NCBI GenBank assembly: GCA_020445645.1
Contig: JAGRGG010000075.1
Location: forward strand, 1-62,102
Length of the DNA stretch: 62,102 nucleotides
Reading direction: 5' to 3'
Source of the DNA: Geminicoccaceae bacterium
Lineage (GTDB): Bacteria > Pseudomonadota > Alphaproteobacteria > Geminicoccales > Geminicoccaceae
How positions within the stretch are numbered: the stretch's first letter is position 1; each line of letters opens with the position of its first letter. This document shows positions 1 to 62,102 of this stretch, in pieces. Position numbers and translations under genes: made by a program. Under the pieces are notes generated by a model that saw only the letters and a list, made by a program, of their open reading frames with translations, was not told the DNA's origin and ran no database searches.

Positions 1-7
1 TTTGATT

Positions 8-304
8 TCAAACTGAGACACTACCGTCCGGTCCGACGCGGACCGCGATCATGTCCTTCTCGACCCGCTCGCCGAGGCGCACGCCGGCGTCGAAGCGCCC
101 GGCCACGATGTCGGTCAGGCCGTGGTCGACGACGATCTCGACATTGATGTCCGGGTAGGCCGGCAGGAGGTCGGCCAGGGCCGGCCAGAGGATCGCCGCG
201 GCCGGGTGCTCCCCCGCCGTGATCCGGACGGCGCCGGCGGGCTTGTCGCGGAGTTCGGTCAAGGCGGCGAGTTCGGCGTCGATCTCGTCGAGGCGCGGGC
301 CCAC
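8..304 (-). pseudogene. LysR-family regulator, internal fragment
   Basis: The 98 readable residues match the start of a LysR substrate-binding domain, with the typical run [20 protein letters not shown] followed by ITAGEHPAA and DIVAGRFDAGVRLGE. The helix-turn-helix (about 90 N-terminal residues) is absent. The frame also stops just after VGPDGSVSV, where family members continue for another 150 residues or so. Both ends are therefore missing and it cannot be a working regulator. It lies divergent to a broken cupin and a broken aldo/keto reductase, a common arrangement for a LysR regulator and its targets, so the whole module appears to be decaying. The homology is clear; the cause of truncation is inferred. 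Confidence 0.75.
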
Positions 305-305
305 C

Positions 306-331
306 CCCGATCATCCGACCCGATCATCCGA
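306..331. repeat. 13-bp perfect tandem repeat at the LysR/cupin junction
   Basis: CCCGATCATCCGA occurs twice head to tail (306-318 and 319-331), exactly where the LysR coding sequence has lost its 5' end and just before the ribosome-binding site of the cupin. It may be a scar of the deletion that removed the LysR start. Confidence 0.7.
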
Positions 332-342
332 GGAGAGAGACG

Positions 343-1839
<1,497 letters not shown>

Positions 1840-2838
1840 CTATTCCTCCACCGTCACCGCCGCCCCCGTGCGCAGCGACTCGTAGGCAGCGTTCGCCAGC
1901 AGGAGCGCCCGCCGTCCGTCCTCGAACGTGACCGGCATCGGCGCGCCCGCCTCGACCGCTTCGACGAAGGCCCCGATCTCGGCGTTGTAGGCTTCCTGGT
2001 AGCGCTCGATGAAGAAGTGGAGGATGGGGTCCTTCGCCTCGGTGCGGTCCTTCGTCCAGCGTTCGACGGTGGTGGGGCGGCGGTTCTCGGCCTTCAGCAT
2101 CCCCGTCTCGCCGACGATCTCGATCCGCTGGTCGTAGCCGTAGACCGCGCGGCGGTAGTTGGTGATGCAGGCCTGCCTGCCGCCCGCCGTCTCCAGGAGG
2201 ACCATCGCCGTGTCGTGGTCGTCGAGGTCGCGGACCTCCTGGGCGATGAGCGCCTGCGCGAAGCAGGCGACCCTGACCGGCTCCTCGCCGAGCAGATAGC
2301 GGGCGAGGTCGAAGTCGTGGATGGTCATGTCGCGGAGCAGCCCGCCCGCCGCCTTCATGTAGGCGACCGAGGGGACTTCGGGGTCGCGGCTGGTGATCTG
2401 CACCTGCCGCACCGCGCCGATCTCGCCGGCTTGGCAGGCGTCGCGCACCGCCTTGAACGAGGGGTCGAAGCGGCGGTTGAAGCCCAGCATGACACGGGGG
2501 TTCCGGTCCCTGATCGCCGCCCAGCAGGCGTCGACGCGCCCGATGTCGAGGTCGATCGGCTTCTCGCAGAGCACCGCCTTGCCCGCCTCGACAGCGGCCT
2601 GGATCAGGTCGACGTGGGTGTCGGTCGACGACGCGATGAGGACGGCGTCGACGGCGGGGTCGGCGAGCGCCTCTCCAACGCTCGACGCGCGCTCGGCGCC
2701 GTGGCGCTTCGCCACCTCCCCGGCCGAGGCCTCCACCACGTCGTAGACCCAGGCGAGCGCCGCCTTGGGGTGCTTGACCAGGTTGTCGGCGTGCATCCGG
2801 CCGATCCGGCCGGCGCCGAACAGCGCGAAGCGGAGCAT
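1840..2838 (-). CDS. iolG: Inositol 2-dehydrogenase (Gfo/Idh/MocA family)
   Basis: The 332-residue product should oxidise myo-inositol to 2-keto-myo-inositol (scyllo-inosose) with NAD+ in the cytoplasm. The N-terminal Rossmann motif is GAGRIGRMHA at residues 8-17. The conserved lysine sits in LCEKPIDLDIG near 95. The D-x3-H pair lies in RDMTIHDFDLARYLLG near 170. Length is normal for the family (about 330). ATG 2838 was chosen because GAGGG lies just upstream and the Rossmann strand then starts at residue 2. It is divergent from iolD-iolE across a gap carrying two dyads, so coordinated repression by an IolR-type regulator is likely. A scyllo-inositol dehydrogenase is possible, but the iolD/iolE context favours iolG. 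Confidence 0.88.
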   Translation of the reverse strand: MLRFALFGAGRIGRMHADNLVKHPKAALAWVYDVVEASAGEVAKRHGAERASSVGEALADPAVDAVLIASSTDTHVDLIQAAVEAGKAVLCEKPIDLDIGRVDACWAAIRDRNPRVMLGFNRRFDPSFKAVRDACQAGEIGAVRQVQITSRDPEVPSVAYMKAAGGLLRDMTIHDFDLARYLLGEEPVRVACFAQALIAQEVRDLDDHDTAMVLLETAGGRQACITNYRRAVYGYDQRIEIVGETGMLKAENRRPTTVERWTKDRTEAKDPILHFFIERYQEAYNAEIGAFVEAVEAGAPMPVTFEDGRRALLLANAAYESLRTGAAVTVEE

Positions 2839-2855
2839 GGGAACCCTCCCTCGTT

Positions 2856-2868
2856 GAACGAAACGTTC
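2856..2868. promoter_or_regulatory. Dyad operator candidate near the iolG start
   Basis: GAACGAAACGTTC is a perfect 5+5 dyad around AAA, 18 bp upstream of the iolG start codon, followed by CG so that the right half ends in TTCC. It resembles the second dyad in this gap and is a plausible operator half of the divergent iol promoter. Confidence 0.5.
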
Positions 2869-2884
2869 CGTAGCACGGTGCTTT

Positions 2885-2900
2885 TGGAATGTCCGTTCCA
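2885..2900. promoter_or_regulatory. Candidate IolR operator in the iolG/iolD gap
   Basis: TGGAATGTCCGTTCCA fits the GGAA-N6-TTCC palindrome that, as I recall, was described for the RpiR-type repressor IolR of Sinorhizobium inositol genes. It lies between divergent iolG and iolD. No iolR gene is in the window, so the regulator would act in trans. Confidence 0.6.
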
Positions 2901-2993
2901 TTTTCGCCCTTGCCGGGCCGTGCCGCGCGGCTATCCTCCGAAAGCGCGCCCCGTAGGGGCCAGGGAGCGAGGCACGAGGGGGAGGCAACGACG

Positions 2994-4841
2994 ATGGCTA
3001 CCGCAAGGCTGACGATGGCGCAGGCGCTGGTCCGGTTCCTGATGGCGCAGCGAACGGAAATCGACGGCCGGGACGCACCGCTCTTCCCCGGCGTGTTCGC
3101 CATCTTCGGCCACGGCAACGTCACGGCGCTGTCCGAGGCGCTGGAGGCGGTCAGGGACGATTTTCCGACGTGGCGCGGGCAGAACGAGCAGTCGATGGCG
3201 CTCGCCGCGATCGCTTACGCCAAGGCGAAGAAGCGCCGGCAGATCATGGTCGCCACCTCGTCGATCGGCCCCGGCGCCCTCAACATGATGACGGCGGCGG
3301 GCGTCGCGCACAGCAACCGGCTGCCCGTCCTCCTGCTCGCCGGCGACACCTTCGCCAGCCGCCTGCCCGACCCCGTCCTCCAGCAGGTCGAGCATTTCGG
3401 CGAGCCTTCCGTCTCGGTCAACGACGCCTTCAAGGCGGTGTCGCGCTACTTCGACCGCATCGTCCGGCCCGAGCAGATCCTGCAAAGCCTGCCGCAGGCG
3501 GTCGCCCTGATGCTCGACCCTGCCGCGTGCGGCCCCGCCTTCCTCGGCCTCGCCCAGGACGCGCAGGCGGAAGCCTTCGACTACCCCGAAGCCTTCTTCG
3601 AGCCCGTCACCCACCGCGTCCCCCGCCCCCGCCCCGATCTGGAGCAGGTCAAGGCGGCGGTGGGCCTGCTGCGCGGGGCGAAGCGCCCCTTGATCATCGC
3701 CGGCGGCGGCGTGCGCTACAGCGACGCCGAGGGCGAACTCGCCGCGTTCGCCGAGCGGCACGGGATCCCCGTCGCCGAGACGGTGGCGGGCCGCGCCGTG
3801 CTCCTGCACGACCACCCGATGAACGTCGGCGCCGCCGGGGGCCTGGGCGCCAGGAGCGCCAACCGGATGATGGCCGAGGCCGACGTGGTGCTGGCCGTGG
3901 GCACGCGCTTGCAGGACTTCACCACCTCGTCCTGGGCCGGCTTCGCCCCCGACGCGAATCTCATCGGCCTCAACGCCGCCCGCTTCGACGCGCACAAGCA
4001 CCGCGCCCGCCCCGTCGTCGGCGACGCGCTCGCGGGCTTGCGGGAGATCGGCGCCGGGCTCGAAGGCTGGAAGGCGCCGGCCGAATGGGGCGAGACGGCC
4101 AAGCGGCGCTACGCCGAGTGGAACGCCTTCGTCGACGGCAGGATCAAGCCGACCAACCAGGAGCTGCCCAGCTACGCCCAGGTCATCGGCGCCGTGAACC
4201 GCCTGTGCGACGAGGACGCGCTGGCCCTCACGGCGGCGGGCGGCTTTCCCGGCGAACTGGCGATGAACTGGCGCGCCCGCTCGGTCGGCAGCTTCGACTG
4301 CGAGTACGGGTTTTCGTGCATGGGCTACGAGGTGGCCGGCGGCTGGGGCGCCAAGATGGCGGATCCTTCGCGCGAGGTCGTCGTCCTGGCCGGCGACGGC
4401 AGCTACCTGCTCATGAACACGGACGTCTATTCCAGCGTGCTGACCGGCATGAAGCTCATCATCGTCGTCTGCGACAACGCGGGCTTCTCGGTGATCGACC
4501 GCCTCCAGCGCAACCAGGGCATCCCGTCGTTCAACAACCAATTGGCCGACACGAAGCACGCGGGCGACCTCGTCCGGGTCGACTTCGCCAAGCACGCCGA
4601 GTCGCTGGGGGCGATAGGGTTGCGCGCCAGGGGCGTCAGCGGGTTCGAAGACGCCTTCCGCGAAGCCCAGGCGAACGACCGCACCACGTTGATCCACGTC
4701 GAGATCGACCCCCGCGATTGGACCGAGGGCAACGGCTCCTGGTGGGAGGTCGGCGTGCCCGAGGTGAGCCCGCGCGAGACGGTGCGGCAGGCGCGCGCCG
4801 ACCACGAGGCCGGCAAGAAGCGCCAGCGCCAGGGCGTCTGA
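2994..4841 (+). CDS. iolD: 3D-trihydroxycyclohexane-1,2-dione hydrolase
   Basis: This 615-residue protein belongs to the thiamine diphosphate-dependent enzymes. It opens the ring of trihydroxycyclohexane-1,2-dione to 5-deoxyglucuronate, the third step of myo-inositol breakdown. It has the three-part fold: an N-terminal pyrimidine-binding domain with the activating glutamate in QNEQSMALAAIAYAK near residue 65, a middle domain, and a C-terminal PP domain with GDG at 467-469 and the matching DN at 494-495. ATG 2994 follows GGGGGAGG with good spacing; an upstream in-frame start would add an unlike, arginine-rich leader. iolE follows by 26 nt, so the two are probably one operon. iolA, iolB and iolC are not in the window. 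Confidence 0.93.
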   Translation: MATARLTMAQALVRFLMAQRTEIDGRDAPLFPGVFAIFGHGNVTALSEALEAVRDDFPTWRGQNEQSMALAAIAYAKAKKRRQIMVATSSIGPGALNMMTAAGVAHSNRLPVLLLAGDTFASRLPDPVLQQVEHFGEPSVSVNDAFKAVSRYFDRIVRPEQILQSLPQAVALMLDPAACGPAFLGLAQDAQAEAFDYPEAFFEPVTHRVPRPRPDLEQVKAAVGLLRGAKRPLIIAGGGVRYSDAEGELAAFAERHGIPVAETVAGRAVLLHDHPMNVGAAGGLGARSANRMMAEADVVLAVGTRLQDFTTSSWAGFAPDANLIGLNAARFDAHKHRARPVVGDALAGLREIGAGLEGWKAPAEWGETAKRRYAEWNAFVDGRIKPTNQELPSYAQVIGAVNRLCDEDALALTAAGGFPGELAMNWRARSVGSFDCEYGFSCMGYEVAGGWGAKMADPSREVVVLAGDGSYLLMNTDVYSSVLTGMKLIIVVCDNAGFSVIDRLQRNQGIPSFNNQLADTKHAGDLVRVDFAKHAESLGAIGLRARGVSGFEDAFREAQANDRTTLIHVEIDPRDWTEGNGSWWEVGVPEVSPRETVRQARADHEAGKKRQRQGV

Positions 4842-4867
4842 ACACCAGCACCTGCCAGGAGACACCC

Positions 4868-5767
4868 ATGGCGATCCGCCTCGGCATCGCGCCCATCGGC
4901 TGGACCAACGACGACCTGCCCGAACTCGGCGGCGACATCACGCTGGAGCGATGCCTGACGGAGGCGAAGGCCGCCGGCTTCGGCGGCGTCGAGCGCGGCG
5001 GCAAGTTCCCCTCCGACCCTGCCGTGCTCGGGCCGATCCTGCAAGAACATGGCCTCGCCCTCGTCTCCGGCTGGTTCTCCGGCCGCCTGCTCGACGGCTC
5101 GGTGGAGGAGGAGAAGGCGCGCATCCGGAGCCAGCTCGACCTCTATCTGGCGATGGGCTGCCCGGTCATGGTCTACGCCGAGACGACGGGCACGGTGCAG
5201 GGGATGATCGACACCCCGGTCTCGGCGCGCCCAGTGCTCGAGGACGACGCGATCCGCGCCTATGGCGAGAAGCTCACGCACCTTGCCGACTGGCTGAAGG
5301 CCGAAGGCTGCCCGCTCACCTTCCACCACCACATGGGCACGGTGATCGAGAAGGAGCGCGAGGTCGACCTCCTGATGGAGAACTCGGGGGACTCCGTCGG
5401 CCTCCTCCTCGACACGGGCCACCTCACCTTCGCGGGCGGCGACGTGCCGGCGACGACGCGGCGGTGGGGCAAGCGGATCAACCACGTCCACGTCAAGGAC
5501 GTCCGCGAGGGCGTGCTCGCCCGGCTGAGGGCGGAGGACGGGAGCTTCCTGAAGGGCGTGCTCGAAGGCGTCTTCACCGTGCCGGGCGACGGGACGATCG
5601 ACTTTCGCGCCTTCATGCGGGTCGTGAAGGAGATCGGCTACGCGGGCTGGGTCGTCGTCGAGGCCGAGCAGGATCCGGCCAAGGCGAACCCCTCGGCGAT
5701 GGCGCGGATCGGCCATGACGAGCTTAAGGCGGCCTGCCGGGACGCGGGGATCGTGATCGCGGCATAA
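4868..5767 (+). CDS. iolE: Myo-inosose-2 dehydratase
   Basis: A 299-residue xylose-isomerase-like TIM barrel that removes water from 2-keto-myo-inositol to give the substrate of IolD. It begins MAIRLGIAPIGWTNDDLPELG, a hallmark of IolE/MocC. Likely metal and substrate residues are in FHHHMGT (152-158), LLLDTGHLTFAGGD (about 179-192), NHVHVKD (205-211) and VVVEAEQD near 265. ATG 4868 follows CAGGAGAC. It closes the iolD-iolE pair; the next gene, a dodecin, starts 83 nt further on with its own strong ribosome-binding site. Length agrees with the family (about 300). Confidence 0.93.
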   Translation: MAIRLGIAPIGWTNDDLPELGGDITLERCLTEAKAAGFGGVERGGKFPSDPAVLGPILQEHGLALVSGWFSGRLLDGSVEEEKARIRSQLDLYLAMGCPVMVYAETTGTVQGMIDTPVSARPVLEDDAIRAYGEKLTHLADWLKAEGCPLTFHHHMGTVIEKEREVDLLMENSGDSVGLLLDTGHLTFAGGDVPATTRRWGKRINHVHVKDVREGVLARLRAEDGSFLKGVLEGVFTVPGDGTIDFRAFMRVVKEIGYAGWVVVEAEQDPAKANPSAMARIGHDELKAACRDAGIVIAA

Positions 5768-5850
5768 GTTCCTCCCCTGTCCCCTGGCACCTGCGGCGTC
5801 GGCGGGCGTTGCCTTAAGGTCGACAACGAAACGAGGGAGGGGACCTTACC

Positions 5851-6051
5851 ATGTCCGTCGCACGCGTCACCGAGATCAGCGTCACCTCGAACCAGAGCTT
5901 CGAGGCGGCGATCCAGGAAGGGATCGACCGCGCTACCAAGTCCCTGCGCAACGTCAAGAGCGCCTGGGTCAAGGAGCAGGAAGTCACGATCGAAGATGGC
6001 AAGATCAGCGCCTACAAGGTCAACCTCGAAGTCACCTTCGTCCTCGAATAG
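5851..6051 (+). CDS. Dodecin family flavin-binding protein
   Basis: A 66-residue protein, MSVARVTEISVTSNQSFEAA at its start, with the one-helix, three-strand dodecin pattern. Dodecins form hollow dodecamers that bind flavin or CoA and buffer them in the cytosol. The helix EAAIQEGIDRATKSLRNV and the W in SAWVKEQEVTIEDG are at the usual places; that tryptophan normally stacks on the isoalloxazine ring. GGGAGGGG lies 9 nt before ATG 5851. The gene is probably transcribed alone and converges on moaE, with a palindrome between the stops. Confidence 0.9.
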   Translation: MSVARVTEISVTSNQSFEAAIQEGIDRATKSLRNVKSAWVKEQEVTIEDGKISAYKVNLEVTFVLE

Positions 6052-6061
6052 ACCTCGAGAC

Positions 6062-6078
6062 GGCGCGGCCGCCGCGCC
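6062..6078. terminator. Bidirectional hairpin between dodecin and moaE
   Basis: GGCGCGGC, one central base, then GCCGCGCC form a perfect 8-bp stem between the convergent stops of dodecin (6051) and moaE (6079). There is no T-tract, so termination by this hairpin alone is uncertain. Confidence 0.5.
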
Positions 6079-6543
6079 CTAGGAGACCCAGCGCGCGGCG
6101 GCCGCGTCGTCCTCGGCCCTGGCGTCGACCCACCGCTCGCCCTCGGCCGTCTCCTCGAGCTTCCAGAACGGCGCCTTCGTCTTCAGCCAGTCCATGAGAA
6201 AGCAGGCGGCCTCGAAGGCGCTGCCGCGGTGTGCCGCGGACGTGGCGACGAAGACGATCGGCTCCCGCAGCGACATCCGCCCGTAGCGGTGGAGGACGAG
6301 GCAGCGGTGAAGACCGAAGCGCGTGAGCGCTTCGTCGGCAATGGCGATCAGCTGTCGCTCGGTCATGCCTGGATAGTGTTCAAGCGTCAGCGCCTTCAGA
6401 CCGTCGTTCAGGGCCATGTCGCGGACGAGGCCCGTGAAGCTGACGACGGCGCCCTCGTCCGCCCGGCCGGCGCGGATGAAAGCGTCCAGTTCCTCGCCGG
6501 GGGTGAACGCCATTTCCTGTACCTGGACCAGCGCCCGCGCCAC
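6079..6543 (-). CDS. moaE: Molybdopterin synthase catalytic subunit
   Basis: MoaE takes sulfur from the MoaD C-terminal thiocarboxylate to convert cyclic pyranopterin monophosphate into molybdopterin. Family landmarks are GAVVSFTGLVRD, LTLEHYPGMTERQL, VLHRYGRMSLREPIVFVAT, SAHRGSAFEAACFLMDWLKT and PFWKLEE, the last holding the active-site lysines. GTG 6543 gives 154 residues and retains the first beta strand (ARALVQVQEM). ATG 6513 would cut that strand off. A TTG at 6552 that overlaps the moaD stop as TTGA is an equally plausible coupled start. It is the last gene of uvrC-moaD-moaE. Confidence 0.88.
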   Translation of the reverse strand: MARALVQVQEMAFTPGEELDAFIRAGRADEGAVVSFTGLVRDMALNDGLKALTLEHYPGMTERQLIAIADEALTRFGLHRCLVLHRYGRMSLREPIVFVATSAAHRGSAFEAACFLMDWLKTKAPFWKLEETAEGERWVDARAEDDAAAARWVS

Positions 6544-6548
6544 CCTCG

Positions 6549-6800
6549 TCAACCGCCCGTCACCGGCGGGAAGAACGCCACCTCGTCCGTCGGGGCCAAG
6601 GGGTGCTCCGGCCCGACGTGCTCCTGGTTGACGGCGCAGCGGACGACGCCCGACGCGGCGCAGGCCTCGGCGAAGCGCGGGTGGCGCCCCCCCAGATAGG
6701 CCATCAGGTCCGCGACGTTGCGCACGCCCTCCGGCGGGTCGACCTCTTCCCCCGTGCAGCCGGTGCGCTGGCGCAGCCACGCGAAGTAACGGACCTTCAT
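6549..6800 (-). CDS. moaD: Molybdopterin synthase sulfur carrier subunit
   Basis: An 83-residue ubiquitin-like protein ending in VTGG, the diglycine tail that MoeB adenylates and that carries the thiocarboxylate used by MoaE. It begins MKVRYFAWLRQRTG, normal for MoaD. Its TGA overlaps possible moaE start codons, so translation of the two subunits is probably coupled. The start codon is 5 nt after the uvrC stop. In many alphaproteobacteria pgsA stands between uvrC and moaD; here it is absent. Confidence 0.93.
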   Translation of the reverse strand: MKVRYFAWLRQRTGCTGEEVDPPEGVRNVADLMAYLGGRHPRFAEACAASGVVRCAVNQEHVGPEHPLAPTDEVAFFPPVTGG

Positions 6801-6805
6801 CGGAT

Positions 6806-8698
6806 CTATCCTCCTTCGTGAAAATGGTCGTGGATCGCCCGCGCCACCGCCTTCGAAACGCCGGGCACCTGTTCCAGATCGGCGAGGCTGGCGCCCTGAA
6901 CGCCGCGCGCCGAGCCGAAATGGCCGAGCAGCGCCTTCTTGCGCTTGCCGCCGATGCCGGGGATGGCGTCCAGCTTCGAGGTGCCGATCGCGCGGCGCCG
7001 CTTGCCCCGGTGGGTCTCGATGGCGAAGCGGTGCGCCTCGTCGCGCAGGCGCTGGATGAAGTAGAGCACCGGGTCGCGCGGCGCCAGCATGACGGGCTCC
7101 CTGTCGGGGCGGAAGAACCGCTCCTCGCCCTTGTCGCGCTCCGGCCCCTTGGCGACGCCCAGGAGTTCGACCCCCTCGACGCCGAGGCCGTCGAGCACGG
7201 CCTTGGCCGCCGCGAGCTGCCCCGCCCCGCCGTCGATGAGCACCAGATCCGGCCGCGCGCCCGCGTCATGGTCCTCCTTCGCCAGCCGCCTGAAGCGGCG
7301 CCCCAGCACCTCCCCCATCATCGCGTAGTCGTCGCCGGGGGTCGCCTCCTTGATGTTGAAGGTGCGGTAGGCCCGGCGCTCGAACCCGTCCGGCCCCGCG
7401 ACGACGAAGCTGCCGACCGCGTGCGCGCCCTGGATGTGGCTGTTGTCGTAGACCTCGATCCGCTCCGGCACCTTTTCGAGCCCGAACCGCTCCGCCAGCC
7501 CCTCGACCAGCCGCCGCTGCGCCCCCTGCTCGGCGCGCTTTCGGGCCAGCGCCGCCTCGGCGTTGCCCTTGGCGATGGCGACCAGCTCGCATTTCGGCCC
7601 GCGCCTGGGCACCAGAAGCTCGACCCGCCGCCCGGCGCGGACGGCCAAGGCCTCGGCCAGGAGCCCGTCCTCCGGCACCGCGTGGCTGAGGAGGACCTGC
7701 CCCGGCGCCGGGCGCTCGGCGTAGAACTGGGCGATGAACGCGGCCAGCACCTCGCCCTCGCCCGCGTCGCCGACGTTGGCCGGATAGTGGGCGCGGTTGC
7801 CGTAGTTGCGCCCCGAACGGTAGAAGAACACCTGGACGCAAGCCTCGCCCGCCTCCTCGTGGAGCGCGATCACGTCGGCGTCGTCGACCGCGTCGGTGTT
7901 GATCCCCTGGCGGCTCGAAATGTGGGCGATGGCCTTGAGCCGGTCGCGGAGCGCCGCCGCCTGCTCGAAGTCGAGCCGCTCCGAGGCGGCGCGCATCTCG
8001 CCCTGCAGCCGCTCCTGCACCTCGCGCGTCCGTCCGCCGAGGAAGCCCCGCACCTCGCGCACCAGCTCGCCGTAAGCGCCCTCGTCGATCCGCCCGACGC
8101 AGGGCGCGGAGCACCGCTTGATCTGGTGCTGCAAGCAAGGCCTCGTCCGGGCCTCGAACACGGCGTCGGTGCAGGACCGAAGCGGAAACGCGCGAAGGAG
8201 GGCGTTCATCGTCTCGTGGACCGCCCCCGACGAGGCGAACGGCCCGAAATACTCGGCCCCCGCCACCTTCTGCCCCCTATGCCGGGCCAGCATCGGGAAG
8301 GGGTGGCCGTGGCGAAGGGCGATGAAGGGAAAGCTCTTGTCGTCGCGCAGCAGGATGTTGAACGAGGGCCGGTAGCGCTTGATGAGGTTCGCTTCGAGCA
8401 GCAGCGCCTCGACCTCGCTCCTGGTCTGCACGAACTCCATCGACCGGGTCAGCGCCACCATCCGCTGCAACCGGGACGGCAGGGCCTGCGGCTTCGTGTA
8501 CGTCACGACCCGCTTCTTCAGCGACTTCGCCTTGCCGACGTAGAGCACGTCCCCCTTCGCCCCCACCATCCGGTAGACGCCGGGCGCGTTCGGCAGCGTG
8601 AGCAGGTGCGCCCGGATCAGCGCCGCCCCCTCCAGCCCCTCGGCGGAAGACGAGCGATGCCCGGCGGCGGGCGGGGCGATGGTGGTCGATGCGTCCAT
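6806..8698 (-). CDS. uvrC: Excinuclease ABC subunit C
   Basis: The 630-residue nuclease of nucleotide excision repair makes both incisions around a UvrAB-marked lesion. Domain order is complete: a GIY-YIG domain at about 35-115 (APGVYRMVGAKGDVLYVGKA), a cysteine patch RPCLQHQIKRCSAPCVGRI, a UVR/UvrB-binding motif at about 220-255, an RNase-H-like C-terminal nuclease with DNSHIQG and VLIDGGAGQL, and tandem helix-hairpin-helix motifs at about 575-625. The first 27 residues are a non-conserved leader, so translation may begin a little later. A very long palindrome lies 54 nt upstream of the start. Confidence 0.96.
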   Translation of the reverse strand: MDASTTIAPPAAGHRSSSAEGLEGAALIRAHLLTLPNAPGVYRMVGAKGDVLYVGKAKSLKKRVVTYTKPQALPSRLQRMVALTRSMEFVQTRSEVEALLLEANLIKRYRPSFNILLRDDKSFPFIALRHGHPFPMLARHRGQKVAGAEYFGPFASSGAVHETMNALLRAFPLRSCTDAVFEARTRPCLQHQIKRCSAPCVGRIDEGAYGELVREVRGFLGGRTREVQERLQGEMRAASERLDFEQAAALRDRLKAIAHISSRQGINTDAVDDADVIALHEEAGEACVQVFFYRSGRNYGNRAHYPANVGDAGEGEVLAAFIAQFYAERPAPGQVLLSHAVPEDGLLAEALAVRAGRRVELLVPRRGPKCELVAIAKGNAEAALARKRAEQGAQRRLVEGLAERFGLEKVPERIEVYDNSHIQGAHAVGSFVVAGPDGFERRAYRTFNIKEATPGDDYAMMGEVLGRRFRRLAKEDHDAGARPDLVLIDGGAGQLAAAKAVLDGLGVEGVELLGVAKGPERDKGEERFFRPDREPVMLAPRDPVLYFIQRLRDEAHRFAIETHRGKRRRAIGTSKLDAIPGIGGKRKKALLGHFGSARGVQGASLADLEQVPGVSKAVARAIHDHFHEGG

Positions 8699-8751
8699 GC
8701 GGACACTATGTGTTCATGCGGGGAGCGACGGTCAAGCGAGGCGATGGGAAC

Positions 8752-8890
8752 ACGCTTCGCGTCCGCTGCGCGAGGTTTTTCCTTTCTTTTTCATCTGTTC
8801 GCCGTCCTTGATCCCGGCGCCGGGATCAAGGACGGCGAACAGATGAAAAAGAAAAAGAGAAGACCCCGCGCCAGCGGGCGCGAAGCGCGT
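8752..8890. repeat. Modular palindrome, copy A
   Basis: Outer GC-rich arms (8752-8780 and 8862-8890) face each other around a perfect inverted repeat of 36 bp per arm with no loop (8783-8818 and 8819-8854). The right arm begins 8 bp after the stop codon of the metallo-hydrolase gene (8898). The left arm lies 54 bp from the uvrC start. The arms contain ACGCTTCGCGTCCGCT-like sequence shared with other copies in this window. A hairpin of this size should stop transcription leaving the hydrolase gene, and it could extrude as a cruciform. Confidence 0.85.
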
Positions 8891-8897
8891 ACAGCCG

Positions 8898-9731
8898 CTA
8901 GTCGGCGCCGGTCGGAAACGCCGGCAGCTTGGCGATGTCGCTCGCGTCGTGCTGCACGACCAGGACCGCCTTCAGGTTCGCCGCCATCCTGCGCAGGCGG
9001 TCCATCGAGGCGAGCGACTGGGCGCGGTCGGTGTTGAACGAGGGTACGTTACCTGTGGGAAACTGCCCCTCGAAGTGGACTACGTCGCCGCTGAGGAGGA
9101 CGGGGCCGGTCTTGGGCAGACGGACGAGCAGGGCATGGCTGCCGGGGGTGTGGCCCGGCATCGAGAGCATGGTGACGCTGCCGTCGCCGAACACGTCCCC
9201 GTCGCCGGCCACGGCTTCCAGGGGCGCGCGCCCTTGCAGCCAGGGCGCCATCAGCGCCGGGTCGGCCCCGAACGGCGGCGGCTCCGCCTTGAGCGCCGCG
9301 AGGTCGGCCGCGCCAATCAGGAGCTTGGCCTTGGGGAACAGGGCGGCCTGCCCCAGGTGGTCGAAGTGGTAGTGGCTGATGCCGAGCGTCGTCACCTGCT
9401 CGGGCTTCACGTCGATGTCTGCCAGTTGGGCAGCGATCGTCCGATCCAGGGTCGGGCTCAGCGCCTCCTTCCCGATGGGCTTGCCGAGCAGATCCGCCGA
9501 AAGCCCCGTGTCCCAGAGCATGTAGTCCGCGTCGTGCCGGATCAGGTAGCAGCCGTCGGTGAGCTTCCTCGACTGGCCCGCGTAGGCGAAGGTGTCGGAG
9601 AACAGGTCCAGGTCGTTGACCTGGATCGTCCCGCAGTCGAGCCGCCACAAGCGAAGCTCGGCCGCTTGCGCGCCCGCGCCGTGGACGAGGAGTCCAAGAG
9701 CGGCGAGGGCGAGCGTCCTGAACGTCATCAT
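8898..9731 (-). CDS. Exported metallo-beta-lactamase-fold hydrolase (lactonase-like)
   Basis: A 277-residue protein with a signal peptide (MMTFRTLALAALGLLVHGAG, likely cleaved after AQA near residue 23) and a metallo-beta-lactamase fold. The dinuclear zinc motif HYHFDH is at 120-125, with later ligands in PGHTPGSHALL and LLSGDVVHFEG. The layout resembles AHL-lactonase (AiiA/AttM) and related periplasmic hydrolases; the substrate cannot be read from sequence. ATG 9731 was preferred because GGAG lies 8 nt upstream, although an in-frame ATG exists 21 nt earlier. It is divergent from an AraC regulator that may control it. A long palindrome follows its stop codon. Confidence 0.85.
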   Translation of the reverse strand: MMTFRTLALAALGLLVHGAGAQAAELRLWRLDCGTIQVNDLDLFSDTFAYAGQSRKLTDGCYLIRHDADYMLWDTGLSADLLGKPIGKEALSPTLDRTIAAQLADIDVKPEQVTTLGISHYHFDHLGQAALFPKAKLLIGAADLAALKAEPPPFGADPALMAPWLQGRAPLEAVAGDGDVFGDGSVTMLSMPGHTPGSHALLVRLPKTGPVLLSGDVVHFEGQFPTGNVPSFNTDRAQSLASMDRLRRMAANLKAVLVVQHDASDIAKLPAFPTGAD

Positions 9732-9874
9732 CTTCGTCTCCAATGTCTCCAATAGAGTGTTTCGCCGACATTCCTAGCCGTCGAGCCGGAACAGGATGGG
9801 CCGGGAACGCCCTTTTATGAGCCTGAAACGCTCGCACCGTTGCTTCCCGCCGCCGACCGGCGCAGGATGGGCGG

Positions 9875-10747
9875 ATGAGCACCCCGCCTGAACCCGACCA
9901 GTCCCGCCTGCGGGCGCGCCTGCTCGAACGTCTTCGCCCGCTGGCGGCGCACGACCGTAGGCAGGCCGGCATCCACGTCCACGGCCCGCAGCTGTTCAGC
10001 TACTGCGCACTTGCGACCGAGCGGCTGACGCGGGCGCGGCTCGCCCACCCCGCGATCGGCATCGTCCTGAGCGGCAACAAGGAAGTCTGGATGGGTGATT
10101 CGGGCCAGCGCCTCCTGCCCGGCGAGGTCTTCGTCTTTCCGGGCAGCCTCGACCTCGACGTGGTCAACGTCCCCGACGACCGTGCCGGCCTCTACGAGTC
10201 GCTCCTGCTCGAAGTGTCCGCTTTGCCCGCGTCGCTCGCGGGCGCCGGCACGGACGCCCCCCCCGGCTTCGACATCAAGCTCCCCCTCACCCCGGACCTC
10301 GTCGACGCGCTGGGCCACGCCGCGATCACGCTGGCCGCGTCGGACCACGCCGAGGCGCTGGCCGAACACCGCCTCGCGGAGGTGCTCCTCCTCCTGAAAA
10401 ACATGCCCGCGGCGAAGCCCCTTTTCGCGGCCGGGCTTGCCGACCGGGTGACGTGGATGGTCCTGAACGCCCCGGCGCACGACTGGACCGCCGCCGAGAT
10501 CGCGGCCAAGCTCGGCGTCGGCGCCTCCACCTTGCGCCGCCGCTTCGCCCGGGAAGGCCGCTCGCTCCGCCGCATCGTCCGGGAGGCCCGGATGCGCCTC
10601 GCCCGCGAGATGCTCAGGGCGGGCAACGGCACCGTCACCCAGGCGGCCGAAGCGGTCGGCTACGCCTCCCGCTCCCACTTCGCCCACAGGTTCAAAAGCG
10701 CCTACGGCGTCCCCCCGAGCCGGAGCCGCGACGGGGCGGCGGGGTAG
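9875..10747 (+). CDS. AraC-family transcriptional regulator
   Basis: A 290-residue regulator with an N-terminal AraC_N-type cupin sensor (about 20-160, including FSYCALATERLTRARLAHPAI and LLPGEVFVFPGSLDLDV) and two C-terminal helix-turn-helix motifs (about 195-285). The second contains the diagnostic AAEAVGYASRSHFAHRFKSA. ATG 9875 has a weak upstream ribosome-binding site. It is divergent from the exported metallo-hydrolase with a 143-bp gap, so it probably regulates that gene. Its ligand is unknown. Confidence 0.9.
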   Translation: MSTPPEPDQSRLRARLLERLRPLAAHDRRQAGIHVHGPQLFSYCALATERLTRARLAHPAIGIVLSGNKEVWMGDSGQRLLPGEVFVFPGSLDLDVVNVPDDRAGLYESLLLEVSALPASLAGAGTDAPPGFDIKLPLTPDLVDALGHAAITLAASDHAEALAEHRLAEVLLLLKNMPAAKPLFAAGLADRVTWMVLNAPAHDWTAAEIAAKLGVGASTLRRRFAREGRSLRRIVREARMRLAREMLRAGNGTVTQAAEAVGYASRSHFAHRFKSAYGVPPSRSRDGAAG

Positions 10748-10769
10748 GTTTTCGTCGCGCGACCGGTGT

Positions 10770-10782
10770 GCGGGGCCTTTTT
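10770..10782 (+). terminator. GC core plus T-tract after the AraC gene
   Basis: GCGGGGCCTTTTT starts 22 bp after the AraC stop codon. It is the same core and T-tract found at the inner end of the modular palindrome arms, in the same orientation relative to the gene. The rest of the arm is not conserved. No other feature was recognised in the remaining 240 bp before obgE. Confidence 0.45.
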
Positions 10783-11011
10783 GTTTCCTTTTGGGGCTGG
10801 CCTCGGTAAGCACCCTTGCCTGTAGGCGCGACCGGCAAGGCGGCGGTGTTCGGCATCCTCGCGGCGGCAAAGTCTGCGCCAAGATCCGTCTCGGATGCCT
10901 CACCTGTCGCCGCAAGCATGGCTCCACCTGCTCGAAAAGCGCCAGCGCAACCACCTTAGCCAAGCCAGCCCCTTTCGCTATTTTTGACACACCAAAGCAA
11001 CCTCCAATTGA

Positions 11012-13158
<2,147 letters not shown>

Positions 13159-13164
13159 GATCGC

Positions 13165-13192
13165 GCCCCGCGCCAGCGGACGCGAAGCGCGT
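13165..13192 (-). repeat. Single repeat arm directly after the ABC-F stop
   Basis: Read with the ABC-F gene, the stop codon is followed at once by an arm containing CGCGTCCGCTGGCGCGGGGC. There is no facing arm and no T-tract. The arm also lies 6 bp beyond the proB stop on the other strand, so it may serve both convergent genes. Confidence 0.75.
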
Positions 13193-15058
<1,866 letters not shown>

Positions 15059-15175
15059 GGCGCCAGGGTTCTAGCGAAAACCCCGGCGGGGGGCGAGGGG
15101 GATGGAAGGCGCTGCCGTCAGAGCCGATGCGTGCTAAAGCCCCGGCATCGCACGTCCGCACGGAACCGGCCACAC

Positions 15176-15988
15176 ATGCGCGTATCGGTACCGTCCTATC
15201 ATGAATTCATCTGGCCGACCCTTGAGGTGCTGCGCGCCCAGGGAGGGTCTGCCACCAACGCGGAACTGCTGAGCCTCGTGCCCCAGTCCATGGGGTTGTC
15301 CGAAGCGGTACAGGAGGTGCCGCACGGCGACGGGCCGATGAGCGAGGTCGCCTACCGCCTTCATTGGGCGCGCTCCTACCTCAAGAAGGATGGCGCCGCC
15401 ACGAACTCGGAGCGGGGCGTATGGTCCCTTACCGACAAGGGCCGCCGTATGTCTCTCGCGCAGGCGCAGGAACTGCGCAGGCGCGTCCGGTCCCTTGGAC
15501 GTAAACCGTCACGTGCCAAGACGGACGAGGAGTCGGACGAAGCGGGCATCGAACCTGAAACGATCGACGAGGCCCTCGGCTGGAAGGACGAACTGCTCGG
15601 TGCGATGCGGCGGATGCCGCCCGCCGCTTTCGAGCGGCTTTGCCAGCAATTGCTGCGCGAGGCCGGGTTCACCAGGGTCGAGGTCACGGGCCGATTGGGG
15701 GACGGCGGCATCGACGGGCTCGGCGTGCTGCGCGTCAACCTGCTCTCGTTCCAGGTGCTCTTCCAGTGCAAGCGCTACACCGACGCGGTGGGGCCGGGAA
15801 CGGTGCGCGACTTTCGCGGCGCCATGATCGGGCGCGCCGACAAGGGCCTGATCCTGACGACGGGCCGTTTCACGGCGAACGCCATAGGCGAGGCGTTGTG
15901 CGACTTGATGAAGGACCTCCGCCTTGGGGTGAAGGTCGAGATGGTCGAGCGGGTGACGATCGAAGCGGAGCGGCTGGAAGGGTTCTGA
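15176..15988 (+). CDS. Mrr-type restriction endonuclease
   Basis: A 270-residue protein with an Mrr_N winged-helix domain (about 1-95, SYHEFIWPTLEVLRAQGG) and a C-terminal Mrr catalytic domain. The nuclease core reads GDGGIDG near 175 and FQCKRY near 196, the aspartate and Q-x-K of the PD-(D/E)xK fold in Mrr proteins. Mrr cleaves methylated or otherwise foreign DNA (type IV restriction). No methyltransferase or partner gene is nearby. ATG 15176 was chosen because the domain begins within a few residues; the upstream ribosome-binding site is poor. It is flanked by unrelated genes, which suits an independently acquired defence gene. Confidence 0.85.
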   Translation: MRVSVPSYHEFIWPTLEVLRAQGGSATNAELLSLVPQSMGLSEAVQEVPHGDGPMSEVAYRLHWARSYLKKDGAATNSERGVWSLTDKGRRMSLAQAQELRRRVRSLGRKPSRAKTDEESDEAGIEPETIDEALGWKDELLGAMRRMPPAAFERLCQQLLREAGFTRVEVTGRLGDGGIDGLGVLRVNLLSFQVLFQCKRYTDAVGPGTVRDFRGAMIGRADKGLILTTGRFTANAIGEALCDLMKDLRLGVKVEMVERVTIEAERLEGF

Positions 15989-16000
15989 ACGACCGTGGAG

Positions 16001-16024
16001 GGGCCGAAGAGGGTTCTCCGGCCC
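16001..16024. terminator. Weak hairpin between mrr and the lipoprotein array
   Basis: GGGCCG and CGGCCC pair across a 12-nt loop between the convergent stops of the Mrr gene (15988) and the first lipoprotein (16039). There is no T-tract, so this is only a candidate bidirectional terminator. Confidence 0.35.
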
Positions 16025-16038
16025 ATCCGATTTGTCGC

Positions 16039-17073
16039 CTACTGCTGCGCCCCGCCGAAGCTGCCCCTGACGGATGAGGGGCCGGTGAGGCAGAAGGTGC
16101 CGCCAACCTCCTCGGCGGCGGGGCCGAAGAAGCGGCCGCCGACGGTGCCGACGTGGCCGTTGCTGGAGGTGATGCCGTCGCCCGAGAAGGCGGCGTCGGC
16201 GATGGCGAGCGGGCCGGTGTCGATCGTGCCCCAGGTCCCGGCGGCGTCCTTGAGCGCGATGTCGCCCCGGACGCTGCCGGCGGCGAAGTCGGCGGCCGCC
16301 TCGAACGTGCCGAGCAGCAGGCCGCCCGCGTCGCCGCCGGTCTCGACGGCGGTGGCGGCACCCGTGTAGTCGGCGCTGCCGGTCGTCGGCACGGCGTCGG
16401 CCGCCGTCCGCACGCCGCCGAAGAAGGCTCCGGCCTCGTCGTAGCCGCCGCCGTCGGCGGTCGCGGTCGCCCAGACGCCGAACGCCGTGTAGTCGAGAGG
16501 ACCCGCGCCGAGGGGGGAGCCGCCCGGCTCGCTGGCGAGGCCGATCGCCTTGCCGTCCGCGCTCGCGTAGTCGGTGAAGCCGTCGTCGGTGGCCCCCGCC
16601 GTCAGGACCGCCACCGTGGCGCCGCCCTGGGCGATGGTGATGCCGCCGTCGCCGCCGTAGGCCGCCGTTGTCGCCGTTTCCTTGTTCGACGGGCCGGCCT
16701 CGAAGCTGGCGCCGCTGCCGGCGCCGATCGCCTCGCCGAGCGTCGGCGTCGCGGTGCCGCCGGTCGTGGCCCCGCCGGTGGTGGTGCCGCCGCCGGTGGT
16801 TCCGCCGGTCGTCGTCCCACCCGTAGTGGTGCCGCCGGTCGTCGTCCCACCCGTGGTGGTGCCGCCACCCGTCGTAGTATCACCCCCGGTGGTGGTGCCG
16901 CCGGTCGTCGTATCCCCGCCCGTCGTCCCCCCGGTGGTGGTGTCGCCGCCGGTGGTCCCGCCCGTCGTCGTGCCGCCGGGCGTGCCCGGGCTGTCGTTGT
17001 CGCCGCCGCCGCACGCGGCAAGGATCAAAGTCATGGCTGTAAAACAAACCGACAGTCGCAGCATCGTTTCCAT
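16039..17073 (-). CDS. TbpB-like beta-barrel lipoprotein, paralogue 1
   Basis: A 344-residue predicted lipoprotein with lipobox LILAAC (Cys21). A threonine/glycine linker built of TTGG-type units follows (about 25-115), then a C-terminal domain. That domain carries landmarks shared with its two neighbours and with TbpB/factor-H-binding-protein barrels: LDYTAFGVW, FFGGVRTAADAVPTTGSADY, an ADF-then-G strand, and GHVGTVGGRFFGPAAEEVGG before a final GSFGGAQQ. It is probably surface or outer-membrane anchored, with an unknown ligand. ATG 17073 was chosen by analogy with paralogue 2 (METML versus MKKTML). The linker is encoded by tandem GC-rich DNA repeats. No Slam-type exporter or TonB receptor is adjacent. 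Confidence 0.75.
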   Translation of the reverse strand: METMLRLSVCFTAMTLILAACGGGDNDSPGTPGGTTTGGTTGGDTTTGGTTGGDTTTGGTTTGGDTTTGGGTTTGGTTTGGTTTGGTTTGGTTGGGTTTGGATTGGTATPTLGEAIGAGSGASFEAGPSNKETATTAAYGGDGGITIAQGGATVAVLTAGATDDGFTDYASADGKAIGLASEPGGSPLGAGPLDYTAFGVWATATADGGGYDEAGAFFGGVRTAADAVPTTGSADYTGAATAVETGGDAGGLLLGTFEAAADFAAGSVRGDIALKDAAGTWGTIDTGPLAIADAAFSGDGITSSNGHVGTVGGRFFGPAAEEVGGTFCLTGPSSVRGSFGGAQQ

Positions 17074-17136
17074 CCCGTCGCCGTTTGGTCCAGGATAGGA
17101 TGGCAATATGGACCGACTGTCAAGGAAACACCGCTC

Positions 17137-17164
17137 GTCGCCCTGAATTCACTTTCAGGGCGAC
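17137..17164 (-). terminator. Hairpin between lipoproteins 1 and 2
   Basis: GTCGCCCTGAA and TTCAGGGCGAC form a perfect 11-bp stem with a 6-nt loop, 38 bp beyond the stop of paralogue 2. No strong T-tract follows in the minus direction. It may end or attenuate transcripts of paralogue 2 before paralogue 1. Confidence 0.55.
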
Positions 17165-17201
17165 GTATTGTTCTGGCAGTTCTTCCGGGGGGGGCGAAGC
17201 C

Positions 17202-18194
17202 TTACTGGGCGGCGGCGCCGAAGCTGCCCTTGACGGTCGAGGGGCCGGTGAGGCTGAAGGCGCCGCCGATCTCGTCGGCGGCGGGGCCGAAGAAGCGGCC
17301 GTTGGCGTTGCCGGTGTGGCCGAGGCTGGAGGTGGCGCCGCTGCCGGAGAAGCCGCCGCCGGTGATGCTGAGCGTGCCCGTCTGAACGGTGCCCCAGGCG
17401 GCCCCGGTCTGGTCGCTCAAGGTCGCCGTGCCGCTGAGCGTATGGGCTGCGAAGTCGGCGCTGGCCACGAAGCCGCCGTCGAGGACGCTGGCCTTGAGGT
17501 CGCTGCCGTAGGCGAGGGCCGCGGCCTTGCCGGCGTAGCCCGCCGTGCCCGTCGTCGGCACGGCGGTGCTGGCCGTGCGCACGCCGCCGAAGAAGCTGCC
17601 CGCGTCGCTCAGCGTCACCGTCCCGTTTCCGGTCTGGGCGGGGTTGACGACGGCCCAGAAGCCGAACGCGGTGTAGTCGAGCGGGTTGCCCGGCTGGCTG
17701 AACGTCGCCACCGCGTTGCTGGTCTGGTTCTCGTAGATGAAGAAGCCGTCGCCTTGGTCGCTGCGCGCGTCGGTGCCGAACGCGAGCGCGCCCCGACTGC
17801 GGGTGAAGGCGAGGCCGCCATCGGTGCCGACGGTAAGGCCGACGGTGCCGCCGCCCTGCGCGTTCTGGGCGTCGAACGCGGCGCCGCCGCCGGCGCTGAT
17901 CGCCTGCGAGAGGGTGGGGGTCGTCGTCCCGCCGGTGGTGGTGCCGCCCGTCGTGGTCGTGGTGCCGCCGGTGGTCGTGGTGCCGGTGCCGCCGGTGGTC
18001 GTGGTGCCGGTGCCGCCGGTGGTCGTGGTGGTGCCGCCGGTGGTCGTCGTGCCGCCCGTCGTCGTGGGGGCGCCGCCGGAAGTCGTGCCGCCGGGGGTGC
18101 CGCCGCTGTCGCCGCCGCCCCCGCCGCTGCAGGCAGCAAGGACCAAGGCGAGGGCCGTGAGGCAGGGGAGCGTGCGCAGCATGGTTTTCTTCAT
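17202..18194 (-). CDS. TbpB-like beta-barrel lipoprotein, paralogue 2
   Basis: A 330-residue paralogue with lipobox LVLAAC (Cys22). Its linker consists of TTTTGG blocks, including TGTTTTGG repeated as 24-bp DNA units. The barrel domain starts at about TPTLSQAISAGGGAAFD. Landmarks are LDYTAFGFWAV, FFGGVRTASTAVPTTGTAGY, GHTGNANGRFFGPAADEIGG and a terminal GSFGAAAQ. It resembles paralogue 1 closely in the domain but not in linker length, as expected after tandem duplication and linker slippage. The function is inferred only from the TbpB_B_D-like pattern. Confidence 0.75.
   Translation of the reverse strand: MKKTMLRTLPCLTALALVLAACSGGGGGDSGGTPGGTTSGGAPTTTGGTTTTGGTTTTTGGTGTTTTGGTGTTTTGGTTTTTGGTTTGGTTTPTLSQAISAGGGAAFDAQNAQGGGTVGLTVGTDGGLAFTRSRGALAFGTDARSDQGDGFFIYENQTSNAVATFSQPGNPLDYTAFGFWAVVNPAQTGNGTVTLSDAGSFFGGVRTASTAVPTTGTAGYAGKAAALAYGSDLKASVLDGGFVASADFAAHTLSGTATLSDQTGAAWGTVQTGTLSITGGGFSGSGATSSLGHTGNANGRFFGPAADEIGGAFSLTGPSTVKGSFGAAAQ
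17941..18060. repeat. In-frame tandem repeats encoding the paralogue 2 linker
   Basis: A 24-bp unit that begins CCGCCGGTGGTCGTGGTG recurs head to tail with small variants, encoding TGTTTTGG-type blocks on the minus strand. Unit length is a multiple of three, so slippage would change linker length without a frameshift. Confidence 0.7.
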
Positions 18195-18307
18195 CCCGTC
18201 CGAGGCGTCGGGTCTCCTTTAACCTTGCGCGCCGCCCCGGGGAAGTGTTTCGGCCAAAAAGGCGCACCGGGGAATGGAGATGGGCCGTGCGGGCGCCATG
18301 CCGAATG

Positions 18308-18340
18308 AAAAAGAGGCCGGGCGCTTGGGGGCGCCCGGCC
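18308..18340 (-). terminator. Rho-independent terminator of lipoprotein 3
   Basis: GGCCGGGCGC and GCGCCCGGCC form a perfect 10-bp stem with a 6-nt loop. In the minus direction this is followed by TCTTTTTC. It stands 23 bp after the stop codon of paralogue 3 and is the clearest intrinsic terminator in the window. Confidence 0.85.
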
Positions 18341-18362
18341 GGGGCTGGAGGAGGAGGGTCGG

Positions 18363-19484
18363 CTACTTCTTCGCGCCGAAGGCGCCGCGGATCTCCGTGG
18401 TCGCCGTGCCTGAGGAGCCGGCGCCGATGCCGAACTGGCCACCGATCTCGTCGGCGTTGGGCCCGAAGAAGTGGCCGTCGACGGAACCGGTCTTGTGTCC
18501 CCGGTTCGAGGTGATGCCACCCTTGAAGCCGTTGCCGGTGATCGCAACCGTGCCGAGCTTCAAGGTGCCCCAGGCGTCGCCGTTCTCCTGGACGAGGCTC
18601 ATGCTGCCGCTGAGCTTGTTGTTGCCGAAGTCGGCCGCGAGGCTCGCGGCACCCGTGAGGTCGTTGACGACGAGACGGCTGGCGGCGTCGTACTCGATGG
18701 CGTCGACGGCGCCGGCGTAGGCCGCCGTGCCCGTCGTCGGCATCGCCGCACTGTCGGTGCGGAGGCCGCCGTAGTAGGTGCCGACATCGCTGAGGACGAC
18801 GGGCGCGTCCTCCGAGTCGGGGAGGGCGGCGGTGCTGCCCCAGACGCCGAACGCGGTGTAGTCGAGTTGCTGCCCCATGACCTCGCCGCCGAGGTCGTTG
18901 ATGTCGAGGGCGACGGCCGGGCCATCCCCGGCGAGGTAGGAGACCAAGCCGTCCCGCGTCTCCAGCGCCTGCGCCTGCCCGAAGGCGGTGGCGGTCCCGG
19001 CGGTCACGTCCGTCAGGGTGATCGTGCCTTCCTGGTCGATCTCGACCTTGATCTTGTTGCCGACGTCCGAGTCGCGCGCCGTGAAGAACACCGGCTCGCC
19101 GGTCTTGAGCGCCGCTTCGATCGGGGCGTTGCCGGCGAGGAGGGGTTCGGCCGCCGGGCTGCCGCCCGTGTTGCCGCCGGGGACGGGGTCGGCCGGGTCG
19201 GTGCCGCCGCCCGTGTTGCCGCCGGGGGCCGGGTCGGTCGTGCCGCCCGTGTTGTCGCCGGGGACCGGGGTAGGATTGGTCGTGCCGCCCGTGGAACCAC
19301 CAGTGTTGCCGCCGTTCGACGCGCCACTGTTGTTGCCCGGCTTGATCGTGTCGCCGCCGTTGTCGGCGTCGCTGCCGCCGTTGCCGGCAGCCGGGGTCGA
19401 GGGGCGATCGCCGCCGCCGCCGCTGCAGGCGCCGAGCGTGAGCATGAGGGCGACGGCCGTGAGGGTAAGAGGGGTGCGAAGCAT
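18363..19484 (-). CDS. TbpB-like beta-barrel lipoprotein, paralogue 3
   Basis: A 373-residue lipoprotein with lipobox LTLGAC (Cys20) and the same C-terminal plan: LDYTAFGVWGSTAAL, YYGGLRTDSAAMPTTGTAAY, GHKTGSVDGHFFGPNADEIG and a final IRGAFGAKK. Its linker differs from the other two; it is richer in N, D and P, with repeated PGGNTGG and GTDPADPVPGG units (about 25-120). The domain is longer and more acidic, so it is the most diverged of the three. ATG 19484 follows AGGAAAAGG at 8 nt. It is first in the minus-strand order and has its own terminator, so the three genes may be transcribed separately. Confidence 0.75.
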   Translation of the reverse strand: MLRTPLTLTAVALMLTLGACSGGGGDRPSTPAAGNGGSDADNGGDTIKPGNNSGASNGGNTGGSTGGTTNPTPVPGDNTGGTTDPAPGGNTGGGTDPADPVPGGNTGGSPAAEPLLAGNAPIEAALKTGEPVFFTARDSDVGNKIKVEIDQEGTITLTDVTAGTATAFGQAQALETRDGLVSYLAGDGPAVALDINDLGGEVMGQQLDYTAFGVWGSTAALPDSEDAPVVLSDVGTYYGGLRTDSAAMPTTGTAAYAGAVDAIEYDAASRLVVNDLTGAASLAADFGNNKLSGSMSLVQENGDAWGTLKLGTVAITGNGFKGGITSNRGHKTGSVDGHFFGPNADEIGGQFGIGAGSSGTATTEIRGAFGAKK

Positions 19485-19634
19485 GTTGTCACCTTTTCCT
19501 TGCGAGAGGCGCCGTTTCCGGCCTAGGACGAACATACCTCAAGTCCCCGAGAGCAAAATCGCCCGCAGGGTTAATAGATTGTATAGTATGACCGTTTATT
19601 AAATCTTAAAATAAACCTCCTTACTTGTTCGTGG

Positions 19635-20345
19635 TTAAGAAGGGTGGTCGCGCAGATCCTCCAGCCGCCGGATCTGCCTGCCGTCCGCGAAGTTGGCGGG
19701 CTCCAGCCACGCCTCGAACGCGGCGGCGAGGCGGGGCCACTCGGCGTCGGTGGCGCTGAACCACGCCGTGTCGCGGTTGCGGCCCTTGACGACCGTCGCC
19801 TGCCGGAACACCCCCTCGAAGACGAGGCCGAGCCGCAGCGCCGCCCGGCGCGAGGGCGCGTTGAGGGCGTCGCACTTCCACTCGAAGCGGCGGTAGCCGA
19901 GTTCGGCGAAGGCGCGGCGCATGAAGAGGTAGAGCGCCTCGGTCGTGGCCGCCGTACGCTGGAGAAGGGGGCCGAAATGGATGTGGCCGACCTCGATGGC
20001 GCCGTTCGCAGGGTCGATCCTCAGATAGGACGCGAGCCCGACCGCCCGTCCCGCCTCGTCCAGAACGGCGTGGAACAGGGGGTCATCGCTCTTGGCACGG
20101 TCGGCGAGCCATGCCCGGAACTCGTCTTCATCATCGAATGGGCCGTAGGGCAGGTAGGTCCAGTTGCGGACCTCGCCTTCGACGCAGAGAAAGCGCCAGA
20201 GGTCGGCGCCGTGGCGCTCGGGGTCGAGCGGCTCGATGCGGCAATGGCGGCCCGCCATCGGCGCGCGCGGCGGGCGGGGGCGGGTCGTCCAGCCGGGGAC
20301 GACGTGGCCGACCGGCTGGCCGAAATCGTTCGTGGGCACGGGCAA
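19635..20345 (-). CDS. GNAT-family N-acetyltransferase (RimJ/RimL-like)
   Basis: A 236-residue acetyltransferase of the RimJ/RimL type. Its features are RIEPLDPERHGADLW, an acetyl-CoA-binding region with IEVGHIHFGPLLQRTAATTE, and a long FRWKCDALN-like strand (RRFEWKCDALNAPSRRAALR) typical of members that modify proteins or small amines. The start at 20345 gives an N-terminal extension MPVPTNDFGQPVG that is often seen in this subfamily. The substrate is unknown. It is preceded on the transcribed strand by copy B of the modular palindrome. Confidence 0.85.
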   Translation of the reverse strand: MPVPTNDFGQPVGHVVPGWTTRPRPPRAPMAGRHCRIEPLDPERHGADLWRFLCVEGEVRNWTYLPYGPFDDEDEFRAWLADRAKSDDPLFHAVLDEAGRAVGLASYLRIDPANGAIEVGHIHFGPLLQRTAATTEALYLFMRRAFAELGYRRFEWKCDALNAPSRRAALRLGLVFEGVFRQATVVKGRNRDTAWFSATDAEWPRLAAAFEAWLEPANFADGRQIRRLEDLRDHPS

Positions 20346-20434
20346 GCCCCTTCCTGAAAGACGTTGCCCGGATCATGCCCCAACGGGCGGCGAAGGGTCA
20401 GGACCACTGCCTGGGGTAGCGGGGGAGCCGGTGA

Positions 20435-20572
20435 ACGCTTCGCGTCCGCTGGCGCGGGGCCTTTTTCCTCTGTTTTTCTGTTTGTTGAAGGTTGGCTCCA
20501 CCGTTCGTGCCAGCCTCGAACAACAAACAGAAAGAAGAAAAAGAAGGCCCCGCGCCAGCGGACGCGGAGCGT
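20435..20572. repeat. Modular palindrome, copy B
   Basis: The outer arms (20435-20462 and 20545-20572) match at 27 of 28 positions and contain CGCGTCCGCTGGCGCGGGGC. Inside are T-rich tracts, CTGTTTGTTG facing CAACAAACAG, and a weaker central stem unrelated to those of copies A and C. The right arm ends 2 bp from the stop codon of the cyclophilin gene (20575); the left arm is 90 bp from the acetyltransferase start. Confidence 0.85.
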
Positions 20573-20574
20573 GT

Positions 20575-21114
20575 CTACTTCTCCGCGTCCGCCGCGACCT
20601 GGACCTTGATCATCTTGTCCGGGTTGCGCGGGGGCTCGCCAGGGGTGATGTTGTCGACGTACTGCATCCCGTCGACGACCTTGCCCCAGATGGTGTACTC
20701 GCCGTTGAGGTGCGGGGCCGGGGCGAACATGATGAAGAACTGCGCGTTGGCGCTGTTCGGATTCGCCGTCCGGGCCATGCCCATCGTGCCGCGCTCGAAC
20801 GACTTGTCGCGGCTGAACTCGGCCTTGAGGTCGGGCTTGTCGGAGCCGCCCGTGCCGGTGCCGGTGGGATCGCCCGTCTGCGCCATGAAGCCGGGGATGA
20901 CGCGGTGGAACACGACCCCGTCGTAGAACCCTTCGCGGGCCAGCTCCTTGATCCGGGCGACGTGCTTCGGCGCCACGTCGGGGAACATCTCGACGGTGAC
21001 GCGGCCGTCCTTCAGGTCGATGTAGAGCGTGTTCTCGAGGTCGGCGGCCTTGGCGCCGGCGGGTGCGGTCATGGCGAGGATCAGTCCTGCTAATAGGGTG
21101 AGGGTCTTGAGCAA
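20575..21114 (-). CDS. Exported cyclophilin-type peptidyl-prolyl isomerase
   Basis: A 179-residue cyclophilin that speeds cis-trans isomerisation at proline. Core motifs are VVFHRVIPGFMAQTGDPTGTG, FERGTMGMART, SANAQFFIMFAPAPHLNGEY and FGKV-like WGKVVDGM. The TTG at 21114 has AAGGAG 8 nt upstream and yields a convincing signal peptide (LKTLTLLAGLILAMTAPAGAKA). Starting at the internal ATG 21072 would remove it. It therefore probably acts in the periplasm. Copy B of the modular palindrome lies directly downstream. Confidence 0.92.
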   Translation of the reverse strand: MLKTLTLLAGLILAMTAPAGAKAADLENTLYIDLKDGRVTVEMFPDVAPKHVARIKELAREGFYDGVVFHRVIPGFMAQTGDPTGTGTGGSDKPDLKAEFSRDKSFERGTMGMARTANPNSANAQFFIMFAPAPHLNGEYTIWGKVVDGMQYVDNITPGEPPRNPDKMIKVQVAADAEK

Positions 21115-21184
21115 AGGCCCGGCTCCTTGGGTGAGGGTGGCCGGGAAGGTGGCGGGGGACGCCGCCGTTTGCAACCTTTGGACG

Positions 21185-21508
21185 TTACGCCGCGCTGGCG
21201 CAGTCGATGCACAGGGGCGCGGCGGGATCGGACTCCAGACGCTGGTCCTGGATGCGCTCGCCGCAGCGGACGCAGTCGCCGTATTCGCCGGCATCGATCC
21301 GCTCGATGGCCGCCTGGACGCGGACGAGCTCGCGCTCGCGGCGCTGCTCGATCGCCATCGCCATCGCCTGCTCCTGCATCGCCTCGGCCGGGCCGGCGCG
21401 CGCTTGGTCGGCGGCGCCTTCCAGCTCGTGGGGCCTGATGGACAGGGCCAGTTCGGCCGCCTTCTCGTCCAGCAGCTTCCTGAAACGCTTCACGTCGGGT
21501 TTGGACAT
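21185..21508 (-). CDS. DksA/TraR-family zinc-finger protein
   Basis: A 107-residue coiled-coil protein with a C-terminal four-cysteine zinc finger (C79, C82, C100, C103 in CVRCGERI and LCIDC). DksA/TraR proteins enter the RNA polymerase secondary channel and modify promoter response, often with ppGpp. This one is shorter than canonical DksA (about 140-150), so it is a short DksA-like paralogue rather than the main one. The coiled-coil tip acidic pair is not obvious in EQRRERELVRVQ. ATG 21508 starts MSKPDVKRFRKLLDEKAAEL. It is divergent from prfC. Confidence 0.85.
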   Translation of the reverse strand: MSKPDVKRFRKLLDEKAAELALSIRPHELEGAADQARAGPAEAMQEQAMAMAIEQRRERELVRVQAAIERIDAGEYGDCVRCGERIQDQRLESDPAAPLCIDCASAA

Positions 21509-21614
21509 CTCGCTCACTCGTCTCGCATGGGCCGGGGGCCGGGGCTTGTGTTCCAAGTCCCGCTGACCGATATGGTCCTTTTCCGGATCAGCCACATGTA
21601 GGAGTTCTTCGCGC

Positions 21615-23210
21615 GTGAGCCAACCCGACGCGGTACGGCTGGCCGACGAGGTCGCCCGCCGCCGCACGTTCGCCATCATCTCGCACCCCGACGCCGGCAA
21701 GACGACGCTGACCGAGAAGCTCCTTTTGTTCGGTGGTGCCATCCACTTGGCGGGCGAAGTGAAGGCGAAGGGCGAGCGCCGGCGGGCGCGCTCGGACTGG
21801 ATGGCGATCGAGCAGAAGCGCGGCATCTCGGTCACGACCTCGGTGATGACCTTCGACTACGGCGGCTGCACCTTCAACCTGCTCGACACGCCGGGCCACG
21901 AGGATTTTTCCGAGGACACCTACAGGACGCTCACCGCCGTCGACTCGGCGGTCATGGTGCTGGACGCCGCCAAGGGCATCGAGCCGCAGACGCTCAAGCT
22001 GTTCGAGGTCTGCCGGCTCCGCGACGTGCCGATCATGACCTTTATCAACAAGATGGATAGGGAAGCGCGCGATCCTCTTGAGATCATGGATGAAATCGAG
22101 AGCCGGCTTGCCCTCGACGTGGCCCCGGTCAACTGGCCGATCGGCATGGGCGCCGCTTTTCGCGGCGTGCGCCGCCTCGACGACGGCACGACGCTCCTGT
22201 TCAGCCCCAGGGAAGACGGCGGGATCGGCGAGGAGGGGCCGCTCGTCCCTACCAGCAACAGCCTGAAGGACCGGGTGCCGGAGCGGCTCATGGCCGAAAC
22301 CGAGGAGCAGCTGGAGCTGGTGCGCGCGGCGACGAAGCCGTTCGACGAGGCGGGCTACCGGGAAGGCCACCTGAGCCCGGTCTATTTCGGCTCGGCGCTG
22401 CGGACCTTCGGCATCCGGGCCCTCCTGGACGGCCTCGTCGCCCACGCCCCGCCGCCCCGGCCGCAGGACGCGCAGGAGGGCGAGGTCATGCCGACCGATC
22501 CCAGCGTCGCCGGGTTCATCTTCAAGGTTCAGGCGAACATGGACCCGAAGCACCGCGACCGCGTCGCCTTCATGCGGCTCTGCTCGGGGAAGTTCGAGCG
22601 CGGCATGAAGCTGAAGATGGTCCGGCACGCGAAGCCACTCGCCGTCTCCAACCCGATCTTCTTCTTCGCGCAGGACCGCGAGATCGCCGACGTGGCCTTT
22701 CCCGGCGACATCATCGGCGTGCCGAACCACGGCCAGCTTCGCGTCGGCGACGCGCTCACCGAGGGACTGGACCTCCACTTCAAGGGTATCCCGAACTTCG
22801 CGCCCGAGATCCTGATGCGGCTCCGCCTCGGCGACCCTATGCGGGCGAAGCACCTGAAGAAGGCGCTCGAAGACTTGGCCGAGGAGGGCGTGACCCAGGT
22901 GTTCCGCCCCAACATCGGCGCCGAGTGGATCGTCGGCGTCGTGGGGCAGCTCCAGCTCGACGTGCTCAAGACCCGCCTCGAAGCCGAGTACAACCTGCCC
23001 ATCGACTTCGAGGGCGCCCCCTACATCACCGCCCGCTGGGCCGTCGCCGAGCCAAAGGAACTCGGCCGCTTCGTCGAGGCGAAGCGCGCCAGCCTCGCCA
23101 CCGACCGCGACGGCCACCCCGTCTACCTCGCCCGCAACGCCTGGGACCTGAACCGGGTCCAGGAGGACTACCCGAAGGTGCGCTTCGAGAAGACGTTCGA
23201 GCGGGCATAA
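21615..23210 (+). CDS. prfC: Peptide chain release factor 3
   Basis: A 531-residue translational GTPase that recycles RF1/RF2 from the ribosome after termination. G1 HPDAGKTT is at about 24-31, switch II LLDTPGHEDFSEDT, and G4 NKMDREARDP. The RF3-specific C-terminal portion includes FRPNIGAEWIVGVVGQLQLD. It starts with GTG at 21615, with AGGAG 9 nt before it. Length matches E. coli RF3 (529). It converges on the aminotransferase gene, with a short palindromic member of the repeat family between them. Confidence 0.95.
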   Translation: MSQPDAVRLADEVARRRTFAIISHPDAGKTTLTEKLLLFGGAIHLAGEVKAKGERRRARSDWMAIEQKRGISVTTSVMTFDYGGCTFNLLDTPGHEDFSEDTYRTLTAVDSAVMVLDAAKGIEPQTLKLFEVCRLRDVPIMTFINKMDREARDPLEIMDEIESRLALDVAPVNWPIGMGAAFRGVRRLDDGTTLLFSPREDGGIGEEGPLVPTSNSLKDRVPERLMAETEEQLELVRAATKPFDEAGYREGHLSPVYFGSALRTFGIRALLDGLVAHAPPPRPQDAQEGEVMPTDPSVAGFIFKVQANMDPKHRDRVAFMRLCSGKFERGMKLKMVRHAKPLAVSNPIFFFAQDREIADVAFPGDIIGVPNHGQLRVGDALTEGLDLHFKGIPNFAPEILMRLRLGDPMRAKHLKKALEDLAEEGVTQVFRPNIGAEWIVGVVGQLQLDVLKTRLEAEYNLPIDFEGAPYITARWAVAEPKELGRFVEAKRASLATDRDGHPVYLARNAWDLNRVQEDYPKVRFEKTFERA

Positions 23211-23214
23211 GATT

Positions 23215-23245
23215 ACGCTTCGCGTGCGCAGCGGACGCGAAGCGT
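23215..23245. repeat. Short palindromic repeat between prfC and the aminotransferase
   Basis: ACGCTTCGCGT and ACGCGAAGCGT form a perfect 11-bp inverted repeat around 9 bases. It starts 5 bp after the prfC stop and ends 9 bp before the aminotransferase stop. It looks like a collapsed form of the modular palindrome without the inner stem, and could end transcription from both convergent genes. Confidence 0.75.
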
Positions 23246-23254
23246 GTACCGTCG

Positions 23255-24577
23255 CTAGACCAGCGCGACTTCGATCGCCGCTTTCAGCTTCCCGACCAGC
23301 TCGTCCAGTTCCGCGTCCTCGATGATGAAGGGCGGCGCCAGGAGGACGTGGTCGCCGTTGCGGCCGTCGATGGTGCCGCCCATCGGGTAGCACATGAGGC
23401 CCCTTGCCATCGCCGCCCGCTTGATGCGGGCGTGGAGGGCGAGCGCGGGGTCGAAGGGGACCTTGGTCTCGCGGTCCCGGACCAGTTCGAGGCCGAGGAA
23501 CAGGCCGCGCCCCCGGATGTCGCCGACGTTCGGGTGGTCGCCGAAGGCGGCTTGCAGGCGCTCTTGCAGAGCGGCGCCCTTGGCGCGGACTCGCGGGAGC
23601 AGGCCGTCGCGCTCGATCGTCTCCTGGACGGCGAGCCCGGCGGCGCAGGCGGTGGGGTGGGCCATGTAGGTGTGGCCGTGCTGGAAGAAGCCGCTGCCGT
23701 CCCGGATCGCCGCCACGATCTTTCGATGGACGAGGACGGCGCCGATCGGCTGGTAGCCGCCGCCGAGGCCCTTGGCGACCGTGATGAGGTCGGGGGCGAC
23801 GCCGTCGGCCTCGCAGGCAAAAAGGGTGCCGGTGCGGCCCATGCCGCACATCACCTCGTCGAGGAGGAGGAGGATGCCGTGGCGGTCGAGCACCTCCTTC
23901 ACGCGGGCGAAGTAGCCGGGAAGGGCGGGAACGGCGCCCAGCGTCGCGCCGACGACGGGCTCGGCGACGAAGGCGATCACGGTCTCGGGGCCGACCCGCT
24001 CCAGGTACGTTTCAAGCTCGGCGACGAGGCGGCCGACGAAGGCGTCGTCGCCCTCGTCCGGCCCCCGCTCGCGGTAGGGGTGGCAGGGGGTGAGGTGGTC
24101 GGCGTCCATCAGGATCGGCTCGAATTGGGCGCGGCGCCACCGGTTGCCGCCGACGGCGAGCGCGCCCAGCGTGTTGCCGTGGTAGCTCTGCCGCCGGGCG
24201 ACGAAGCGGCGCCGCCCCGGCTGGCCGACCTCCAGGAAGTACTGGCGGGCCATCTTGAGTGCGGCCTCGACCGCCTCCGAGCCGCCGGAGACCAAGTAGA
24301 CGCGGTCCATGCCCTCGGGCGCGCGCGCGATCAGGCGGTCCGCCAGCGCCTCGGCGGGTTCGCTCGTGAAGAAGCCGGTGTGGGCGTAGGCGAGGCGGTC
24401 GAGCTGGTCCTTGACGGCGGCGGTGATGGCCGGGTGGCCGTGGCCGAGGCAGGAGACGGCGGCCCCGCCCGAGGCGTCGAGGTAGCGCCTGCCGTCCCGA
24501 TCGATGACGTAACAACCCTCACCGCCCACGGCGGTGGGGTAGGCGTGCCCGAGGTGGCGGTGGAATACGTGGCTCAT
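23255..24577 (-). CDS. Class III aminotransferase (PLP-dependent)
   Basis: A 440-residue aspartate aminotransferase-fold enzyme of the omega-amino acid/beta-alanine:pyruvate type. The PLP-phosphate region is VSGGSEAVEAALKMARQYF (97-115), the cofactor aspartate is in LLLLDEVMCGMGRTG (236-250), and the Schiff-base lysine is K269 in TVAKGLGGGYQPIGAVLV. The start begins MSHVFHRH. The TTG immediately upstream was not used because ATG 24577 has AGGGA at suitable spacing. The amino donor is unknown. It is separated by 12 nt from the lipoprotein gene upstream, so it probably belongs to the hslO-lipoprotein-aminotransferase unit. Confidence 0.9.
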   Translation of the reverse strand: MSHVFHRHLGHAYPTAVGGEGCYVIDRDGRRYLDASGGAAVSCLGHGHPAITAAVKDQLDRLAYAHTGFFTSEPAEALADRLIARAPEGMDRVYLVSGGSEAVEAALKMARQYFLEVGQPGRRRFVARRQSYHGNTLGALAVGGNRWRRAQFEPILMDADHLTPCHPYRERGPDEGDDAFVGRLVAELETYLERVGPETVIAFVAEPVVGATLGAVPALPGYFARVKEVLDRHGILLLLDEVMCGMGRTGTLFACEADGVAPDLITVAKGLGGGYQPIGAVLVHRKIVAAIRDGSGFFQHGHTYMAHPTACAAGLAVQETIERDGLLPRVRAKGAALQERLQAAFGDHPNVGDIRGRGLFLGLELVRDRETKVPFDPALALHARIKRAAMARGLMCYPMGGTIDGRNGDHVLLAPPFIIEDAELDELVGKLKAAIEVALV

Positions 24578-24589
24578 CAAGGGAATCCC

Positions 24590-25174
24590 TCAGAGGAGAA
24601 GGTAGGGGCCGAGGTTCTGCGGCACGGCCCGCTCCAGGGCGTCGTCGAGCTGGCGCAGCAACTCGTCGACGACCCGCTCGGCCTCGTCGTCGCGGGCGAG
24701 CGACGCCGTGCGCTCCAGGATGCGCCGCGCCCGCTCGACCTCGGCACCGGCCCAGGCCAGCTCGGCCCCGCCCCCGTCTAGGACGGAAAGGCGCACCTTG
24801 AGCCGTCCCTGAAGGAGGAGGTTCGGCTCGCGGACGAAGATCCCCGGGATCCCGACCGTCGTGGGCAGCGGCAATGCTTCCATCGCGGCGGTCTCGACGA
24901 CGGCGCGCAGGCGACCCGTCCCCCCGGCGGCGTGGAGGCGGCCCCGCAAAAATGCGGCGGCGGCGTCGGCGAGGCGCCCGGCGCGGTTCTTGTCGATGAA
25001 GGTGGCGCCCCGCACGCCGCCGTCGGTCGTCACCACCTCGACGGCGCCGACCCGGACCAGGAACGGCTGCCGGGGGCTCGTTGTGACGGCGGGCTCCAGG
25101 GGCCGGGGGGGCGTGCAGGCGCCGAGCAGCGATGCCGCGAGGAGGGGGGCCACGAGGAGGCGGCGGCGACGCAC
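24590..25174 (-). CDS. Uncharacterised lipoprotein
   Basis: A 194-residue predicted lipoprotein starting at GTG 25174, only 2 nt after the hslO stop. The signal is RRRRLLVAPLLAASLLGAC, with the lipidated cysteine at residue 20. The mature part includes VEVVTTDGGVRGATFIDKN and a helical C-terminus rich in R/E (VERARRILERTASLARDDEAE), ending LGPYLLL. I do not recognise a named family. Position and spacing imply co-expression with hslO and the aminotransferase, probably as an inner-face outer-membrane protein. Confidence 0.75.
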   Translation of the reverse strand: MRRRRLLVAPLLAASLLGACTPPRPLEPAVTTSPRQPFLVRVGAVEVVTTDGGVRGATFIDKNRAGRLADAAAAFLRGRLHAAGGTGRLRAVVETAAMEALPLPTTVGIPGIFVREPNLLLQGRLKVRLSVLDGGGAELAWAGAEVERARRILERTASLARDDEAERVVDELLRQLDDALERAVPQNLGPYLLL

Positions 25175-25176
25175 CG

Positions 25177-26082
25177 TCAGTGCGGGGGCGCCGCGAGCGC
25201 GCGCAGCGCCGCGTCGTCGAGCGCGTAGGACCGGCTGCAGAACTGGCAGGTGACGTGCGCCTTGCCGTCGGCCTCCTTCATCGCCAGCAGTTCGTCCAAG
25301 GGGAAGCGGGCGAGGGTTTCCCTGACCCGCTCCTCGCTGCACGAGCAGCCGAAGCGGAGCGGCGTGGGGTCGAAGACGCGCACGCCTTCCTCGTGGAACA
25401 GGCGCAGGAGAAGGCTGTCCAGGCTGAGGCCGGGGTCGAGCAGCTCGTCGTCGGTCACGGTCTGAAGGAGGAGCATGGCGCGGCGCCAGTCCTCGGACCG
25501 CTCGGCCGCCGTCTCGGAGCCTTCGCCCGGCATCGCCTGGAGGACGATGGCGCCGCCCCGCCACGCCCCGGTCAGGGGATCCTGGCCGATGGCGCTGCAA
25601 ATCCCGGTCGGCACCTGCTCCGAGCGGTGGAAGTAGGCCAGCATACCGGCGGTGATGCTTCCGCCCTCCAAGGGCACGATGCCCTGGTAGGTCTCGCCGC
25701 CGGTCCGGCTCTGGTCGACGGTGAGCGCCATGACGCCCTCGCCGACGAGGCTCTCGAAGCCGGCGTCGTCCGGCACGGCGCCGGGCTCGAAGCCGGCGTA
25801 GCCGCGCATGGCGCCGTCGTTGGCGATGTCGGCGACCATGAGGCGGACGGGGCCGTCGCCGCGCGTCTGCAGGCTGAAGGTGCCGTCGTATTTGAGCGCG
25901 CCGGCGAACGCGCCCGAGAGGACGAGCAGTTCACCGAGCAGGCGCGAGACGGGTTCGGGGTAGGCGTGCGCCTTCAGCACCGCGTCGATGACGGGACCGA
26001 GGCGAAGGGCGCGGCCCCGCAACTGCGAGGATTCGAGCTGGAAGGGGCGGAGGAGGTCGAGGGCGGGGGTCGGGGCGTTCAT
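25177..26082 (-). CDS. hslO: Redox-regulated chaperone Hsp33
   Basis: A 301-residue chaperone switched on by oxidation. The four zinc-binding cysteines are present as CSC (C246, C248) and CQFC (C279, C282), so redox control should work. The substrate-binding fold includes VLSGAFAGALKYDGTFSLQT, GPVRLMVADI and GICSAIGQDPLTGAWRGGAI. The start at 26082 opens MNAPTPALDLLRPFQLE. It lies downstream of argD-argF, a neighbourhood common in alphaproteobacteria, but a degenerate 320-bp stretch separates it from argF. Confidence 0.95.
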   Translation of the reverse strand: MNAPTPALDLLRPFQLESSQLRGRALRLGPVIDAVLKAHAYPEPVSRLLGELLVLSGAFAGALKYDGTFSLQTRGDGPVRLMVADIANDGAMRGYAGFEPGAVPDDAGFESLVGEGVMALTVDQSRTGGETYQGIVPLEGGSITAGMLAYFHRSEQVPTGICSAIGQDPLTGAWRGGAIVLQAMPGEGSETAAERSEDWRRAMLLLQTVTDDELLDPGLSLDSLLLRLFHEEGVRVFDPTPLRFGCSCSEERVRETLARFPLDELLAMKEADGKAHVTCQFCSRSYALDDAALRALAAPPH

Positions 26083-26173
26083 GCCCCCGAATGTAGGTGC
26101 CCCCGGCGGCGACTGAAAGGCTTAGGAGCCTTGCCCATCAAGGCGTCGGTCAAGAAAGCTCAAGGACACACGA

Positions 26174-26370
26174 TCAGGCCGAAGGCATTGGAGGATGGCG
26201 ATCGTGGCGGTGACGATGCCGGCCCGGCCACGGCACCGATACCCGTGAGCAGGCCGTAGAAGAACAGGCGTCACGTCTCCGGCGGTCGGCCCTCGCCTCC
26301 GTATCGAGGCGCTGGCGGGCAAGGTCGGTCTCGGCGCGCATCTTGGCTGGCTCCGCTCCCTTCAAGGCAT
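26174..26370 (-). pseudogene. Broken gene for a small membrane protein
   Basis: The 320-bp gap between hslO and argF has no intact gene, but one story can be read across three frames of the minus strand. A charged helix GAEPAKMRAETDLARQRLD and TEARADRRRR is followed after a +1 shift by RLFFYGLLTGIGAVAG. A further shift gives AGIVTATIAILQCLRP. Joined, these make a helical cytoplasmic segment and one hydrophobic transmembrane segment, a sensible small membrane protein. The two frameshifts suggest decay. I do not recognise the family. Confidence 0.45.
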
Positions 26371-26402
26371 TGATCTAGGTCGTCGGGCGTGGAGCGGCCA
26401 GC

Positions 26403-27320
26403 CTAGGCCTTGCCTTCGAGGCACCACGCGAGGATCGCCTTTTGCGCGTGGAGGCGGTTCTCGGCCTCGTCGAAGACGGCGGAGGCGGGGCCGTCGATGA
26501 CCTCGGCCGTTACCTCCTCGCCCCGGTGCGCCGGCAGGCAGTGGAGGAAGAGGGCGTCGTTCGCGGCCTTCGCCATGAGGCCGTCGTCGACCTGGTAGGG
26601 GCGCAGAAGGGCGTGGCGGCGTTCGGCGTCCTGGTCGCTCATCGACACCCAGGTGTCGGTGACGACGGCGTCGGCGTCCCCGACGGCGCGGGCGGGGTCG
26701 GGGTCGACGGTGACGCGGGCCTGCCGCTCCCGCGCCCAGTCGAGGAGGGCCGGGTCCGGGGCGAACGCGGGCGGGCAGCCGAGGTTGAGGTCGAAGCCGA
26801 ACAAGGCGGCGGCGTGGACCAGGGAGGCGACGATGTTGTTGGCGGCGTCGCCGACGTAGGCGAGGCGGCGCCCCCGGATCGGCCCCTTGCGCTCCTCGAA
26901 GGTGAGCACGTCGGCCATGATCTGGCAGGGGTGGCTCCTGTCGGTGAGGCCGTTGACGACCGGCACGGTGGCGTGGCGCGCGAGGTCCTCGACCTTGTCG
27001 TGCGCGTCGGTGCGGATCATGATCGCGTCGACGTAGCGGGAGAGGACTCGGGCCGTGTCGGCGACGCTCTCGCCGCGCCCCAGCTGCATCTCGTTCCCCG
27101 ACAGGACGACGGCGCTGCCACCCAACTGGCGGGCCGCGACCTCGAACGAGACCCGGGTCCGGGTCGAGGGCTTCTCGAAGATCATGGCGAGCGTCCGACC
27201 TTCGAGTGGCCGGGGCGCGGTCTCGCCCCGCTTCATGGCCGCAGCCCGATCGAGGATGCGCCGCAACTCGTGCGCCTCGATCCCAGCGAGGTCGAGGAAG
27301 TGGCGGGGCGCCGTCGTCAC
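26403..27320 (-). CDS. argF: Ornithine carbamoyltransferase
   Basis: A 305-residue enzyme that makes citrulline from ornithine and carbamoyl phosphate in arginine synthesis. The carbamoyl-phosphate motif STRTR is at 52-56. Other landmarks are [29 protein letters not shown], the ornithine-binding [10 protein letters not shown] and the catalytic [11 protein letters not shown]. It starts with GTG 27320, which overlaps the argD stop as GTGA, so translation is coupled. The C-terminal [10 protein letters not shown] is normal. Confidence 0.96.
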
Positions 27321-28516
27321 CCGCCCATTCCCGCGAACGTTCGCCCGATGAGGGCGAGCGCCTCGTCGATCTCGGCCTCGCTCACGGTGAGCGGCGGGAG
27401 CAGGCGAAGGACGTTGTCGCCGGCGGGGACGGTGAGCAGCCCGTTCGCGCGCAGGGCCGCCGCCGCCTCCAGGTTGGGGACGGCGAGCTTCAGCCCCAGC
27501 ATGAGGCCGAGACCGCGCACTTCCGGGAGTTGCGCCGCGTGCCGCTCCCGCAGGCCCTCCAGCCCGGCCCGCAGGTACCGGGCGCGTTCGGCGACGCCGT
27601 CGAGGAAGCCCGGCTCCAGCATCACGTCGAGCACGGCGTTGGCGACGCTGCACGCGAGCGGGTTGCCGCCGAAGGTGGAGCCATGCGACCCCGGCGTCAT
27701 GCCGCTCGCGGCGCGGGCGGTGGCGAGGCAGGCGCCGATCGGAAACCCGCCGCCCAAGCCCTTGGCGAGCGCCATCACGTCGGGGGTGACGCCGGAATGC
27801 TGGTAGGCGAAGAGGTGGCCCGTGCGCCCCATGCCGCACTGCACCTCGTCGTAGACGAGAAGGGCGCCGGTCTCGTCGCAGGCTTCGCGCAGGCCCTCCA
27901 GGCACTGCGGGGGCAGGGGCCGGATGCCGCCCTCGCCCTGGATGGGCTCGACAAGGACGGCGCCGACGGCGGGGTCGGCGAGGGCGGCGCGCAAAGCCTC
28001 GTGGTCGCCGAAGGGGAGATGGACGAAGCCCTCCAGGAGGGGAGCGTAGCCCTCGGTGAGGCGCCCGCCCCCCGCCGCCGAGATCCCGGCCATCGTCCGG
28101 CCGTGGAAGCTGCCCTCGAAGGTGACGATCTTGTGGCGCTCGGGATGGCCCGCCGCCCAGTGGTAACGCCGCACCAGCTTGATGGAGGCCTCGATCGCCT
28201 CGGCGCCCGAATTGCAGAGAAACGCCGTATCGGCGAAGCTGTGCGCGACCAAGCGGTCGGCGAGGCGCTCCAAGGGCTCGATGCGGAACAGGTTCGAGAC
28301 GTGCCAGAGCCGCGCCGCCTGCTCCTGAAGGGCGTGGACCAGATGCGGATGTGCGTGGCCCAGGCCGCAGACGGCGATCCCGGCGGCGAAGTCGAGGAAG
28401 CGGCGCCCGTCCTTCGTGAACAGCCACGACCCCTCGCCGTGCTCGAAGGCGAGGTCGATCCGCCGGTAGATCGGCATCAAGGACGGCATCGAGGCGTTCG
28501 CGGGGGCAGCGTTCAT
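27317..28516 (-). CDS. argD: Acetylornithine aminotransferase
   Basis: A 399-residue PLP enzyme converting N-acetylglutamate semialdehyde to N-acetylornithine, often also acting in lysine synthesis. Motifs are [15 protein letters not shown] (100-114), [12 protein letters not shown] (133-144), [13 protein letters not shown] (221-233) and the Schiff-base lysine K252 in [14 protein letters not shown]. The adjacent argF and the start [19 protein letters not shown] support argD over other class III aminotransferases. It is 86 nt downstream of the ABC-2 permease gene. Confidence 0.95.
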
Positions 28517-28561
28517 GACCAGGGTGCTCGCCGGGAAAAAAGGGAAGGGGGCGGAGGGTAA

Positions 28562-28577
28562 GGCCGAAGAATCGGCC
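28562..28577 (-). terminator. Small hairpin between ABC-2 permease and argD
   Basis: GGCCGA and TCGGCC pair over a 4-nt loop in the 86-bp gap. The stem is short and no T-run follows, so it may only attenuate read-through. Confidence 0.3.
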
Positions 28578-28602
28578 GTCAACGTCGATCGTGCAGCGAA
28601 AC

Positions 28603-29454
28603 CTACGCCTTTAGCCTGTAGCCCCGGCGCAAAAGCGCAAGGGCCAATCCCCAGAGCGCGGCGGAGACCACGAGGAGGTAGAGGGCGCCGACGGCGACGG
28701 AGCCGTCGGCGTGGCCGGTGAGGCCGTAGCGCAGGCCGTCGATCATGTAGAAGAAGGGGTTGGCGAGCGCCACGGCGTGGAACGCCTCGGGCAGGGCCTG
28801 GATCGAGTAGAACGTGCCGGAGAGGAAGGAGAGAGGGGTGATGATGAAGTTGGTGACGGCCGCCATCTGGTCGAACTTCTCGGCCCAAAGGGCGGCGAGG
28901 AAGCCCAGGAGCGAGAGGACGAGGGAGGCGGCGAGCACGTAGTAGAGGACGGCCCAGAGGTGGTGTGGGACGACGTCGGCGAACGGCAGCATCGTCAGCC
29001 AGACGACGGTGGCGACGAGGAAGCCGCGGGTGACGCCGCCCATCGTCACGCCAAACAGGAGTTCACCGGCCGAGAGGGGCGGCATCAGGTAGTCGACGAT
29101 GTTGCCCTGGACCTTGGCGATGATGATCGACGACGAGGTGTTGGAAAAGGCGTTCTGGATCACCGACATCATGACGAGGCCGGGGGCGAGGAAGGTGAGG
29201 TACGGCAGGTTGCCAACGGTGCGGCTGGCGCCGCCGAGTGCCAGCGAGAACACGGCAAGGAAGATGAGCGTCGTCGCCACCGGGGCCAGCACGGTCTGAG
29301 TGACGACCTTCATGAAGCGGCGGACCTCCTTCACGTAGAGGGTCCAAAGGCCGACGTAGTTGATGTCCCAGAACGTGCCGAAGGTGGTACCGTCTTCCGG
29401 CAGGTCGAGCGCCGGCGCCCGCGCCTCGCCGCCTGTGCTTGCCATTCCGTCCAT
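28603..29454 (-). CDS. ABC-2 type transporter permease
   Basis: A 283-residue inner-membrane protein with about six transmembrane segments and the ABC-2 motif ([21 protein letters not shown], then [20 protein letters not shown]). Such permeases work with a separate ATPase to export polysaccharides, drugs or lipids. No ATPase gene is adjacent, so the partner must lie elsewhere. The start codon overlaps the tamB stop (TGATG), which implies coupling to the MscS-TamA-TamB operon. The first 30 residues are cytoplasmic and acidic. Confidence 0.88.
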
Positions 29455-32400
29455 CAGTAGTCGACGCTCCAGTTGATGCCGGCGCCCGAATTGCCGTCCG
29501 AGCCCACCTCGGTCGTGGCGTCGAAGCCCTTGCCGAGGTCGACCTCGACCTTCGCCTTCGAGGTCCCCGTAGTCAGGCCCTGCTCGACCTGGAGGAACAC
29601 CCGGTCGGAGATGTACTTGCCGGCGGTGATCGCACTCTGGTCGCCCTCGCCGCCGATGTCGAGCGTATCGAGGGCAAGGCTGCCGCGCAGCCTGTCGAGG
29701 ACACCGGGACCGCCGCCCTGTAGTTCCTGGACGGCGGCGGCGAGCTTGAGGCCCTGGGCCGGGGTGATCTCGGTCACGTCGCGGTCGAACAGGAGCTTGG
29801 CCAGCACCTCGTCCTGGGGCAGTTCGGGCTCGCTCGTGAGCGCGAAGTCCGGGCTGGTCGCCGACCCCGATACCTTGATGACGGCGGTGAAGTCGTCGCG
29901 CTTGGCCCTCGCTTCCAGGTTTACCTCGGGGTTCGGCGGAGTGTCGCCGGTGAAGACGAGGCTGCCGGTCTGGATCTCGAAGCGCCTGTCGAGGAAGTCG
30001 AGGAAGCCGCGGCGGAAATCAATCGAGCCGACGATCCGGGGTGCCGCCGAGGTGCCCTTGATGTCGAGCTTGCCGCCCCACTCGGATTCGAGCCCGCGCC
30101 CGCGCACGAAGATGCGCTCCGGTGCCGCAAAGGCGATGTCGAGCCCGACGGGGAAGGCGGGTTCCATGGCGGCCGCCGGCCGGGGCTTGCCGACGACGCG
30201 GCCATTCTTGACCTCGACGACGTCCAGGGTCGCAGGGTCGGTGACGCCGCCGGACGGGATGCGCAGGTCGGCGTTCTCGACCCGGATCCTGCCGGACGCT
30301 TTCGCCGCTTCCGTGTCGCCTTCAAGGACGAGGTCGCTCGTGACGATGGCGCGGCCGAGGTCGCTGTCGAGGAGACGGGCGTCCTTGGTCTTCAGGTCAA
30401 GGCTGTAGGGAAAGTGGCGCTCCGGTTCGACGTCGAGCCGGCCCGTCGCCTTGACCGTGCCCTCGGCCGCGTCGGCGTCGAGGTTGACGATCCTGACCGT
30501 GCGCCCGTCGGCTTGGAGGTCTAGGCGGACATTGCGCAGCCGTACGCCCGAGTTCACGTCGGTCAAGGTGCCGCCCTGAAGGTCGGCCTTGCCGTTGACG
30601 AGCGGGCGGGCGGGCGTGCCGCCGAGGCCGAGGTCGATGCCAAGCTCGCCGGAGGCCGTCTGGCCGTCGAGCTGCGCCAGCATCACGGCGCGGCCGAGGT
30701 CGACGACGCCCTGAATGCCGCCGTCGAGTGGGCGGTCCTGCGGCAGGGCGAAGGCGAAGGGTTGCAGGGACAGGTCCATCGGCACGCTGGCGTCGACCCG
30801 AAGGGGCTTCTCGAAGAGGTTGGCGATATCGAGGTTGGTTCTGAAGGTGGCATCCTTGTAGGCGCCGTTCAGGTCGATCTGTGCGGGGGGGATGTTGCCG
30901 TAGGCGGGGTCGGCAAGCCGCACCCCCTCGCCCGTCGCATCGACTCGGATCACCGGGGCGTCGGCTAGGCCCGAGAGCCCGATCGTGGCCTCCACCGTGC
31001 CGTCGACGTGCTGCTTCTCGGCGATGTAAGGGTCGAGGAGGGAAAGCTTCAGGTTGCGGAGGCGGAGATCGCCCGAAAGGGCGTTGCCGGCGAGGCGGGC
31101 GTTGCCCGCGAGGCGGGCGGGGCCGTAGGAGAGGTCGAGGCCCTCCAGGCTGTAGCCGTTCGGAAGGAGGGCGAAGGTGGCGGGGGCGGCGAGGCGGATC
31201 GGCTCGTCGGCGACCCGGCCGTCCACCCGCTCCAGCCGCACGGTCTTCGTCCGGCTCTTCGCATCGACCGTGGCCGCGGCGTCGAGTTGGAAGGGGGTCG
31301 GCCCCCGCTCGCCGGCGAAGCCCGCCTCGACGGCGAGGTTCTCAAGCCCACCTTCGGCGGCGACGCTCGCCCTGGACAGCTTCAGGTCGCCCTGCTCGAA
31401 GCGGTCGAGGCCGAGCGAGGCGTCGACGACGGGGGCCTTCAGCGCGTCGGCGACGGCGGCGTCGAGGCGGACGCCCCGCACCGTGCCGAAGGCGCCCGCG
31501 ACCTCGGGGGCGTTCGCCTTGACATGGACGTTCTGCCGCCCCTTGGCCGCGTCGAAGGCAAGGTCGAGGTCGGTCGAGCCGTCGATCTTCCGGCCGATGA
31601 AGGGCTCCAGCGCCGCGAGGTCGGCCGCTTGGCCCTTCAGGCTGCCGTCGACGAGGTTGGTGGTGCGGTTCAGGACGAGCCCACCCTTGAGGTCGGTCGC
31701 TGGCGCCTTTAGGTCGAGGTCGCTCAGGGTCAGAGTCTTCGAGGTCAGCCTGTAGGCGGCGTCGAGCGCCACGTCCTTGCCCCGCGTCCGGGCAGTGAGC
31801 GCCATCTTGCCGCCGAGGTCGTCGGTCGGCCCTTTCGCCGTAGCGTCGAGGTCGACCTTGGAGAAGTCACGCCCGGCGACCCGCAGGGGTTCGAGCGCGG
31901 CGGCGAGCGTGACGTCCGGCGCCTTGAGCGTGCCGCCGAGGTCGAGCTTCGCGGTCCCGGCGCCGTCGATGGGTTGGCCGACGATCGGTTGCAGGGCGGC
32001 GAGGTCAGGCAGGGTCAGCGCCACCTTGCCGCCGAGCGCCTGCCGCCCGTCCAGCCCGAGGCTGGCGTCGCCGTCGAGGCCGAGGTGCGCCGCTTTCAGG
32101 TCGATGCCGGAAAGGGCGACGCGCTCGTCCTTTCGGTAATCGACCTTGGCCTTCAGGGTCGGCTCCGGCCCGATCAGCGCCGTGGCGCTGCCCGGCAGGC
32201 CCTTGAGGCGCTGGGCGGCGAGGACGAGGTCGGCGGTGGCGTTCTTGAAGCCGGCGTCGAAGCTCGCCTGGACCTGGAGGTCGACTCCGCCCTTCGGGTC
32301 GGTGCCGGGGGGCAGTTGGTCCTTGAAGGCGTCCGCCACGCGGGCAAGTTCCGGGATCGCGGCGTCGAGCGTTGCCGTGCCGGCAAGTGAGGGCAACGCG

Positions 32401-34508
32401 GCCTCCGCCTTGCCGTTCGCCGTCAGGCTTGCCGTGTCGAGCACGAGGTTGTCCAGGGTGACGCGCTCGTCCTTTCGGTAGTCGACCTTGGCGGTGAGCG
32501 AGGGCGAGGGTCCCAGGACCGTGGCGGCGTTGGCGGGCAGGCCGGCGAGGTTCTGCGCTTTCAACGCCATGTCGCCCGTCACCCGCGCGAAGTTCGGCGC
32601 GAATGTGGCGTCGACGCGCAGGTCGGCGGCGCCCTTGGGGTCGAGATCCGGCGGGAGTCGGTCCGGAAAGGCGCGGGCGACCTTCGCCACCTCGGGCACC
32701 TCGGCCGTCAGTCTGGCGCTGCCCGCGAGCGAGGGAAGGGCGAGTTCGGCGGTGCCGTTGGCGCTCAGCGCTTCCGTCGTGAGGTCGAGGCCGTTCAGCG
32801 TGACCTTCTCGTCCTTCACGTAGTCCACGTTCGCCGTGAGCGTGGGGTTGCCGCCCACCACCTGCCCCAGATCGTTCGGCAGGCCCTTGAGGTTCTGCGC
32901 CGCGAGGCGAAGGTCGCCCGTGACGCGGGCAAGGTTGGCGGCGATGTCGGCGTCGAGGTCGAGGTTGACGGCACCGTCCAGGCCCTCGGTGCCGGCGGGG
33001 GCGAGCGGCCCCAAGGCGGTGCGCAGCCGGGCCACGTCCGGCACGCTCGCCGTGAGCTTCGCCTTGCCCTCATAAGAGGGGATGGCGATGTCGGCGGTGG
33101 CGTTGGCCTTGAAGGTGTCGCCGTTGAGCGCGAGACGCTGCAAGGACGCCTGCCCCTTCGTCGGCACGGTGGCGGCGACCTCGAAGGCGAGGCTGTCCTC
33201 CGGGCGGAGCGGCTCGCCGTTCTGGGTGACGCCCGCGATCTTGCCGCCGCCCTCGATGCGGGTTCCCTTGAACGGCTGATCGAGGGGGGCGAGCGGGCGG
33301 AGGTCCAGCTTGGCCTGGACGTTCCGGACGCCGTAGCCTTGCGCCTCGATGCCGCTGCCGTCCAGGTTGACGGTGAAGAGGGGTTCCTTGACCGAGCCCT
33401 CGGCGTCGACCGTGAGGTCGGCCGAGCCCTGGAGCGGCGTTCCGGCAAGGGCGCTCGCCCGTCGCAGTTCGGGCAGGCTCACCTTCACCCGCCCGCCAAG
33501 CTCGCCGGTCTTGAAGTCGACGCGGCCCTGCCCGTCGGTCTTGAGGAAGGCGCTCTCCAGGTCGAAGCGGCCCAATTGGAAGCTGTCGGGCGAGGTCTGC
33601 CCCGCCTCGATGTCGAGCGCGAACTGCTTGCCCAGGAGCGACCCCACGTTCTCCGGGAACCCTCCCGGCACCGGCACGACGACGGCGGAGAGGTCAACCT
33701 TCGGGGTGTCCGTGTAGTCGAGGCCGAGGTCGGCCTCGGCGTGGAGGAGGCTCTGCGCGTCGAGGACGAGGTCCGCCTTCCAGTCCTTGAGCGGCCCGTC
33801 GCCGTTCACGTCGAGGACGAGGCGGTCGGCCTCTGGGGTGTTGGTGAGGCGGGCGAGCAGCCCGCCCGACTCCTCCAGGTGCAGGTCCAGCTTCGCCGAC
33901 TGGGCGTCGAGGTTGAGAAGGGCGTCGAGGTCGAGCCGGGCCGTGTCCTCGTCGACCCGGCGCCCGTTCAGCTTGGCCTCGATCGTCTGCGCGTCGTCGC
34001 CCTGGGTGATGGCGCCCGTCAGCTTGAAGGTGGCGGCCTCGCCGAGGACGGGCTGCTTCAGTTCGATGCGGTCGAAGGCAAGGTTCTGGACGACGACCCG
34101 GCTGATCGCCGTCGGCAGTTGCGGCGGCTTCGGGAAGGTGAAGCCCTGCTGCGTGGTCGGCGGCGACTTCGGCGCGCGCTCGACGGTGACGTTTGCCGCC
34201 CCCAGCTTCTCGACCTCGAGGCGCCCCCGCAGGAGCGCCGTCGCCGTGATGTCGAGGGCGATGTCGCTCACGGTGAGCCACGTTCCCTCGGTGTCGCCGA
34301 TCGTCACCCTGTCGATGTGCACGTCGAAGGGGATGCCGGTCAGCCCCTCGATCTTCACCTTCTGGTTCTCGTTCGAGACCAGCCCCTCGATGAACGAGGT
34401 GAGCTGCTGGCGGACGAAGTCGACCTGGGCCAGGGCCGTGCCCGCCGTCGCCAGGAGGAGGACGAGCCCCGCCGGCAGGGCGACGTACCTGATCCGCTTC
34501 GCCGTCAT
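29454..34508 (-). CDS. tamB: Translocation and assembly module protein TamB
   Basis: A 1684-residue AsmA/TamB-family protein with one N-terminal membrane anchor (RIRYVALPAGLVLLLATAGTA). A very long beta-strand-rich, repetitive periplasmic portion follows; units such as VDYRKDERVTL and LTANGKAEAALPSLAG recur several times between about 550 and 900. The C-terminal DUF490 region contains GSIDFRRGFLDFLDRRFEI, SEPELPQDEVLAKLLFDRDV and KVEVDLGKGFDATTEVG. It spans the periplasm to TamA, helping outer-membrane protein insertion or lipid transport. ATG 34508 was chosen because upstream codons are not TamB-like. Length is above E. coli TamB (1259). Confidence 0.92.
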   Translation of the reverse strand: MTAKRIRYVALPAGLVLLLATAGTALAQVDFVRQQLTSFIEGLVSNENQKVKIEGLTGIPFDVHIDRVTIGDTEGTWLTVSDIALDITATALLRGRLEVEKLGAANVTVERAPKSPPTTQQGFTFPKPPQLPTAISRVVVQNLAFDRIELKQPVLGEAATFKLTGAITQGDDAQTIEAKLNGRRVDEDTARLDLDALLNLDAQSAKLDLHLEESGGLLARLTNTPEADRLVLDVNGDGPLKDWKADLVLDAQSLLHAEADLGLDYTDTPKVDLSAVVVPVPGGFPENVGSLLGKQFALDIEAGQTSPDSFQLGRFDLESAFLKTDGQGRVDFKTGELGGRVKVSLPELRRASALAGTPLQGSADLTVDAEGSVKEPLFTVNLDGSGIEAQGYGVRNVQAKLDLRPLAPLDQPFKGTRIEGGGKIAGVTQNGEPLRPEDSLAFEVAATVPTKGQASLQRLALNGDTFKANATADIAIPSYEGKAKLTASVPDVARLRTALGPLAPAGTEGLDGAVNLDLDADIAANLARVTGDLRLAAQNLKGLPNDLGQVVGGNPTLTANVDYVKDEKVTLNGLDLTTEALSANGTAELALPSLAGSARLTAEVPEVAKVARAFPDRLPPDLDPKGAADLRVDATFAPNFARVTGDMALKAQNLAGLPANAATVLGPSPSLTAKVDYRKDERVTLDNLVLDTASLTANGKAEAALPSLAGTATLDAAIPELARVADAFKDQLPPGTDPKGGVDLQVQASFDAGFKNATADLVLAAQRLKGLPGSATALIGPEPTLKAKVDYRKDERVALSGIDLKAAHLGLDGDASLGLDGRQALGGKVALTLPDLAALQPIVGQPIDGAGTAKLDLGGTLKAPDVTLAAALEPLRVAGRDFSKVDLDATAKGPTDDLGGKMALTARTRGKDVALDAAYRLTSKTLTLSDLDLKAPATDLKGGLVLNRTTNLVDGSLKGQAADLAALEPFIGRKIDGSTDLDLAFDAAKGRQNVHVKANAPEVAGAFGTVRGVRLDAAVADALKAPVVDASLGLDRFEQGDLKLSRASVAAEGGLENLAVEAGFAGERGPTPFQLDAAATVDAKSRTKTVRLERVDGRVADEPIRLAAPATFALLPNGYSLEGLDLSYGPARLAGNARLAGNALSGDLRLRNLKLSLLDPYIAEKQHVDGTVEATIGLSGLADAPVIRVDATGEGVRLADPAYGNIPPAQIDLNGAYKDATFRTNLDIANLFEKPLRVDASVPMDLSLQPFAFALPQDRPLDGGIQGVVDLGRAVMLAQLDGQTASGELGIDLGLGGTPARPLVNGKADLQGGTLTDVNSGVRLRNVRLDLQADGRTVRIVNLDADAAEGTVKATGRLDVEPERHFPYSLDLKTKDARLLDSDLGRAIVTSDLVLEGDTEAAKASGRIRVENADLRIPSGGVTDPATLDVVEVKNGRVVGKPRPAAAMEPAFPVGLDIAFAAPERIFVRGRGLESEWGGKLDIKGTSAAPRIVGSIDFRRGFLDFLDRRFEIQTGSLVFTGDTPPNPEVNLEARAKRDDFTAVIKVSGSATSPDFALTSEPELPQDEVLAKLLFDRDVTEITPAQGLKLAAAVQELQGGGPGVLDRLRGSLALDTLDIGGEGDQSAITAGKYISDRVFLQVEQGLTTGTSKAKVEVDLGKGFDATTEVGSDGNSGAGINWSVDY

Positions 34509-34555
34509 GTGCCCGCCTTCCTCATCCGGCCCCCGCCTGAAAAACCCCGGCCCGC

Positions 34556-36463
34556 TCAAAACGCCTGCCCGATGCTGATGTAGAACTGGAAGGAGTCGTC
34601 GACATCCCGCTTGTTCAAGGGGAAGGCCACGTCGAGGCGGATCGGCCCCACCGGCGTCAGGTAGCGGGCGCCCAGGCCGTAGCCGACACGGGCATCGTCG
34701 AAGGAGGGGGCCGTGCTGTCGAACGCGCTGCCGGCGTCGACGAAGGCCGCGAACTCGACGTTCTCGAAGGCGCGGTAGCGGAGTTCGGCGCCGGTCTCCA
34801 GGAGCGAGAGCCCGCCCGTCGGCTCGCCGTCCTCCAAGGGCCCCGCCAATTGGTAGGGGATGCCGCGCACCGAGCCGCCGCCGCCGGCGTAGAACCGCTC
34901 GTCGGCCGGCACCTCCTCGCGGTCGGCGCCGGCGATCGTGCCGGCGCCGGCCTTGAAGGCGAGGACGAGGCGGGGCTCGTTCATGAGGCGGAGATAGGCG
35001 GTGCCGACCGCCTGCGCCTTGAAGAAGTGGGTGCCGACGCCGAGCGTATCGAGGTAGGGGGCGGCCTTGAGCGTGAGGCGCCAGCCCTTCGAGGGGTCGA
35101 GGAGGCTGTCCGCGTAGTCGAGGCGAAGCGTGCCGGGCAAAGAGAGGAGGCCGTAGTTCGTGTTGCCGACGGTAAGCTCGTCGCTGATGCGCACGAAGCG
35201 GTAGCTGAGGCCGAGCGTGCCCGTGGTGTGGGCGTCGAAGCGGCGCTCCAGCCCGACCCCGCCGCCGATCGAGCGGGCGTCGTAGGCGTCGGTGTTCTCC
35301 CGCCCGACCGAGGCGTCGGCGACGAGGTCGAGGTCGCGGACGCGGCCGATGTCGGGCTTGCGAAAGGTGAGGTCGGCGCTGAGGTCGACCTGCGACCACG
35401 TGGCGTCGAAGCGCAGCTTCTCGCCGGCGTTGAAGAGGTTGCGGTTCTCCCAGAACGCGCGCACCTCCGGCCCCGTATCGGTGTAGTAGCCGAGCCCGCC
35501 GCCGATCGTGCGGTGCTGGCGCTGGGTAAGCTCGGCCGTGACCGGCAGGCGGCCGTCGGGGCCGACCGCGTCGCCCGACCGGACGCGCACGACGCTGAAC
35601 AGGTTCGTGTTGACGAGGCTCTGCCGGGCCGCGTCGATCGCGCCCAGGCTGAAGGTCTGCCCCGGCTCGATGCCCATGCGCGTGCGCAGGAACTTCTCGT
35701 CGAGGTCGCCGTCGCCCATGATCGTCGGGCGCTGCATGGCGACGACGGGACCGGGCTCGATCGCCAGCGTCACGTCCATCGTGTTCGCGTCGAGGTCGAC
35801 GACGGCGCGGCGGTCGCCGAGCTTGGCGAACGCCCGCCCGTCGTTCTTCGCGTCGTCGAGCAGCGTCTTCTCGGCGTCGAGCACCGTCTGCGCCAGCGCC
35901 GGCTCGCCCTGCTTGATGCCGAGGTCGCCGGCCACGTTCGGAGGCGCGTAGCCCTTCGCCCCGCCTTCGACCCGGACCCCGCGCTCGGCGAAGCGGAACC
36001 GCGGCCCCGGCGTCACCTCGTAGACGAGGCGGGTGGGGGCACCCTCGATCAGCTTTTGGATCTCGGCGCCCACCTCGGCCGGCGTGTCGGTGGTGCCGTC
36101 CTCCTTGAGGAGGCGGTCCCTGTCCTGGACGATCCTGTAGGCGGCCTTGCCCTCGTAGTAGCCCTGTGCCCTCAACCCCTGAAGGAGGCGGGGCAGGTCG
36201 TCCTCGGCGCGGGTGCGCAGGACGAGGAGGTTCGAGGGGGGACGGTCGGTCGCCGCCGCCGCCTTGCTCACCGAGCTTAGGTAGCTTTCAAGCCCCTCCG
36301 GCAGCGTCCCCCCGCCCGCCGTCTCGACCTTCACGTCGTAGGGGAGCTTCGGCCCGGTCTCGGCCGGGTCGTCGCCGATCCTGGCGTCGCCCCCGCCGCA
36401 GCCGGCGACGGCGAGGGTCAGGAAGGCGGCGAGGGTCGGACGCTTCATGAAGGGTCTTTTCAT
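34556..36463 (-). CDS. tamA: TamA-type outer-membrane assembly protein (Omp85), with lipobox
   Basis: A 635-residue Omp85 protein with POTRA domains (about 60-290) and a C-terminal 16-strand barrel. The family motif GGGGSVRGIPYQLAGP lies before LLETGAELRYRAFENVEFAAF, and the end ISIGQAF has the terminal aromatic. The N-terminus MKRPFMKRPTLAAFLTLAVA-GC reads as a lipoprotein signal with Cys22, unusual for TamA, which normally has a plain signal peptide. ATG 36463 overlaps the stop of the channel gene (ATGA); ATG 36448 is an alternative. tamB follows after 47 nt, so they form the usual pair. Confidence 0.9.
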   Translation of the reverse strand: MKRPFMKRPTLAAFLTLAVAGCGGGDARIGDDPAETGPKLPYDVKVETAGGGTLPEGLESYLSSVSKAAAATDRPPSNLLVLRTRAEDDLPRLLQGLRAQGYYEGKAAYRIVQDRDRLLKEDGTTDTPAEVGAEIQKLIEGAPTRLVYEVTPGPRFRFAERGVRVEGGAKGYAPPNVAGDLGIKQGEPALAQTVLDAEKTLLDDAKNDGRAFAKLGDRRAVVDLDANTMDVTLAIEPGPVVAMQRPTIMGDGDLDEKFLRTRMGIEPGQTFSLGAIDAARQSLVNTNLFSVVRVRSGDAVGPDGRLPVTAELTQRQHRTIGGGLGYYTDTGPEVRAFWENRNLFNAGEKLRFDATWSQVDLSADLTFRKPDIGRVRDLDLVADASVGRENTDAYDARSIGGGVGLERRFDAHTTGTLGLSYRFVRISDELTVGNTNYGLLSLPGTLRLDYADSLLDPSKGWRLTLKAAPYLDTLGVGTHFFKAQAVGTAYLRLMNEPRLVLAFKAGAGTIAGADREEVPADERFYAGGGGSVRGIPYQLAGPLEDGEPTGGLSLLETGAELRYRAFENVEFAAFVDAGSAFDSTAPSFDDARVGYGLGARYLTPVGPIRLDVAFPLNKRDVDDSFQFYISIGQAF

Positions 36464-38700
36464 GCTCGAACGCTTTGCGGCCCGCTCGGCCGCGTCTCCG
36501 CCGCGCGAAGATCGCGGGCTTCGGCCTCTGCCGCACGAAGCGCGCGGGCCTGGGACTCGACGTGCAAGGGCGGCGCCCGCCCGTCCTTGCCCTCGCCGAA
36601 CCACAGGGTCATGTGCGGGTAGGGGATCTCGATGCCGCGCGCGTCGAAGGCGAGCTTGATCCGCCGCAGCATCTCGCGCTTCACGGTCCACTGCTCCCCC
36701 GGCCGCACCTTCATCCGCGCCTTGACGACGACCGCCGAATCGCCGAGCAGGTCGACGCCCGCGATCTCGATCGGCGCCAGGACGAGGCGGCGGTAGGGCC
36801 ACTCGCGGCGGATCTCGGCGTCGAGCCCGCGCAAGACCTCGACGACCTGGTCCGTGCTCTCGCGGTAGGCGACGCCGATTTCGAGGACCGCGAAGGAAAA
36901 ATCCTTCGTCATGTTGGTGACGATGTCGATCGAGCTGAACGGCACCGCGTGGACGCTGCCGTCGTAGGCGCGGAGCTGGACGGCGCGCATCGAGATGCCC
37001 TCGATCACCCCCGAGCGCCCGCCGACCTCGACCACGTCTCCCACCCTTGCGATGTCGCCCACCAGGATGAACAGGCCGGTGATGAGGTCCTGGACCAGCT
37101 TCTGCGAGCCGAAGCCGATCGCCAAGCCCACGACGCCGGCGCCGGCGAGCAGCGGCGTCGCGTCGACGCCCAGTTGCGAGAGGGTGACGAGGACGGCGAT
37201 CCCGACGAGGACGACGAGGGCGAGGTTCTTCAGGATGCTGGCGAAGGTGCGGCTGCGGTTGCTGTGCAGGAGTCGCCCCTCGGCGTCGGCCGCCCGCATG
37301 TGGCGGTTGAACAGGTGGACGATCAGTTGGGCGAGGGCCACGGTGACGAGGAGGATCAGGGCGAGTTCGGTGAGCAGCCCCGCGACCGAGCGCCCGGACG
37401 CCCGGTCGACCCAGTCGATCACCCCCGTCTGCCACACCTGAAGGAGGAGGACGAGGCTGAACGCGGCGACGAGGACCCGGACCAGGAGGCGCAAGGGTCC
37501 GGCGATGCCCGCGGTCGGGCCAAGCGCCGCCTCTGCCTCGTCGTCCTCGGCGGGCTCCGGCCCGGCGTGCGCCGGACGGGGCAGCGCCCGGTCGGCGAGG
37601 TAGGCGAGGAGCCGGGCGCCGGCGAGGACGAGGACCGTGAGCGCCGTGGCGCGGAAGAGGAAGGTGAACCCGCCCGGCAGCCTCAAGGCCCAGACGAGGT
37701 AGTGCATGACGACGAGGGCGATGGCGGCAAACGGCCAAGCCCTGGCGACGAGCGGCCAGGAAACGATCCGGGACAGGGTGTGGCCATGCCCTCCGAGCCC
37801 CTGGATCGCCGCCGAGACGAGTGCCCGCAGCCGCAGGATGAGGGCGATCAGCATCGCCGTCACGACGAAGTAGAGGATGCGTTGCAGGAAGCCGTGCAGG
37901 GTCCAGGGCAGGCCGGCGTCGTAGGCGGAAGCGAGGATGAAGGTGCCGAGCACGCCCACCAGCGCCGCCCGCTTCAGCCCGCGCTGCAGAAGGCTTGCCA
38001 CCCCATCCCCGACGGCGAGCAGCCGCGCCCGCGCCGTCGGGCCGAAGAGCAGGTCGAGGAACGGCAAGAGCACGAGGCAGACGGTGATGCCCGTCAGCAG
38101 GTCGAGGCCCGTGCGCCGCACGAGGGGCGTCTGGTCGGTGAACAGGATGAGCCCGAGCACGGCGAGCGCGAAGGCGCCGGCCGCGAAGGCGAGGCGAAGG
38201 AAGCCGGCGACGGCCCCGGCCAGCGTCGGCTCGCCCCGGCCCAGGGGCCACAGGCGGCGCGCGACGCCGTGCGCGACGACCCCGAGCGAGAAGATGAAGA
38301 CGAGCCAGAGCGTGGCCTCGATCCAGGCCCAGCGCCGTGCGGGGTTGGCGGCGACGGTGCCGGCCCAGCGGACGAGGTCGGGGAGGCGCCGCCAGGAGCT
38401 GGCGACGTCGCCCGTTACCTCGGCGACCACGGCCCGCCGCTCGGCGAGCCCGGCCAGCACGCTGTCGGCAAAGGTGGCTTCGGCGTCGGCCTCCTTCGGC
38501 TTCGCCTGGGCGGCGGCCAGCGCCTTCACCTTGGCGAGGAAGGCGTCGCGGCTGACGGGGTCCTCCAGCGTGCGCGCGAGCCCATCGAAGTCGGCCCCGA
38601 CGGCGGGCGTCGCGGGTGCGGCGGCCGTCGGCATAACGGGCTGCGCCCCTGCGGCCACGGGCACGAGGAGGAGGACGAAAAAGACGAGAACGAATCGCAT
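36460..38700 (-). CDS. Mechanosensitive ion channel, MscS family (large)
   Basis: A 746-residue inner-membrane protein: signal-like N-terminus (MRFVLVFFVLLLVPVAAGAQ), a periplasmic alanine-rich region to about 110, then around ten hydrophobic segments. The MscS pore and beta domain follow: GVDATPLLAGAGVVGLAIGF, SQKLVQDLITGLFILV, VGDVVEVGGRSGVIEGISMR, VPFSSIDIVTNMTKD. A cytoplasmic C-terminus ends with FDARGIEIPYPHMTLWF. It is a larger member, like MscK/YbdG types, that releases solutes under hypo-osmotic stress. AGGAGT precedes ATG 38700. Its stop overlaps the tamA start, an unexpected coupling. Confidence 0.92.
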   Translation of the reverse strand: MRFVLVFFVLLLVPVAAGAQPVMPTAAAPATPAVGADFDGLARTLEDPVSRDAFLAKVKALAAAQAKPKEADAEATFADSVLAGLAERRAVVAEVTGDVASSWRRLPDLVRWAGTVAANPARRWAWIEATLWLVFIFSLGVVAHGVARRLWPLGRGEPTLAGAVAGFLRLAFAAGAFALAVLGLILFTDQTPLVRRTGLDLLTGITVCLVLLPFLDLLFGPTARARLLAVGDGVASLLQRGLKRAALVGVLGTFILASAYDAGLPWTLHGFLQRILYFVVTAMLIALILRLRALVSAAIQGLGGHGHTLSRIVSWPLVARAWPFAAIALVVMHYLVWALRLPGGFTFLFRATALTVLVLAGARLLAYLADRALPRPAHAGPEPAEDDEAEAALGPTAGIAGPLRLLVRVLVAAFSLVLLLQVWQTGVIDWVDRASGRSVAGLLTELALILLVTVALAQLIVHLFNRHMRAADAEGRLLHSNRSRTFASILKNLALVVLVGIAVLVTLSQLGVDATPLLAGAGVVGLAIGFGSQKLVQDLITGLFILVGDIARVGDVVEVGGRSGVIEGISMRAVQLRAYDGSVHAVPFSSIDIVTNMTKDFSFAVLEIGVAYRESTDQVVEVLRGLDAEIRREWPYRRLVLAPIEIAGVDLLGDSAVVVKARMKVRPGEQWTVKREMLRRIKLAFDARGIEIPYPHMTLWFGEGKDGRAPPLHVESQARALRAAEAEARDLRAAETRPSGPQSVRA

Positions 38701-38832
38701 CAAGACTCCTGATCGCTGCGCGTGCGCGGCGTTTTCCTCCTTTTGCGAGGTCGGATATAGGGTAGGGACGGGGTTCGGGGCCAGCCCGACCTTCTTGAAT
38801 CTCGCCGCTTTTGGCGCGACTGTCGCCTGTAA

Positions 38833-38954
38833 ACGCTTCGCGTCCACGTCCGCGGGGCCTTTTTCTTTTTTTTATCTGTTGATCGTATGTGGCATCGGCG
38901 TCTGTGCCACGCACGATCAACAAAAAGGCCCCGCGCCCGCGCCCGCGAAACGCA
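38833..38954. repeat. Modular palindrome, copy C
   Basis: The outer arms (38833-38864 and 38922-38954) are diverged but share GCGGGGCCTTTTT. The inner stem TGTTGATCGTATGTGGCA pairs with its opposite strand at 16 of 18 positions and differs from the stems of copies A and B. The right arm ends 7 bp from the galE stop codon. The left arm is 133 bp from the start of the MscS channel gene. Confidence 0.85.
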
Positions 38955-38961
38955 TGGAGCG

Positions 38962-39978
38962 CTAGGCGCTCAAGCGCCGTTCCCCGCGCATGTCCTGAAG
39001 CCGCCGCTCCCAGGCCCAGGCGGTGGCGACGATGCGCTCCAGGTCGTCGTGGCGGGGGGTCCAGCCGAGGAGGGCCTTGATGCGGCGGCTGTCGGCGACG
39101 AGGATGGCGGGGTCGCCCTCGCGGCGGGGGCCGGTCTCGATCGGAAAGTCGACCCCCGTCACTTGACGTACGGATTCGAGCACCTGTCTGACGCTGAAGC
39201 CGTGGCCGTAGCCGCAATTGGCGACGAAGGGGTCGCCGCCCGCCGTCAGGTGGTCGAGGGCGAGCAGGTGGGCGTTGGCGAGGTCGTCGACGTGGACATA
39301 GTCGCGGATGCAGGTGCCGTCTTGGGTCGGATAGTCGGTGCCGTTGATCCGCATGGCCCCCCGCAGGCCGATCGCCGTCTCCAGCGCCACCTTGACGAGG
39401 TGCGAGTTATCGGGCGTCGCCTCGCCGATCCTGGCCTGCGCGTCGGCGCCCGCGACGTTGAAGTAGCGCAGGATGGCGAAGGTGAGGCCGGACGCCGCCG
39501 CCACGTCCTGCAAGGCCCGCTCGGCCATCGCCTTCGAGGCGCCGTAAGGGTTGATCGGGGCGAGCGGGGTGTCCTCGTCGATCGTCGCCTCGTCCGGCTG
39601 GCCGTACACGGCGGCCGTCGAGGAGAAGACGACGTGGCGGATGCCGTACTGGGCGCAGAGGTCGAACAGGCGAAAGGCGTTGCTCGCGTTGTTGAAGTAG
39701 TACTTCGCCGGGTTCTTGACCGATTCGCCGACCCAGATGTGGCCGGCGCAGTGGATCGCGGCGTGGAAGTTGCGGGACCCCAGGAGCCATTCCAGCCGGG
39801 CGCGCTCGGCGAGGTCGCCCCGCACGAAGTCGGCGCCGAGCACGGCCCACTCGTGGCCCGAATAGAGGCTGTCGTAGACTGTGACCTCGTGCCCGGCCTG
39901 GACGAGGTCGCGGACGACGTGGCTGCCGATGTAGCCGGCGCCGCCGGTGACGAGGACGTTCAGGGGGGCTCTGGCCAT
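38962..39978 (-). CDS. galE: UDP-glucose 4-epimerase
   Basis: A 338-residue short-chain dehydrogenase-like epimerase that interconverts UDP-glucose and UDP-galactose for polysaccharide synthesis. NAD is bound by GGAGYIG (12-18). The catalytic Y145 and K149 are in NPYGASK, with the partner serine/threonine in VVFSSTAAVYG. Further family marks are YFNVAGAD, RDYVHVDDLANAH and NCGYGHGFSVRQVL. It lies near other envelope polysaccharide genes, which suits a role in exopolysaccharide sugar supply. Copy C of the modular palindrome follows the stop. Confidence 0.95.
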   Translation of the reverse strand: MARAPLNVLVTGGAGYIGSHVVRDLVQAGHEVTVYDSLYSGHEWAVLGADFVRGDLAERARLEWLLGSRNFHAAIHCAGHIWVGESVKNPAKYYFNNASNAFRLFDLCAQYGIRHVVFSSTAAVYGQPDEATIDEDTPLAPINPYGASKAMAERALQDVAAASGLTFAILRYFNVAGADAQARIGEATPDNSHLVKVALETAIGLRGAMRINGTDYPTQDGTCIRDYVHVDDLANAHLLALDHLTAGGDPFVANCGYGHGFSVRQVLESVRQVTGVDFPIETGPRREGDPAILVADSRRIKALLGWTPRHDDLERIVATAWAWERRLQDMRGERRLSA

Positions 39979-40125
39979 TGCGGGTCCGTTTTCGCGTGGG
40001 GAAGGGCTGGGCTCGATCTTCGCACGGTCGTCGCTCGACGATGCGCACTACTCTAAGTTAATAACAACATCATGATGCGTCCGACGACAACCGGCGCCGT
40101 CGAGAGGGGTTCCGGGCACACCGCC

Positions 40126-40977
40126 TCAGCCGGCGGGGGCGCCCGAGCCGCCGCGCAGGGTCGAGAGGAAGCGGAAGCCTTCGCCCTCGATGACGAGGCA
40201 GGTGAGGTTGCCGGTGAAGCAGGCGCCCGTGTCGATGCCGAGCCGGTTGCGGCGGACGACGGGGGCGTTCTCGATCGTGTGGCCGTGGACGACGACCTTG
40301 CCGTGGTCGGCGGTCGAGCTGAGGAAGGGCTCGCGGATCCACAGGAGGTCGCTGTCGGCTTGCCTGTCGAGCGCCACCCCCGGCCGGACCCCAGCGTGGC
40401 AGAAGAAGTAGTCGCCGAGGCCGAAGCCCAGCTCGAGTCGGCCTAGAAAGGCCCTGTGCGCCTCGGGCATCCGCGCGCGCAGTTGCCCCCGCGCGTCCTC
40501 GATCCGTTCCTTGTCGGGAAGGTCGAAGTTCATCTTGACGCCGTAGCTGAGGAGGGTGGCGTCGCCGCCGAAGCGCAGCCAGCTCTGGCCCGAATCCTCG
40601 CCCTCGACGAACGCCTTCAGCCACAAATCGTGGTTGCCGAGGAGAAGGACGCGCTCGAAGCCGGGCACGGGGCGTCCGATCAGGTGGTCCAGGACCTGCC
40701 GGCTCTCGAACCCGCGGTCGACGTAGTCGCCCAGGTAGACGATCGTCCTGGCGAGGTCGCCGCCGCTCGCGGCGCCGTCCTCGGCGATGAGCGTCTCGAT
40801 CCCGCGCAAAAGGTCGATCCGGCCGTGGACGTCGCCGACGACGTAGAGCCGCAGGCCGAGCGGCAGGCGGGGTGCGCCACCGCCCACGAGGGGTTTCTCC
40901 ACGACCGGCGGCGCGCCGGGGCGGCTGAAGAGGCGCTTGAGCAGGGCCTTGGTCCTCTTGTGACTTCCGGGCGACAT
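40126..40977 (-). CDS. Metallophosphoesterase (PPP-type serine/threonine phosphatase)
   Basis: A 283-residue phosphatase with the full metal-binding signature: GDVHG (48-52), GDYVDRG (83-89), GNHD (114-117), then the histidines of FCHAGVRPG and VVHGHT. This is the bacterial PrpA/PphA-like PPP family, acting on phosphoproteins or nucleotides such as Ap4A. The first 40 residues are basic and variable. In related genomes such genes sit beside exopolysaccharide loci, and here it neighbours galE and a porin/export pair, so a role in controlling export is possible but unproven. Confidence 0.9.
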   Translation of the reverse strand: MSPGSHKRTKALLKRLFSRPGAPPVVEKPLVGGGAPRLPLGLRLYVVGDVHGRIDLLRGIETLIAEDGAASGGDLARTIVYLGDYVDRGFESRQVLDHLIGRPVPGFERVLLLGNHDLWLKAFVEGEDSGQSWLRFGGDATLLSYGVKMNFDLPDKERIEDARGQLRARMPEAHRAFLGRLELGFGLGDYFFCHAGVRPGVALDRQADSDLLWIREPFLSSTADHGKVVVHGHTIENAPVVRRNRLGIDTGACFTGNLTCLVIEGEGFRFLSTLRGGSGAPAG

Positions 40978-41131
40978 CCTAGCCGTGTTCCACGGCTTTG
41001 ACGACGCTTCATAGCGGCGCCGACGGCACGGTTGTTGCCACAAAGGAAGGGGGAAGGGTATGCACGGCCCCGGCTAGAGGGCTCGGGGCGGGCGCCGCCT
41101 CCCATCGCCCCGTTCAGGTTCGAGAGGAGAG

Positions 41132-42349
41132 ATGGCCGTGATGACGAGAACCCTTGCCGGCGCGCTGCTCGCCTCCACCGTGCTGCTGGCGCCCTTCGCG
41201 GGCGCCGAGGCGCAGCAGCGGCCGCCGGAGAAGAAGGTCGGCCCCTACGACCCGATCGGCCTGCGCCGCGGCGCCTTTCTCATCTATCCTTCGGCCGACG
41301 CCGGCGTCGCCTACGACAGCAACATCTATGCCGACGACCAGGACGAGGAGGACATCATCCTCACGGTGGCGCCGGCGGTGCGGGCCGATTCGCAGTGGTC
41401 GCGCCACGCGCTCAGCGTCGGCCTCGACGCCGAGGGCGCCGCCTACGTCGACCACGACGAGAGCAGCTACCTGGACGCCAGCGTCTTCGGCGAGGGCCGC
41501 TTCGACGTGCGGCGCGGCAGCTACGCCTTCGGCAACGCCCGCGTCGGCCGGATCCACGAGGACCGCGCCTCCCCCGACGACGCGGGCCAGGACGAGGTGA
41601 CGAACCTCTTCAGTTACGACGCCAACCTCGGCTACCGCTACGCCTTCAACCGCTTCTACGTCCAGCCGAACGTCAGGGCGACCAGGCTCGACTTCGAGGA
41701 CGGCGACGAGAACTTCCGCGACCGCAACCGCCTCGGCGCCGGCCTGCGCCTCGGCCTCGCCCTCTCGCCGCTCACCCGGGTCTTCACCGAGGTCGCCTAC
41801 GACATCGTCCGCTACGACGACACGACCCGCGTCAACCGCGACAGCGACGGTTTGGCGGCGCGCGTCGGCGCCGAACTCGAGCTTTCGGCCCTGTTCTCGG
41901 GCGAGGTCGCCGTCGGCTACACGCGCCGCGAGTACGACAGCAGCGCCCTCGACACGGCGCAGGGGCCTTCCGCCGAGGGCGCGCTCACCTACAGCCTCTC
42001 CGAACTCACCTCGTTCACCGGCAGGGTGAGCGCCGGCGTCGAGGAGACCACGGTCGCCTTCGACGGCGACCTCGCCACGGCCGACGTTCGGACCGAGATC
42101 AGCCTGGAGGCCAACCACGAGCTGCGCCGCAACATCCTGCTCAACGGCGAGGTCGGCTACGTCCACGACGATTTCGACGGCACGAGCCGCGCCGACGACA
42201 CCTTCTACGCCGGGGCCGGGGCCGAGTACCTGCTCAACCGCCTGTTCTCGCTCAAGGGCTCGTACCGCTACTCGACGCGCAGCTCCGACTCGAACGCCGC
42301 CGAGTACGACCGCCACCTGCTCTTCGTCGGCGTCAGCGCCCACTTGTGA
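41132..42349 (+). CDS. Outer-membrane beta-barrel protein linked to polysaccharide export
   Basis: A 405-residue protein with a signal peptide (AGALLASTVLLAPFAGAEAQ) and a barrel of alternating strands, fitting the BBP2_2 (putative beta-barrel porin 2) family. Recognisable pieces are SADAGVAYDSNIYADDQDEE, LTVAPAVRADS and an amphipathic C-terminal strand LLFVGVSAHL. Members accompany exopolysaccharide synthesis and export genes, and a Wza-like lipoprotein follows in the same direction. GAGGAGAG precedes ATG 41132. A role as outer-membrane exit or accessory porin for the polymer is inferred. Confidence 0.82.
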   Translation: MAVMTRTLAGALLASTVLLAPFAGAEAQQRPPEKKVGPYDPIGLRRGAFLIYPSADAGVAYDSNIYADDQDEEDIILTVAPAVRADSQWSRHALSVGLDAEGAAYVDHDESSYLDASVFGEGRFDVRRGSYAFGNARVGRIHEDRASPDDAGQDEVTNLFSYDANLGYRYAFNRFYVQPNVRATRLDFEDGDENFRDRNRLGAGLRLGLALSPLTRVFTEVAYDIVRYDDTTRVNRDSDGLAARVGAELELSALFSGEVAVGYTRREYDSSALDTAQGPSAEGALTYSLSELTSFTGRVSAGVEETTVAFDGDLATADVRTEISLEANHELRRNILLNGEVGYVHDDFDGTSRADDTFYAGAGAEYLLNRLFSLKGSYRYSTRSSDSNAAEYDRHLLFVGVSAHL

Positions 42350-42485
42350 TTCTTAAGGGTTTCCCCCTTGCCGCGAGCGTGCTTGCCCCGGCGGGGATTT
42401 CTCCCTATGAGGGTGCGCGGCACTCCGTCCGGCGGGACGGGAGCGCCTGCCGTTGCTCATGCAAGCGCCTTGGAGAGCTGAAGGG

Positions 42486-43076
42486 ATGATCCGGTTGTCG
42501 GCGAAGATGCTTGCCCTGGCCTTCCTGTTCCTGCTCGCCGCCTGTGGCGGCGGCCCCCCTTCGGCCGGCGTGGGCGGTGCGCCGGCCGCGACCGGCGAGG
42601 CCCCCGTGCAGCTGGAGGCCCAGCCCTACAGGCTCGCCTCGGGCGACCGGGTCCGCGTCAACGTCTTCCGCCACGAGGACCTCTCGGGCGAGTTCCAGCT
42701 CGACGGCAACGGCCGCTTCGCCATGCCGCTCGCCGGCGAGGTGAAGGCGGGCGGCCTGACGACCCGCGAGCTGGAGCAGGCGATCGCCAAGACCTACTCC
42801 GCGGGCTACCTCGTCAACCCGCAGGTGAGCGTCGAGGTGCTGACCTACCGGCCCTTCTACATCCTGGGCGAGGTCAACAACCCCGGCAGCTACGAGTACA
42901 AGGAGGGCATGACCGTCCTCAACGCCATAGCGCTCGCCTCGGGCTTCACCTACCGCGCCGCCAACGACCAAGTGCAGCTCAAGCGCGGCGGCTCGAACGC
43001 GCCCCCCATCGTCGTCACCGGCACGACCCAGCTCCAGCCGGGCGACGTGATCACCGTGCCGGAGCGCTGGTTCTGA
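42486..43076 (+). CDS. Polysaccharide export lipoprotein (Wza/GumB-like)
   Basis: A 196-residue predicted lipoprotein (lipobox LFLLAAC, Cys20) with a Poly_export domain (YRLASGDRVRVNVFRHEDLS at about 52-71, then GRFAMPLAGEVKAGGLTTRE) and one SLBB domain (FYILGEVNNPGSYEYKEGMT). These form the periplasmic ring through which group 1-type capsule or exopolysaccharide leaves the cell. It is shorter than Wza (about 380) and has no C-terminal membrane helix, like GumB-type exporters, so the preceding barrel protein may supply the outer-membrane channel. ATG 42486 follows AAGGG. Confidence 0.9.
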   Translation: MIRLSAKMLALAFLFLLAACGGGPPSAGVGGAPAATGEAPVQLEAQPYRLASGDRVRVNVFRHEDLSGEFQLDGNGRFAMPLAGEVKAGGLTTRELEQAIAKTYSAGYLVNPQVSVEVLTYRPFYILGEVNNPGSYEYKEGMTVLNAIALASGFTYRAANDQVQLKRGGSNAPPIVVTGTTQLQPGDVITVPERWF

Positions 43077-43251
43077 GGGCGCTTCGCCGGGTTCATCCCA
43101 AGAGCGCGGGCGCATAGTCGCGCGCGAAGGCGGCCCGCACGCCCTCCCGCCGCTCGGCTGAGGCGGACCGCCCGGGACGGCAAAGCCGTTTCCGGCCGCA
43201 CCGGGAATGCTCTAAGGATCGCGCGCGGCACGGCGGACGGGAAGCGGCGCG

Positions 43252-45171
43252 ATGGCGGGGACGGTGAGGGCGGGCGGACGGGCTCGGGGCTGGCGGAAGG
43301 CGCTCCTCGTCTACCGCGACCGGCGGGTGATCGCCGTCCTGCTGCTCGGCTTCTCGAGCGGCCTGCCGATCATGCTGATCCTGACGACGCTCAGCACGTG
43401 GCTCGCCGAGGCCGGGGTCGACAAGGGCACGATCGGGCTGTTCGGCTTCGCGCTCGCCCCCTACACCTTCAAGTTCGCCTGGGCGCCGCTCATGGACCGG
43501 CTGCCTTTGCCGCCGTTCACGGCTTGGCTCGGGCGCCGGCGCGGCTGGATGCTGGCCTGCCAGCTCGGCCTCATCGTCAGCATCTGGTGGCTGGGGCAGA
43601 CCGATCCGTCGCTCGACTGGCGGGCGACCTGGAACGCGGCGCTCGTCGTCGCCTTCTTCTCGGCGAGCCAGGACGTGGTCATCGACGCCTACAGGATCGA
43701 GCTTCTGCCGAAAGAGAAGCTGGGCGCCGGGGCGGGCGTCGTCGTGCTCGGCTACCGCATCGCCATGTGGGCGGCGACGGCGGGCGCCCTGCTCCTCGCC
43801 GACGCCGCCGGCTGGTCCACCGCCTACACGGGCATGGCGCTCCTCGTTCTCGTCGGCGTGCTGACGGTGCTCTCGAACCCGGAGCCCGAAGGCTCGACGA
43901 CGGCCCTCGTCGAACGGACGGCCTCGGAGGCCGGGGAGACGAAAACGCCCTTCGTTGTCCCGCCGCCCGTGGCCCTCAGGGGCCTGGGCGGGGCGCTGCT
44001 CCTGATCGTCCTCTGGCTCGTCCTCGCCGAGCCCGTCTCCTTCCTCTTCGGCCTTCTCTCCCCCTATCACGCCGAGGGCTGGGGCCTCGGCCCCCTCGTC
44101 GTCCTCGCCGGCAACGCCGCCATCCTCGGGCTCGGCCTGCGGGCGGGCTGGCGCCTCTGGCGGCTGGCGCCGACCGCCCCCGCCGACCTCAAGTCCTACG
44201 TCCTCCTGGCCCTTGCCTGTGCCGTGATCCGGATCGTCTGGTACGCGCTCGGCGCCCAGCCGCCCTTCTTCGGCGAGGCCTACGGCTGGCTGCTCCTCGC
44301 CCTGATCGGCCTCCTCACCAACACGGCCCTCGCGCTCGCCGATGTGGCGCCCTTCCCGCTTGCCGCCTTCACGACGCCCGGCTGGGTGATGGTGCTCTCG
44401 TTCTGGGCCGAGTTCCTCGTCCTCGTCTGGGTCTACGCCTACGCCTCTTTCGGCCCCCGCACCCTCGCCACGTTCGGCGCCGCGGCGCCCGAGGACGAGT
44501 CCCGCCTGCAACTGTGGACCCGCCGCGCCGTCGTCGAGCCGTTCTACGACTTCTTCCACCGCTACGGGGTCAAAACGGCGGTCGCCATCCTCGTCCTCAT
44601 CTCGCTCTTCAAGGCGAGCGACGTCGTCCTCACCTTGATGGCGAACCCCTTCTACATCGAGCTGGGGTTCACGAAGGCCGACATCGCCTGGGTGTCGAAG
44701 ACGTTCGGCCTCTGGATGACCTTGCTCGGCGGCCTCGCCGGCGGCAGCGTCGTCTTCCGCCTCGGCCTTACCCGCTCGCTCTCGCTCGCCGTCGTCGTCA
44801 TGGCGCTGTCCAACCTGATGTTCGTCCTCCTGGCGTGGCAGGGGCCCAACCTGTTCATCTTCATGGCCGTCATCATGGTCGAAAACGTCTCGGGCGGGCT
44901 CGGCACGGCCGTCTTCGTCGCCTACCTCTCGGCGCTTTGCAACGTGCGCTACACGGCCGTGCAGTACGCGCTCCTCACCTCGTTCATGCAGCTTCTGGGC
45001 AAATTCGTCATCGTCCCCTCGTCCGGCTACTACGCGGAAAGCGTCGGCTGGGTGGGCTTCTTCGCCAGTTCCGCCCTCCTCTCTTTGCCGGCCCTGCTGC
45101 TCGTCTGGGCGCTCCGCCGCCGGGAACCCGAAGGCGTGTTCGAAGGGGAGGCGAAAACGCGCCCGGCTTGA
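43252..45171 (+). CDS. AmpG-like MFS muropeptide permease
   Basis: A 639-residue inner-membrane transporter of the AmpG branch of the major facilitator superfamily, which imports anhydromuropeptides for cell-wall recycling. Typical AmpG stretches are LLGFSSGLPIMLILTTLSTW, LAPYTFKFAWAPLMDRLPLP, SASQDVVIDAYRIELLP and YTAVQYALLTSFMQLLG. A long middle insertion with extra hydrophobic segments (about 240-400) makes it larger than E. coli AmpG (491), as in other alphaproteobacterial copies. The gene appears monocistronic. No beta-lactamase gene is nearby. Confidence 0.88.
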   Translation: MAGTVRAGGRARGWRKALLVYRDRRVIAVLLLGFSSGLPIMLILTTLSTWLAEAGVDKGTIGLFGFALAPYTFKFAWAPLMDRLPLPPFTAWLGRRRGWMLACQLGLIVSIWWLGQTDPSLDWRATWNAALVVAFFSASQDVVIDAYRIELLPKEKLGAGAGVVVLGYRIAMWAATAGALLLADAAGWSTAYTGMALLVLVGVLTVLSNPEPEGSTTALVERTASEAGETKTPFVVPPPVALRGLGGALLLIVLWLVLAEPVSFLFGLLSPYHAEGWGLGPLVVLAGNAAILGLGLRAGWRLWRLAPTAPADLKSYVLLALACAVIRIVWYALGAQPPFFGEAYGWLLLALIGLLTNTALALADVAPFPLAAFTTPGWVMVLSFWAEFLVLVWVYAYASFGPRTLATFGAAAPEDESRLQLWTRRAVVEPFYDFFHRYGVKTAVAILVLISLFKASDVVLTLMANPFYIELGFTKADIAWVSKTFGLWMTLLGGLAGGSVVFRLGLTRSLSLAVVVMALSNLMFVLLAWQGPNLFIFMAVIMVENVSGGLGTAVFVAYLSALCNVRYTAVQYALLTSFMQLLGKFVIVPSSGYYAESVGWVGFFASSALLSLPALLLVWALRRREPEGVFEGEAKTRPA

Positions 45172-45229
45172 CCGCCGGGGGCGGCCCTGTCAGGTTCGGC
45201 GCAACAGACCGAGCCTTGGGAGGTTGGAG

Positions 45230-46201
45230 ATGGTCATGACGAAGCTGCGGGCGCTCGCCTGCGGGACGGCGGCGGCGGCGATGCTGGGTGGTGCGCTGCC
45301 GGCGGCGGCGGAGACGTTCATCACGATCGGCACCGGCGGGCAGACGGGCGTCTACTACGTCGTCGGCCAGTCGATCTGCCGCCTCGTCAACCGTGAGGCA
45401 TCGAAGCACGGGATCAAGTGCACCGCCCCCTCGACCGGCGGCTCGATCGCCAACGTCAACGCCATCAAGTCCGGGCAGATGGACATGGGCGTCGCCCAGT
45501 CGGACGTGCAGTACAACGCCTACGAAGGCAAGGGCGATTACGAGGGCGACAAGTTCGACAAGCTGCGCTGCGTCTTCGCCGTCCATCCCGAGCCCTACAC
45601 GGTGGTGGCGCGCAAGGACGCCAAGGTCGAGAACTTCGACGACCTCAAGGGCAAGCGGGTCAACGTCGGCAACCCAGGGTCGGGTAGCCTGACGACGACC
45701 GAGGTGGTCCTGAAGGCCAAGGGCTGGACGATGGGCGACTTCGCGCTCGCCTCGCAGCTCAAGCCCGCCGAGCAGGCGGCCGCCTTGGGTGACAACAAGG
45801 TCGACGCCATCATCTACACCGTCGGCCACCCGAACGGCTCGATCCAGGAGGCGACGGCGACCGTCGACGCCAACCTGGTCAACGTGACCGGCCCCGAGAT
45901 CGACAAGCTCGTCGCCGACAACCCCTACTACGCCAAGGCGACGATCCCGGGCGGCATGTACCCCGGCACCGATAAGGACACCCAGACCTTCGGCGTCAAG
46001 GCCACCTTCGTCACCTCGGCCGACACCCCGGACGAGGTGATCTACGAGGTCACGAAGGCGGTGTTCGACAATTTCGACCGTTTCAAGAAGCTGCACCCGG
46101 CCTTCGCCGACCTGAAGCCGGAGGAGATGATCAAGGAAGGCTGCACGGCGCCGATCCATGCGGGCGCCGAGAAGTACTACAAGGAAAAGGGCATGATGTA
46201 G
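45230..46201 (+). CDS. TAXI-type TRAP transporter substrate-binding protein
   Basis: A 323-residue periplasmic protein with a signal peptide (LRALACGTAAAAMLGGALPAAAE) and the TAXI-family opening FITIGTGGQTGVYYVVGQSI. Later marks are STGGSIANVNAIKSGQMDMG, VNVGNPGSGSLTT and a C-terminal EKYYKEKGM. TAXI proteins capture small organic acids or glutamate-like solutes and hand them to a fused DctQM permease; the ligand is not predictable here. ATG 45230 has GGGAGG 6 nt upstream; TTG 45224 and ATG 45236 are alternatives. The cognate permease follows after 130 nt. Confidence 0.92.
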   Translation: MVMTKLRALACGTAAAAMLGGALPAAAETFITIGTGGQTGVYYVVGQSICRLVNREASKHGIKCTAPSTGGSIANVNAIKSGQMDMGVAQSDVQYNAYEGKGDYEGDKFDKLRCVFAVHPEPYTVVARKDAKVENFDDLKGKRVNVGNPGSGSLTTTEVVLKAKGWTMGDFALASQLKPAEQAAALGDNKVDAIIYTVGHPNGSIQEATATVDANLVNVTGPEIDKLVADNPYYAKATIPGGMYPGTDKDTQTFGVKATFVTSADTPDEVIYEVTKAVFDNFDRFKKLHPAFADLKPEEMIKEGCTAPIHAGAEKYYKEKGMM

Positions 46202-46246
46202 GCGGATCTTTTCAGGGCGCGGCGGAACGGCGCCGCCGCGCGCGCC

Positions 46247-46272
46247 GGCGCCGGTCCCTCGACCGGGGCGCC
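46247..46272 (+). promoter_or_regulatory. GC-rich hairpin between TRAP binding protein and permease
   Basis: CCGGTC and GACCGG (46251-46256 and 46261-46266) form a tight stem over 4 nt inside larger GC-rich inverted repeats. Such hairpins after binding-protein genes often protect the upstream mRNA or attenuate read-through, giving more binding protein than permease. That role is inferred from position. Confidence 0.4.
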
Positions 46273-46331
46273 GGGGCCAGGGCGCCGGGGGGCAAGAGGC
46301 GGCTGGAAAAGCCGTCCAGAGGGAAGAGACG

Positions 46332-48953
<2,622 letters not shown>

Positions 48954-48960
48954 GCCGGCA

Positions 48961-48972
48961 GACGCGAAGCGT
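48961..48972 (-). repeat. Short repeat-arm remnant after the GST gene
   Basis: GACGCGAAGCGT, the 12-bp core of the arm, lies 2 bp beyond the GST stop codon (48975), in the same gene-relative orientation as the other copies, and 7 bp after the TRAP permease stop. Confidence 0.55.
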
Positions 48973-48974
48973 CG

Positions 48975-49583
48975 TCAGACCGGCTTCGTCGCGCGCATCG
49001 ACGGCCGTTCCGAGAACGCCTCGAACCATGCTTCGAGCTTCGGCCGTCCTTCGCGCCAGCCGTCGGCGTCGAAGCGGAAGTCGAGGTAGCCGAGCGCTGC
49101 CGCGACGGCGACGTGGCCGATGTCGGGCAGGGCCGAAAAGTCGGCCGCCTCGTCCTCCAGCCAGTCGAGCCCGTCGCGGATCTTGAGCTTCTGGTTCGTC
49201 GTCCAGACCTCCCAGCGGGCCTCCTCGGGGCGCAGGGTCTCCTCGTAGCGGACGCCGACGGCGGCCTCCATCATGCCGTCGGCCAGCGCCTCGCGGGTGA
49301 GCGCCGCCCAGCGGGCCTGCCCGTCGCCGGGCACGAAGCGGCGTCCGCCGTGCAGCCGGTCCAGGTACTCGCAGATCACCCGGCTGTCGTAGAGGGCCTG
49401 CCCGTTGTCGAGGACGAGGCAGGGGATCTTGCCGAGCGGGTTCCGACGCGTGAGGCGCGGGTCCGGGTCGATCGGCGAGGCGCGCACGACCTCCCGGTCG
49501 ATCCGCTCGCCGAGCCCGGTCTCGTGGGCGAGGACCAGCACCTTGCGGACGAAGGGAGAGGCGGGGCTGAAGAGCAGCTTCAT
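48975..49583 (-). CDS. Glutathione S-transferase family protein
   Basis: A 202-residue GST with an N-terminal thioredoxin-like domain (MKLLFSPASPFVRKVLVLAH; serine in SPFVRK as likely catalytic residue; NPLGKIPCLVL and DSRVICEYLD for glutathione binding) and an all-helical C-terminal domain. It resembles the small YibF-like bacterial GSTs rather than maleylacetoacetate isomerase. ATG 49583 starts exactly at the fold; no useful upstream extension is seen. It stands alone, convergent with the TRAP operon, and its substrate is unknown. Confidence 0.9.
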   Translation of the reverse strand: MKLLFSPASPFVRKVLVLAHETGLGERIDREVVRASPIDPDPRLTRRNPLGKIPCLVLDNGQALYDSRVICEYLDRLHGGRRFVPGDGQARWAALTREALADGMMEAAVGVRYEETLRPEEARWEVWTTNQKLKIRDGLDWLEDEAADFSALPDIGHVAVAAALGYLDFRFDADGWREGRPKLEAWFEAFSERPSMRATKPV

Positions 49584-49650
49584 GCGCTGAGGCTCCAAGG
49601 CGGCGGATCGTTCCGCCCACCGTCCTAGCCGCATGGCCCCGCCGCGTCAC

Positions 49651-49676
49651 GCCCCGCGCCAGCGGACGCGAAGCGT
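49651..49676 (-). repeat. Single repeat arm after the O-antigen ligase gene
   Basis: Starting 9 bp beyond the stop codon of the O-antigen ligase-like gene (49686) is one arm containing CGCGTCCGCTGGCGCGGGGC in the gene's direction. No facing arm or T-tract is present. The GST start (49583) lies 67 bp further on. Confidence 0.75.
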
Positions 49677-49685
49677 ATCTCACCC

Positions 49686-50918
49686 TCAAGCGGGCGCCGT
49701 TGCCAGGGCTAGGTCCGCCGGCGCCGCGGTCCGCCGCCCGCCCCGGCAGCGGGCCAGGGCCTCGACGCGCAGGCGCTCCTCCTGGACGACGAAGAGGAGG
49801 AAGAGGCCGTAGAGGGTGCTCAGCTTCTCGCCGAAGAACACGCTCGTGAGCCCGCCGAGGAGGAGGTAGACGGTGAGCACGAGGCCGTAGGAGACGAGCC
49901 CCGTCTGGCGCTGGAAGCGGACGCCCTGGGCGACGACGGCGACGAGGAAGAGGGTGATGAGGGCGACGCCGATCCCCCCGCTCTCGAAGGCCACCTGGAG
50001 CCAGAGGTTGTGGGCGTGGCCCGGCGCCCAGTTGTTCCAAAGGGCGTAGAAATAGTCCTGGTAGGTGCCAAAGCCGAAGCCGCCGAAGGGGCGCTTGACA
50101 ATCTCGTTCCAGGTGAGCTCCCAGACGATCGTCCGGCCAGAAAGGCTTTCCTCGTTGCCCTTCGAGATGAGCGGCAGGAGGATGTCGACGGCGACGTAGA
50201 GCCCGCCGCCGATGAAGATTCCGCCCATGAGCACCCAGAGGCGCTTCGCCCCCTTGGCGGCGAAGAACCACGCGGCGAACGCGGCGATGACGAAGAAGGC
50301 GCTAAGCGAGCGGCCCTTCGTCGCCAGCATGGTGACGAGGGAACAGGCCATGAAGGCCCAGACCCGGGCCCTGTAGGGGTCGAGCCCGGCGCGGGCGCGG
50401 TTGAAGGCCCAGACCATGCCGACCAGCATGCCGGCCGCCGTGACGAGGGTCAGCGTCTGCTGGTGCATCATGACGCCCTTGAGGCGCCACGCCGCCTCGG
50501 TGCCCTTGACCCAGGAGGCGCCGACAGCTGCGCCGGCCCAGCTCCAGAGCATGACGACCGACATCGCACCCATGAGCGCCACGGCCGTGCGGTAGGGCCG
50601 CTCGTCGGAAAGGGCCAGGACGGCCAGCAGGGTGATCCAAAGGACGAGGATGTGGCTGCGCCCCTCGGCGGGGGCGACCGACCAGAACTGCGTCACGCCG
50701 AGCCAGAGCAGATAGAGGGCGTAGAGGAGGACGGGCGGGCTCACGAGCACACGCCAGTTCGTCCGCAACAACAGCGGCACGCGGGCGAGCAGGACGAGGG
50801 TGAGGAGCGCCAGGACGATCGGCGCCCAGATCCGCCGCTCCTCCTCGCCCGTCCGCACCGAGTGGGCGTTGATGAGGAAGACGGCGAGCAGGTAGAAGAG
50901 GAGCGTCAGCCAGCGCAC
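49686..50918 (-). CDS. O-antigen ligase/polysaccharide polymerase family protein
   Basis: A 410-residue inner-membrane protein with around ten to twelve transmembrane helices and a Wzy_C/O-antigen ligase core: SLSGRTIVWELTWNEIVKRP, FGGFGFGTYQDYFYALWNNW, then AHNLWLQVAFESGGIG. The arginine and the histidine of this periplasmic loop are conserved in WaaL and Wzy. It could polymerise the exopolysaccharide exported by the nearby Wza-like protein or ligate O-antigen; sequence alone does not decide. It is transcribed alone, away from the other polysaccharide genes. Confidence 0.85.
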   Translation of the reverse strand: MRWLTLLFYLLAVFLINAHSVRTGEEERRIWAPIVLALLTLVLLARVPLLLRTNWRVLVSPPVLLYALYLLWLGVTQFWSVAPAEGRSHILVLWITLLAVLALSDERPYRTAVALMGAMSVVMLWSWAGAAVGASWVKGTEAAWRLKGVMMHQQTLTLVTAAGMLVGMVWAFNRARAGLDPYRARVWAFMACSLVTMLATKGRSLSAFFVIAAFAAWFFAAKGAKRLWVLMGGIFIGGGLYVAVDILLPLISKGNEESLSGRTIVWELTWNEIVKRPFGGFGFGTYQDYFYALWNNWAPGHAHNLWLQVAFESGGIGVALITLFLVAVVAQGVRFQRQTGLVSYGLVLTVYLLLGGLTSVFFGEKLSTLYGLFLLFVVQEERLRVEALARCRGGRRTAAPADLALATAPA

Positions 50919-51128
50919 AGCACCGTCCCGAAGGTTACGGGGCCGCCCGGACCAGGAGCCGGAGTCCGGGCGGCACCCTTTCAGGAACGTCGGCGTCTTG
51001 GCTTCGGCCGCCGCCCCTGGCGACCCGCACGGCTGTGCGGGGCTGAGGTCAAGCTAGACCAGAGAGATGAAGATGCGGTTAAGCCCGCCCGGTTCGGGCC
51101 GGCGCGGACCCGGCGTGCACGCCGACGG

Positions 51129-52211
51129 TCAGGAGGCGCCGGCGAAGAGGTGACCGGCGGACGCGGGCCAGACGAGGCGCGCTTCGGTTCCGGAGGTCAG
51201 GCCGGCGTCGATGCCGGATGCGATCGGCATCCGCACGCCGATCTGCTGGCGCCAGGGTGCCTGGACGAGGAAGTGCAGGCTGTCGCCGAGATAGGTGACG
51301 TCGTCGATGCGGACCGGGACGCCGCCCGTGGACGCCGTTTCGAGCCGCAGGCGCTCGGGCCGGACCATGAGGGCGCAGGATTCTCCGGCGCCCAGGCGCT
51401 GATGCATCCGCACGCCCGTGAGGCGGGTGCCGTCGGGGAGCCGGACCGCCGCCGCGTCGCCCTCGCCGCGCTCCATCTCGGCGGGGAGGAAGTTGGAGCT
51501 GCCGATGAACCCGGCGACGAAGCCGGTGGCCGGGTTCTCGTAGAGGTCGCGGCCGGTGCCGGTCTGCTCGATCCGGCCCCGGTTGAACACGGCGATGCGG
51601 TCGGAGAGGCGAAGCGCCTCCTCCTGGTCGTGGGTGACGTAGAGGATGGTGACGCCGGTCTCCTTGTGGATGCGGCGGATCTCCAACTGGATCTTTTCGC
51701 GCAGCTTCTTGTCGAGCGCCGAGAGCGGTTCGTCCATGAGCAGCACCGGGGGGTCGTAGGCGAGGGCTCGCGCCAGCGCCACCCGCTGCTGCTGGCCGCC
51801 CGAGAGCTGGCCCGGCATCCGCCCGCCCATGCCGTCGAGCCGGACGAGCGCGAGCATCCGCGCCACCTTGGCGTCGATCTCGGCATCCTTCCGGCGGCGC
51901 ACGCGCAGGGGGAAGGCCACGTTCTCGGCGACGCTCAGGTGGGGAAAGAGCGTGTAGCGCTGGAACACCATGCCGATATTGCGCTTGTGCGACGGCACGG
52001 CGAGGAGCGACCTGCCGTCCAGGAGGACCTCGCCCGAGGTGGGCGGCTGGAAGCCGGCGATGGCGTAGAGGGTCGTGCTCTTGCCGGAGCCGGAGGGCCC
52101 GAGGAAGGTGAGGAACTCGCCTTTGGCGACTTCGAGCGTCACGTCCTCGACGGCGACGACCGGGCCGAAGGTCTTCCTGATGCCCTTGATGTCGAGGAAG
52201 GGGCGGGTCAT
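51129..52211 (-). CDS. ABC transporter ATP-binding protein, PotA-like
   Basis: A 360-residue ATPase of the spermidine/putrescine (PotA) importer type. Walker [10 protein letters not shown] is at 38-46, signature LSGGQQQR at 136-143, Walker B LLMDE at 157-161, and the switch histidine in [16 protein letters not shown]_2 domain follows (about 280-355). Its ATG overlaps the stop of the second permease (ATGA). It is the last gene of a nine-gene operon and energises the PotBCD-like components encoded just upstream. The substrate is probably not a classical polyamine, given the catabolic genes in the operon. Confidence 0.92.
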
Positions 52212-53008
52212 CGGCGGCTCCCGCGGCGGACGAGGGCGGCCGCCGCCATGAGGACGAGGGTGAGGAGAACGAGGAGCGACGAGGCGGCGGCGATCACCGG
52301 CGAGAGGTCCTGCCGCAGCACGCCCCAGATCCGCACCGGGAAGGTCTGGAGGGTGGGGCTCGCCATGAAGATGGCGACGATGACCTCGTCCCAGGAGACG
52401 AGGAACGAGAACACGGCGGCGCCGAACAGGCCGAGCTTGAGGGCCGGCAGCGTCACCCGGAGCTTCGCCTCGAACGGGTGCGCGCCGCAGACCACGGCCG
52501 CGTCCTCGATCGCCTTGTCGAAGCCCTCCAGCGCGCCCGTGATCGAGATGATCGAGAAGGGCAGCGCCAGGATCAGGTGGCCGATGACGAACCCTGCGAG
52601 CGTGCCGTTGAGGCCGACGCGCAGGAACAGGGCGTAGAGGGCGACCGCGAGGACGACGACCGGCAGGATCATCGGCGTGAGGAAGAAGGCGCGCAGAACC
52701 TCGCGGCCGGGAAAGCGGCCGCGGACGAGGCCGAAGGCGGCGAGCAGGCCGAGCAGCACCGAGGCGACGGTGACGAGCGCCGCCACCTTGAAGCTGGTCA
52801 GGATCGAGTCCAGCCAGCGGGGGTCGGCCAGGAGTTCCTGATACCAGCGCAGGGTCCATGCGGGGGGCGGGAACTGGAGCCAGCGCGAGGAGCCGAAGGA
52901 CAGCGCCACGATGAACAGGACCGGCAGGAGGAGGAACGCCGCCACCAGGACGCCCCAGAGGACGAGGATCCAGCGGAGCGCCCCCATGCGCTCGAAGGTG
53001 AGCAGCAT
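52208..53008 (-). CDS. ABC transporter permease, PotC-like
   Basis: A 266-residue inner-membrane subunit with six transmembrane helices and the binding-protein-dependent EAA loop (AAVVCGAHPFEAKLRVTLPA), which docks with the ATPase. It opens MLLTFERMGALRWILVLWGV. The start overlaps the stop of the first permease (TGATG) and its own stop overlaps the ATPase start, so all three are translationally coupled. Confidence 0.92.
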   Translation of the reverse strand: MLLTFERMGALRWILVLWGVLVAAFLLLPVLFIVALSFGSSRWLQFPPPAWTLRWYQELLADPRWLDSILTSFKVAALVTVASVLLGLLAAFGLVRGRFPGREVLRAFFLTPMILPVVVLAVALYALFLRVGLNGTLAGFVIGHLILALPFSIISITGALEGFDKAIEDAAVVCGAHPFEAKLRVTLPALKLGLFGAAVFSFLVSWDEVIVAIFMASPTLQTFPVRIWGVLRQDLSPVIAAASSLLVLLTLVLMAAAALVRRGSRR

Positions 53009-53904
53009 CAGCCGGCCCCGCCGGCGGTCATGCGGCCGGACCCCAGGAACCGCACCTGGAGGGCGTAGAGGGCGAGGGTGACGACGAGGAGGACGAAGGC
53101 GGCGGCCCCGCCCATGCCCCAGTCGAGCAGCGACTGGACGAGCTGGGCGATCAGTTCGGCCAGCATCATGGTGGAAGCGCCGCCGAGGAGGGCCGGGGTG
53201 ACGAAGTAGCCGAGCGACATCACGAAGACCATGAGCGAGCCGGCGGCGACGCCGGGCAAAGAGAGGGGCAGGAGGACGCGGCGGAACGCCTGCCAGCGGT
53301 TGGCGCCGCACAGGGAAGCCGCCTGGAGGACGGCGGGGTCGATCGCGCGCAGGGTCGCGTGCAGGGGCAGGATGACGAAGGGCAGCATGATGTAGGTCAT
53401 GCCGATGGTGACGCCCGCGAGGTTTCGGATGAGCGGCAGAGGGGCGTCGATCAGGCCCACGTCCATGAGCGCGCGGTTGATGACGCCGGTGCGCTGGAGG
53501 AGCACCATCCAGGCGTAGGTGCGGGCGAGGAGGTTGGTCCACATCGAAAGGAGGATGACGCCGAACAGGAAGGCCGCCCAGCGGCCGGGGAGAACCGCGA
53601 GCAGCCACGCGACGGGAAAGCCCGCGAGCAGCGAGGCCAGGGTGACGACGCCGGCCACGGTGAAGGTGTTGAGGAACACCTGCGCGTAGGTCGGCGTGGT
53701 CAGCAGCTTGGCGAAGTTCTCCAGCCCCGGCGTCGGTTCGAGCACGCTGCGCAAAAGGAGCGCCACGACCGGGAGGACGAAGAAGAAGGCGAGCAGCAGG
53801 AAGGCGGGCAGGACGTAGCCGAGCCCGTCCCATCGCCTTAGGCTCGGCGCACGGCCCGCCGCCGGGAGGCCGTGCGCCGGCATCGTCGACGGGCCGTGCG
53901 CCAT
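53008..53904 (-). CDS. ABC transporter permease, PotB-like
   Basis: A 298-residue permease with six transmembrane helices. The EAA loop is AASLCGANRWQAFRRVLLPL, followed by PGVAAGSLMVFVMSLGYFVT. It has a longer cytoplasmic N-terminus (MAHGPSTMPAHGLPAAGR) than usual, so translation may start at the internal ATG eight codons in. The gene begins 3 nt after the binding-protein stop. It pairs with the PotC-like protein as a heterodimer. Confidence 0.92.
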   Translation of the reverse strand: MAHGPSTMPAHGLPAAGRAPSLRRWDGLGYVLPAFLLLAFFFVLPVVALLLRSVLEPTPGLENFAKLLTTPTYAQVFLNTFTVAGVVTLASLLAGFPVAWLLAVLPGRWAAFLFGVILLSMWTNLLARTYAWMVLLQRTGVINRALMDVGLIDAPLPLIRNLAGVTIGMTYIMLPFVILPLHATLRAIDPAVLQAASLCGANRWQAFRRVLLPLSLPGVAAGSLMVFVMSLGYFVTPALLGGASTMMLAELIAQLVQSLLDWGMGGAAAFVLLVVTLALYALQVRFLGSGRMTAGGAG

Positions 53905-53907
53905 CGC

Positions 53908-54918
53908 CTACTGCGCCTGCCAAGCGTACCAGCGGTCGGCGATCTCGCCCCGGTGGTCGGCCCAGTACGCCATGTCGAGGTCGATCTGCCCCTCGGTGTG
54001 CTGGTCGGGGAGGCCCTTGACCGTCGCCTCGTCCATCAGCTTCTGCGCCGCCGGGGTGACGGGCGCGTAGGCCGTGAGTTCGGCCAGCTTCGCCTGCCCC
54101 TCGGGGCTCGTCGCCCGGGCCAGGAACTGCATGGCGAGGTCCTTGTGCTTCGCCCCCTTGGGCACGACCAGCATGTCGGCGGCGGTGAGGTTCTGCGCCC
54201 AGGAGATGCCGACCGGGGCGCCTTCCTGCTGGAGGGCGTAGAGGCGCCCGTTCCAGAACTGGCCGAGCGAGGCTTCGCCCGAGGCGAGAAGCTGCTGCGA
54301 CTCGGCGCCCGAGCCCCACCAGACGATGTCGCCCTTGATGGCGTCGAGCTTGGCGAACGCGCGGTCGAGGTCGAGCGGGTAGAGGTCCTTCGGCGCCACG
54401 CCGTCGGCGAGGAGCGCGATCTCGAGGGCGCCCGGCGCCGACCACTTGTAGAAGGCGCGCTTGCCGGGGTGCTTGTCCGTGTCGAACACGTCCGCCCACG
54501 AGGCCGGCGGCTCGCTCGAAGCGCCCTCGTTGTAGCCGAGCACGAACGAATAGTAGAAGCTGCCGACGGCGTGGTCGGTGACGAAGCGGGGGTCGATCGC
54601 CTTCCGGTCGACGACGTTGAAGTCGACCGGCTCGACCAGCCCTTCCTTCGCCGCCTGGACCGCGAAGTCGTACTCGACGTCGACCACGTCCCAGACCGGG
54701 CTGCCGGCCTCGACCATCGCCTTGAGCTTGCCGTAGTCGGTGGGGCCGTCCATGAGGACGTTGACGCCCGCGTGGTCCGCCGCGAACGGCACCGCCCACG
54801 CCTCCTGCTGCGCGTCCTGCGTCGTCCCGCCCCAGCTCGTGAACACCATGTCCTCGGCCAGCGCCGGGCCGGCGGCGAAGAGCGCCATCGCCGTGCCCAG
54901 GATCAGTTTCGTCCGCAT
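53908..54918 (-). CDS. ABC transporter substrate-binding protein, PotD-like
   Basis: A 336-residue periplasmic protein with a signal peptide (MRTKLILGTAMALFAAGPALA, cleaved before EDMVF) and the PotD-family opening VFTSWGGTTQDAQQEAW. Other marks are VWDVVDVEYDFAVQAAKEGL, VGSFYYSFVLGYN and DIVWWGSGAESQQLLASGEA. The type includes polyamine, mannopine and aminoethylphosphonate binders, so a cationic or amino-bearing ligand is likely but not proven. GGAGG lies 7 nt before ATG 54918. Confidence 0.92.
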   Translation of the reverse strand: MRTKLILGTAMALFAAGPALAEDMVFTSWGGTTQDAQQEAWAVPFAADHAGVNVLMDGPTDYGKLKAMVEAGSPVWDVVDVEYDFAVQAAKEGLVEPVDFNVVDRKAIDPRFVTDHAVGSFYYSFVLGYNEGASSEPPASWADVFDTDKHPGKRAFYKWSAPGALEIALLADGVAPKDLYPLDLDRAFAKLDAIKGDIVWWGSGAESQQLLASGEASLGQFWNGRLYALQQEGAPVGISWAQNLTAADMLVVPKGAKHKDLAMQFLARATSPEGQAKLAELTAYAPVTPAAQKLMDEATVKGLPDQHTEGQIDLDMAYWADHRGEIADRWYAWQAQ

Positions 54919-54947
54919 CGTTCGGCCTCCTTTGGGGGTAAGCACGG

Positions 54948-55262
54948 TCAGGCCAGCGGCGAGAAGGCCGCGGGCTTCATGATCTTCGTCTCCATCGTCT
55001 CGATCAGCGCCTGGATCTTCGGCGAGAACGCCCGCCACGCGGGGTCGGCGGCGAGCGAGGCGCGGCGCCGCTCGCGGTCGTCGAGGCCTTCGTAGGCCCA
55101 GACGTGGACGATCTGGTTGAGGGGGCCGATCTCGGAGACGAAGTAGCCGACGAGGTTCTCCAGGTGCCGGCGCTGGATGGCGATCCCCTCCTCGCCGACG
55201 AGGCGGAGGTACTCGGGCGCGGCGCCGGTCTTCAGGCGGTAGGTGCGGATCTCGTAGAGCAT
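54948..55262 (-). CDS. NIPSNAP family protein
   Basis: A 104-residue ferredoxin-like (dimeric alpha+beta barrel) protein, MLYEIRTYRLKTGAAPEYLR at the start and IVHVWAYEGLDDRERRRASL in the middle, both hallmarks of NIPSNAP. Biochemical function is unknown in bacteria; many lie in catabolic operons beside oxygenases and dehydrogenases, as here. It begins 11 nt after the aldehyde dehydrogenase stop. Confidence 0.9.
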   Translation of the reverse strand: MLYEIRTYRLKTGAAPEYLRLVGEEGIAIQRRHLENLVGYFVSEIGPLNQIVHVWAYEGLDDRERRRASLAADPAWRAFSPKIQALIETMETKIMKPAAFSPLA

Positions 55263-55273
55263 CGGCCGCTCCT

Positions 55274-56746
55274 TCAGCGCATCACGAAGGGGTCGGGGAT
55301 CGGGTCGTCGGACGTCCTGATCCAGACCGACTTCGTGCGGGTGTAGTCCTGGACCGATTGAAGCCCGCCCTCGCGGCCGAGTCCCGACAGGCCGTAGCCG
55401 CCGAACGGCACGATCGGCGAGATGGCGCGGTAGGTGTTCACCCAGACGACCCCGGCCCGAAGGGCGCGGATCAGCCTGTGGCCGCGGGCGAGGTCGCGGG
55501 TGAAGACGCCGGAAGCAAGGCCGTAGCCCGTGCCGTTGGCGAGCCGCACCGCCTCGGCCTCGTCGTCGAACGCGAGCACGCTCAGGACCGGGCCGAACAG
55601 TTCCTCCTGCACGCAGGCCGCCCCCGGGTCGTCGCAGTCGAGGATGGTCGGTTGGTAGTAGAAGCCGCCGCGTCCCTCGATCCGGCCGCCCCCGGTGACG
55701 AGCCGGGCACCCTGCTCCTGGCTTCGCGCCACCACCCGCTCGACGTGCTCGAGCTGACGGCGCGTGGCGAGCGGTCCCATCTCGGTGGCCGCGTCCTGCG
55801 GGTCGCCGACGCGCACGGCCTCGGCCTTGGCCTTGAGCGCGTCGAGCAGTTCGGCCTTCAGGCCCCGCTGCACGAGGAGTCGGGAGCCGGCGACGCAGCT
55901 TTGCCCGGACGCCGCGAAGATGCCGGCGACGACGGCGTTGGCGGCACTCGCCACGTCGGCGTCGTCGAAGACGAGGACGGGCGACTTGCCGCCCAGCTCC
56001 AGCGTGGTCATCGCAAGGTTCTCGGCCGTGTTGCGCACCACCTGCCGCGCCGTCGCCGGCCCGCCGGTGAAGGCGACGCGCGATACCAGGGGATGACTGG
56101 TCAGCGTGGCGCCGCAGGCGGGACCGAAGCCGGTGACGACGTTGACGACGCCCTTGGGGAACCCCGCCGCCTCGATCAGGCGGGCGAAGGCGAGGAGGGG
56201 GGCGGGGCCGTCCTCGGACGCCTTGACGACGACGGTGCAGCCGGCGGCGAGCGCCGGCCCCAGCTTCACCGCCGTGAGGAAGAGCTGCGAGTTCCAGGGC
56301 ACGACGGCGGCGACGACGCCGATCGGCTCGCGGCGCGCGTAGGCCTCCATGTCGGGCTTGTCGACCAAGAAGTGGGCACCCTCGACCTTGTCGGCGAGCC
56401 CGGCGAAGTAGCGGTAGTACTCGGCCGTGTAGCCGGCCTGGGCGCCCGTCTCGCGGATGATCTTGCCGGTGTCCCGCGTCTCCAGGCGGGCGAGGTCGGG
56501 GGCCTTCTCGGCCAGGAGGTCGGCCAGCTTCCAGAGCAGCTTGCCGCGCGCGCCCGCCGTGAGCCCGGCCCATTCGGGGGCGTGCAAGGCCCTGTGCGCC
56601 GCCTCGACGGCCTCGGCGGTTTCCTCGGCCGTCGCGGCCGGCATCAGCGCCCAGGGCTCGCCCGTGGCGGGATCGACGCTCTCGAAGGTCTCGGTTCCCT
56701 CGGAAAACCGCCCGTCGATCAGGTGCTCGAAGCGTTGCAGCGTCAT
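55274..56746 (-). CDS. NAD(P)-dependent aldehyde dehydrogenase
   Basis: A 490-residue cytoplasmic enzyme of the ALDH superfamily. Catalytic residues are N152 (VVPWN), E250 (TTLELGGKSP) and the nucleophile C284 (ASGQSCVAGSR). The closest style is betaine/4-aminobutyraldehyde-like ALDHs (LIDGRFSEGTETFESVDPAT at the start, GREGGLQSVQDYTRTKSVW near the end). It presumably oxidises an aldehyde formed by the monooxygenase encoded upstream. ATG 56746 follows GGAGAG. It is separated by 23 nt from the monooxygenase gene. Confidence 0.94.
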   Translation of the reverse strand: MTLQRFEHLIDGRFSEGTETFESVDPATGEPWALMPAATAEETAEAVEAAHRALHAPEWAGLTAGARGKLLWKLADLLAEKAPDLARLETRDTGKIIRETGAQAGYTAEYYRYFAGLADKVEGAHFLVDKPDMEAYARREPIGVVAAVVPWNSQLFLTAVKLGPALAAGCTVVVKASEDGPAPLLAFARLIEAAGFPKGVVNVVTGFGPACGATLTSHPLVSRVAFTGGPATARQVVRNTAENLAMTTLELGGKSPVLVFDDADVASAANAVVAGIFAASGQSCVAGSRLLVQRGLKAELLDALKAKAEAVRVGDPQDAATEMGPLATRRQLEHVERVVARSQEQGARLVTGGGRIEGRGGFYYQPTILDCDDPGAACVQEELFGPVLSVLAFDDEAEAVRLANGTGYGLASGVFTRDLARGHRLIRALRAGVVWVNTYRAISPIVPFGGYGLSGLGREGGLQSVQDYTRTKSVWIRTSDDPIPDPFVMR

Positions 56747-56769
56747 GCCCGTCTCTCCTGCCGCGTCCT

Positions 56770-57807
56770 TCAGGCGAAGGCCGGCATGACTTCCTTGATG
56801 AACAGGTCGAGCGAGCGCCGCTTGCGCCCGAAATCCATCAGGCTGTCGATCCACACCGCGTACTGGTCGACGCCGAGTTCCTCCGCCCGCCGCAGCCGCG
56901 CGATCACCCGCTCCGGCGTGCCGATGACGAGCTGCTCCTTCATCCGCTCCGGGGCGTACATCGCCTGCGCTTCGATCTCGGCCTCGGTGAGGGGCTCGAT
57001 GAAGCCCTGGCGGATCGGCCGCTCGTTCTTGAACCACGCGCCGAAATAGGCGTAGTAGCGCGACATCGCCCTGGCGATCTCGTCCGTCCCGGCCTCGTTC
57101 TCGGCGACGAAGGTGTGCCGCAGCAGCATGAGGCGGGGGCGAGGGGTGTCGGGGTGCGCGGCGCAGGCCTTCCTGAAGCGCTCGGCCAGGGTTTCCACCT
57201 CTCCGTCGCCCTGCCAGAGCGGCGTCACCTGGACGTTGCAGCCGTTGGCGACGGCGAAGTCGTGCGAGGACGGGTCGCGCGCCGCGATCCAGATCGGCGG
57301 GTGCGGTTCCTGCACGGGCTTGGGGGACGCCGTCGTGCTCGGGAACGACCAGCAGGCGCCCTCGTGGGCGTAATCGCCCTGCCACAGCCCCTTGAGCGCC
57401 GGGACCATCTCGCGCAGGTGCCGGCTCCCTTCCGGCCCCGGCATCCCGCCGGCCAGCCGGTCGAACTCGAACTGGTAGGCGCCGCGGGCGAGGCCGAGGT
57501 CGAGCCGGCCGCCGCTGAGGAGGTCGACGAGCGCCGCTTCGCCGGCCAGCTTGATCGGGTGCCAGAAGGGGGCGACGATCGTGCCCGTGCCGAGCCGGAC
57601 GCGCTCGGTGCGCCGGGCGAGGTCGGCGAGGTAGATGAAGGGGTTGGGGGCGATCGTGAACTCCATCCCGTGGTGCTCGCCGATCCAGACCGCCTCCATC
57701 CCGCCGGCCTCGGCCATCAGCGCGAGGTCGACGAGGTTTCGGTGCAGCTCGGCGTGGCCCACGGCCGGGTCGGCACGCTCCATGTGGACGAAGAGCGAGA
57801 ACTTCAT
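56770..57807 (-). CDS. Luciferase-like flavin-dependent monooxygenase
   Basis: A 345-residue bacterial-luciferase-family (LLM) protein that uses reduced flavin and O2. The TIM-barrel landmarks are MEAVWIGEHHGMEFTIAPNP, VRLGTGTIVAPFWHPIKLAG, LSGGRLDLGLARGAYQFEFD and PPIWIAARDPSSHDFA. Reduced flavin is probably supplied by the reductase domain of the fusion protein encoded immediately upstream, whose stop overlaps this start (ATGA). The substrate is unknown. RutA, which opens the uracil ring, belongs to the same superfamily. Confidence 0.92.
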   Translation of the reverse strand: MKFSLFVHMERADPAVGHAELHRNLVDLALMAEAGGMEAVWIGEHHGMEFTIAPNPFIYLADLARRTERVRLGTGTIVAPFWHPIKLAGEAALVDLLSGGRLDLGLARGAYQFEFDRLAGGMPGPEGSRHLREMVPALKGLWQGDYAHEGACWSFPSTTASPKPVQEPHPPIWIAARDPSSHDFAVANGCNVQVTPLWQGDGEVETLAERFRKACAAHPDTPRPRLMLLRHTFVAENEAGTDEIARAMSRYYAYFGAWFKNERPIRQGFIEPLTEAEIEAQAMYAPERMKEQLVIGTPERVIARLRRAEELGVDQYAVWIDSLMDFGRKRRSLDLFIKEVMPAFA

Positions 57808-59528
57808 GGCGCCCTCTCCAGCGTCCTGACCGTGCCCTTGCTCGCGTCGCCGGCGTAGACCCCGAAGATGTCCCGCTCGCGCTCGCCGACGTAGCGGCGC
57901 AGCATCGCGCGCGCGGCGTCGTCGGGCAGGTCGTCCCAGGGGATGTCGGCGAAGGGGACGAATCGCGCCCTCTTCGGGTCGGGCTCGCCGCCCCGGCTCT
58001 CGCCCCGGTAGTAGACCCAGAGCGTTCCGTCCCCTGCGTCCTCGAAGACCGCGAAGAGAAAGCCGATCTCGACCTCGAGGCCGAGCGCGGCGAGGAGCCC
58101 GGTGAGCGAGCGCTCGCCCCCCCGGTCGAAGCTGGCGGCGTTCGGCAGGGTCCAGCCGCCGGACCCCTTGGGCAGGAGGAGGACGGCGCCGTCGCGCTCG
58201 ACGACGGCGCCGATCCGGCGGCGCTCGGCGTCGAGGGCGTCCCCCGACAGGCCGAAGGTCACGTAGCTGCCCCGGCAGTAGCCGAGCGGGCCGTGGCCCG
58301 CCTCGCCGAACGCCTGCACCCGGCCGATGAGGACGACGTGGTCGCCCGCGTCCACGACCTCGTGCAGGGTGCAGTCGAGCCACGCGGCGACCCCCTCGAT
58401 CACCGGGGCGCCCGTCGCCTCCGGGCGCCAGGGGACGCCCGCGAAGCGGTCCGCCGCGCGCGCGGCGAAGGCGTCGGAGACCCGGCGCTGGTCGGTCGCC
58501 AGGATGTTGACCGCGTAGCGGCCGGCGTTGCTGAAAACCTCGCAGGCCGACGCCGCCTTGGCGAGGCAGACGAGGACCAAGGGCGGGTCGAGCGAGACCG
58601 AGGTGAAGGAGTTGGCGGTAAAGCCCCTCGGCGTCCCGGCCGCGTCCAGGGTCGTCACCACCGTGACGCCGGTGAGGAAGGCGCCGAGCGCCCGGCGCAG
58701 CCCGCGCGGGTCGAGCGCCGGCGCCGCGTGCCGCGCCATCGCGTCGCGCAGCAGCCGGTTGACCCGTTCCGGGGCGGCGAGCGCCATCATGTGCCGCTCG
58801 CCCTCCAGCACCGGCGATTCGCCCAAGGGCGCCGCCTCGGCCATCCGCCGCGACATCAGGGGCGTCGAGTTCGGGTCGAGGCTGCCGGTGGCGAAGACCG
58901 CCGGCACGGCCAAGGCTTGCAGCCTGCCGGCGAAGCGGTCGTCCGACGTTGCGAACACCCGGTAGGCGGTGGCGTAGCCTTCGGGGTCGACCCCTTCGAG
59001 GAGGCGCCGCGCCGCGTCCCGCGCCGCCGCCTGCCCCGCGTCGGGCGCTGGGCCGAACCAGCGGTCGAGCGTGGCCCCGACCGCCGCCGGCCCCCGCCCG
59101 CGCAGCGCCGCCGCCCGCGCCTCGACCGCCCGCCGGCCCTCAAGGTCGCGCTCGTAGACGGTGTTGAGGGCGACGAGCAGGCGGACGCGCTTCGGGCACC
59201 GCAGCGCGAGGCCGATGGCAACGAGCCCGCCCATCGAGTGGCCGATCACGACGGCGGGGCCGATCGCCAGCCGGTCGAGCAGGCGCTCCAACTGGTCGAC
59301 GTAGTCGTCGAGGTCGGCGCCCTCCGGCGCCGGGGCGCTCCCGCCGTGGCCCAGGAAGTCGTAGGTCAGCACGCGGTGGTCGCGCGACAGGTCGGCGGCC
59401 TGCGCCTCCCAGACCTCCTTGCCCATGCCGACGCCGTGGACGAGGACGACGGGCGGTCCCTCGCCGGCGAGTCTGTAGGCCGTGCCGTCGATGTTGCCGC
59501 CGTCCTCGGGGCCGCCCTCAGGCGGCAT
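57804..59528 (-). CDS. Fusion: alpha/beta hydrolase, flavin reductase, Nudix-like domain
   Basis: A 574-residue three-domain protein. Residues 15-265 are an alpha/beta hydrolase with GHSMGG (Ser98), Asp218 (GSLDPN) and His246 (GERHMM). Residues 275-430 are an FMN reductase domain of the HpaC/RutF type (LGAFLTGVTVVTTLDAAGTP, GFTANSFTSVSLDPPLVLVC). Residues 435-550 look like a Nudix fold (IGAVVERDGAVLLLPKGSGG, then WTLPNAASF) but lack the REx2EE Nudix box, so that domain is probably non-catalytic. Two enzymes that act around an LLM monooxygenase are thus joined in one chain. The start overlaps the stop of the DUF1185 gene by 11 nt. There is no sign of a frameshift joining separate genes. Confidence 0.85.
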   Translation of the reverse strand: MPPEGGPEDGGNIDGTAYRLAGEGPPVVLVHGVGMGKEVWEAQAADLSRDHRVLTYDFLGHGGSAPAPEGADLDDYVDQLERLLDRLAIGPAVVIGHSMGGLVAIGLALRCPKRVRLLVALNTVYERDLEGRRAVEARAAALRGRGPAAVGATLDRWFGPAPDAGQAAARDAARRLLEGVDPEGYATAYRVFATSDDRFAGRLQALAVPAVFATGSLDPNSTPLMSRRMAEAAPLGESPVLEGERHMMALAAPERVNRLLRDAMARHAAPALDPRGLRRALGAFLTGVTVVTTLDAAGTPRGFTANSFTSVSLDPPLVLVCLAKAASACEVFSNAGRYAVNILATDQRRVSDAFAARAADRFAGVPWRPEATGAPVIEGVAAWLDCTLHEVVDAGDHVVLIGRVQAFGEAGHGPLGYCRGSYVTFGLSGDALDAERRRIGAVVERDGAVLLLPKGSGGWTLPNAASFDRGGERSLTGLLAALGLEVEIGFLFAVFEDAGDGTLWVYYRGESRGGEPDPKRARFVPFADIPWDDLPDDAARAMLRRYVGERERDIFGVYAGDASKGTVRTLERAP

Positions 59529-60108
59529 CGGTCGCCCCCAGCTCCTTCAGGTCCTGGTAGCGGTCGCCGATGCGGTGGTGCGGGCGCCCGCCGATCGAGG
59601 CGCCGAGCGCCACCACGATCTCGTCCGCCGCCGGCGCGTCGCCGATCGTGAACTGGATCGTCAGGTAGTGCGAGCGCATCCCCTCGTCCCCCTTGTGCAT
59701 GAGGGGGATCACGATCGGGCAGCCGGGGCCGCCGCGGGTGTTGGTGAAGCTGAGGTAGCTCTTGGCGCCGACCGCCTTGCGGTAGTGGTTGCCGAAGCGC
59801 AGCGTGTGGATGAGCGCCGAGGCGTGCTCGATCTCGCCCGACGCCCCCACCACCGCCGCCTTGCCGTAGCCCTCGACCGCCTCGCCCGACCCCGCCATGC
59901 CGAGGATCCTGTCGGTCAGGAGCCGGCCGAGTTCGGGGGCGACCGCGTGGATCTCGGGCTTCAGGTCGTCGACGAAGCCGCGTCCCGCCCAAGGGTTCCG
60001 GATCACCGCCGCCGCCGCCATCAGCCGCAGCGGCGCCGCCGCCGCGCGCCCGCCCTCGATCAGGGTCGTCTCGTCGTAGGCGACCGTCTTGCGGATCTCG
60101 ACCGACAT
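59518..60108 (-). CDS. Amino acid synthesis family protein (DUF1185, PF06684)
   Basis: A 196-residue protein opening MSVEIRKTVAYDETTLIEGG. Diagnostic PF06684 stretches are AAAAVIRNPWAGRGFVDDL, GYGKAAVVGASGEIEHASAL and GGPGCPIVIPLMHKGDEGMR. The first structure of the family showed a chorismate-mutase-like fold and led to a proposed role in amino-acid metabolism; no reaction is firmly assigned to my knowledge. It is the first gene of the nine-gene operon, 108 bp from the divergent GntR gene, so it probably acts early in the pathway. Confidence 0.88.
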   Translation of the reverse strand: MSVEIRKTVAYDETTLIEGGRAAAAPLRLMAAAAVIRNPWAGRGFVDDLKPEIHAVAPELGRLLTDRILGMAGSGEAVEGYGKAAVVGASGEIEHASALIHTLRFGNHYRKAVGAKSYLSFTNTRGGPGCPIVIPLMHKGDEGMRSHYLTIQFTIGDAPAADEIVVALGASIGGRPHHRIGDRYQDLKELGATDAA

Positions 60109-60144
60109 GCGCCCTCCCTTCCAGGCATCATTCGTTGGCGGTCT

Positions 60145-60158
60145 TATGGTATACCGTA
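60145..60158. promoter_or_regulatory. Candidate GntR operator/promoter
   Basis: TATGGTATACCGTA has a perfect GGTATACC core with near-symmetric flanks, the style of FCD-type GntR operators. It stands between the divergent GntR gene and the nine-gene operon, within the only AT-rich part of the gap. Confidence 0.6.
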
Positions 60159-60215
60159 TTACGGCATGTCAAGTACCGCTTGACCGCCCGGCGCCGGGCG
60201 GGGAAAACCCGCCCC

Positions 60216-60938
60216 ATGAACGAGCCTGGACTGAAGGTCGAGCGGCCCCCGAAGTCGCTGCGCGAGCTGACCCTGGAGAAGATGCGGGAAGCCATCCTGG
60301 ACCTCCGCTTTCCGCCGGGCGCCCGGCTCGTCGAGCGGCATTTGTGCGAGCAGTTGGGCGTCAGCCGCACCGTGGTGCGCGAGGTGCTGCGCCACCTGGA
60401 GGCCGAGGGGCTGGTGCAGACGGTCCCCCGCCAGGGGCCGATCGTCGCCCGCCTCGACCCGGCGCGCGCCGCCCAGGTCTACGAGGTCCGGGCCCTGCTC
60501 GAAGGCATGGCGGCGAGGGCGGCGGCCGGGCGCCGCGACCCCGAGGCGGTCGCCGAGCTGAAGCGCGTCGTGGCCCGGATCGAGCTGGCCTTCGCCCGAA
60601 ACGACCCGAAGGCGGTGCTCGCCGCCACGACCGACTTCTACGAGACCCTGTTCCTCTCGGCCGAAAAGCGGGTGGCCTGGGAGATCGTCCAGTCGCTCAA
60701 CGCCCAGATCAACCACCTGCGCGCGCTCACCATCGCGTCCCCGAACCGGGCGGACGCCGCGCCCTTCGAGATGCGCCGCATCGTGGAGGCCATCGAGCGG
60801 GGCGACGCCGACGGGGCGGCGAAGGCGGCCGGCGCGCACGTGGCCGCCGCCGCCGGCATCGCCGACGACCTGCTCTACGGCGGGGAGCCGCCGGCCCGCC
60901 CGTCGCGCCCGGACCCCCCCGCCGGCAGGGCCTCCTGA
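60216..60938 (+). CDS. GntR-family regulator with FCD domain
   Basis: A 240-residue FadR-subfamily regulator with a winged helix at about 15-80 (PPGARLVERHLCEQLGVSRT, then VVREVLRHLEAEGLV) and an all-helical FCD ligand domain at about 90-220 (VYEVRALLEGMAARAAAGRR; metal-type histidines near 185 and 215 are not obvious). The tail is proline-rich. ATG 60216 was preferred to an upstream in-frame start lying inside the operator region. It is divergent from the DUF1185-to-PotA operon and probably represses it until the substrate or an intermediate binds. Confidence 0.92.
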   Translation: MNEPGLKVERPPKSLRELTLEKMREAILDLRFPPGARLVERHLCEQLGVSRTVVREVLRHLEAEGLVQTVPRQGPIVARLDPARAAQVYEVRALLEGMAARAAAGRRDPEAVAELKRVVARIELAFARNDPKAVLAATTDFYETLFLSAEKRVAWEIVQSLNAQINHLRALTIASPNRADAAPFEMRRIVEAIERGDADGAAKAAGAHVAAAAGIADDLLYGGEPPARPSRPDPPAGRAS

Positions 60939-61022
60939 TACCCGGACGCGCGGAACGCCGCCGCTCCGCCCTCTTGCCCGGCGGGCGCGGGGGCGGCCCG
61001 TCCTTTCGGGAAGGGCAGGGCT

Positions 61023-61395
61023 TCGCCTCGGGTTCGCTTCGCGGCGCGGCGGCCAAGGACCCCCACCCCCGCCTTCTCCCCTGGGGAGAGGGCGGGGGTG
61101 GGGGTCCTTGGCCTGCGCTCCTCGCCCTACCCGCCCGCGCCCTCGAGCGCCTGACGCACGGCAGCACCGAACGGGTCGTTGGCGGGCGACGCGGCGGGCG
61201 ACGTCGTGGCGCAGGGGCACGACGCGGGGGCGAAGGCGCCTCCATTGCGCGCCGTCGGCGACGCGACCGTGGCGGCAGCCGGCGGCGCCTCGGGTTCGTT
61301 CCGCACAGTGGGCACAGGGTCCGGCAGGGGCGCCTCGGGTTCCTCTTGCCTCCACGTCGCGGTGGCCGGCCCGGGTTCGTTTCGCGTCGGGGCGG
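61023..61395. repeat. Dispersed GCCTCGGGTTCG-type repeat
   Basis: Near-copies of GCCTCGGGTTCGTTTCGCG occur around 61026, 61290, 61332 and 61371. Three encode the RNEP segments at the end of the hypothetical protein, and one lies beyond its stop codon in the intergenic region. Confidence 0.6.
61051..61113. repeat. 31-bp near-perfect palindrome with 1-nt loop
   Basis: The two arms (61051-61081 and 61083-61113) pair at 30 of 31 positions. The motif, with CCCCCACCCCCGCC and CTCCCC next to its complement, belongs to a type of palindrome common between genes in many GC-rich proteobacteria. It lies between the convergent GntR gene and the hypothetical gene and could end both transcripts. Confidence 0.8.
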
Positions 61396-61906
61396 GCGCC
61401 GCCGCCTCTTGCGCCTTCGCCCCCCGCCGCTCCCGCAGCGCCTTGAGCAGCCGGAACTGGCCCCGCTCCAGCTGGCCCCGGTAGCGCAGCACCGTGTCGA
61501 GCCGCCGCGCGTCCCACAGGAACGGGCTCAAGGGCTGGTAGCCGCTGATGAAGTTGCCGTCGGGCCGCTGCTCGCGCGAGGTCAGCACCTCGGCCTCCAA
61601 GGCCTCGATCCGCTCCATCCGCCAGAGGATGAGCGCCAGCTGCTGGACGAGCGCCCGCTCGGTGGGGCCTTTTGGCGCGTGCTCGGCCTCGACCGCGGCG
61701 CAGTGGGAAGCAAGGGCGTCCGCGTCCTCGTTGGGCAGGAGGAGGGCGGCGGCGAGGCCGTGCCTGAGCGCGTTGGCGGCGGACCTTGCCTTGCCCTCGG
61801 GGGTGCAGGGGCCGCGGCTCCTGGCGCCGTTCGTGCGGCTGGCCGCCGCCTGCGCGGCGGTGCGGGGGCGGGGGGCGGTCGGGCGGAGGGTATCGGGGGC
61901 GGTCAT
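61127..61906 (-). CDS. Uncharacterised protein with NGARSRGP..TPEGKARSA motif
   Basis: A 259-residue protein. The N-terminus has ASRTNGARSRGPCTPEGKA followed by RSAANALRHGL, a motif I recognise from an uncharacterised, often multi-copy family in proteobacteria and acidobacteria. The middle (about 80-165) is helical with conserved-looking LILWRMERIEALEAEVL and FLWDARRLDTVLRYRGQLER. The C-terminal third is low-complexity (P, A, E, repeated RNEP), encoded by a short DNA repeat that also occurs beyond the stop codon. The function is unknown. Isolated position and repeat content suggest mobility or rapid change. Confidence 0.7.
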   Translation of the reverse strand: MTAPDTLRPTAPRPRTAAQAAASRTNGARSRGPCTPEGKARSAANALRHGLAAALLLPNEDADALASHCAAVEAEHAPKGPTERALVQQLALILWRMERIEALEAEVLTSREQRPDGNFISGYQPLSPFLWDARRLDTVLRYRGQLERGQFRLLKALRERRGAKAQEAAAPAPTRNEPGPATATWRQEEPEAPLPDPVPTVRNEPEAPPAAATVASPTARNGGAFAPASCPCATTSPAASPANDPFGAAVRQALEGAGG

Positions 61907-62102
61907 AGTGGATCCTCATGGGTCGAAGGGGCGTCCGCCATCCTAACTGAATAAGAAAATATTCTTAAGAAGTTTTTTGAGGCGTCCGGAAGGGGCCATG
62001 AACAACGACCCGCCGCCGTTGCCAGCGAGGGTGCAGCAAGTGCCATCGTGCGGCGCACGGCCTCGCATTTTGCAAAAGGCAACTATATACGAGTTTGACC
62101 TA

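What the first reader, a model, noticed from the sequence alone, without database searches (positions are those of the whole stretch)
16039..19484. Tandem array of three diverged TbpB-like lipoproteins
Three lipoproteins share a C-terminal domain with LDYTAFG, GG(V/L)RT...PTTG and G-x-FFGP-x-A-x-E-x-GG motifs, as in transferrin-binding protein B and factor H-binding barrels. Each has a differently built low-complexity linker. Such proteins are known mainly from host-associated Neisseria and Pasteurellaceae. A triple set without a neighbouring Slam exporter or TonB receptor suggests another ligand, perhaps another metal carrier or a surface adhesion role.
Basis: partly seen in the sequence, partly recalled or inferred. 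Interest (0 to 1): 0.6.

Follow-up and report, generated by a model that had tools for sequence, protein, structure and literature searches.

The report
Orphan Slam-type surface lipoprotein array
Three neighbouring genes encode membrane-anchored proteins of a known surface-displayed family, probably carried to the cell surface by a single exporter encoded elsewhere in the same genome that seems to serve about a dozen such proteins, in a bacterium where no receptor of the usual iron-uptake type was found.

Summary
At 16039-19484 (minus strand) lie three lipoprotein genes, each with a lipobox, a low-complexity linker and one TbpB-like handle plus eight-stranded barrel. Pfam TbpB_B_D matches all three above cut-off. 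AlphaFold2 models of two of them match the TbpB C-lobe, HpuA and haemophilins at Z about 16-18. The genome has one Slam (T11SS outer-membrane exporter) on another contig, next to three related cargo genes. In all I count 12 cargo gene regions with 15 barrels for that one Slam. In the family, Slam and cargo occur in exactly the same 5 of 31 genomes. No TonB-receptor domain was found above cut-off in the genome, nor a plug domain in 4 of the 5 Slam-bearing family genomes, which speaks against a TbpB-, HpuA- or haemophilin-like route. Best reading: Slam-exported surface lipoproteins, a lineage-specific expansion, with a TonB-independent binding or adhesive role; ligand unknown. New member of a known kind; unusual are the single exporter for about a dozen scattered cargo genes and the absence of TonB receptors.

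The parts
16039..17073 (-). cargo lipoprotein gene 1 (P0001, 344 aa; ATG 17073, alternative TTG 17106)
   Evidence: PF01298 46.0 bits; NF041636 65.2 bits, below the 80-bit cut-off
16750..17010 (-). low-complexity Thr/Gly linker of gene 1 (residues 22-108, GGDTTTGG/TTTGG units)
   Evidence: read from the translation; boundary
16042..16749 (-). handle plus eight-stranded barrel of gene 1
   Evidence: AlphaFold2 pLDDT 92.6, pTM 0.90; Z 18.0 to the TbpB C-lobe 5kkx, rmsd 3.9 over 200 residues
17136..17165 (.). 12-pair perfect hairpin between genes 2 and 1
   Evidence: terminator scan lists it on the + strand, with its T-rich tail; the stem is symmetric, so it could also act on the minus-strand transcript (inferred)
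17202..18194 (-). cargo lipoprotein gene 2 (P0002, 330 aa)
   Evidence: PF01298 45.8 bits; NF041636 60.8 bits, below cut-off
17922..18128 (-). Thr/Gly linker of gene 2 (residues 23-91)
   Evidence: read from the translation; boundary
18315..18340 (-). terminator-like hairpin downstream of gene 3 (10 G-C pairs plus T run)
18363..19484 (-). cargo lipoprotein gene 3 (P0003, 373 aa)
   Evidence: PF01298 64.9 bits; NF041636 76.9 bits, below cut-off
19164..19424 (-). low-complexity linker of gene 3 (Gly/Asn/Thr/Pro-rich, unlike the TTTGG linkers of 1 and 2)
   Evidence: read from the translation; boundary
18366..19163 (-). handle plus eight-stranded barrel of gene 3
   Evidence: AlphaFold2 pLDDT 79.6, pTM 0.82, barrel mostly above 90 and handle 50-70; Z 17.9 HpuA 5ee4 (rmsd 2.9 over 193), Z 17.4 TbpB C-lobe 5kkx (rmsd 3.9 over 199)

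Best explanation
The three genes encode cargo of a Slam / type 11 secretion system. Each protein crosses the inner membrane by Sec, is lipidated at its cysteine and goes to the outer membrane. The single Slam encoded on another contig then recognises its C-terminal TbpB-like barrel and moves it to the outer leaflet, where the low-complexity linker holds the handle-barrel head away from the membrane. They belong to a lineage-specific family of about 12 genes that appears to share this one exporter. No TonB-dependent receptor was found above cut-off in the genome, so they probably do not pass iron or haem to one. A TonB-independent binding, adhesive or surface-coat role is more likely. Shown by sequence and models: the genes, lipoboxes, fold, the single detected Slam, co-occurrence, expansion, absence of detected TonB receptors. 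Inferred: export by that Slam, surface exposure, function of the linker, ligand class.
For: Fold. Slam in the genome: PF04575 at C206:13702-14553, 72 bits over a 22-bit cut-off, covering 3-288 of 288, with a weak N-terminal TPR_Slam match (27.6 bits, below its 35.2-bit cut-off). Three cargo genes lie directly upstream of that Slam. Slam and cargo in the same 5 of 31 family genomes, neither in the other 26 (Fisher p 5.9e-6). 48 of 48 cargo-bearing genomes from elsewhere have PF04575, 47 above cut-off (reached through 50 of 65 loci). 12 gene regions and 15 barrels. 12 of 13 own barrels placed in the tree fall in one group together with 4 barrels of family relatives. No plug domain and only one sub-cut-off PF00593 match, 20.7 against 27 bits, while the same searches ring in 3 of 14 control genomes. 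No plug in 4 of 5 Slam-bearing family genomes.
Against: NF041636, NCBI's Slam-dependent lipoprotein model, is matched below its 80-bit cut-off by all three and by 5 of 5 other own cargo proteins tested. In the wider set of 60 genomes (own included), co-occurrence is not perfect: 1 has Slam without a cargo match (G037, below cut-off) and 3 have weak slam_lipo matches without a detected Slam (G055, G057, G059). One Slam-bearing relative (G006) does have a plug domain. The genome is a 291-contig assembly, 95.8% complete, so a TonB receptor or second Slam could be in the missing part. TonB receptors also occur in only 12 of 26 Slam-less family genomes, and the difference from 1 of 5 is not significant (p 0.37). 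The related genomes are not independent, so the co-occurrence p value overstates the evidence. One unlinked cargo gene lies next to an Nramp metal transporter (C219), which could hint at a metal role.
Confidence: 0.65

Rival explanations
1. Haemophore or metal-carrier surface lipoproteins (HpuA, haemophilin or TbpB type) that capture haem or a metal carrier and pass it to a TonB-dependent receptor.
For: The nearest folds are HpuA (Z 17.9), TbpB C-lobe and haemophilin. PMC5449769 (abstract, sections 12 and 14 read) reports TonB receptors in 120 of 185 lipoprotein-containing Slam clusters. A cargo paralogue sits beside an Nramp gene.
Against: No TonB plug domain in the genome, only a sub-cut-off barrel match, no plug in 4 of 5 Slam-bearing family genomes. 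None of the own-genome neighbours scanned is a haem or siderophore gene.
Confidence: 0.15
2. Ordinary outer-membrane lipoproteins that stay on the periplasmic side; the barrel similarity is real but they are not exported.
For: All fall below the NF041636 cut-off. The window genes lie on another contig than the Slam.
Against: Slam and cargo occur in exactly the same 5 of 31 family genomes and in 48 of 48 more distant cargo-bearing genomes; the same barrel type sits directly beside Slam in this genome.
Confidence: 0.1
3. A narrower form of the best explanation: an adhesin or biofilm-matrix family specifically, in which the divergent paralogues bind surface glycans or matrix, with Thr-rich linkers that may be glycosylated.
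For: Many divergent paralogues with one exporter and no TonB receptor detected; Thr/Gly-rich linkers; disordered N-termini are a described cargo architecture (PMC12282271 section 15 read).
Against: No adhesin-type domain was found in the three and the neighbours give no consistent hint.
Confidence: 0.4

Closest known systems
Slam-dependent surface lipoproteins / T11SS cargo with a C-terminal TbpB_B_D barrel (PF01298; NCBIfam NF041636)
   Same: Lipobox, linker, handle and barrel; a Slam in the genome and paralogues beside it.
   Different: Below the NF041636 equivalog cut-off; encoded away from the Slam; about 12 gene regions for one detected Slam; no TonB receptor detected.
T11SS 'disordered N-terminus' cargo and 'Sphingomonas surface proteins' (PMC12282271; abstract, sections 14 and 15 and found passages read)
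   Same: Long disordered N-terminal linker before the handle; the multi-barrel proteins upstream of the Slam resemble the multi-barrel class.
   Different: Linker is Thr/Gly (genes 1, 2) or Gly/Asn/Thr/Pro (gene 3), not Pro/Thr repeats; the window proteins have one barrel each.
TbpB (C-lobe), HpuA, haemophilin/HphA, NHBA, fHbp
   Same: Predicted fold.
   Different: One lobe only, about 14-28% identity in the structural alignments, no TonB receptor partner detected.

Membership tests
T11SS/Slam cargo, broad sense (TbpB_B_D surface lipoproteins) | C-terminal TbpB_B_D eight-stranded barrel | tested here: met
   3 of 3 above the PF01298 cut-off; models of 2 of 3
T11SS/Slam cargo, broad sense (TbpB_B_D surface lipoproteins) | Sec signal, here with lipobox | tested here: met
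   Read by eye in 3 of 3; no signal-peptide predictor was available
T11SS/Slam cargo, broad sense (TbpB_B_D surface lipoproteins) | A Slam (PF04575) in the same genome | tested here: met
   C206:13702-14553, 72 bits
T11SS/Slam cargo, broad sense (TbpB_B_D surface lipoproteins) | Slam-dependent surface exposure | not testable with these tools
   Needs an experiment
NCBIfam NF041636 equivalog | Score above the 80-bit cut-off | tested here: not met
   65.2, 60.8 and 76.9 bits
TbpB | Two lobes, each handle plus barrel | tested here: not met
   One barrel per protein
TbpB | TonB-dependent partner receptor (TbpA) | tested here: not met
   No plug domain in the genome; PF00593 below cut-off; assembly 95.8% complete
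HpuA / haemophilin | TonB-dependent haem receptor partner | tested here: not met
   assembly 95.8% complete
HpuA / haemophilin | Haem or haemoglobin binding | not testable with these tools
   No binding data; fold similarity alone
fHbp | PF08794 FHBP_C above cut-off | tested here: inconclusive
   1 of 3 above cut-off (31.4 against 28.1 bits), 2 of 3 below

The most novel reading that the evidence does not exclude
A single T11SS exporter acts as a hub for about a dozen dispersed surface lipoproteins in an alphaproteobacterium without TonB-dependent receptors. The TbpB-type head would then be a general surface-display scaffold whose widespread role is not iron or haem piracy but attachment or a variable surface coat, and iron capture would be a specialisation of host-associated lineages.
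Probability: 0.4. Interest if true: 0.55.

Novelty: new member of a known kind. Interest (0 to 1): 0.35.

Why it matters
Experimentally verified Slam/T11SS cargo comes from animal-associated bacteria (PMC12282271, abstract) and is largely tied to TonB iron or haem uptake (PMC5449769, section 14). A genome with one detected Slam, a dozen cargo gene regions and no detected TonB receptor is a clean setting to ask what these proteins do without iron uptake, and how one exporter recognises many divergent barrels (36-50% identical within the window; 24-50% to a window protein across the genome's set).

Tried and rejected
Rejected: that the missing neighbouring Slam means there is no exporter. Rejected: simple triplication of one gene. 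In the barrel tree genes 1 and 2 group with C267 and the first Slam-adjacent gene (98/90), gene 3 with C136 and the other two Slam-adjacent genes (96/97); the fork inside the first group is weak (97/18). One own barrel (C219) has a long branch and an unsure place. Tree rows: of 148 domain hits, those covering under 120 model positions were dropped (2 of 15 own barrels among them), and for the named loci only the best barrel per locus with more than 50 bits was kept (32 of 65 loci).

Led nowhere: gene context of the unlinked cargo genes (PEP mutase/GST, aconitase/Nramp, PAPS reductase, sulfatase) shows no common theme. The TTTGG linker DNA pattern, exact match, found 1 place only, at C206, so it does not tell whether the linkers are cargo-specific. 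A conservation profile showed the barrel more conserved than the handle (mean entropy 1.68 against 2.13 bits) but little difference between barrel strands and loops (1.63 against 1.78), so no ligand face stands out. A genome-contig scan with the full 13-row alignment was not possible (too divergent), so 4 rows were used. That scan may leave out the window's own organism; the species was not identified. Paper searches listed no paper on this expansion; that covers only the held open-licence library. Papers seen: PMC5449769 abstract, sections 12 and 14; PMC8406197 abstract, part 1 of section 4 and one found passage; PMC12282271 abstract, sections 14 and 15 and found passages; all other papers search listing only. 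The Lol sorting route and general knowledge of TbpB/HpuA partners are recalled.

An error corrected: the first Slam profile was seeded partly with wrong-frame ORFs, one a PqiA; it was rebuilt with in-frame seeds and gave the same 47 of 65.
Full report
Observation. Each has a lipobox (cysteine at residue 20, 22 and 21), a low-complexity linker and one handle-barrel domain. Genes 1 and 2 have TTTGG-type linkers; gene 3 has a Gly/Asn/Thr/Pro linker. A terminator-like hairpin follows gene 3 (18340-18315), and a perfect 12-pair hairpin lies between genes 2 and 1 (17136-17165); the scan lists the latter on the plus strand. The genes may therefore be separate transcription units rather than one operon (inferred).

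Family and fold. Pfam TbpB_B_D is above cut-off in 3 of 3, FHBP_C in 1 of 3. NCBI's slam_lipo model NF041636 matches at 65, 61 and 77 bits, below its 80-bit cut-off. A profile of 13 domains from this genome (10 of them from contigs other than the window's) finds TbpB (5.6e-24), NHBA (1.5e-14), haemophilin (3.1e-10) and, weakly, fHbp in the PDB by sequence alone. The AlphaFold2 model of gene 3's domain (pLDDT 79.6, pTM 0.82, handle uncertain) matches HpuA at Z 17.9 (rmsd 2.9 over 193) and the TbpB C-lobe at Z 17.4 (rmsd 3.9 over 199). Gene 1's domain (pLDDT 92.6, pTM 0.90) matches the TbpB C-lobe at Z 18.0 (rmsd 3.9 over 200), with haemophilins and HpuA tied. Gene 2 was not modelled.

The exporter. 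The window's genome (3.78 Mb, 291 contigs, 95.8% complete) has one PF04575 SlipAM match, C206:13702-14553, 72 bits, in a 500-aa protein with a sub-cut-off TPR_Slam match. Just upstream are three more cargo genes with one, two and two barrels. Before them stand OpgC and a DUF6675 gene; the relative G006 has OpgC, DUF6675 and Slam in the same order without cargo between. The Slam is at the end of its contig, so its downstream side is not seen.

The expansion. The slam_lipo search found 14 matches in the genome up to E 10, 13 of them at 0.001 or better. A profile built here gives 15 barrels in 12 gene regions: 3 in the window, 5 barrels in 3 genes on C206, one gene region with two barrels and one single on C136, one each on C219, C243 and C267, and one cut off by the end of contig C288. 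The two-barrel gene on C136 has its barrels in different frames, a frameshift or an assembly error. In the barrel tree 12 of 13 own barrels fall in one group with 4 barrels of family relatives (91/81). Genes 1 and 2 of the window group with C267 and the first Slam-adjacent gene; gene 3 groups with C136 and the other Slam-adjacent genes. The window array and the Slam-adjacent array thus each hold members of both subgroups, as if one block had been copied or dispersed (inferred).

Co-occurrence. In the 31 genomes held for the family, Slam and cargo occur in the same 5 (G000, G006, G008, G011, G025) and neither in the other 26 (p 5.9e-6; not independent). In a set of 60 genomes (own included; it contains those 31), 6 have both, 1 Slam only (below cut-off), 3 weak cargo matches only, 50 neither. 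A scan of named genomes gave 65 related loci. In 47 of 65 a Slam lies in the fetched stretch, in 18 not (some stretches are cut by contig ends). All 48 genomes behind the first 50 loci have PF04575, 47 above cut-off. In those genomes slam_lipo matches run from 0 to 13 per genome, often with a single Slam, for example 13 to 1 in Sphingomonas sp. NFR04 and 10 to 1 in Croceibacterium xixiisoli. So many cargo barrels per Slam is not unique to this genome.

TonB. No plug domain (PF07715) was found in the genome and only one PF00593 match of 20.7 bits, below its 27-bit cut-off; both searches ring in E. coli, Caulobacter and a Bacteroides control. Among the 5 Slam-bearing family genomes only G006 has a plug; among the 26 others 12 do, a difference that is not significant. 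PMC5449769 reports TonB receptors in 120 of 185 lipoprotein-containing Slam clusters, and multiple lipoprotein genes in only nine (section 14 read). Within the limits of a 95.8% complete assembly, these cargo proteins are unlikely to work as TbpB, HpuA or haemophilin do.

How it most likely works. Sec export, lipidation, transfer to the outer membrane, then Slam-dependent flipping to the surface through recognition of the barrel; the head is held out on a flexible linker. Ligand unknown; a TonB-independent binding, adhesive or coat role is favoured by elimination. Fold, exporter, co-occurrence and expansion are shown by the calls cited; export, exposure and role are inferred.

Neighbours. The genes scanned around the array are housekeeping or unrelated: an Obg-type GTPase, an amino-acid kinase with PUA domain, an ABC-F-like ATPase, an Mrr-type restriction protein, a GNAT acetyltransferase, cyclophilin, a DksA-type zinc finger protein, RF3, a class-III aminotransferase and an AraC-type regulator. 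Further genes include TamB, a BBP2_2 porin and an O-antigen ligase. Not every window gene was scanned.

Verdict. A real, well-preserved set of T11SS-type surface lipoproteins. New member of a known kind; moderately interesting for the single-exporter expansion without detected TonB receptors.

Noticed in passing
window 20435-20572; further copies at 8752-8890 and 38825-38952: An imperfect palindrome of about 140 bp with terminator-like stems at both ends, interspersed between genes; copies also on other contigs (L010 3914-4055, L011 2519-2639, L013 4680-4828; shorter pieces elsewhere).
   Followed up: partly
L012 5954-8017 (C136 about 37-39 kb): A two-barrel cargo gene region whose barrels lie in different reading frames, so it is frameshifted or misassembled.
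   Followed up: partly
L026 1094-6537 and L027 2553-8084 (relatives G011, G025): Cargo and Slam followed directly by PqiA and a MlaD-domain (PqiB-like) gene in the same order in both genomes; among the other loci searched the only PqiA homologue was a distant match in L088.
   Followed up: partly
L010 4696-6703 and L024 7411-9728: OpgC plus a DUF6675 gene precede the Slam locus in both the window's genome and relative G006.
   Followed up: partly
L032 530-2286 (G006) and window 16039-21294: A cargo gene lies beside a cyclophilin gene homologous to the one that sits one gene away from the window array; possibly an old shared position.
   Followed up: partly
window 29454-35399: A 1981-aa TamB-domain gene in the same window.
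   Followed up: no
L013 2873-4198 (C219): An Nramp-type metal transporter gene converges on the unlinked cargo gene of contig C219.
   Followed up: no

Follow-up and report, generated by a model that had tools for sequence, protein, structure and literature searches.

The fused gene and its operon

In the window, which is the whole stretch of 62,102 nucleotides that was analysed, a divergent GntR/FCD regulator is followed on the minus strand, in this order, by genes for a DUF1185 protein, a fused three-domain protein, an LLM-class flavin oxygenase, an aldehyde dehydrogenase (ALDH), a NIPSNAP-family protein, and the substrate-binding protein (SBP), two permeases and ATPase of an ABC importer (Table 1). 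The DUF1185 gene and the fused gene overlap by 11 bases, and the stop codon of the fused gene and the start codon of the LLM oxygenase gene share bases in the sequence ATGA. The palindrome GGTATACC between the operon and its regulator is a possible operator of the GntR/FCD family; the GntR gene may in truth start downstream of the listed position.

Table 1. Features of the locus, with intact Nudix genes of related clusters (positions in the window unless another locus is named)
Feature	Position	Strand	Evidence or remark
ABC importer ATPase	51129..52211	-	
ABC importer permease 2	52208..53008	-	
ABC importer permease 1	53008..53904	-	
Substrate-binding protein (SBP), Pot-type ABC importer	53908..54918	-	Pfam
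NIPSNAP-family small protein, 104 aa	54948..55262	-	Pfam; conserved in several clusters
Aldehyde dehydrogenase (TgnC-like), 490 aa	55274..56746	-	Pfam
LLM-class flavin oxygenase (TgnB-like), 345 aa	56770..57807	-	Pfam PF00296
Fused three-domain protein (TgnD-like hydrolase, TgnA-like flavin reductase, box-less Nudix-derived domain), 574 aa	57804..59528	-	Open frame, Pfam
Nudix-derived domain without Nudix box, residues 437-570	57819..58220	-	Profile search, HHalign with controls, box in 0/46
HpaC-like flavin reductase domain, residues 272-424	58257..58715	-	Pfam, alignment, PDB 3rh7/3nfw/5zc2 matches
Alpha/beta hydrolase domain, residues 14-266	58731..59489	-	Pfam, 51-sequence alignment
Triad codon His246	58791-58793	-	
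Triad codon Asp218	58875-58877	-	
Triad codon Ser98	59235-59237	-	
PF06684/DUF1185 protein (TgnF-like), 196 aa	59518..60108	-	Pfam E 4.8e-70
Divergent GntR/FCD regulator	60135..60938	+	Pfam; same position in relatives
Palindrome GGTATACC	60148..60155	.	Very start of listed GntR frame, regulator-operon boundary
Intact zinc-ribbon Nudix genes in clusters	L128:9962-10522 (G365), L129 (G579), L130 (G668), L131 (G643)		

The fused gene is a single frame that runs from ATG to TGA without an internal stop. A Pfam scan of its product placed Abhydrolase_6 at residues 27-258 (E 1.9e-23) and Flavin_Reduct (PF01613) at residues 282-424 (E 7e-44; 150.1 bits against a curated cut-off of 27), and returned no Pfam domain past residue 424. 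In an alignment of hydrolase homologues, Ser98 (51/51), Asp218 (50/51) and His246 (51/51) were conserved, with the nucleophile in a GHSMG motif of the GxSxG type, and Arg127 was likewise invariant (51/51). The AGDH motif at residues 394-397 of the reductase domain was also invariant in its alignment. A first-pass annotation made from this DNA had proposed three domains in one chain, with an intact Ser98/Asp218/His246 triad and a complete HpaC-like reductase; the open frame, the Pfam scan and the profile search described below agree with it on the three domains, the conservation in homologues confirms the triad, and the Flavin_Reduct score together with the AGDH motif confirms the reductase. 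Inspection of the fused frame found no Shine-Dalgarno-like sequence upstream of Met264, a candidate internal start from which a free reductase might be made.

Profiles of the pyrimidine Rut pathway (RutD and RutF) and of PcaD matched the hydrolase and reductase of the window, all far under their curated NCBIfam equivalog cut-offs. RutF was thus rejected as the identity of the reductase (90.5 against 254.75), as were RutD (77.2 against 238.5), and with it the Rut pathway, and PcaD (130.8 against 255.85) as identities of the hydrolase. The HpaC and HsaB equivalogs also scored under their NCBIfam cut-offs, and HpaC was rejected on that ground.

The order DUF1185-hydrolase-reductase-LLM-ALDH is common to the window, Sinorhizobium meliloti pSymA, Rhizobium, Leisingera, Klebsiella, Pantoea, Burkholderia and Acinetobacter, and thus to alpha-, beta- and gammaproteobacteria. 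A chromosomal Acinetobacter cluster that was deposited as phage has this order and, in addition, genes for a GntR-like regulator and a heterocycle transporter, as well as gabD. This gene order, with the Acinetobacter gabD, corresponds to TgnF-D-A-B-C plus TgnE of A. baylyi, in which the trigonelline pathway TgnA-F of strain ADP1 was reportedly described by Perchat in 2018 (PNAS). The DUF1185, LLM and ALDH proteins of the window are 56-74% identical to their S. meliloti and Acinetobacter counterparts (67%, 57% and 65%, respectively, for Acinetobacter), and the importer resembles those of the S. meliloti and Mesorhizobium clusters (SBP 62-67% and permeases 64-75% identical; 62-74% for the importer against S. 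meliloti). Like the window, the Acinetobacter tgn clusters combine these five functions in the same order with a GntR-type regulator; unlike the window, they keep hydrolase and reductase separate, carry a permease rather than an ABC importer, and belong by sequence to a sister branch. In A. baylyi, the DUF1185 homologue TgnF stimulates the TgnE-dependent oxidation of succinate semialdehyde (PMC7913881), the TgnA/TgnB oxygenase system is the ring opener (PMC8269262), and growth of S. meliloti on trigonelline needs pSymA (PMC4207669). The S. meliloti cluster, whose genes were identified from translations, lies on pSymA about 3 kb from nifB and beside nifB-nifA. The trc genes are said to have been placed near nifAB by Boivin in 1990. 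A literature search returned nothing for SMa0793, nor for trigonelline with SMa0 locus tags.

Judged by these matches, the fused gene is most likely a TgnD-TgnA fusion. We consider it probable that the protein joins a TgnD-like hydrolase to a TgnA-like reductase in an operon whose products oxidatively open the ring of an N-methylated pyridine carboxylate, trigonelline being the most likely one, with a box-less third domain that came from a Nudix hydrolase. Sequence comparison establishes the fusion, the intactness of triad and reductase, the descent of the third domain from Nudix proteins, the family-wide loss of the box and the operon. The first-pass annotation had known of no assigned function for this architecture, which does not hold, since the operon matches the published tgn pathway and a structure of the reductase with the C-terminal domain has been solved (3rh7).

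Following the known pathway, the importer would bring the betaine into the cell, the reductase domain would produce FMNH2 with NADH, and FMNH2 would pass to the LLM protein, which would cleave the ring. ALDH would then oxidise the ring-opened product, the hydrolase domain would convert N-methylformamidomethylene-succinate to succinate semialdehyde, methylamine, formate and CO2, and succinate semialdehyde dehydrogenase (SSADH), encoded outside the operon on contig C237 and 61% identical to S. meliloti SSADH, would complete the pathway. The fusion of hydrolase and reductase could fix their stoichiometry and co-localise the NADH-consuming step with the last carbon-releasing step. The earlier proposal that the protein works with the adjacent LLM oxygenase is supported. 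Of the accompanying idea that flavin reduction and hydrolysis are joined around this oxygenase, the LLM partner stands, but a direct hand-over does not follow, because the ALDH step would intervene. In the 2018 work the hydrolase reportedly acts after the aldehyde dehydrogenase step and not directly on the oxygenase product.

Other records touched the same gene set. The 'Acinetobacter phage MD-2021a' records (L153, CAKLQH020000001.1) are bacterial chromosomal DNA that includes a complete tgn-like cluster, and the best 'phage' matches are bacterial DNA deposited under phage names. On Acidiphilium multivorum pACMV1 (L028:11709-14220), an IS110-family transposase gene separates two pieces of the cluster's LLM gene, and ISAcr1 splits a nearby cytosine permease gene.

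Ancestry and possible role of the third domain

A profile of 27 homologous C-terminal domains retrieved PDB 3rh7 (6.8e-44) and then the Nudix hydrolases 3cng (3.1e-11) and 3f13 (1.7e-5), below which came some 39 more proteins, almost all Nudix, down to E of about 2. HHalign of the C-terminal domain against Nudix proteins of the same genome gave a probability of 92.7% over 116 columns. As negative controls, profiles of 11 unrelated proteins, 40 copies with shuffled columns and one reversed profile reached at most 1.2%. The region that the first-pass annotation had singled out as Nudix-like (residues 435-550) is indeed Nudix-related in sequence, with residues of about 437-560 matching Nudix both by profile and by HHalign. 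The absence of the catalytic box, also proposed earlier, was general: the Nudix box GX5EX7REUXEEXGU occurred in none of the 46 homologues, so that box loss as a peculiarity of this one gene was rejected, and the metal-binding glutamate positions were mostly Ala or Gly in the homologue alignment. The sequence alignment also showed no zinc ribbon in the C-terminal domain of the window, and Pfam and NCBIfam scans of the 27 domains one by one returned nothing relevant. The profile and HHalign matches, taken with the lost box and the replaced metal positions, mark the third domain as one that derives from Nudix proteins and very probably no longer acts as a Nudix hydrolase.

PDB 3rh7 matches residues 268-570 of the fused protein (E 2.9e-75) and was identified, by alignment to the translated locus, as the reductase of the S. 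meliloti pSymA cluster. Deposited as a hypothetical oxidoreductase, it has the reductase and the same C-terminal domain, and it differs from the window protein in having no hydrolase domain. The crystal structure is apparently unpublished and its depositors gave no function; the present assignment offers a probable function both for this structure and for a domain recognised by neither Pfam nor NCBIfam. Modelled with AlphaFold, the whole chain and the C-terminal domain (13 close sequences) reached mean pLDDT values of 47.5 and 44.7, too poor for use, and a Foldseek search with the low-confidence C-terminal model gave no match at E<=0.001, which the quality of the model makes uninformative.

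A precedent for an extra domain on a flavin reductase is AbHpaC (C1), the reductase of p-hydroxyphenylacetate hydroxylase, in which flavin reduction is held back by a C-terminal MarR domain until the substrate is bound (PMC10816480). Like the window protein, AbHpaC couples a flavin reductase to an additional C-terminal domain and serves a separate oxygenase (PMC10816480); unlike it, the extra domain is of MarR type and binds 4-HPA, whereas that of the window is Nudix-derived. By analogy with AbHpaC, the third domain could gate flavin reduction in response to trigonelline, FAD/FMN or a nucleotide. On this comparison it may plausibly regulate the reductase or bind flavin, and nucleotide sensing would be possible. 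Flavin binding is a reasonable first candidate because the zinc-ribbon Nudix proteins include plant AtNUDX23, an FAD/ADP-ribose pyrophosphatase.

The domain may instead be purely structural, a ligand-free module for oligomerisation or docking in reductase assembly, and we give this reading substantial weight while holding it to be the less probable one. It would account for the loss of the Nudix box in every homologue and for the low conservation of the domain, whose identity of 23-46%, compared with 53-66% in the reductase domain, places it with the least conserved parts of the operon. It sits less well with the retention of the domain in nearly every reductase of this branch, across alpha-, beta- and gammaproteobacteria, and with a conserved tail of the form R-Y-x2-E-x5-FGVY-x-G (...RYVGERERDIFGVYAGDASKGTVRT in the window), in which R..E...FGxYxG...G is nearly invariant among homologues.

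The sister branch and its substrate

In the trees, the reductase and hydrolase of the window branch with those of Mesorhizobium, Azospirillum and Acidiphilium, apart from those of S. meliloti and Acinetobacter (support 96/92). The same separation holds for all of the reductase, hydrolase, LLM and ALDH of the window, Mesorhizobium, Azospirillum and the sampled genome G393. Since the window thus lies in a sister branch of the S. meliloti and Acinetobacter enzymes, its substrate may differ from trigonelline. We regard it as possible, if somewhat doubtful, that the window branch degrades another N-methylated pyridine carboxylate or betaine with the same fusion and mechanism. Besides the split of the four pathway enzymes, this would fit the presence in Paraburkholderia sprentiae and Burkholderia multivorans of reductases of both branches close together. 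The two branches nevertheless share the operon layout, and between them the LLM proteins are 57-64% and the importers 62-75% identical. We hold a substrate of the N-methylpyridine type to be very likely, and trigonelline itself to be the likely one. On this assignment, many rhizobial and related proteins that are annotated merely as 'alpha/beta fold hydrolase' or 'flavin reductase' would take part in plant betaine catabolism.

In B. multivorans and P. sprentiae (L093, L025/L095), the two different reductase-Nudix genes lie within about 20 kb of each other, one in a DUF1185-hydrolase-LLM-ALDH operon and the other beside an ABC importer. The genome of the window itself carries a paralogous cluster of flavin reductase, ALDH, LLM, DUF1185 and hydrolase genes (contig C228:25000-30100; L096:5034-10047), whose LLM and ALDH are 45% and 59% identical to those of the window and which resembles the Agrobacterium fabrum pAt cluster; it is probably a pathway for another N-heterocycle or betaine.

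Intact Nudix relatives and the distribution of the fusion

When the profile of the C-terminal domain was searched against 398 genomes, free-standing Nudix proteins of about 190 amino acids were found in five of them (G365, G579, G602, G643 and G668). In all five the Nudix box is complete, a zinc ribbon is present and the tail, ...RYIEERQAGVYGIYMGNDDTGKVHF, is like that of the third domain of the window; the five proteins scored 82-101 bits with the domain profile, against 27-56 for other zinc-ribbon Nudix proteins. Each of their genes has a homologue of the hydrolase gene at a distance of about 4-5 kb. In the four clusters that were annotated, DUF1185, hydrolase, ALDH, GntR and single-domain reductase genes stand alongside, and three of the four also carry an importer SBP of the window's family. 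In the tree, generic zinc-ribbon Nudix proteins formed their own clade (97/96); with the exception of one distant Nudix sequence, the other side was made up of the five free Nudix proteins and the reductase domains. The association of free Nudix genes with the pathway is, as far as the trees indicate, a recurrent one and not the simple split of one gene, because the fused reductases have closer relatives than the single-domain reductases of these clusters.

Zinc-ribbon Nudix hydrolases (PF14803 plus PF00293; PDB 3cng) are thus the closest homologues of the C-terminal domain, the five pathway-linked ones sharing its tail motif; they have the zinc ribbon and the Nudix box, both of which the domain of the window lacks. 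By these relationships the ancestor of the third domain was a zinc-ribbon Nudix hydrolase, which related clusters still encode separately and in an active-looking form. What is new here, as read from sequence comparison, is that the third domain lacks the box in all 46 homologues and that it is most closely related to intact zinc-ribbon Nudix hydrolases whose genes, in five related genomes, lie close to the hydrolase gene. That the third domain still hydrolyses a nucleotide through other residues might be argued from its Nudix ancestry and from these intact relatives in clusters of the same kind, and it is very unlikely given the Ala and Gly at most metal-binding Glu positions and the missing zinc ribbon.

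In a tentative scenario, which we hold to be rather unlikely, a Nudix hydrolase would be a recurrent partner of the pathway (for example, making FMN from FAD for the reductase and oxygenase), would in one lineage have been captured by the reductase, lost catalysis and become its flavin- or nucleotide-sensing switch, and the downstream hydrolase would have been joined on later, giving the three-domain protein. We regard the fused protein as a pathway enzyme of a known kind in a new fused form, and the pathway-linked intact Nudix relatives as the most interesting result. Free, active-looking Nudix genes in some clusters, set against a fused, inactive copy in others, are a natural experiment in the control of reduced flavin in two-component monooxygenases.

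The three-part chain also occurs in 12 Mesorhizobium genomes, as one annotated gene of 1788 bases on plasmid pM0123d of M. amorphae, and in two other sampled genomes (G393 and G362). Most relatives have hydrolase and reductase-Nudix as adjacent separate genes, which often overlap or sit a few bases apart; this layout was found in Azospirillum, Rhizobium, S. meliloti, Leisingera, Acidiphilium, Klebsiella, Pantoea and Acinetobacter. Loss of a stop codon through faulty assembly or sequencing, a concern raised in the first-pass annotation, could be imagined for a draft of 291 contigs and for genes that in A. venetianus share one frame and lie one stop apart, and it is practically ruled out by the same fusion in these independent genomes. 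All fusions lie within one branch of the tree and three changes are required, so that one gain with losses and more than one gain are, on the tree, both possible. No match at E<=1e-45 came from the 30 further genomes that represent the window's family; the operon is therefore patchy in this family and was possibly acquired horizontally. In two further genomes, G123 (L100:4759-6099) and G183 (L049:1492-2814), independent fusions of hydrolase and flavin reductase, 441-447 amino acids long, were found without the third domain.
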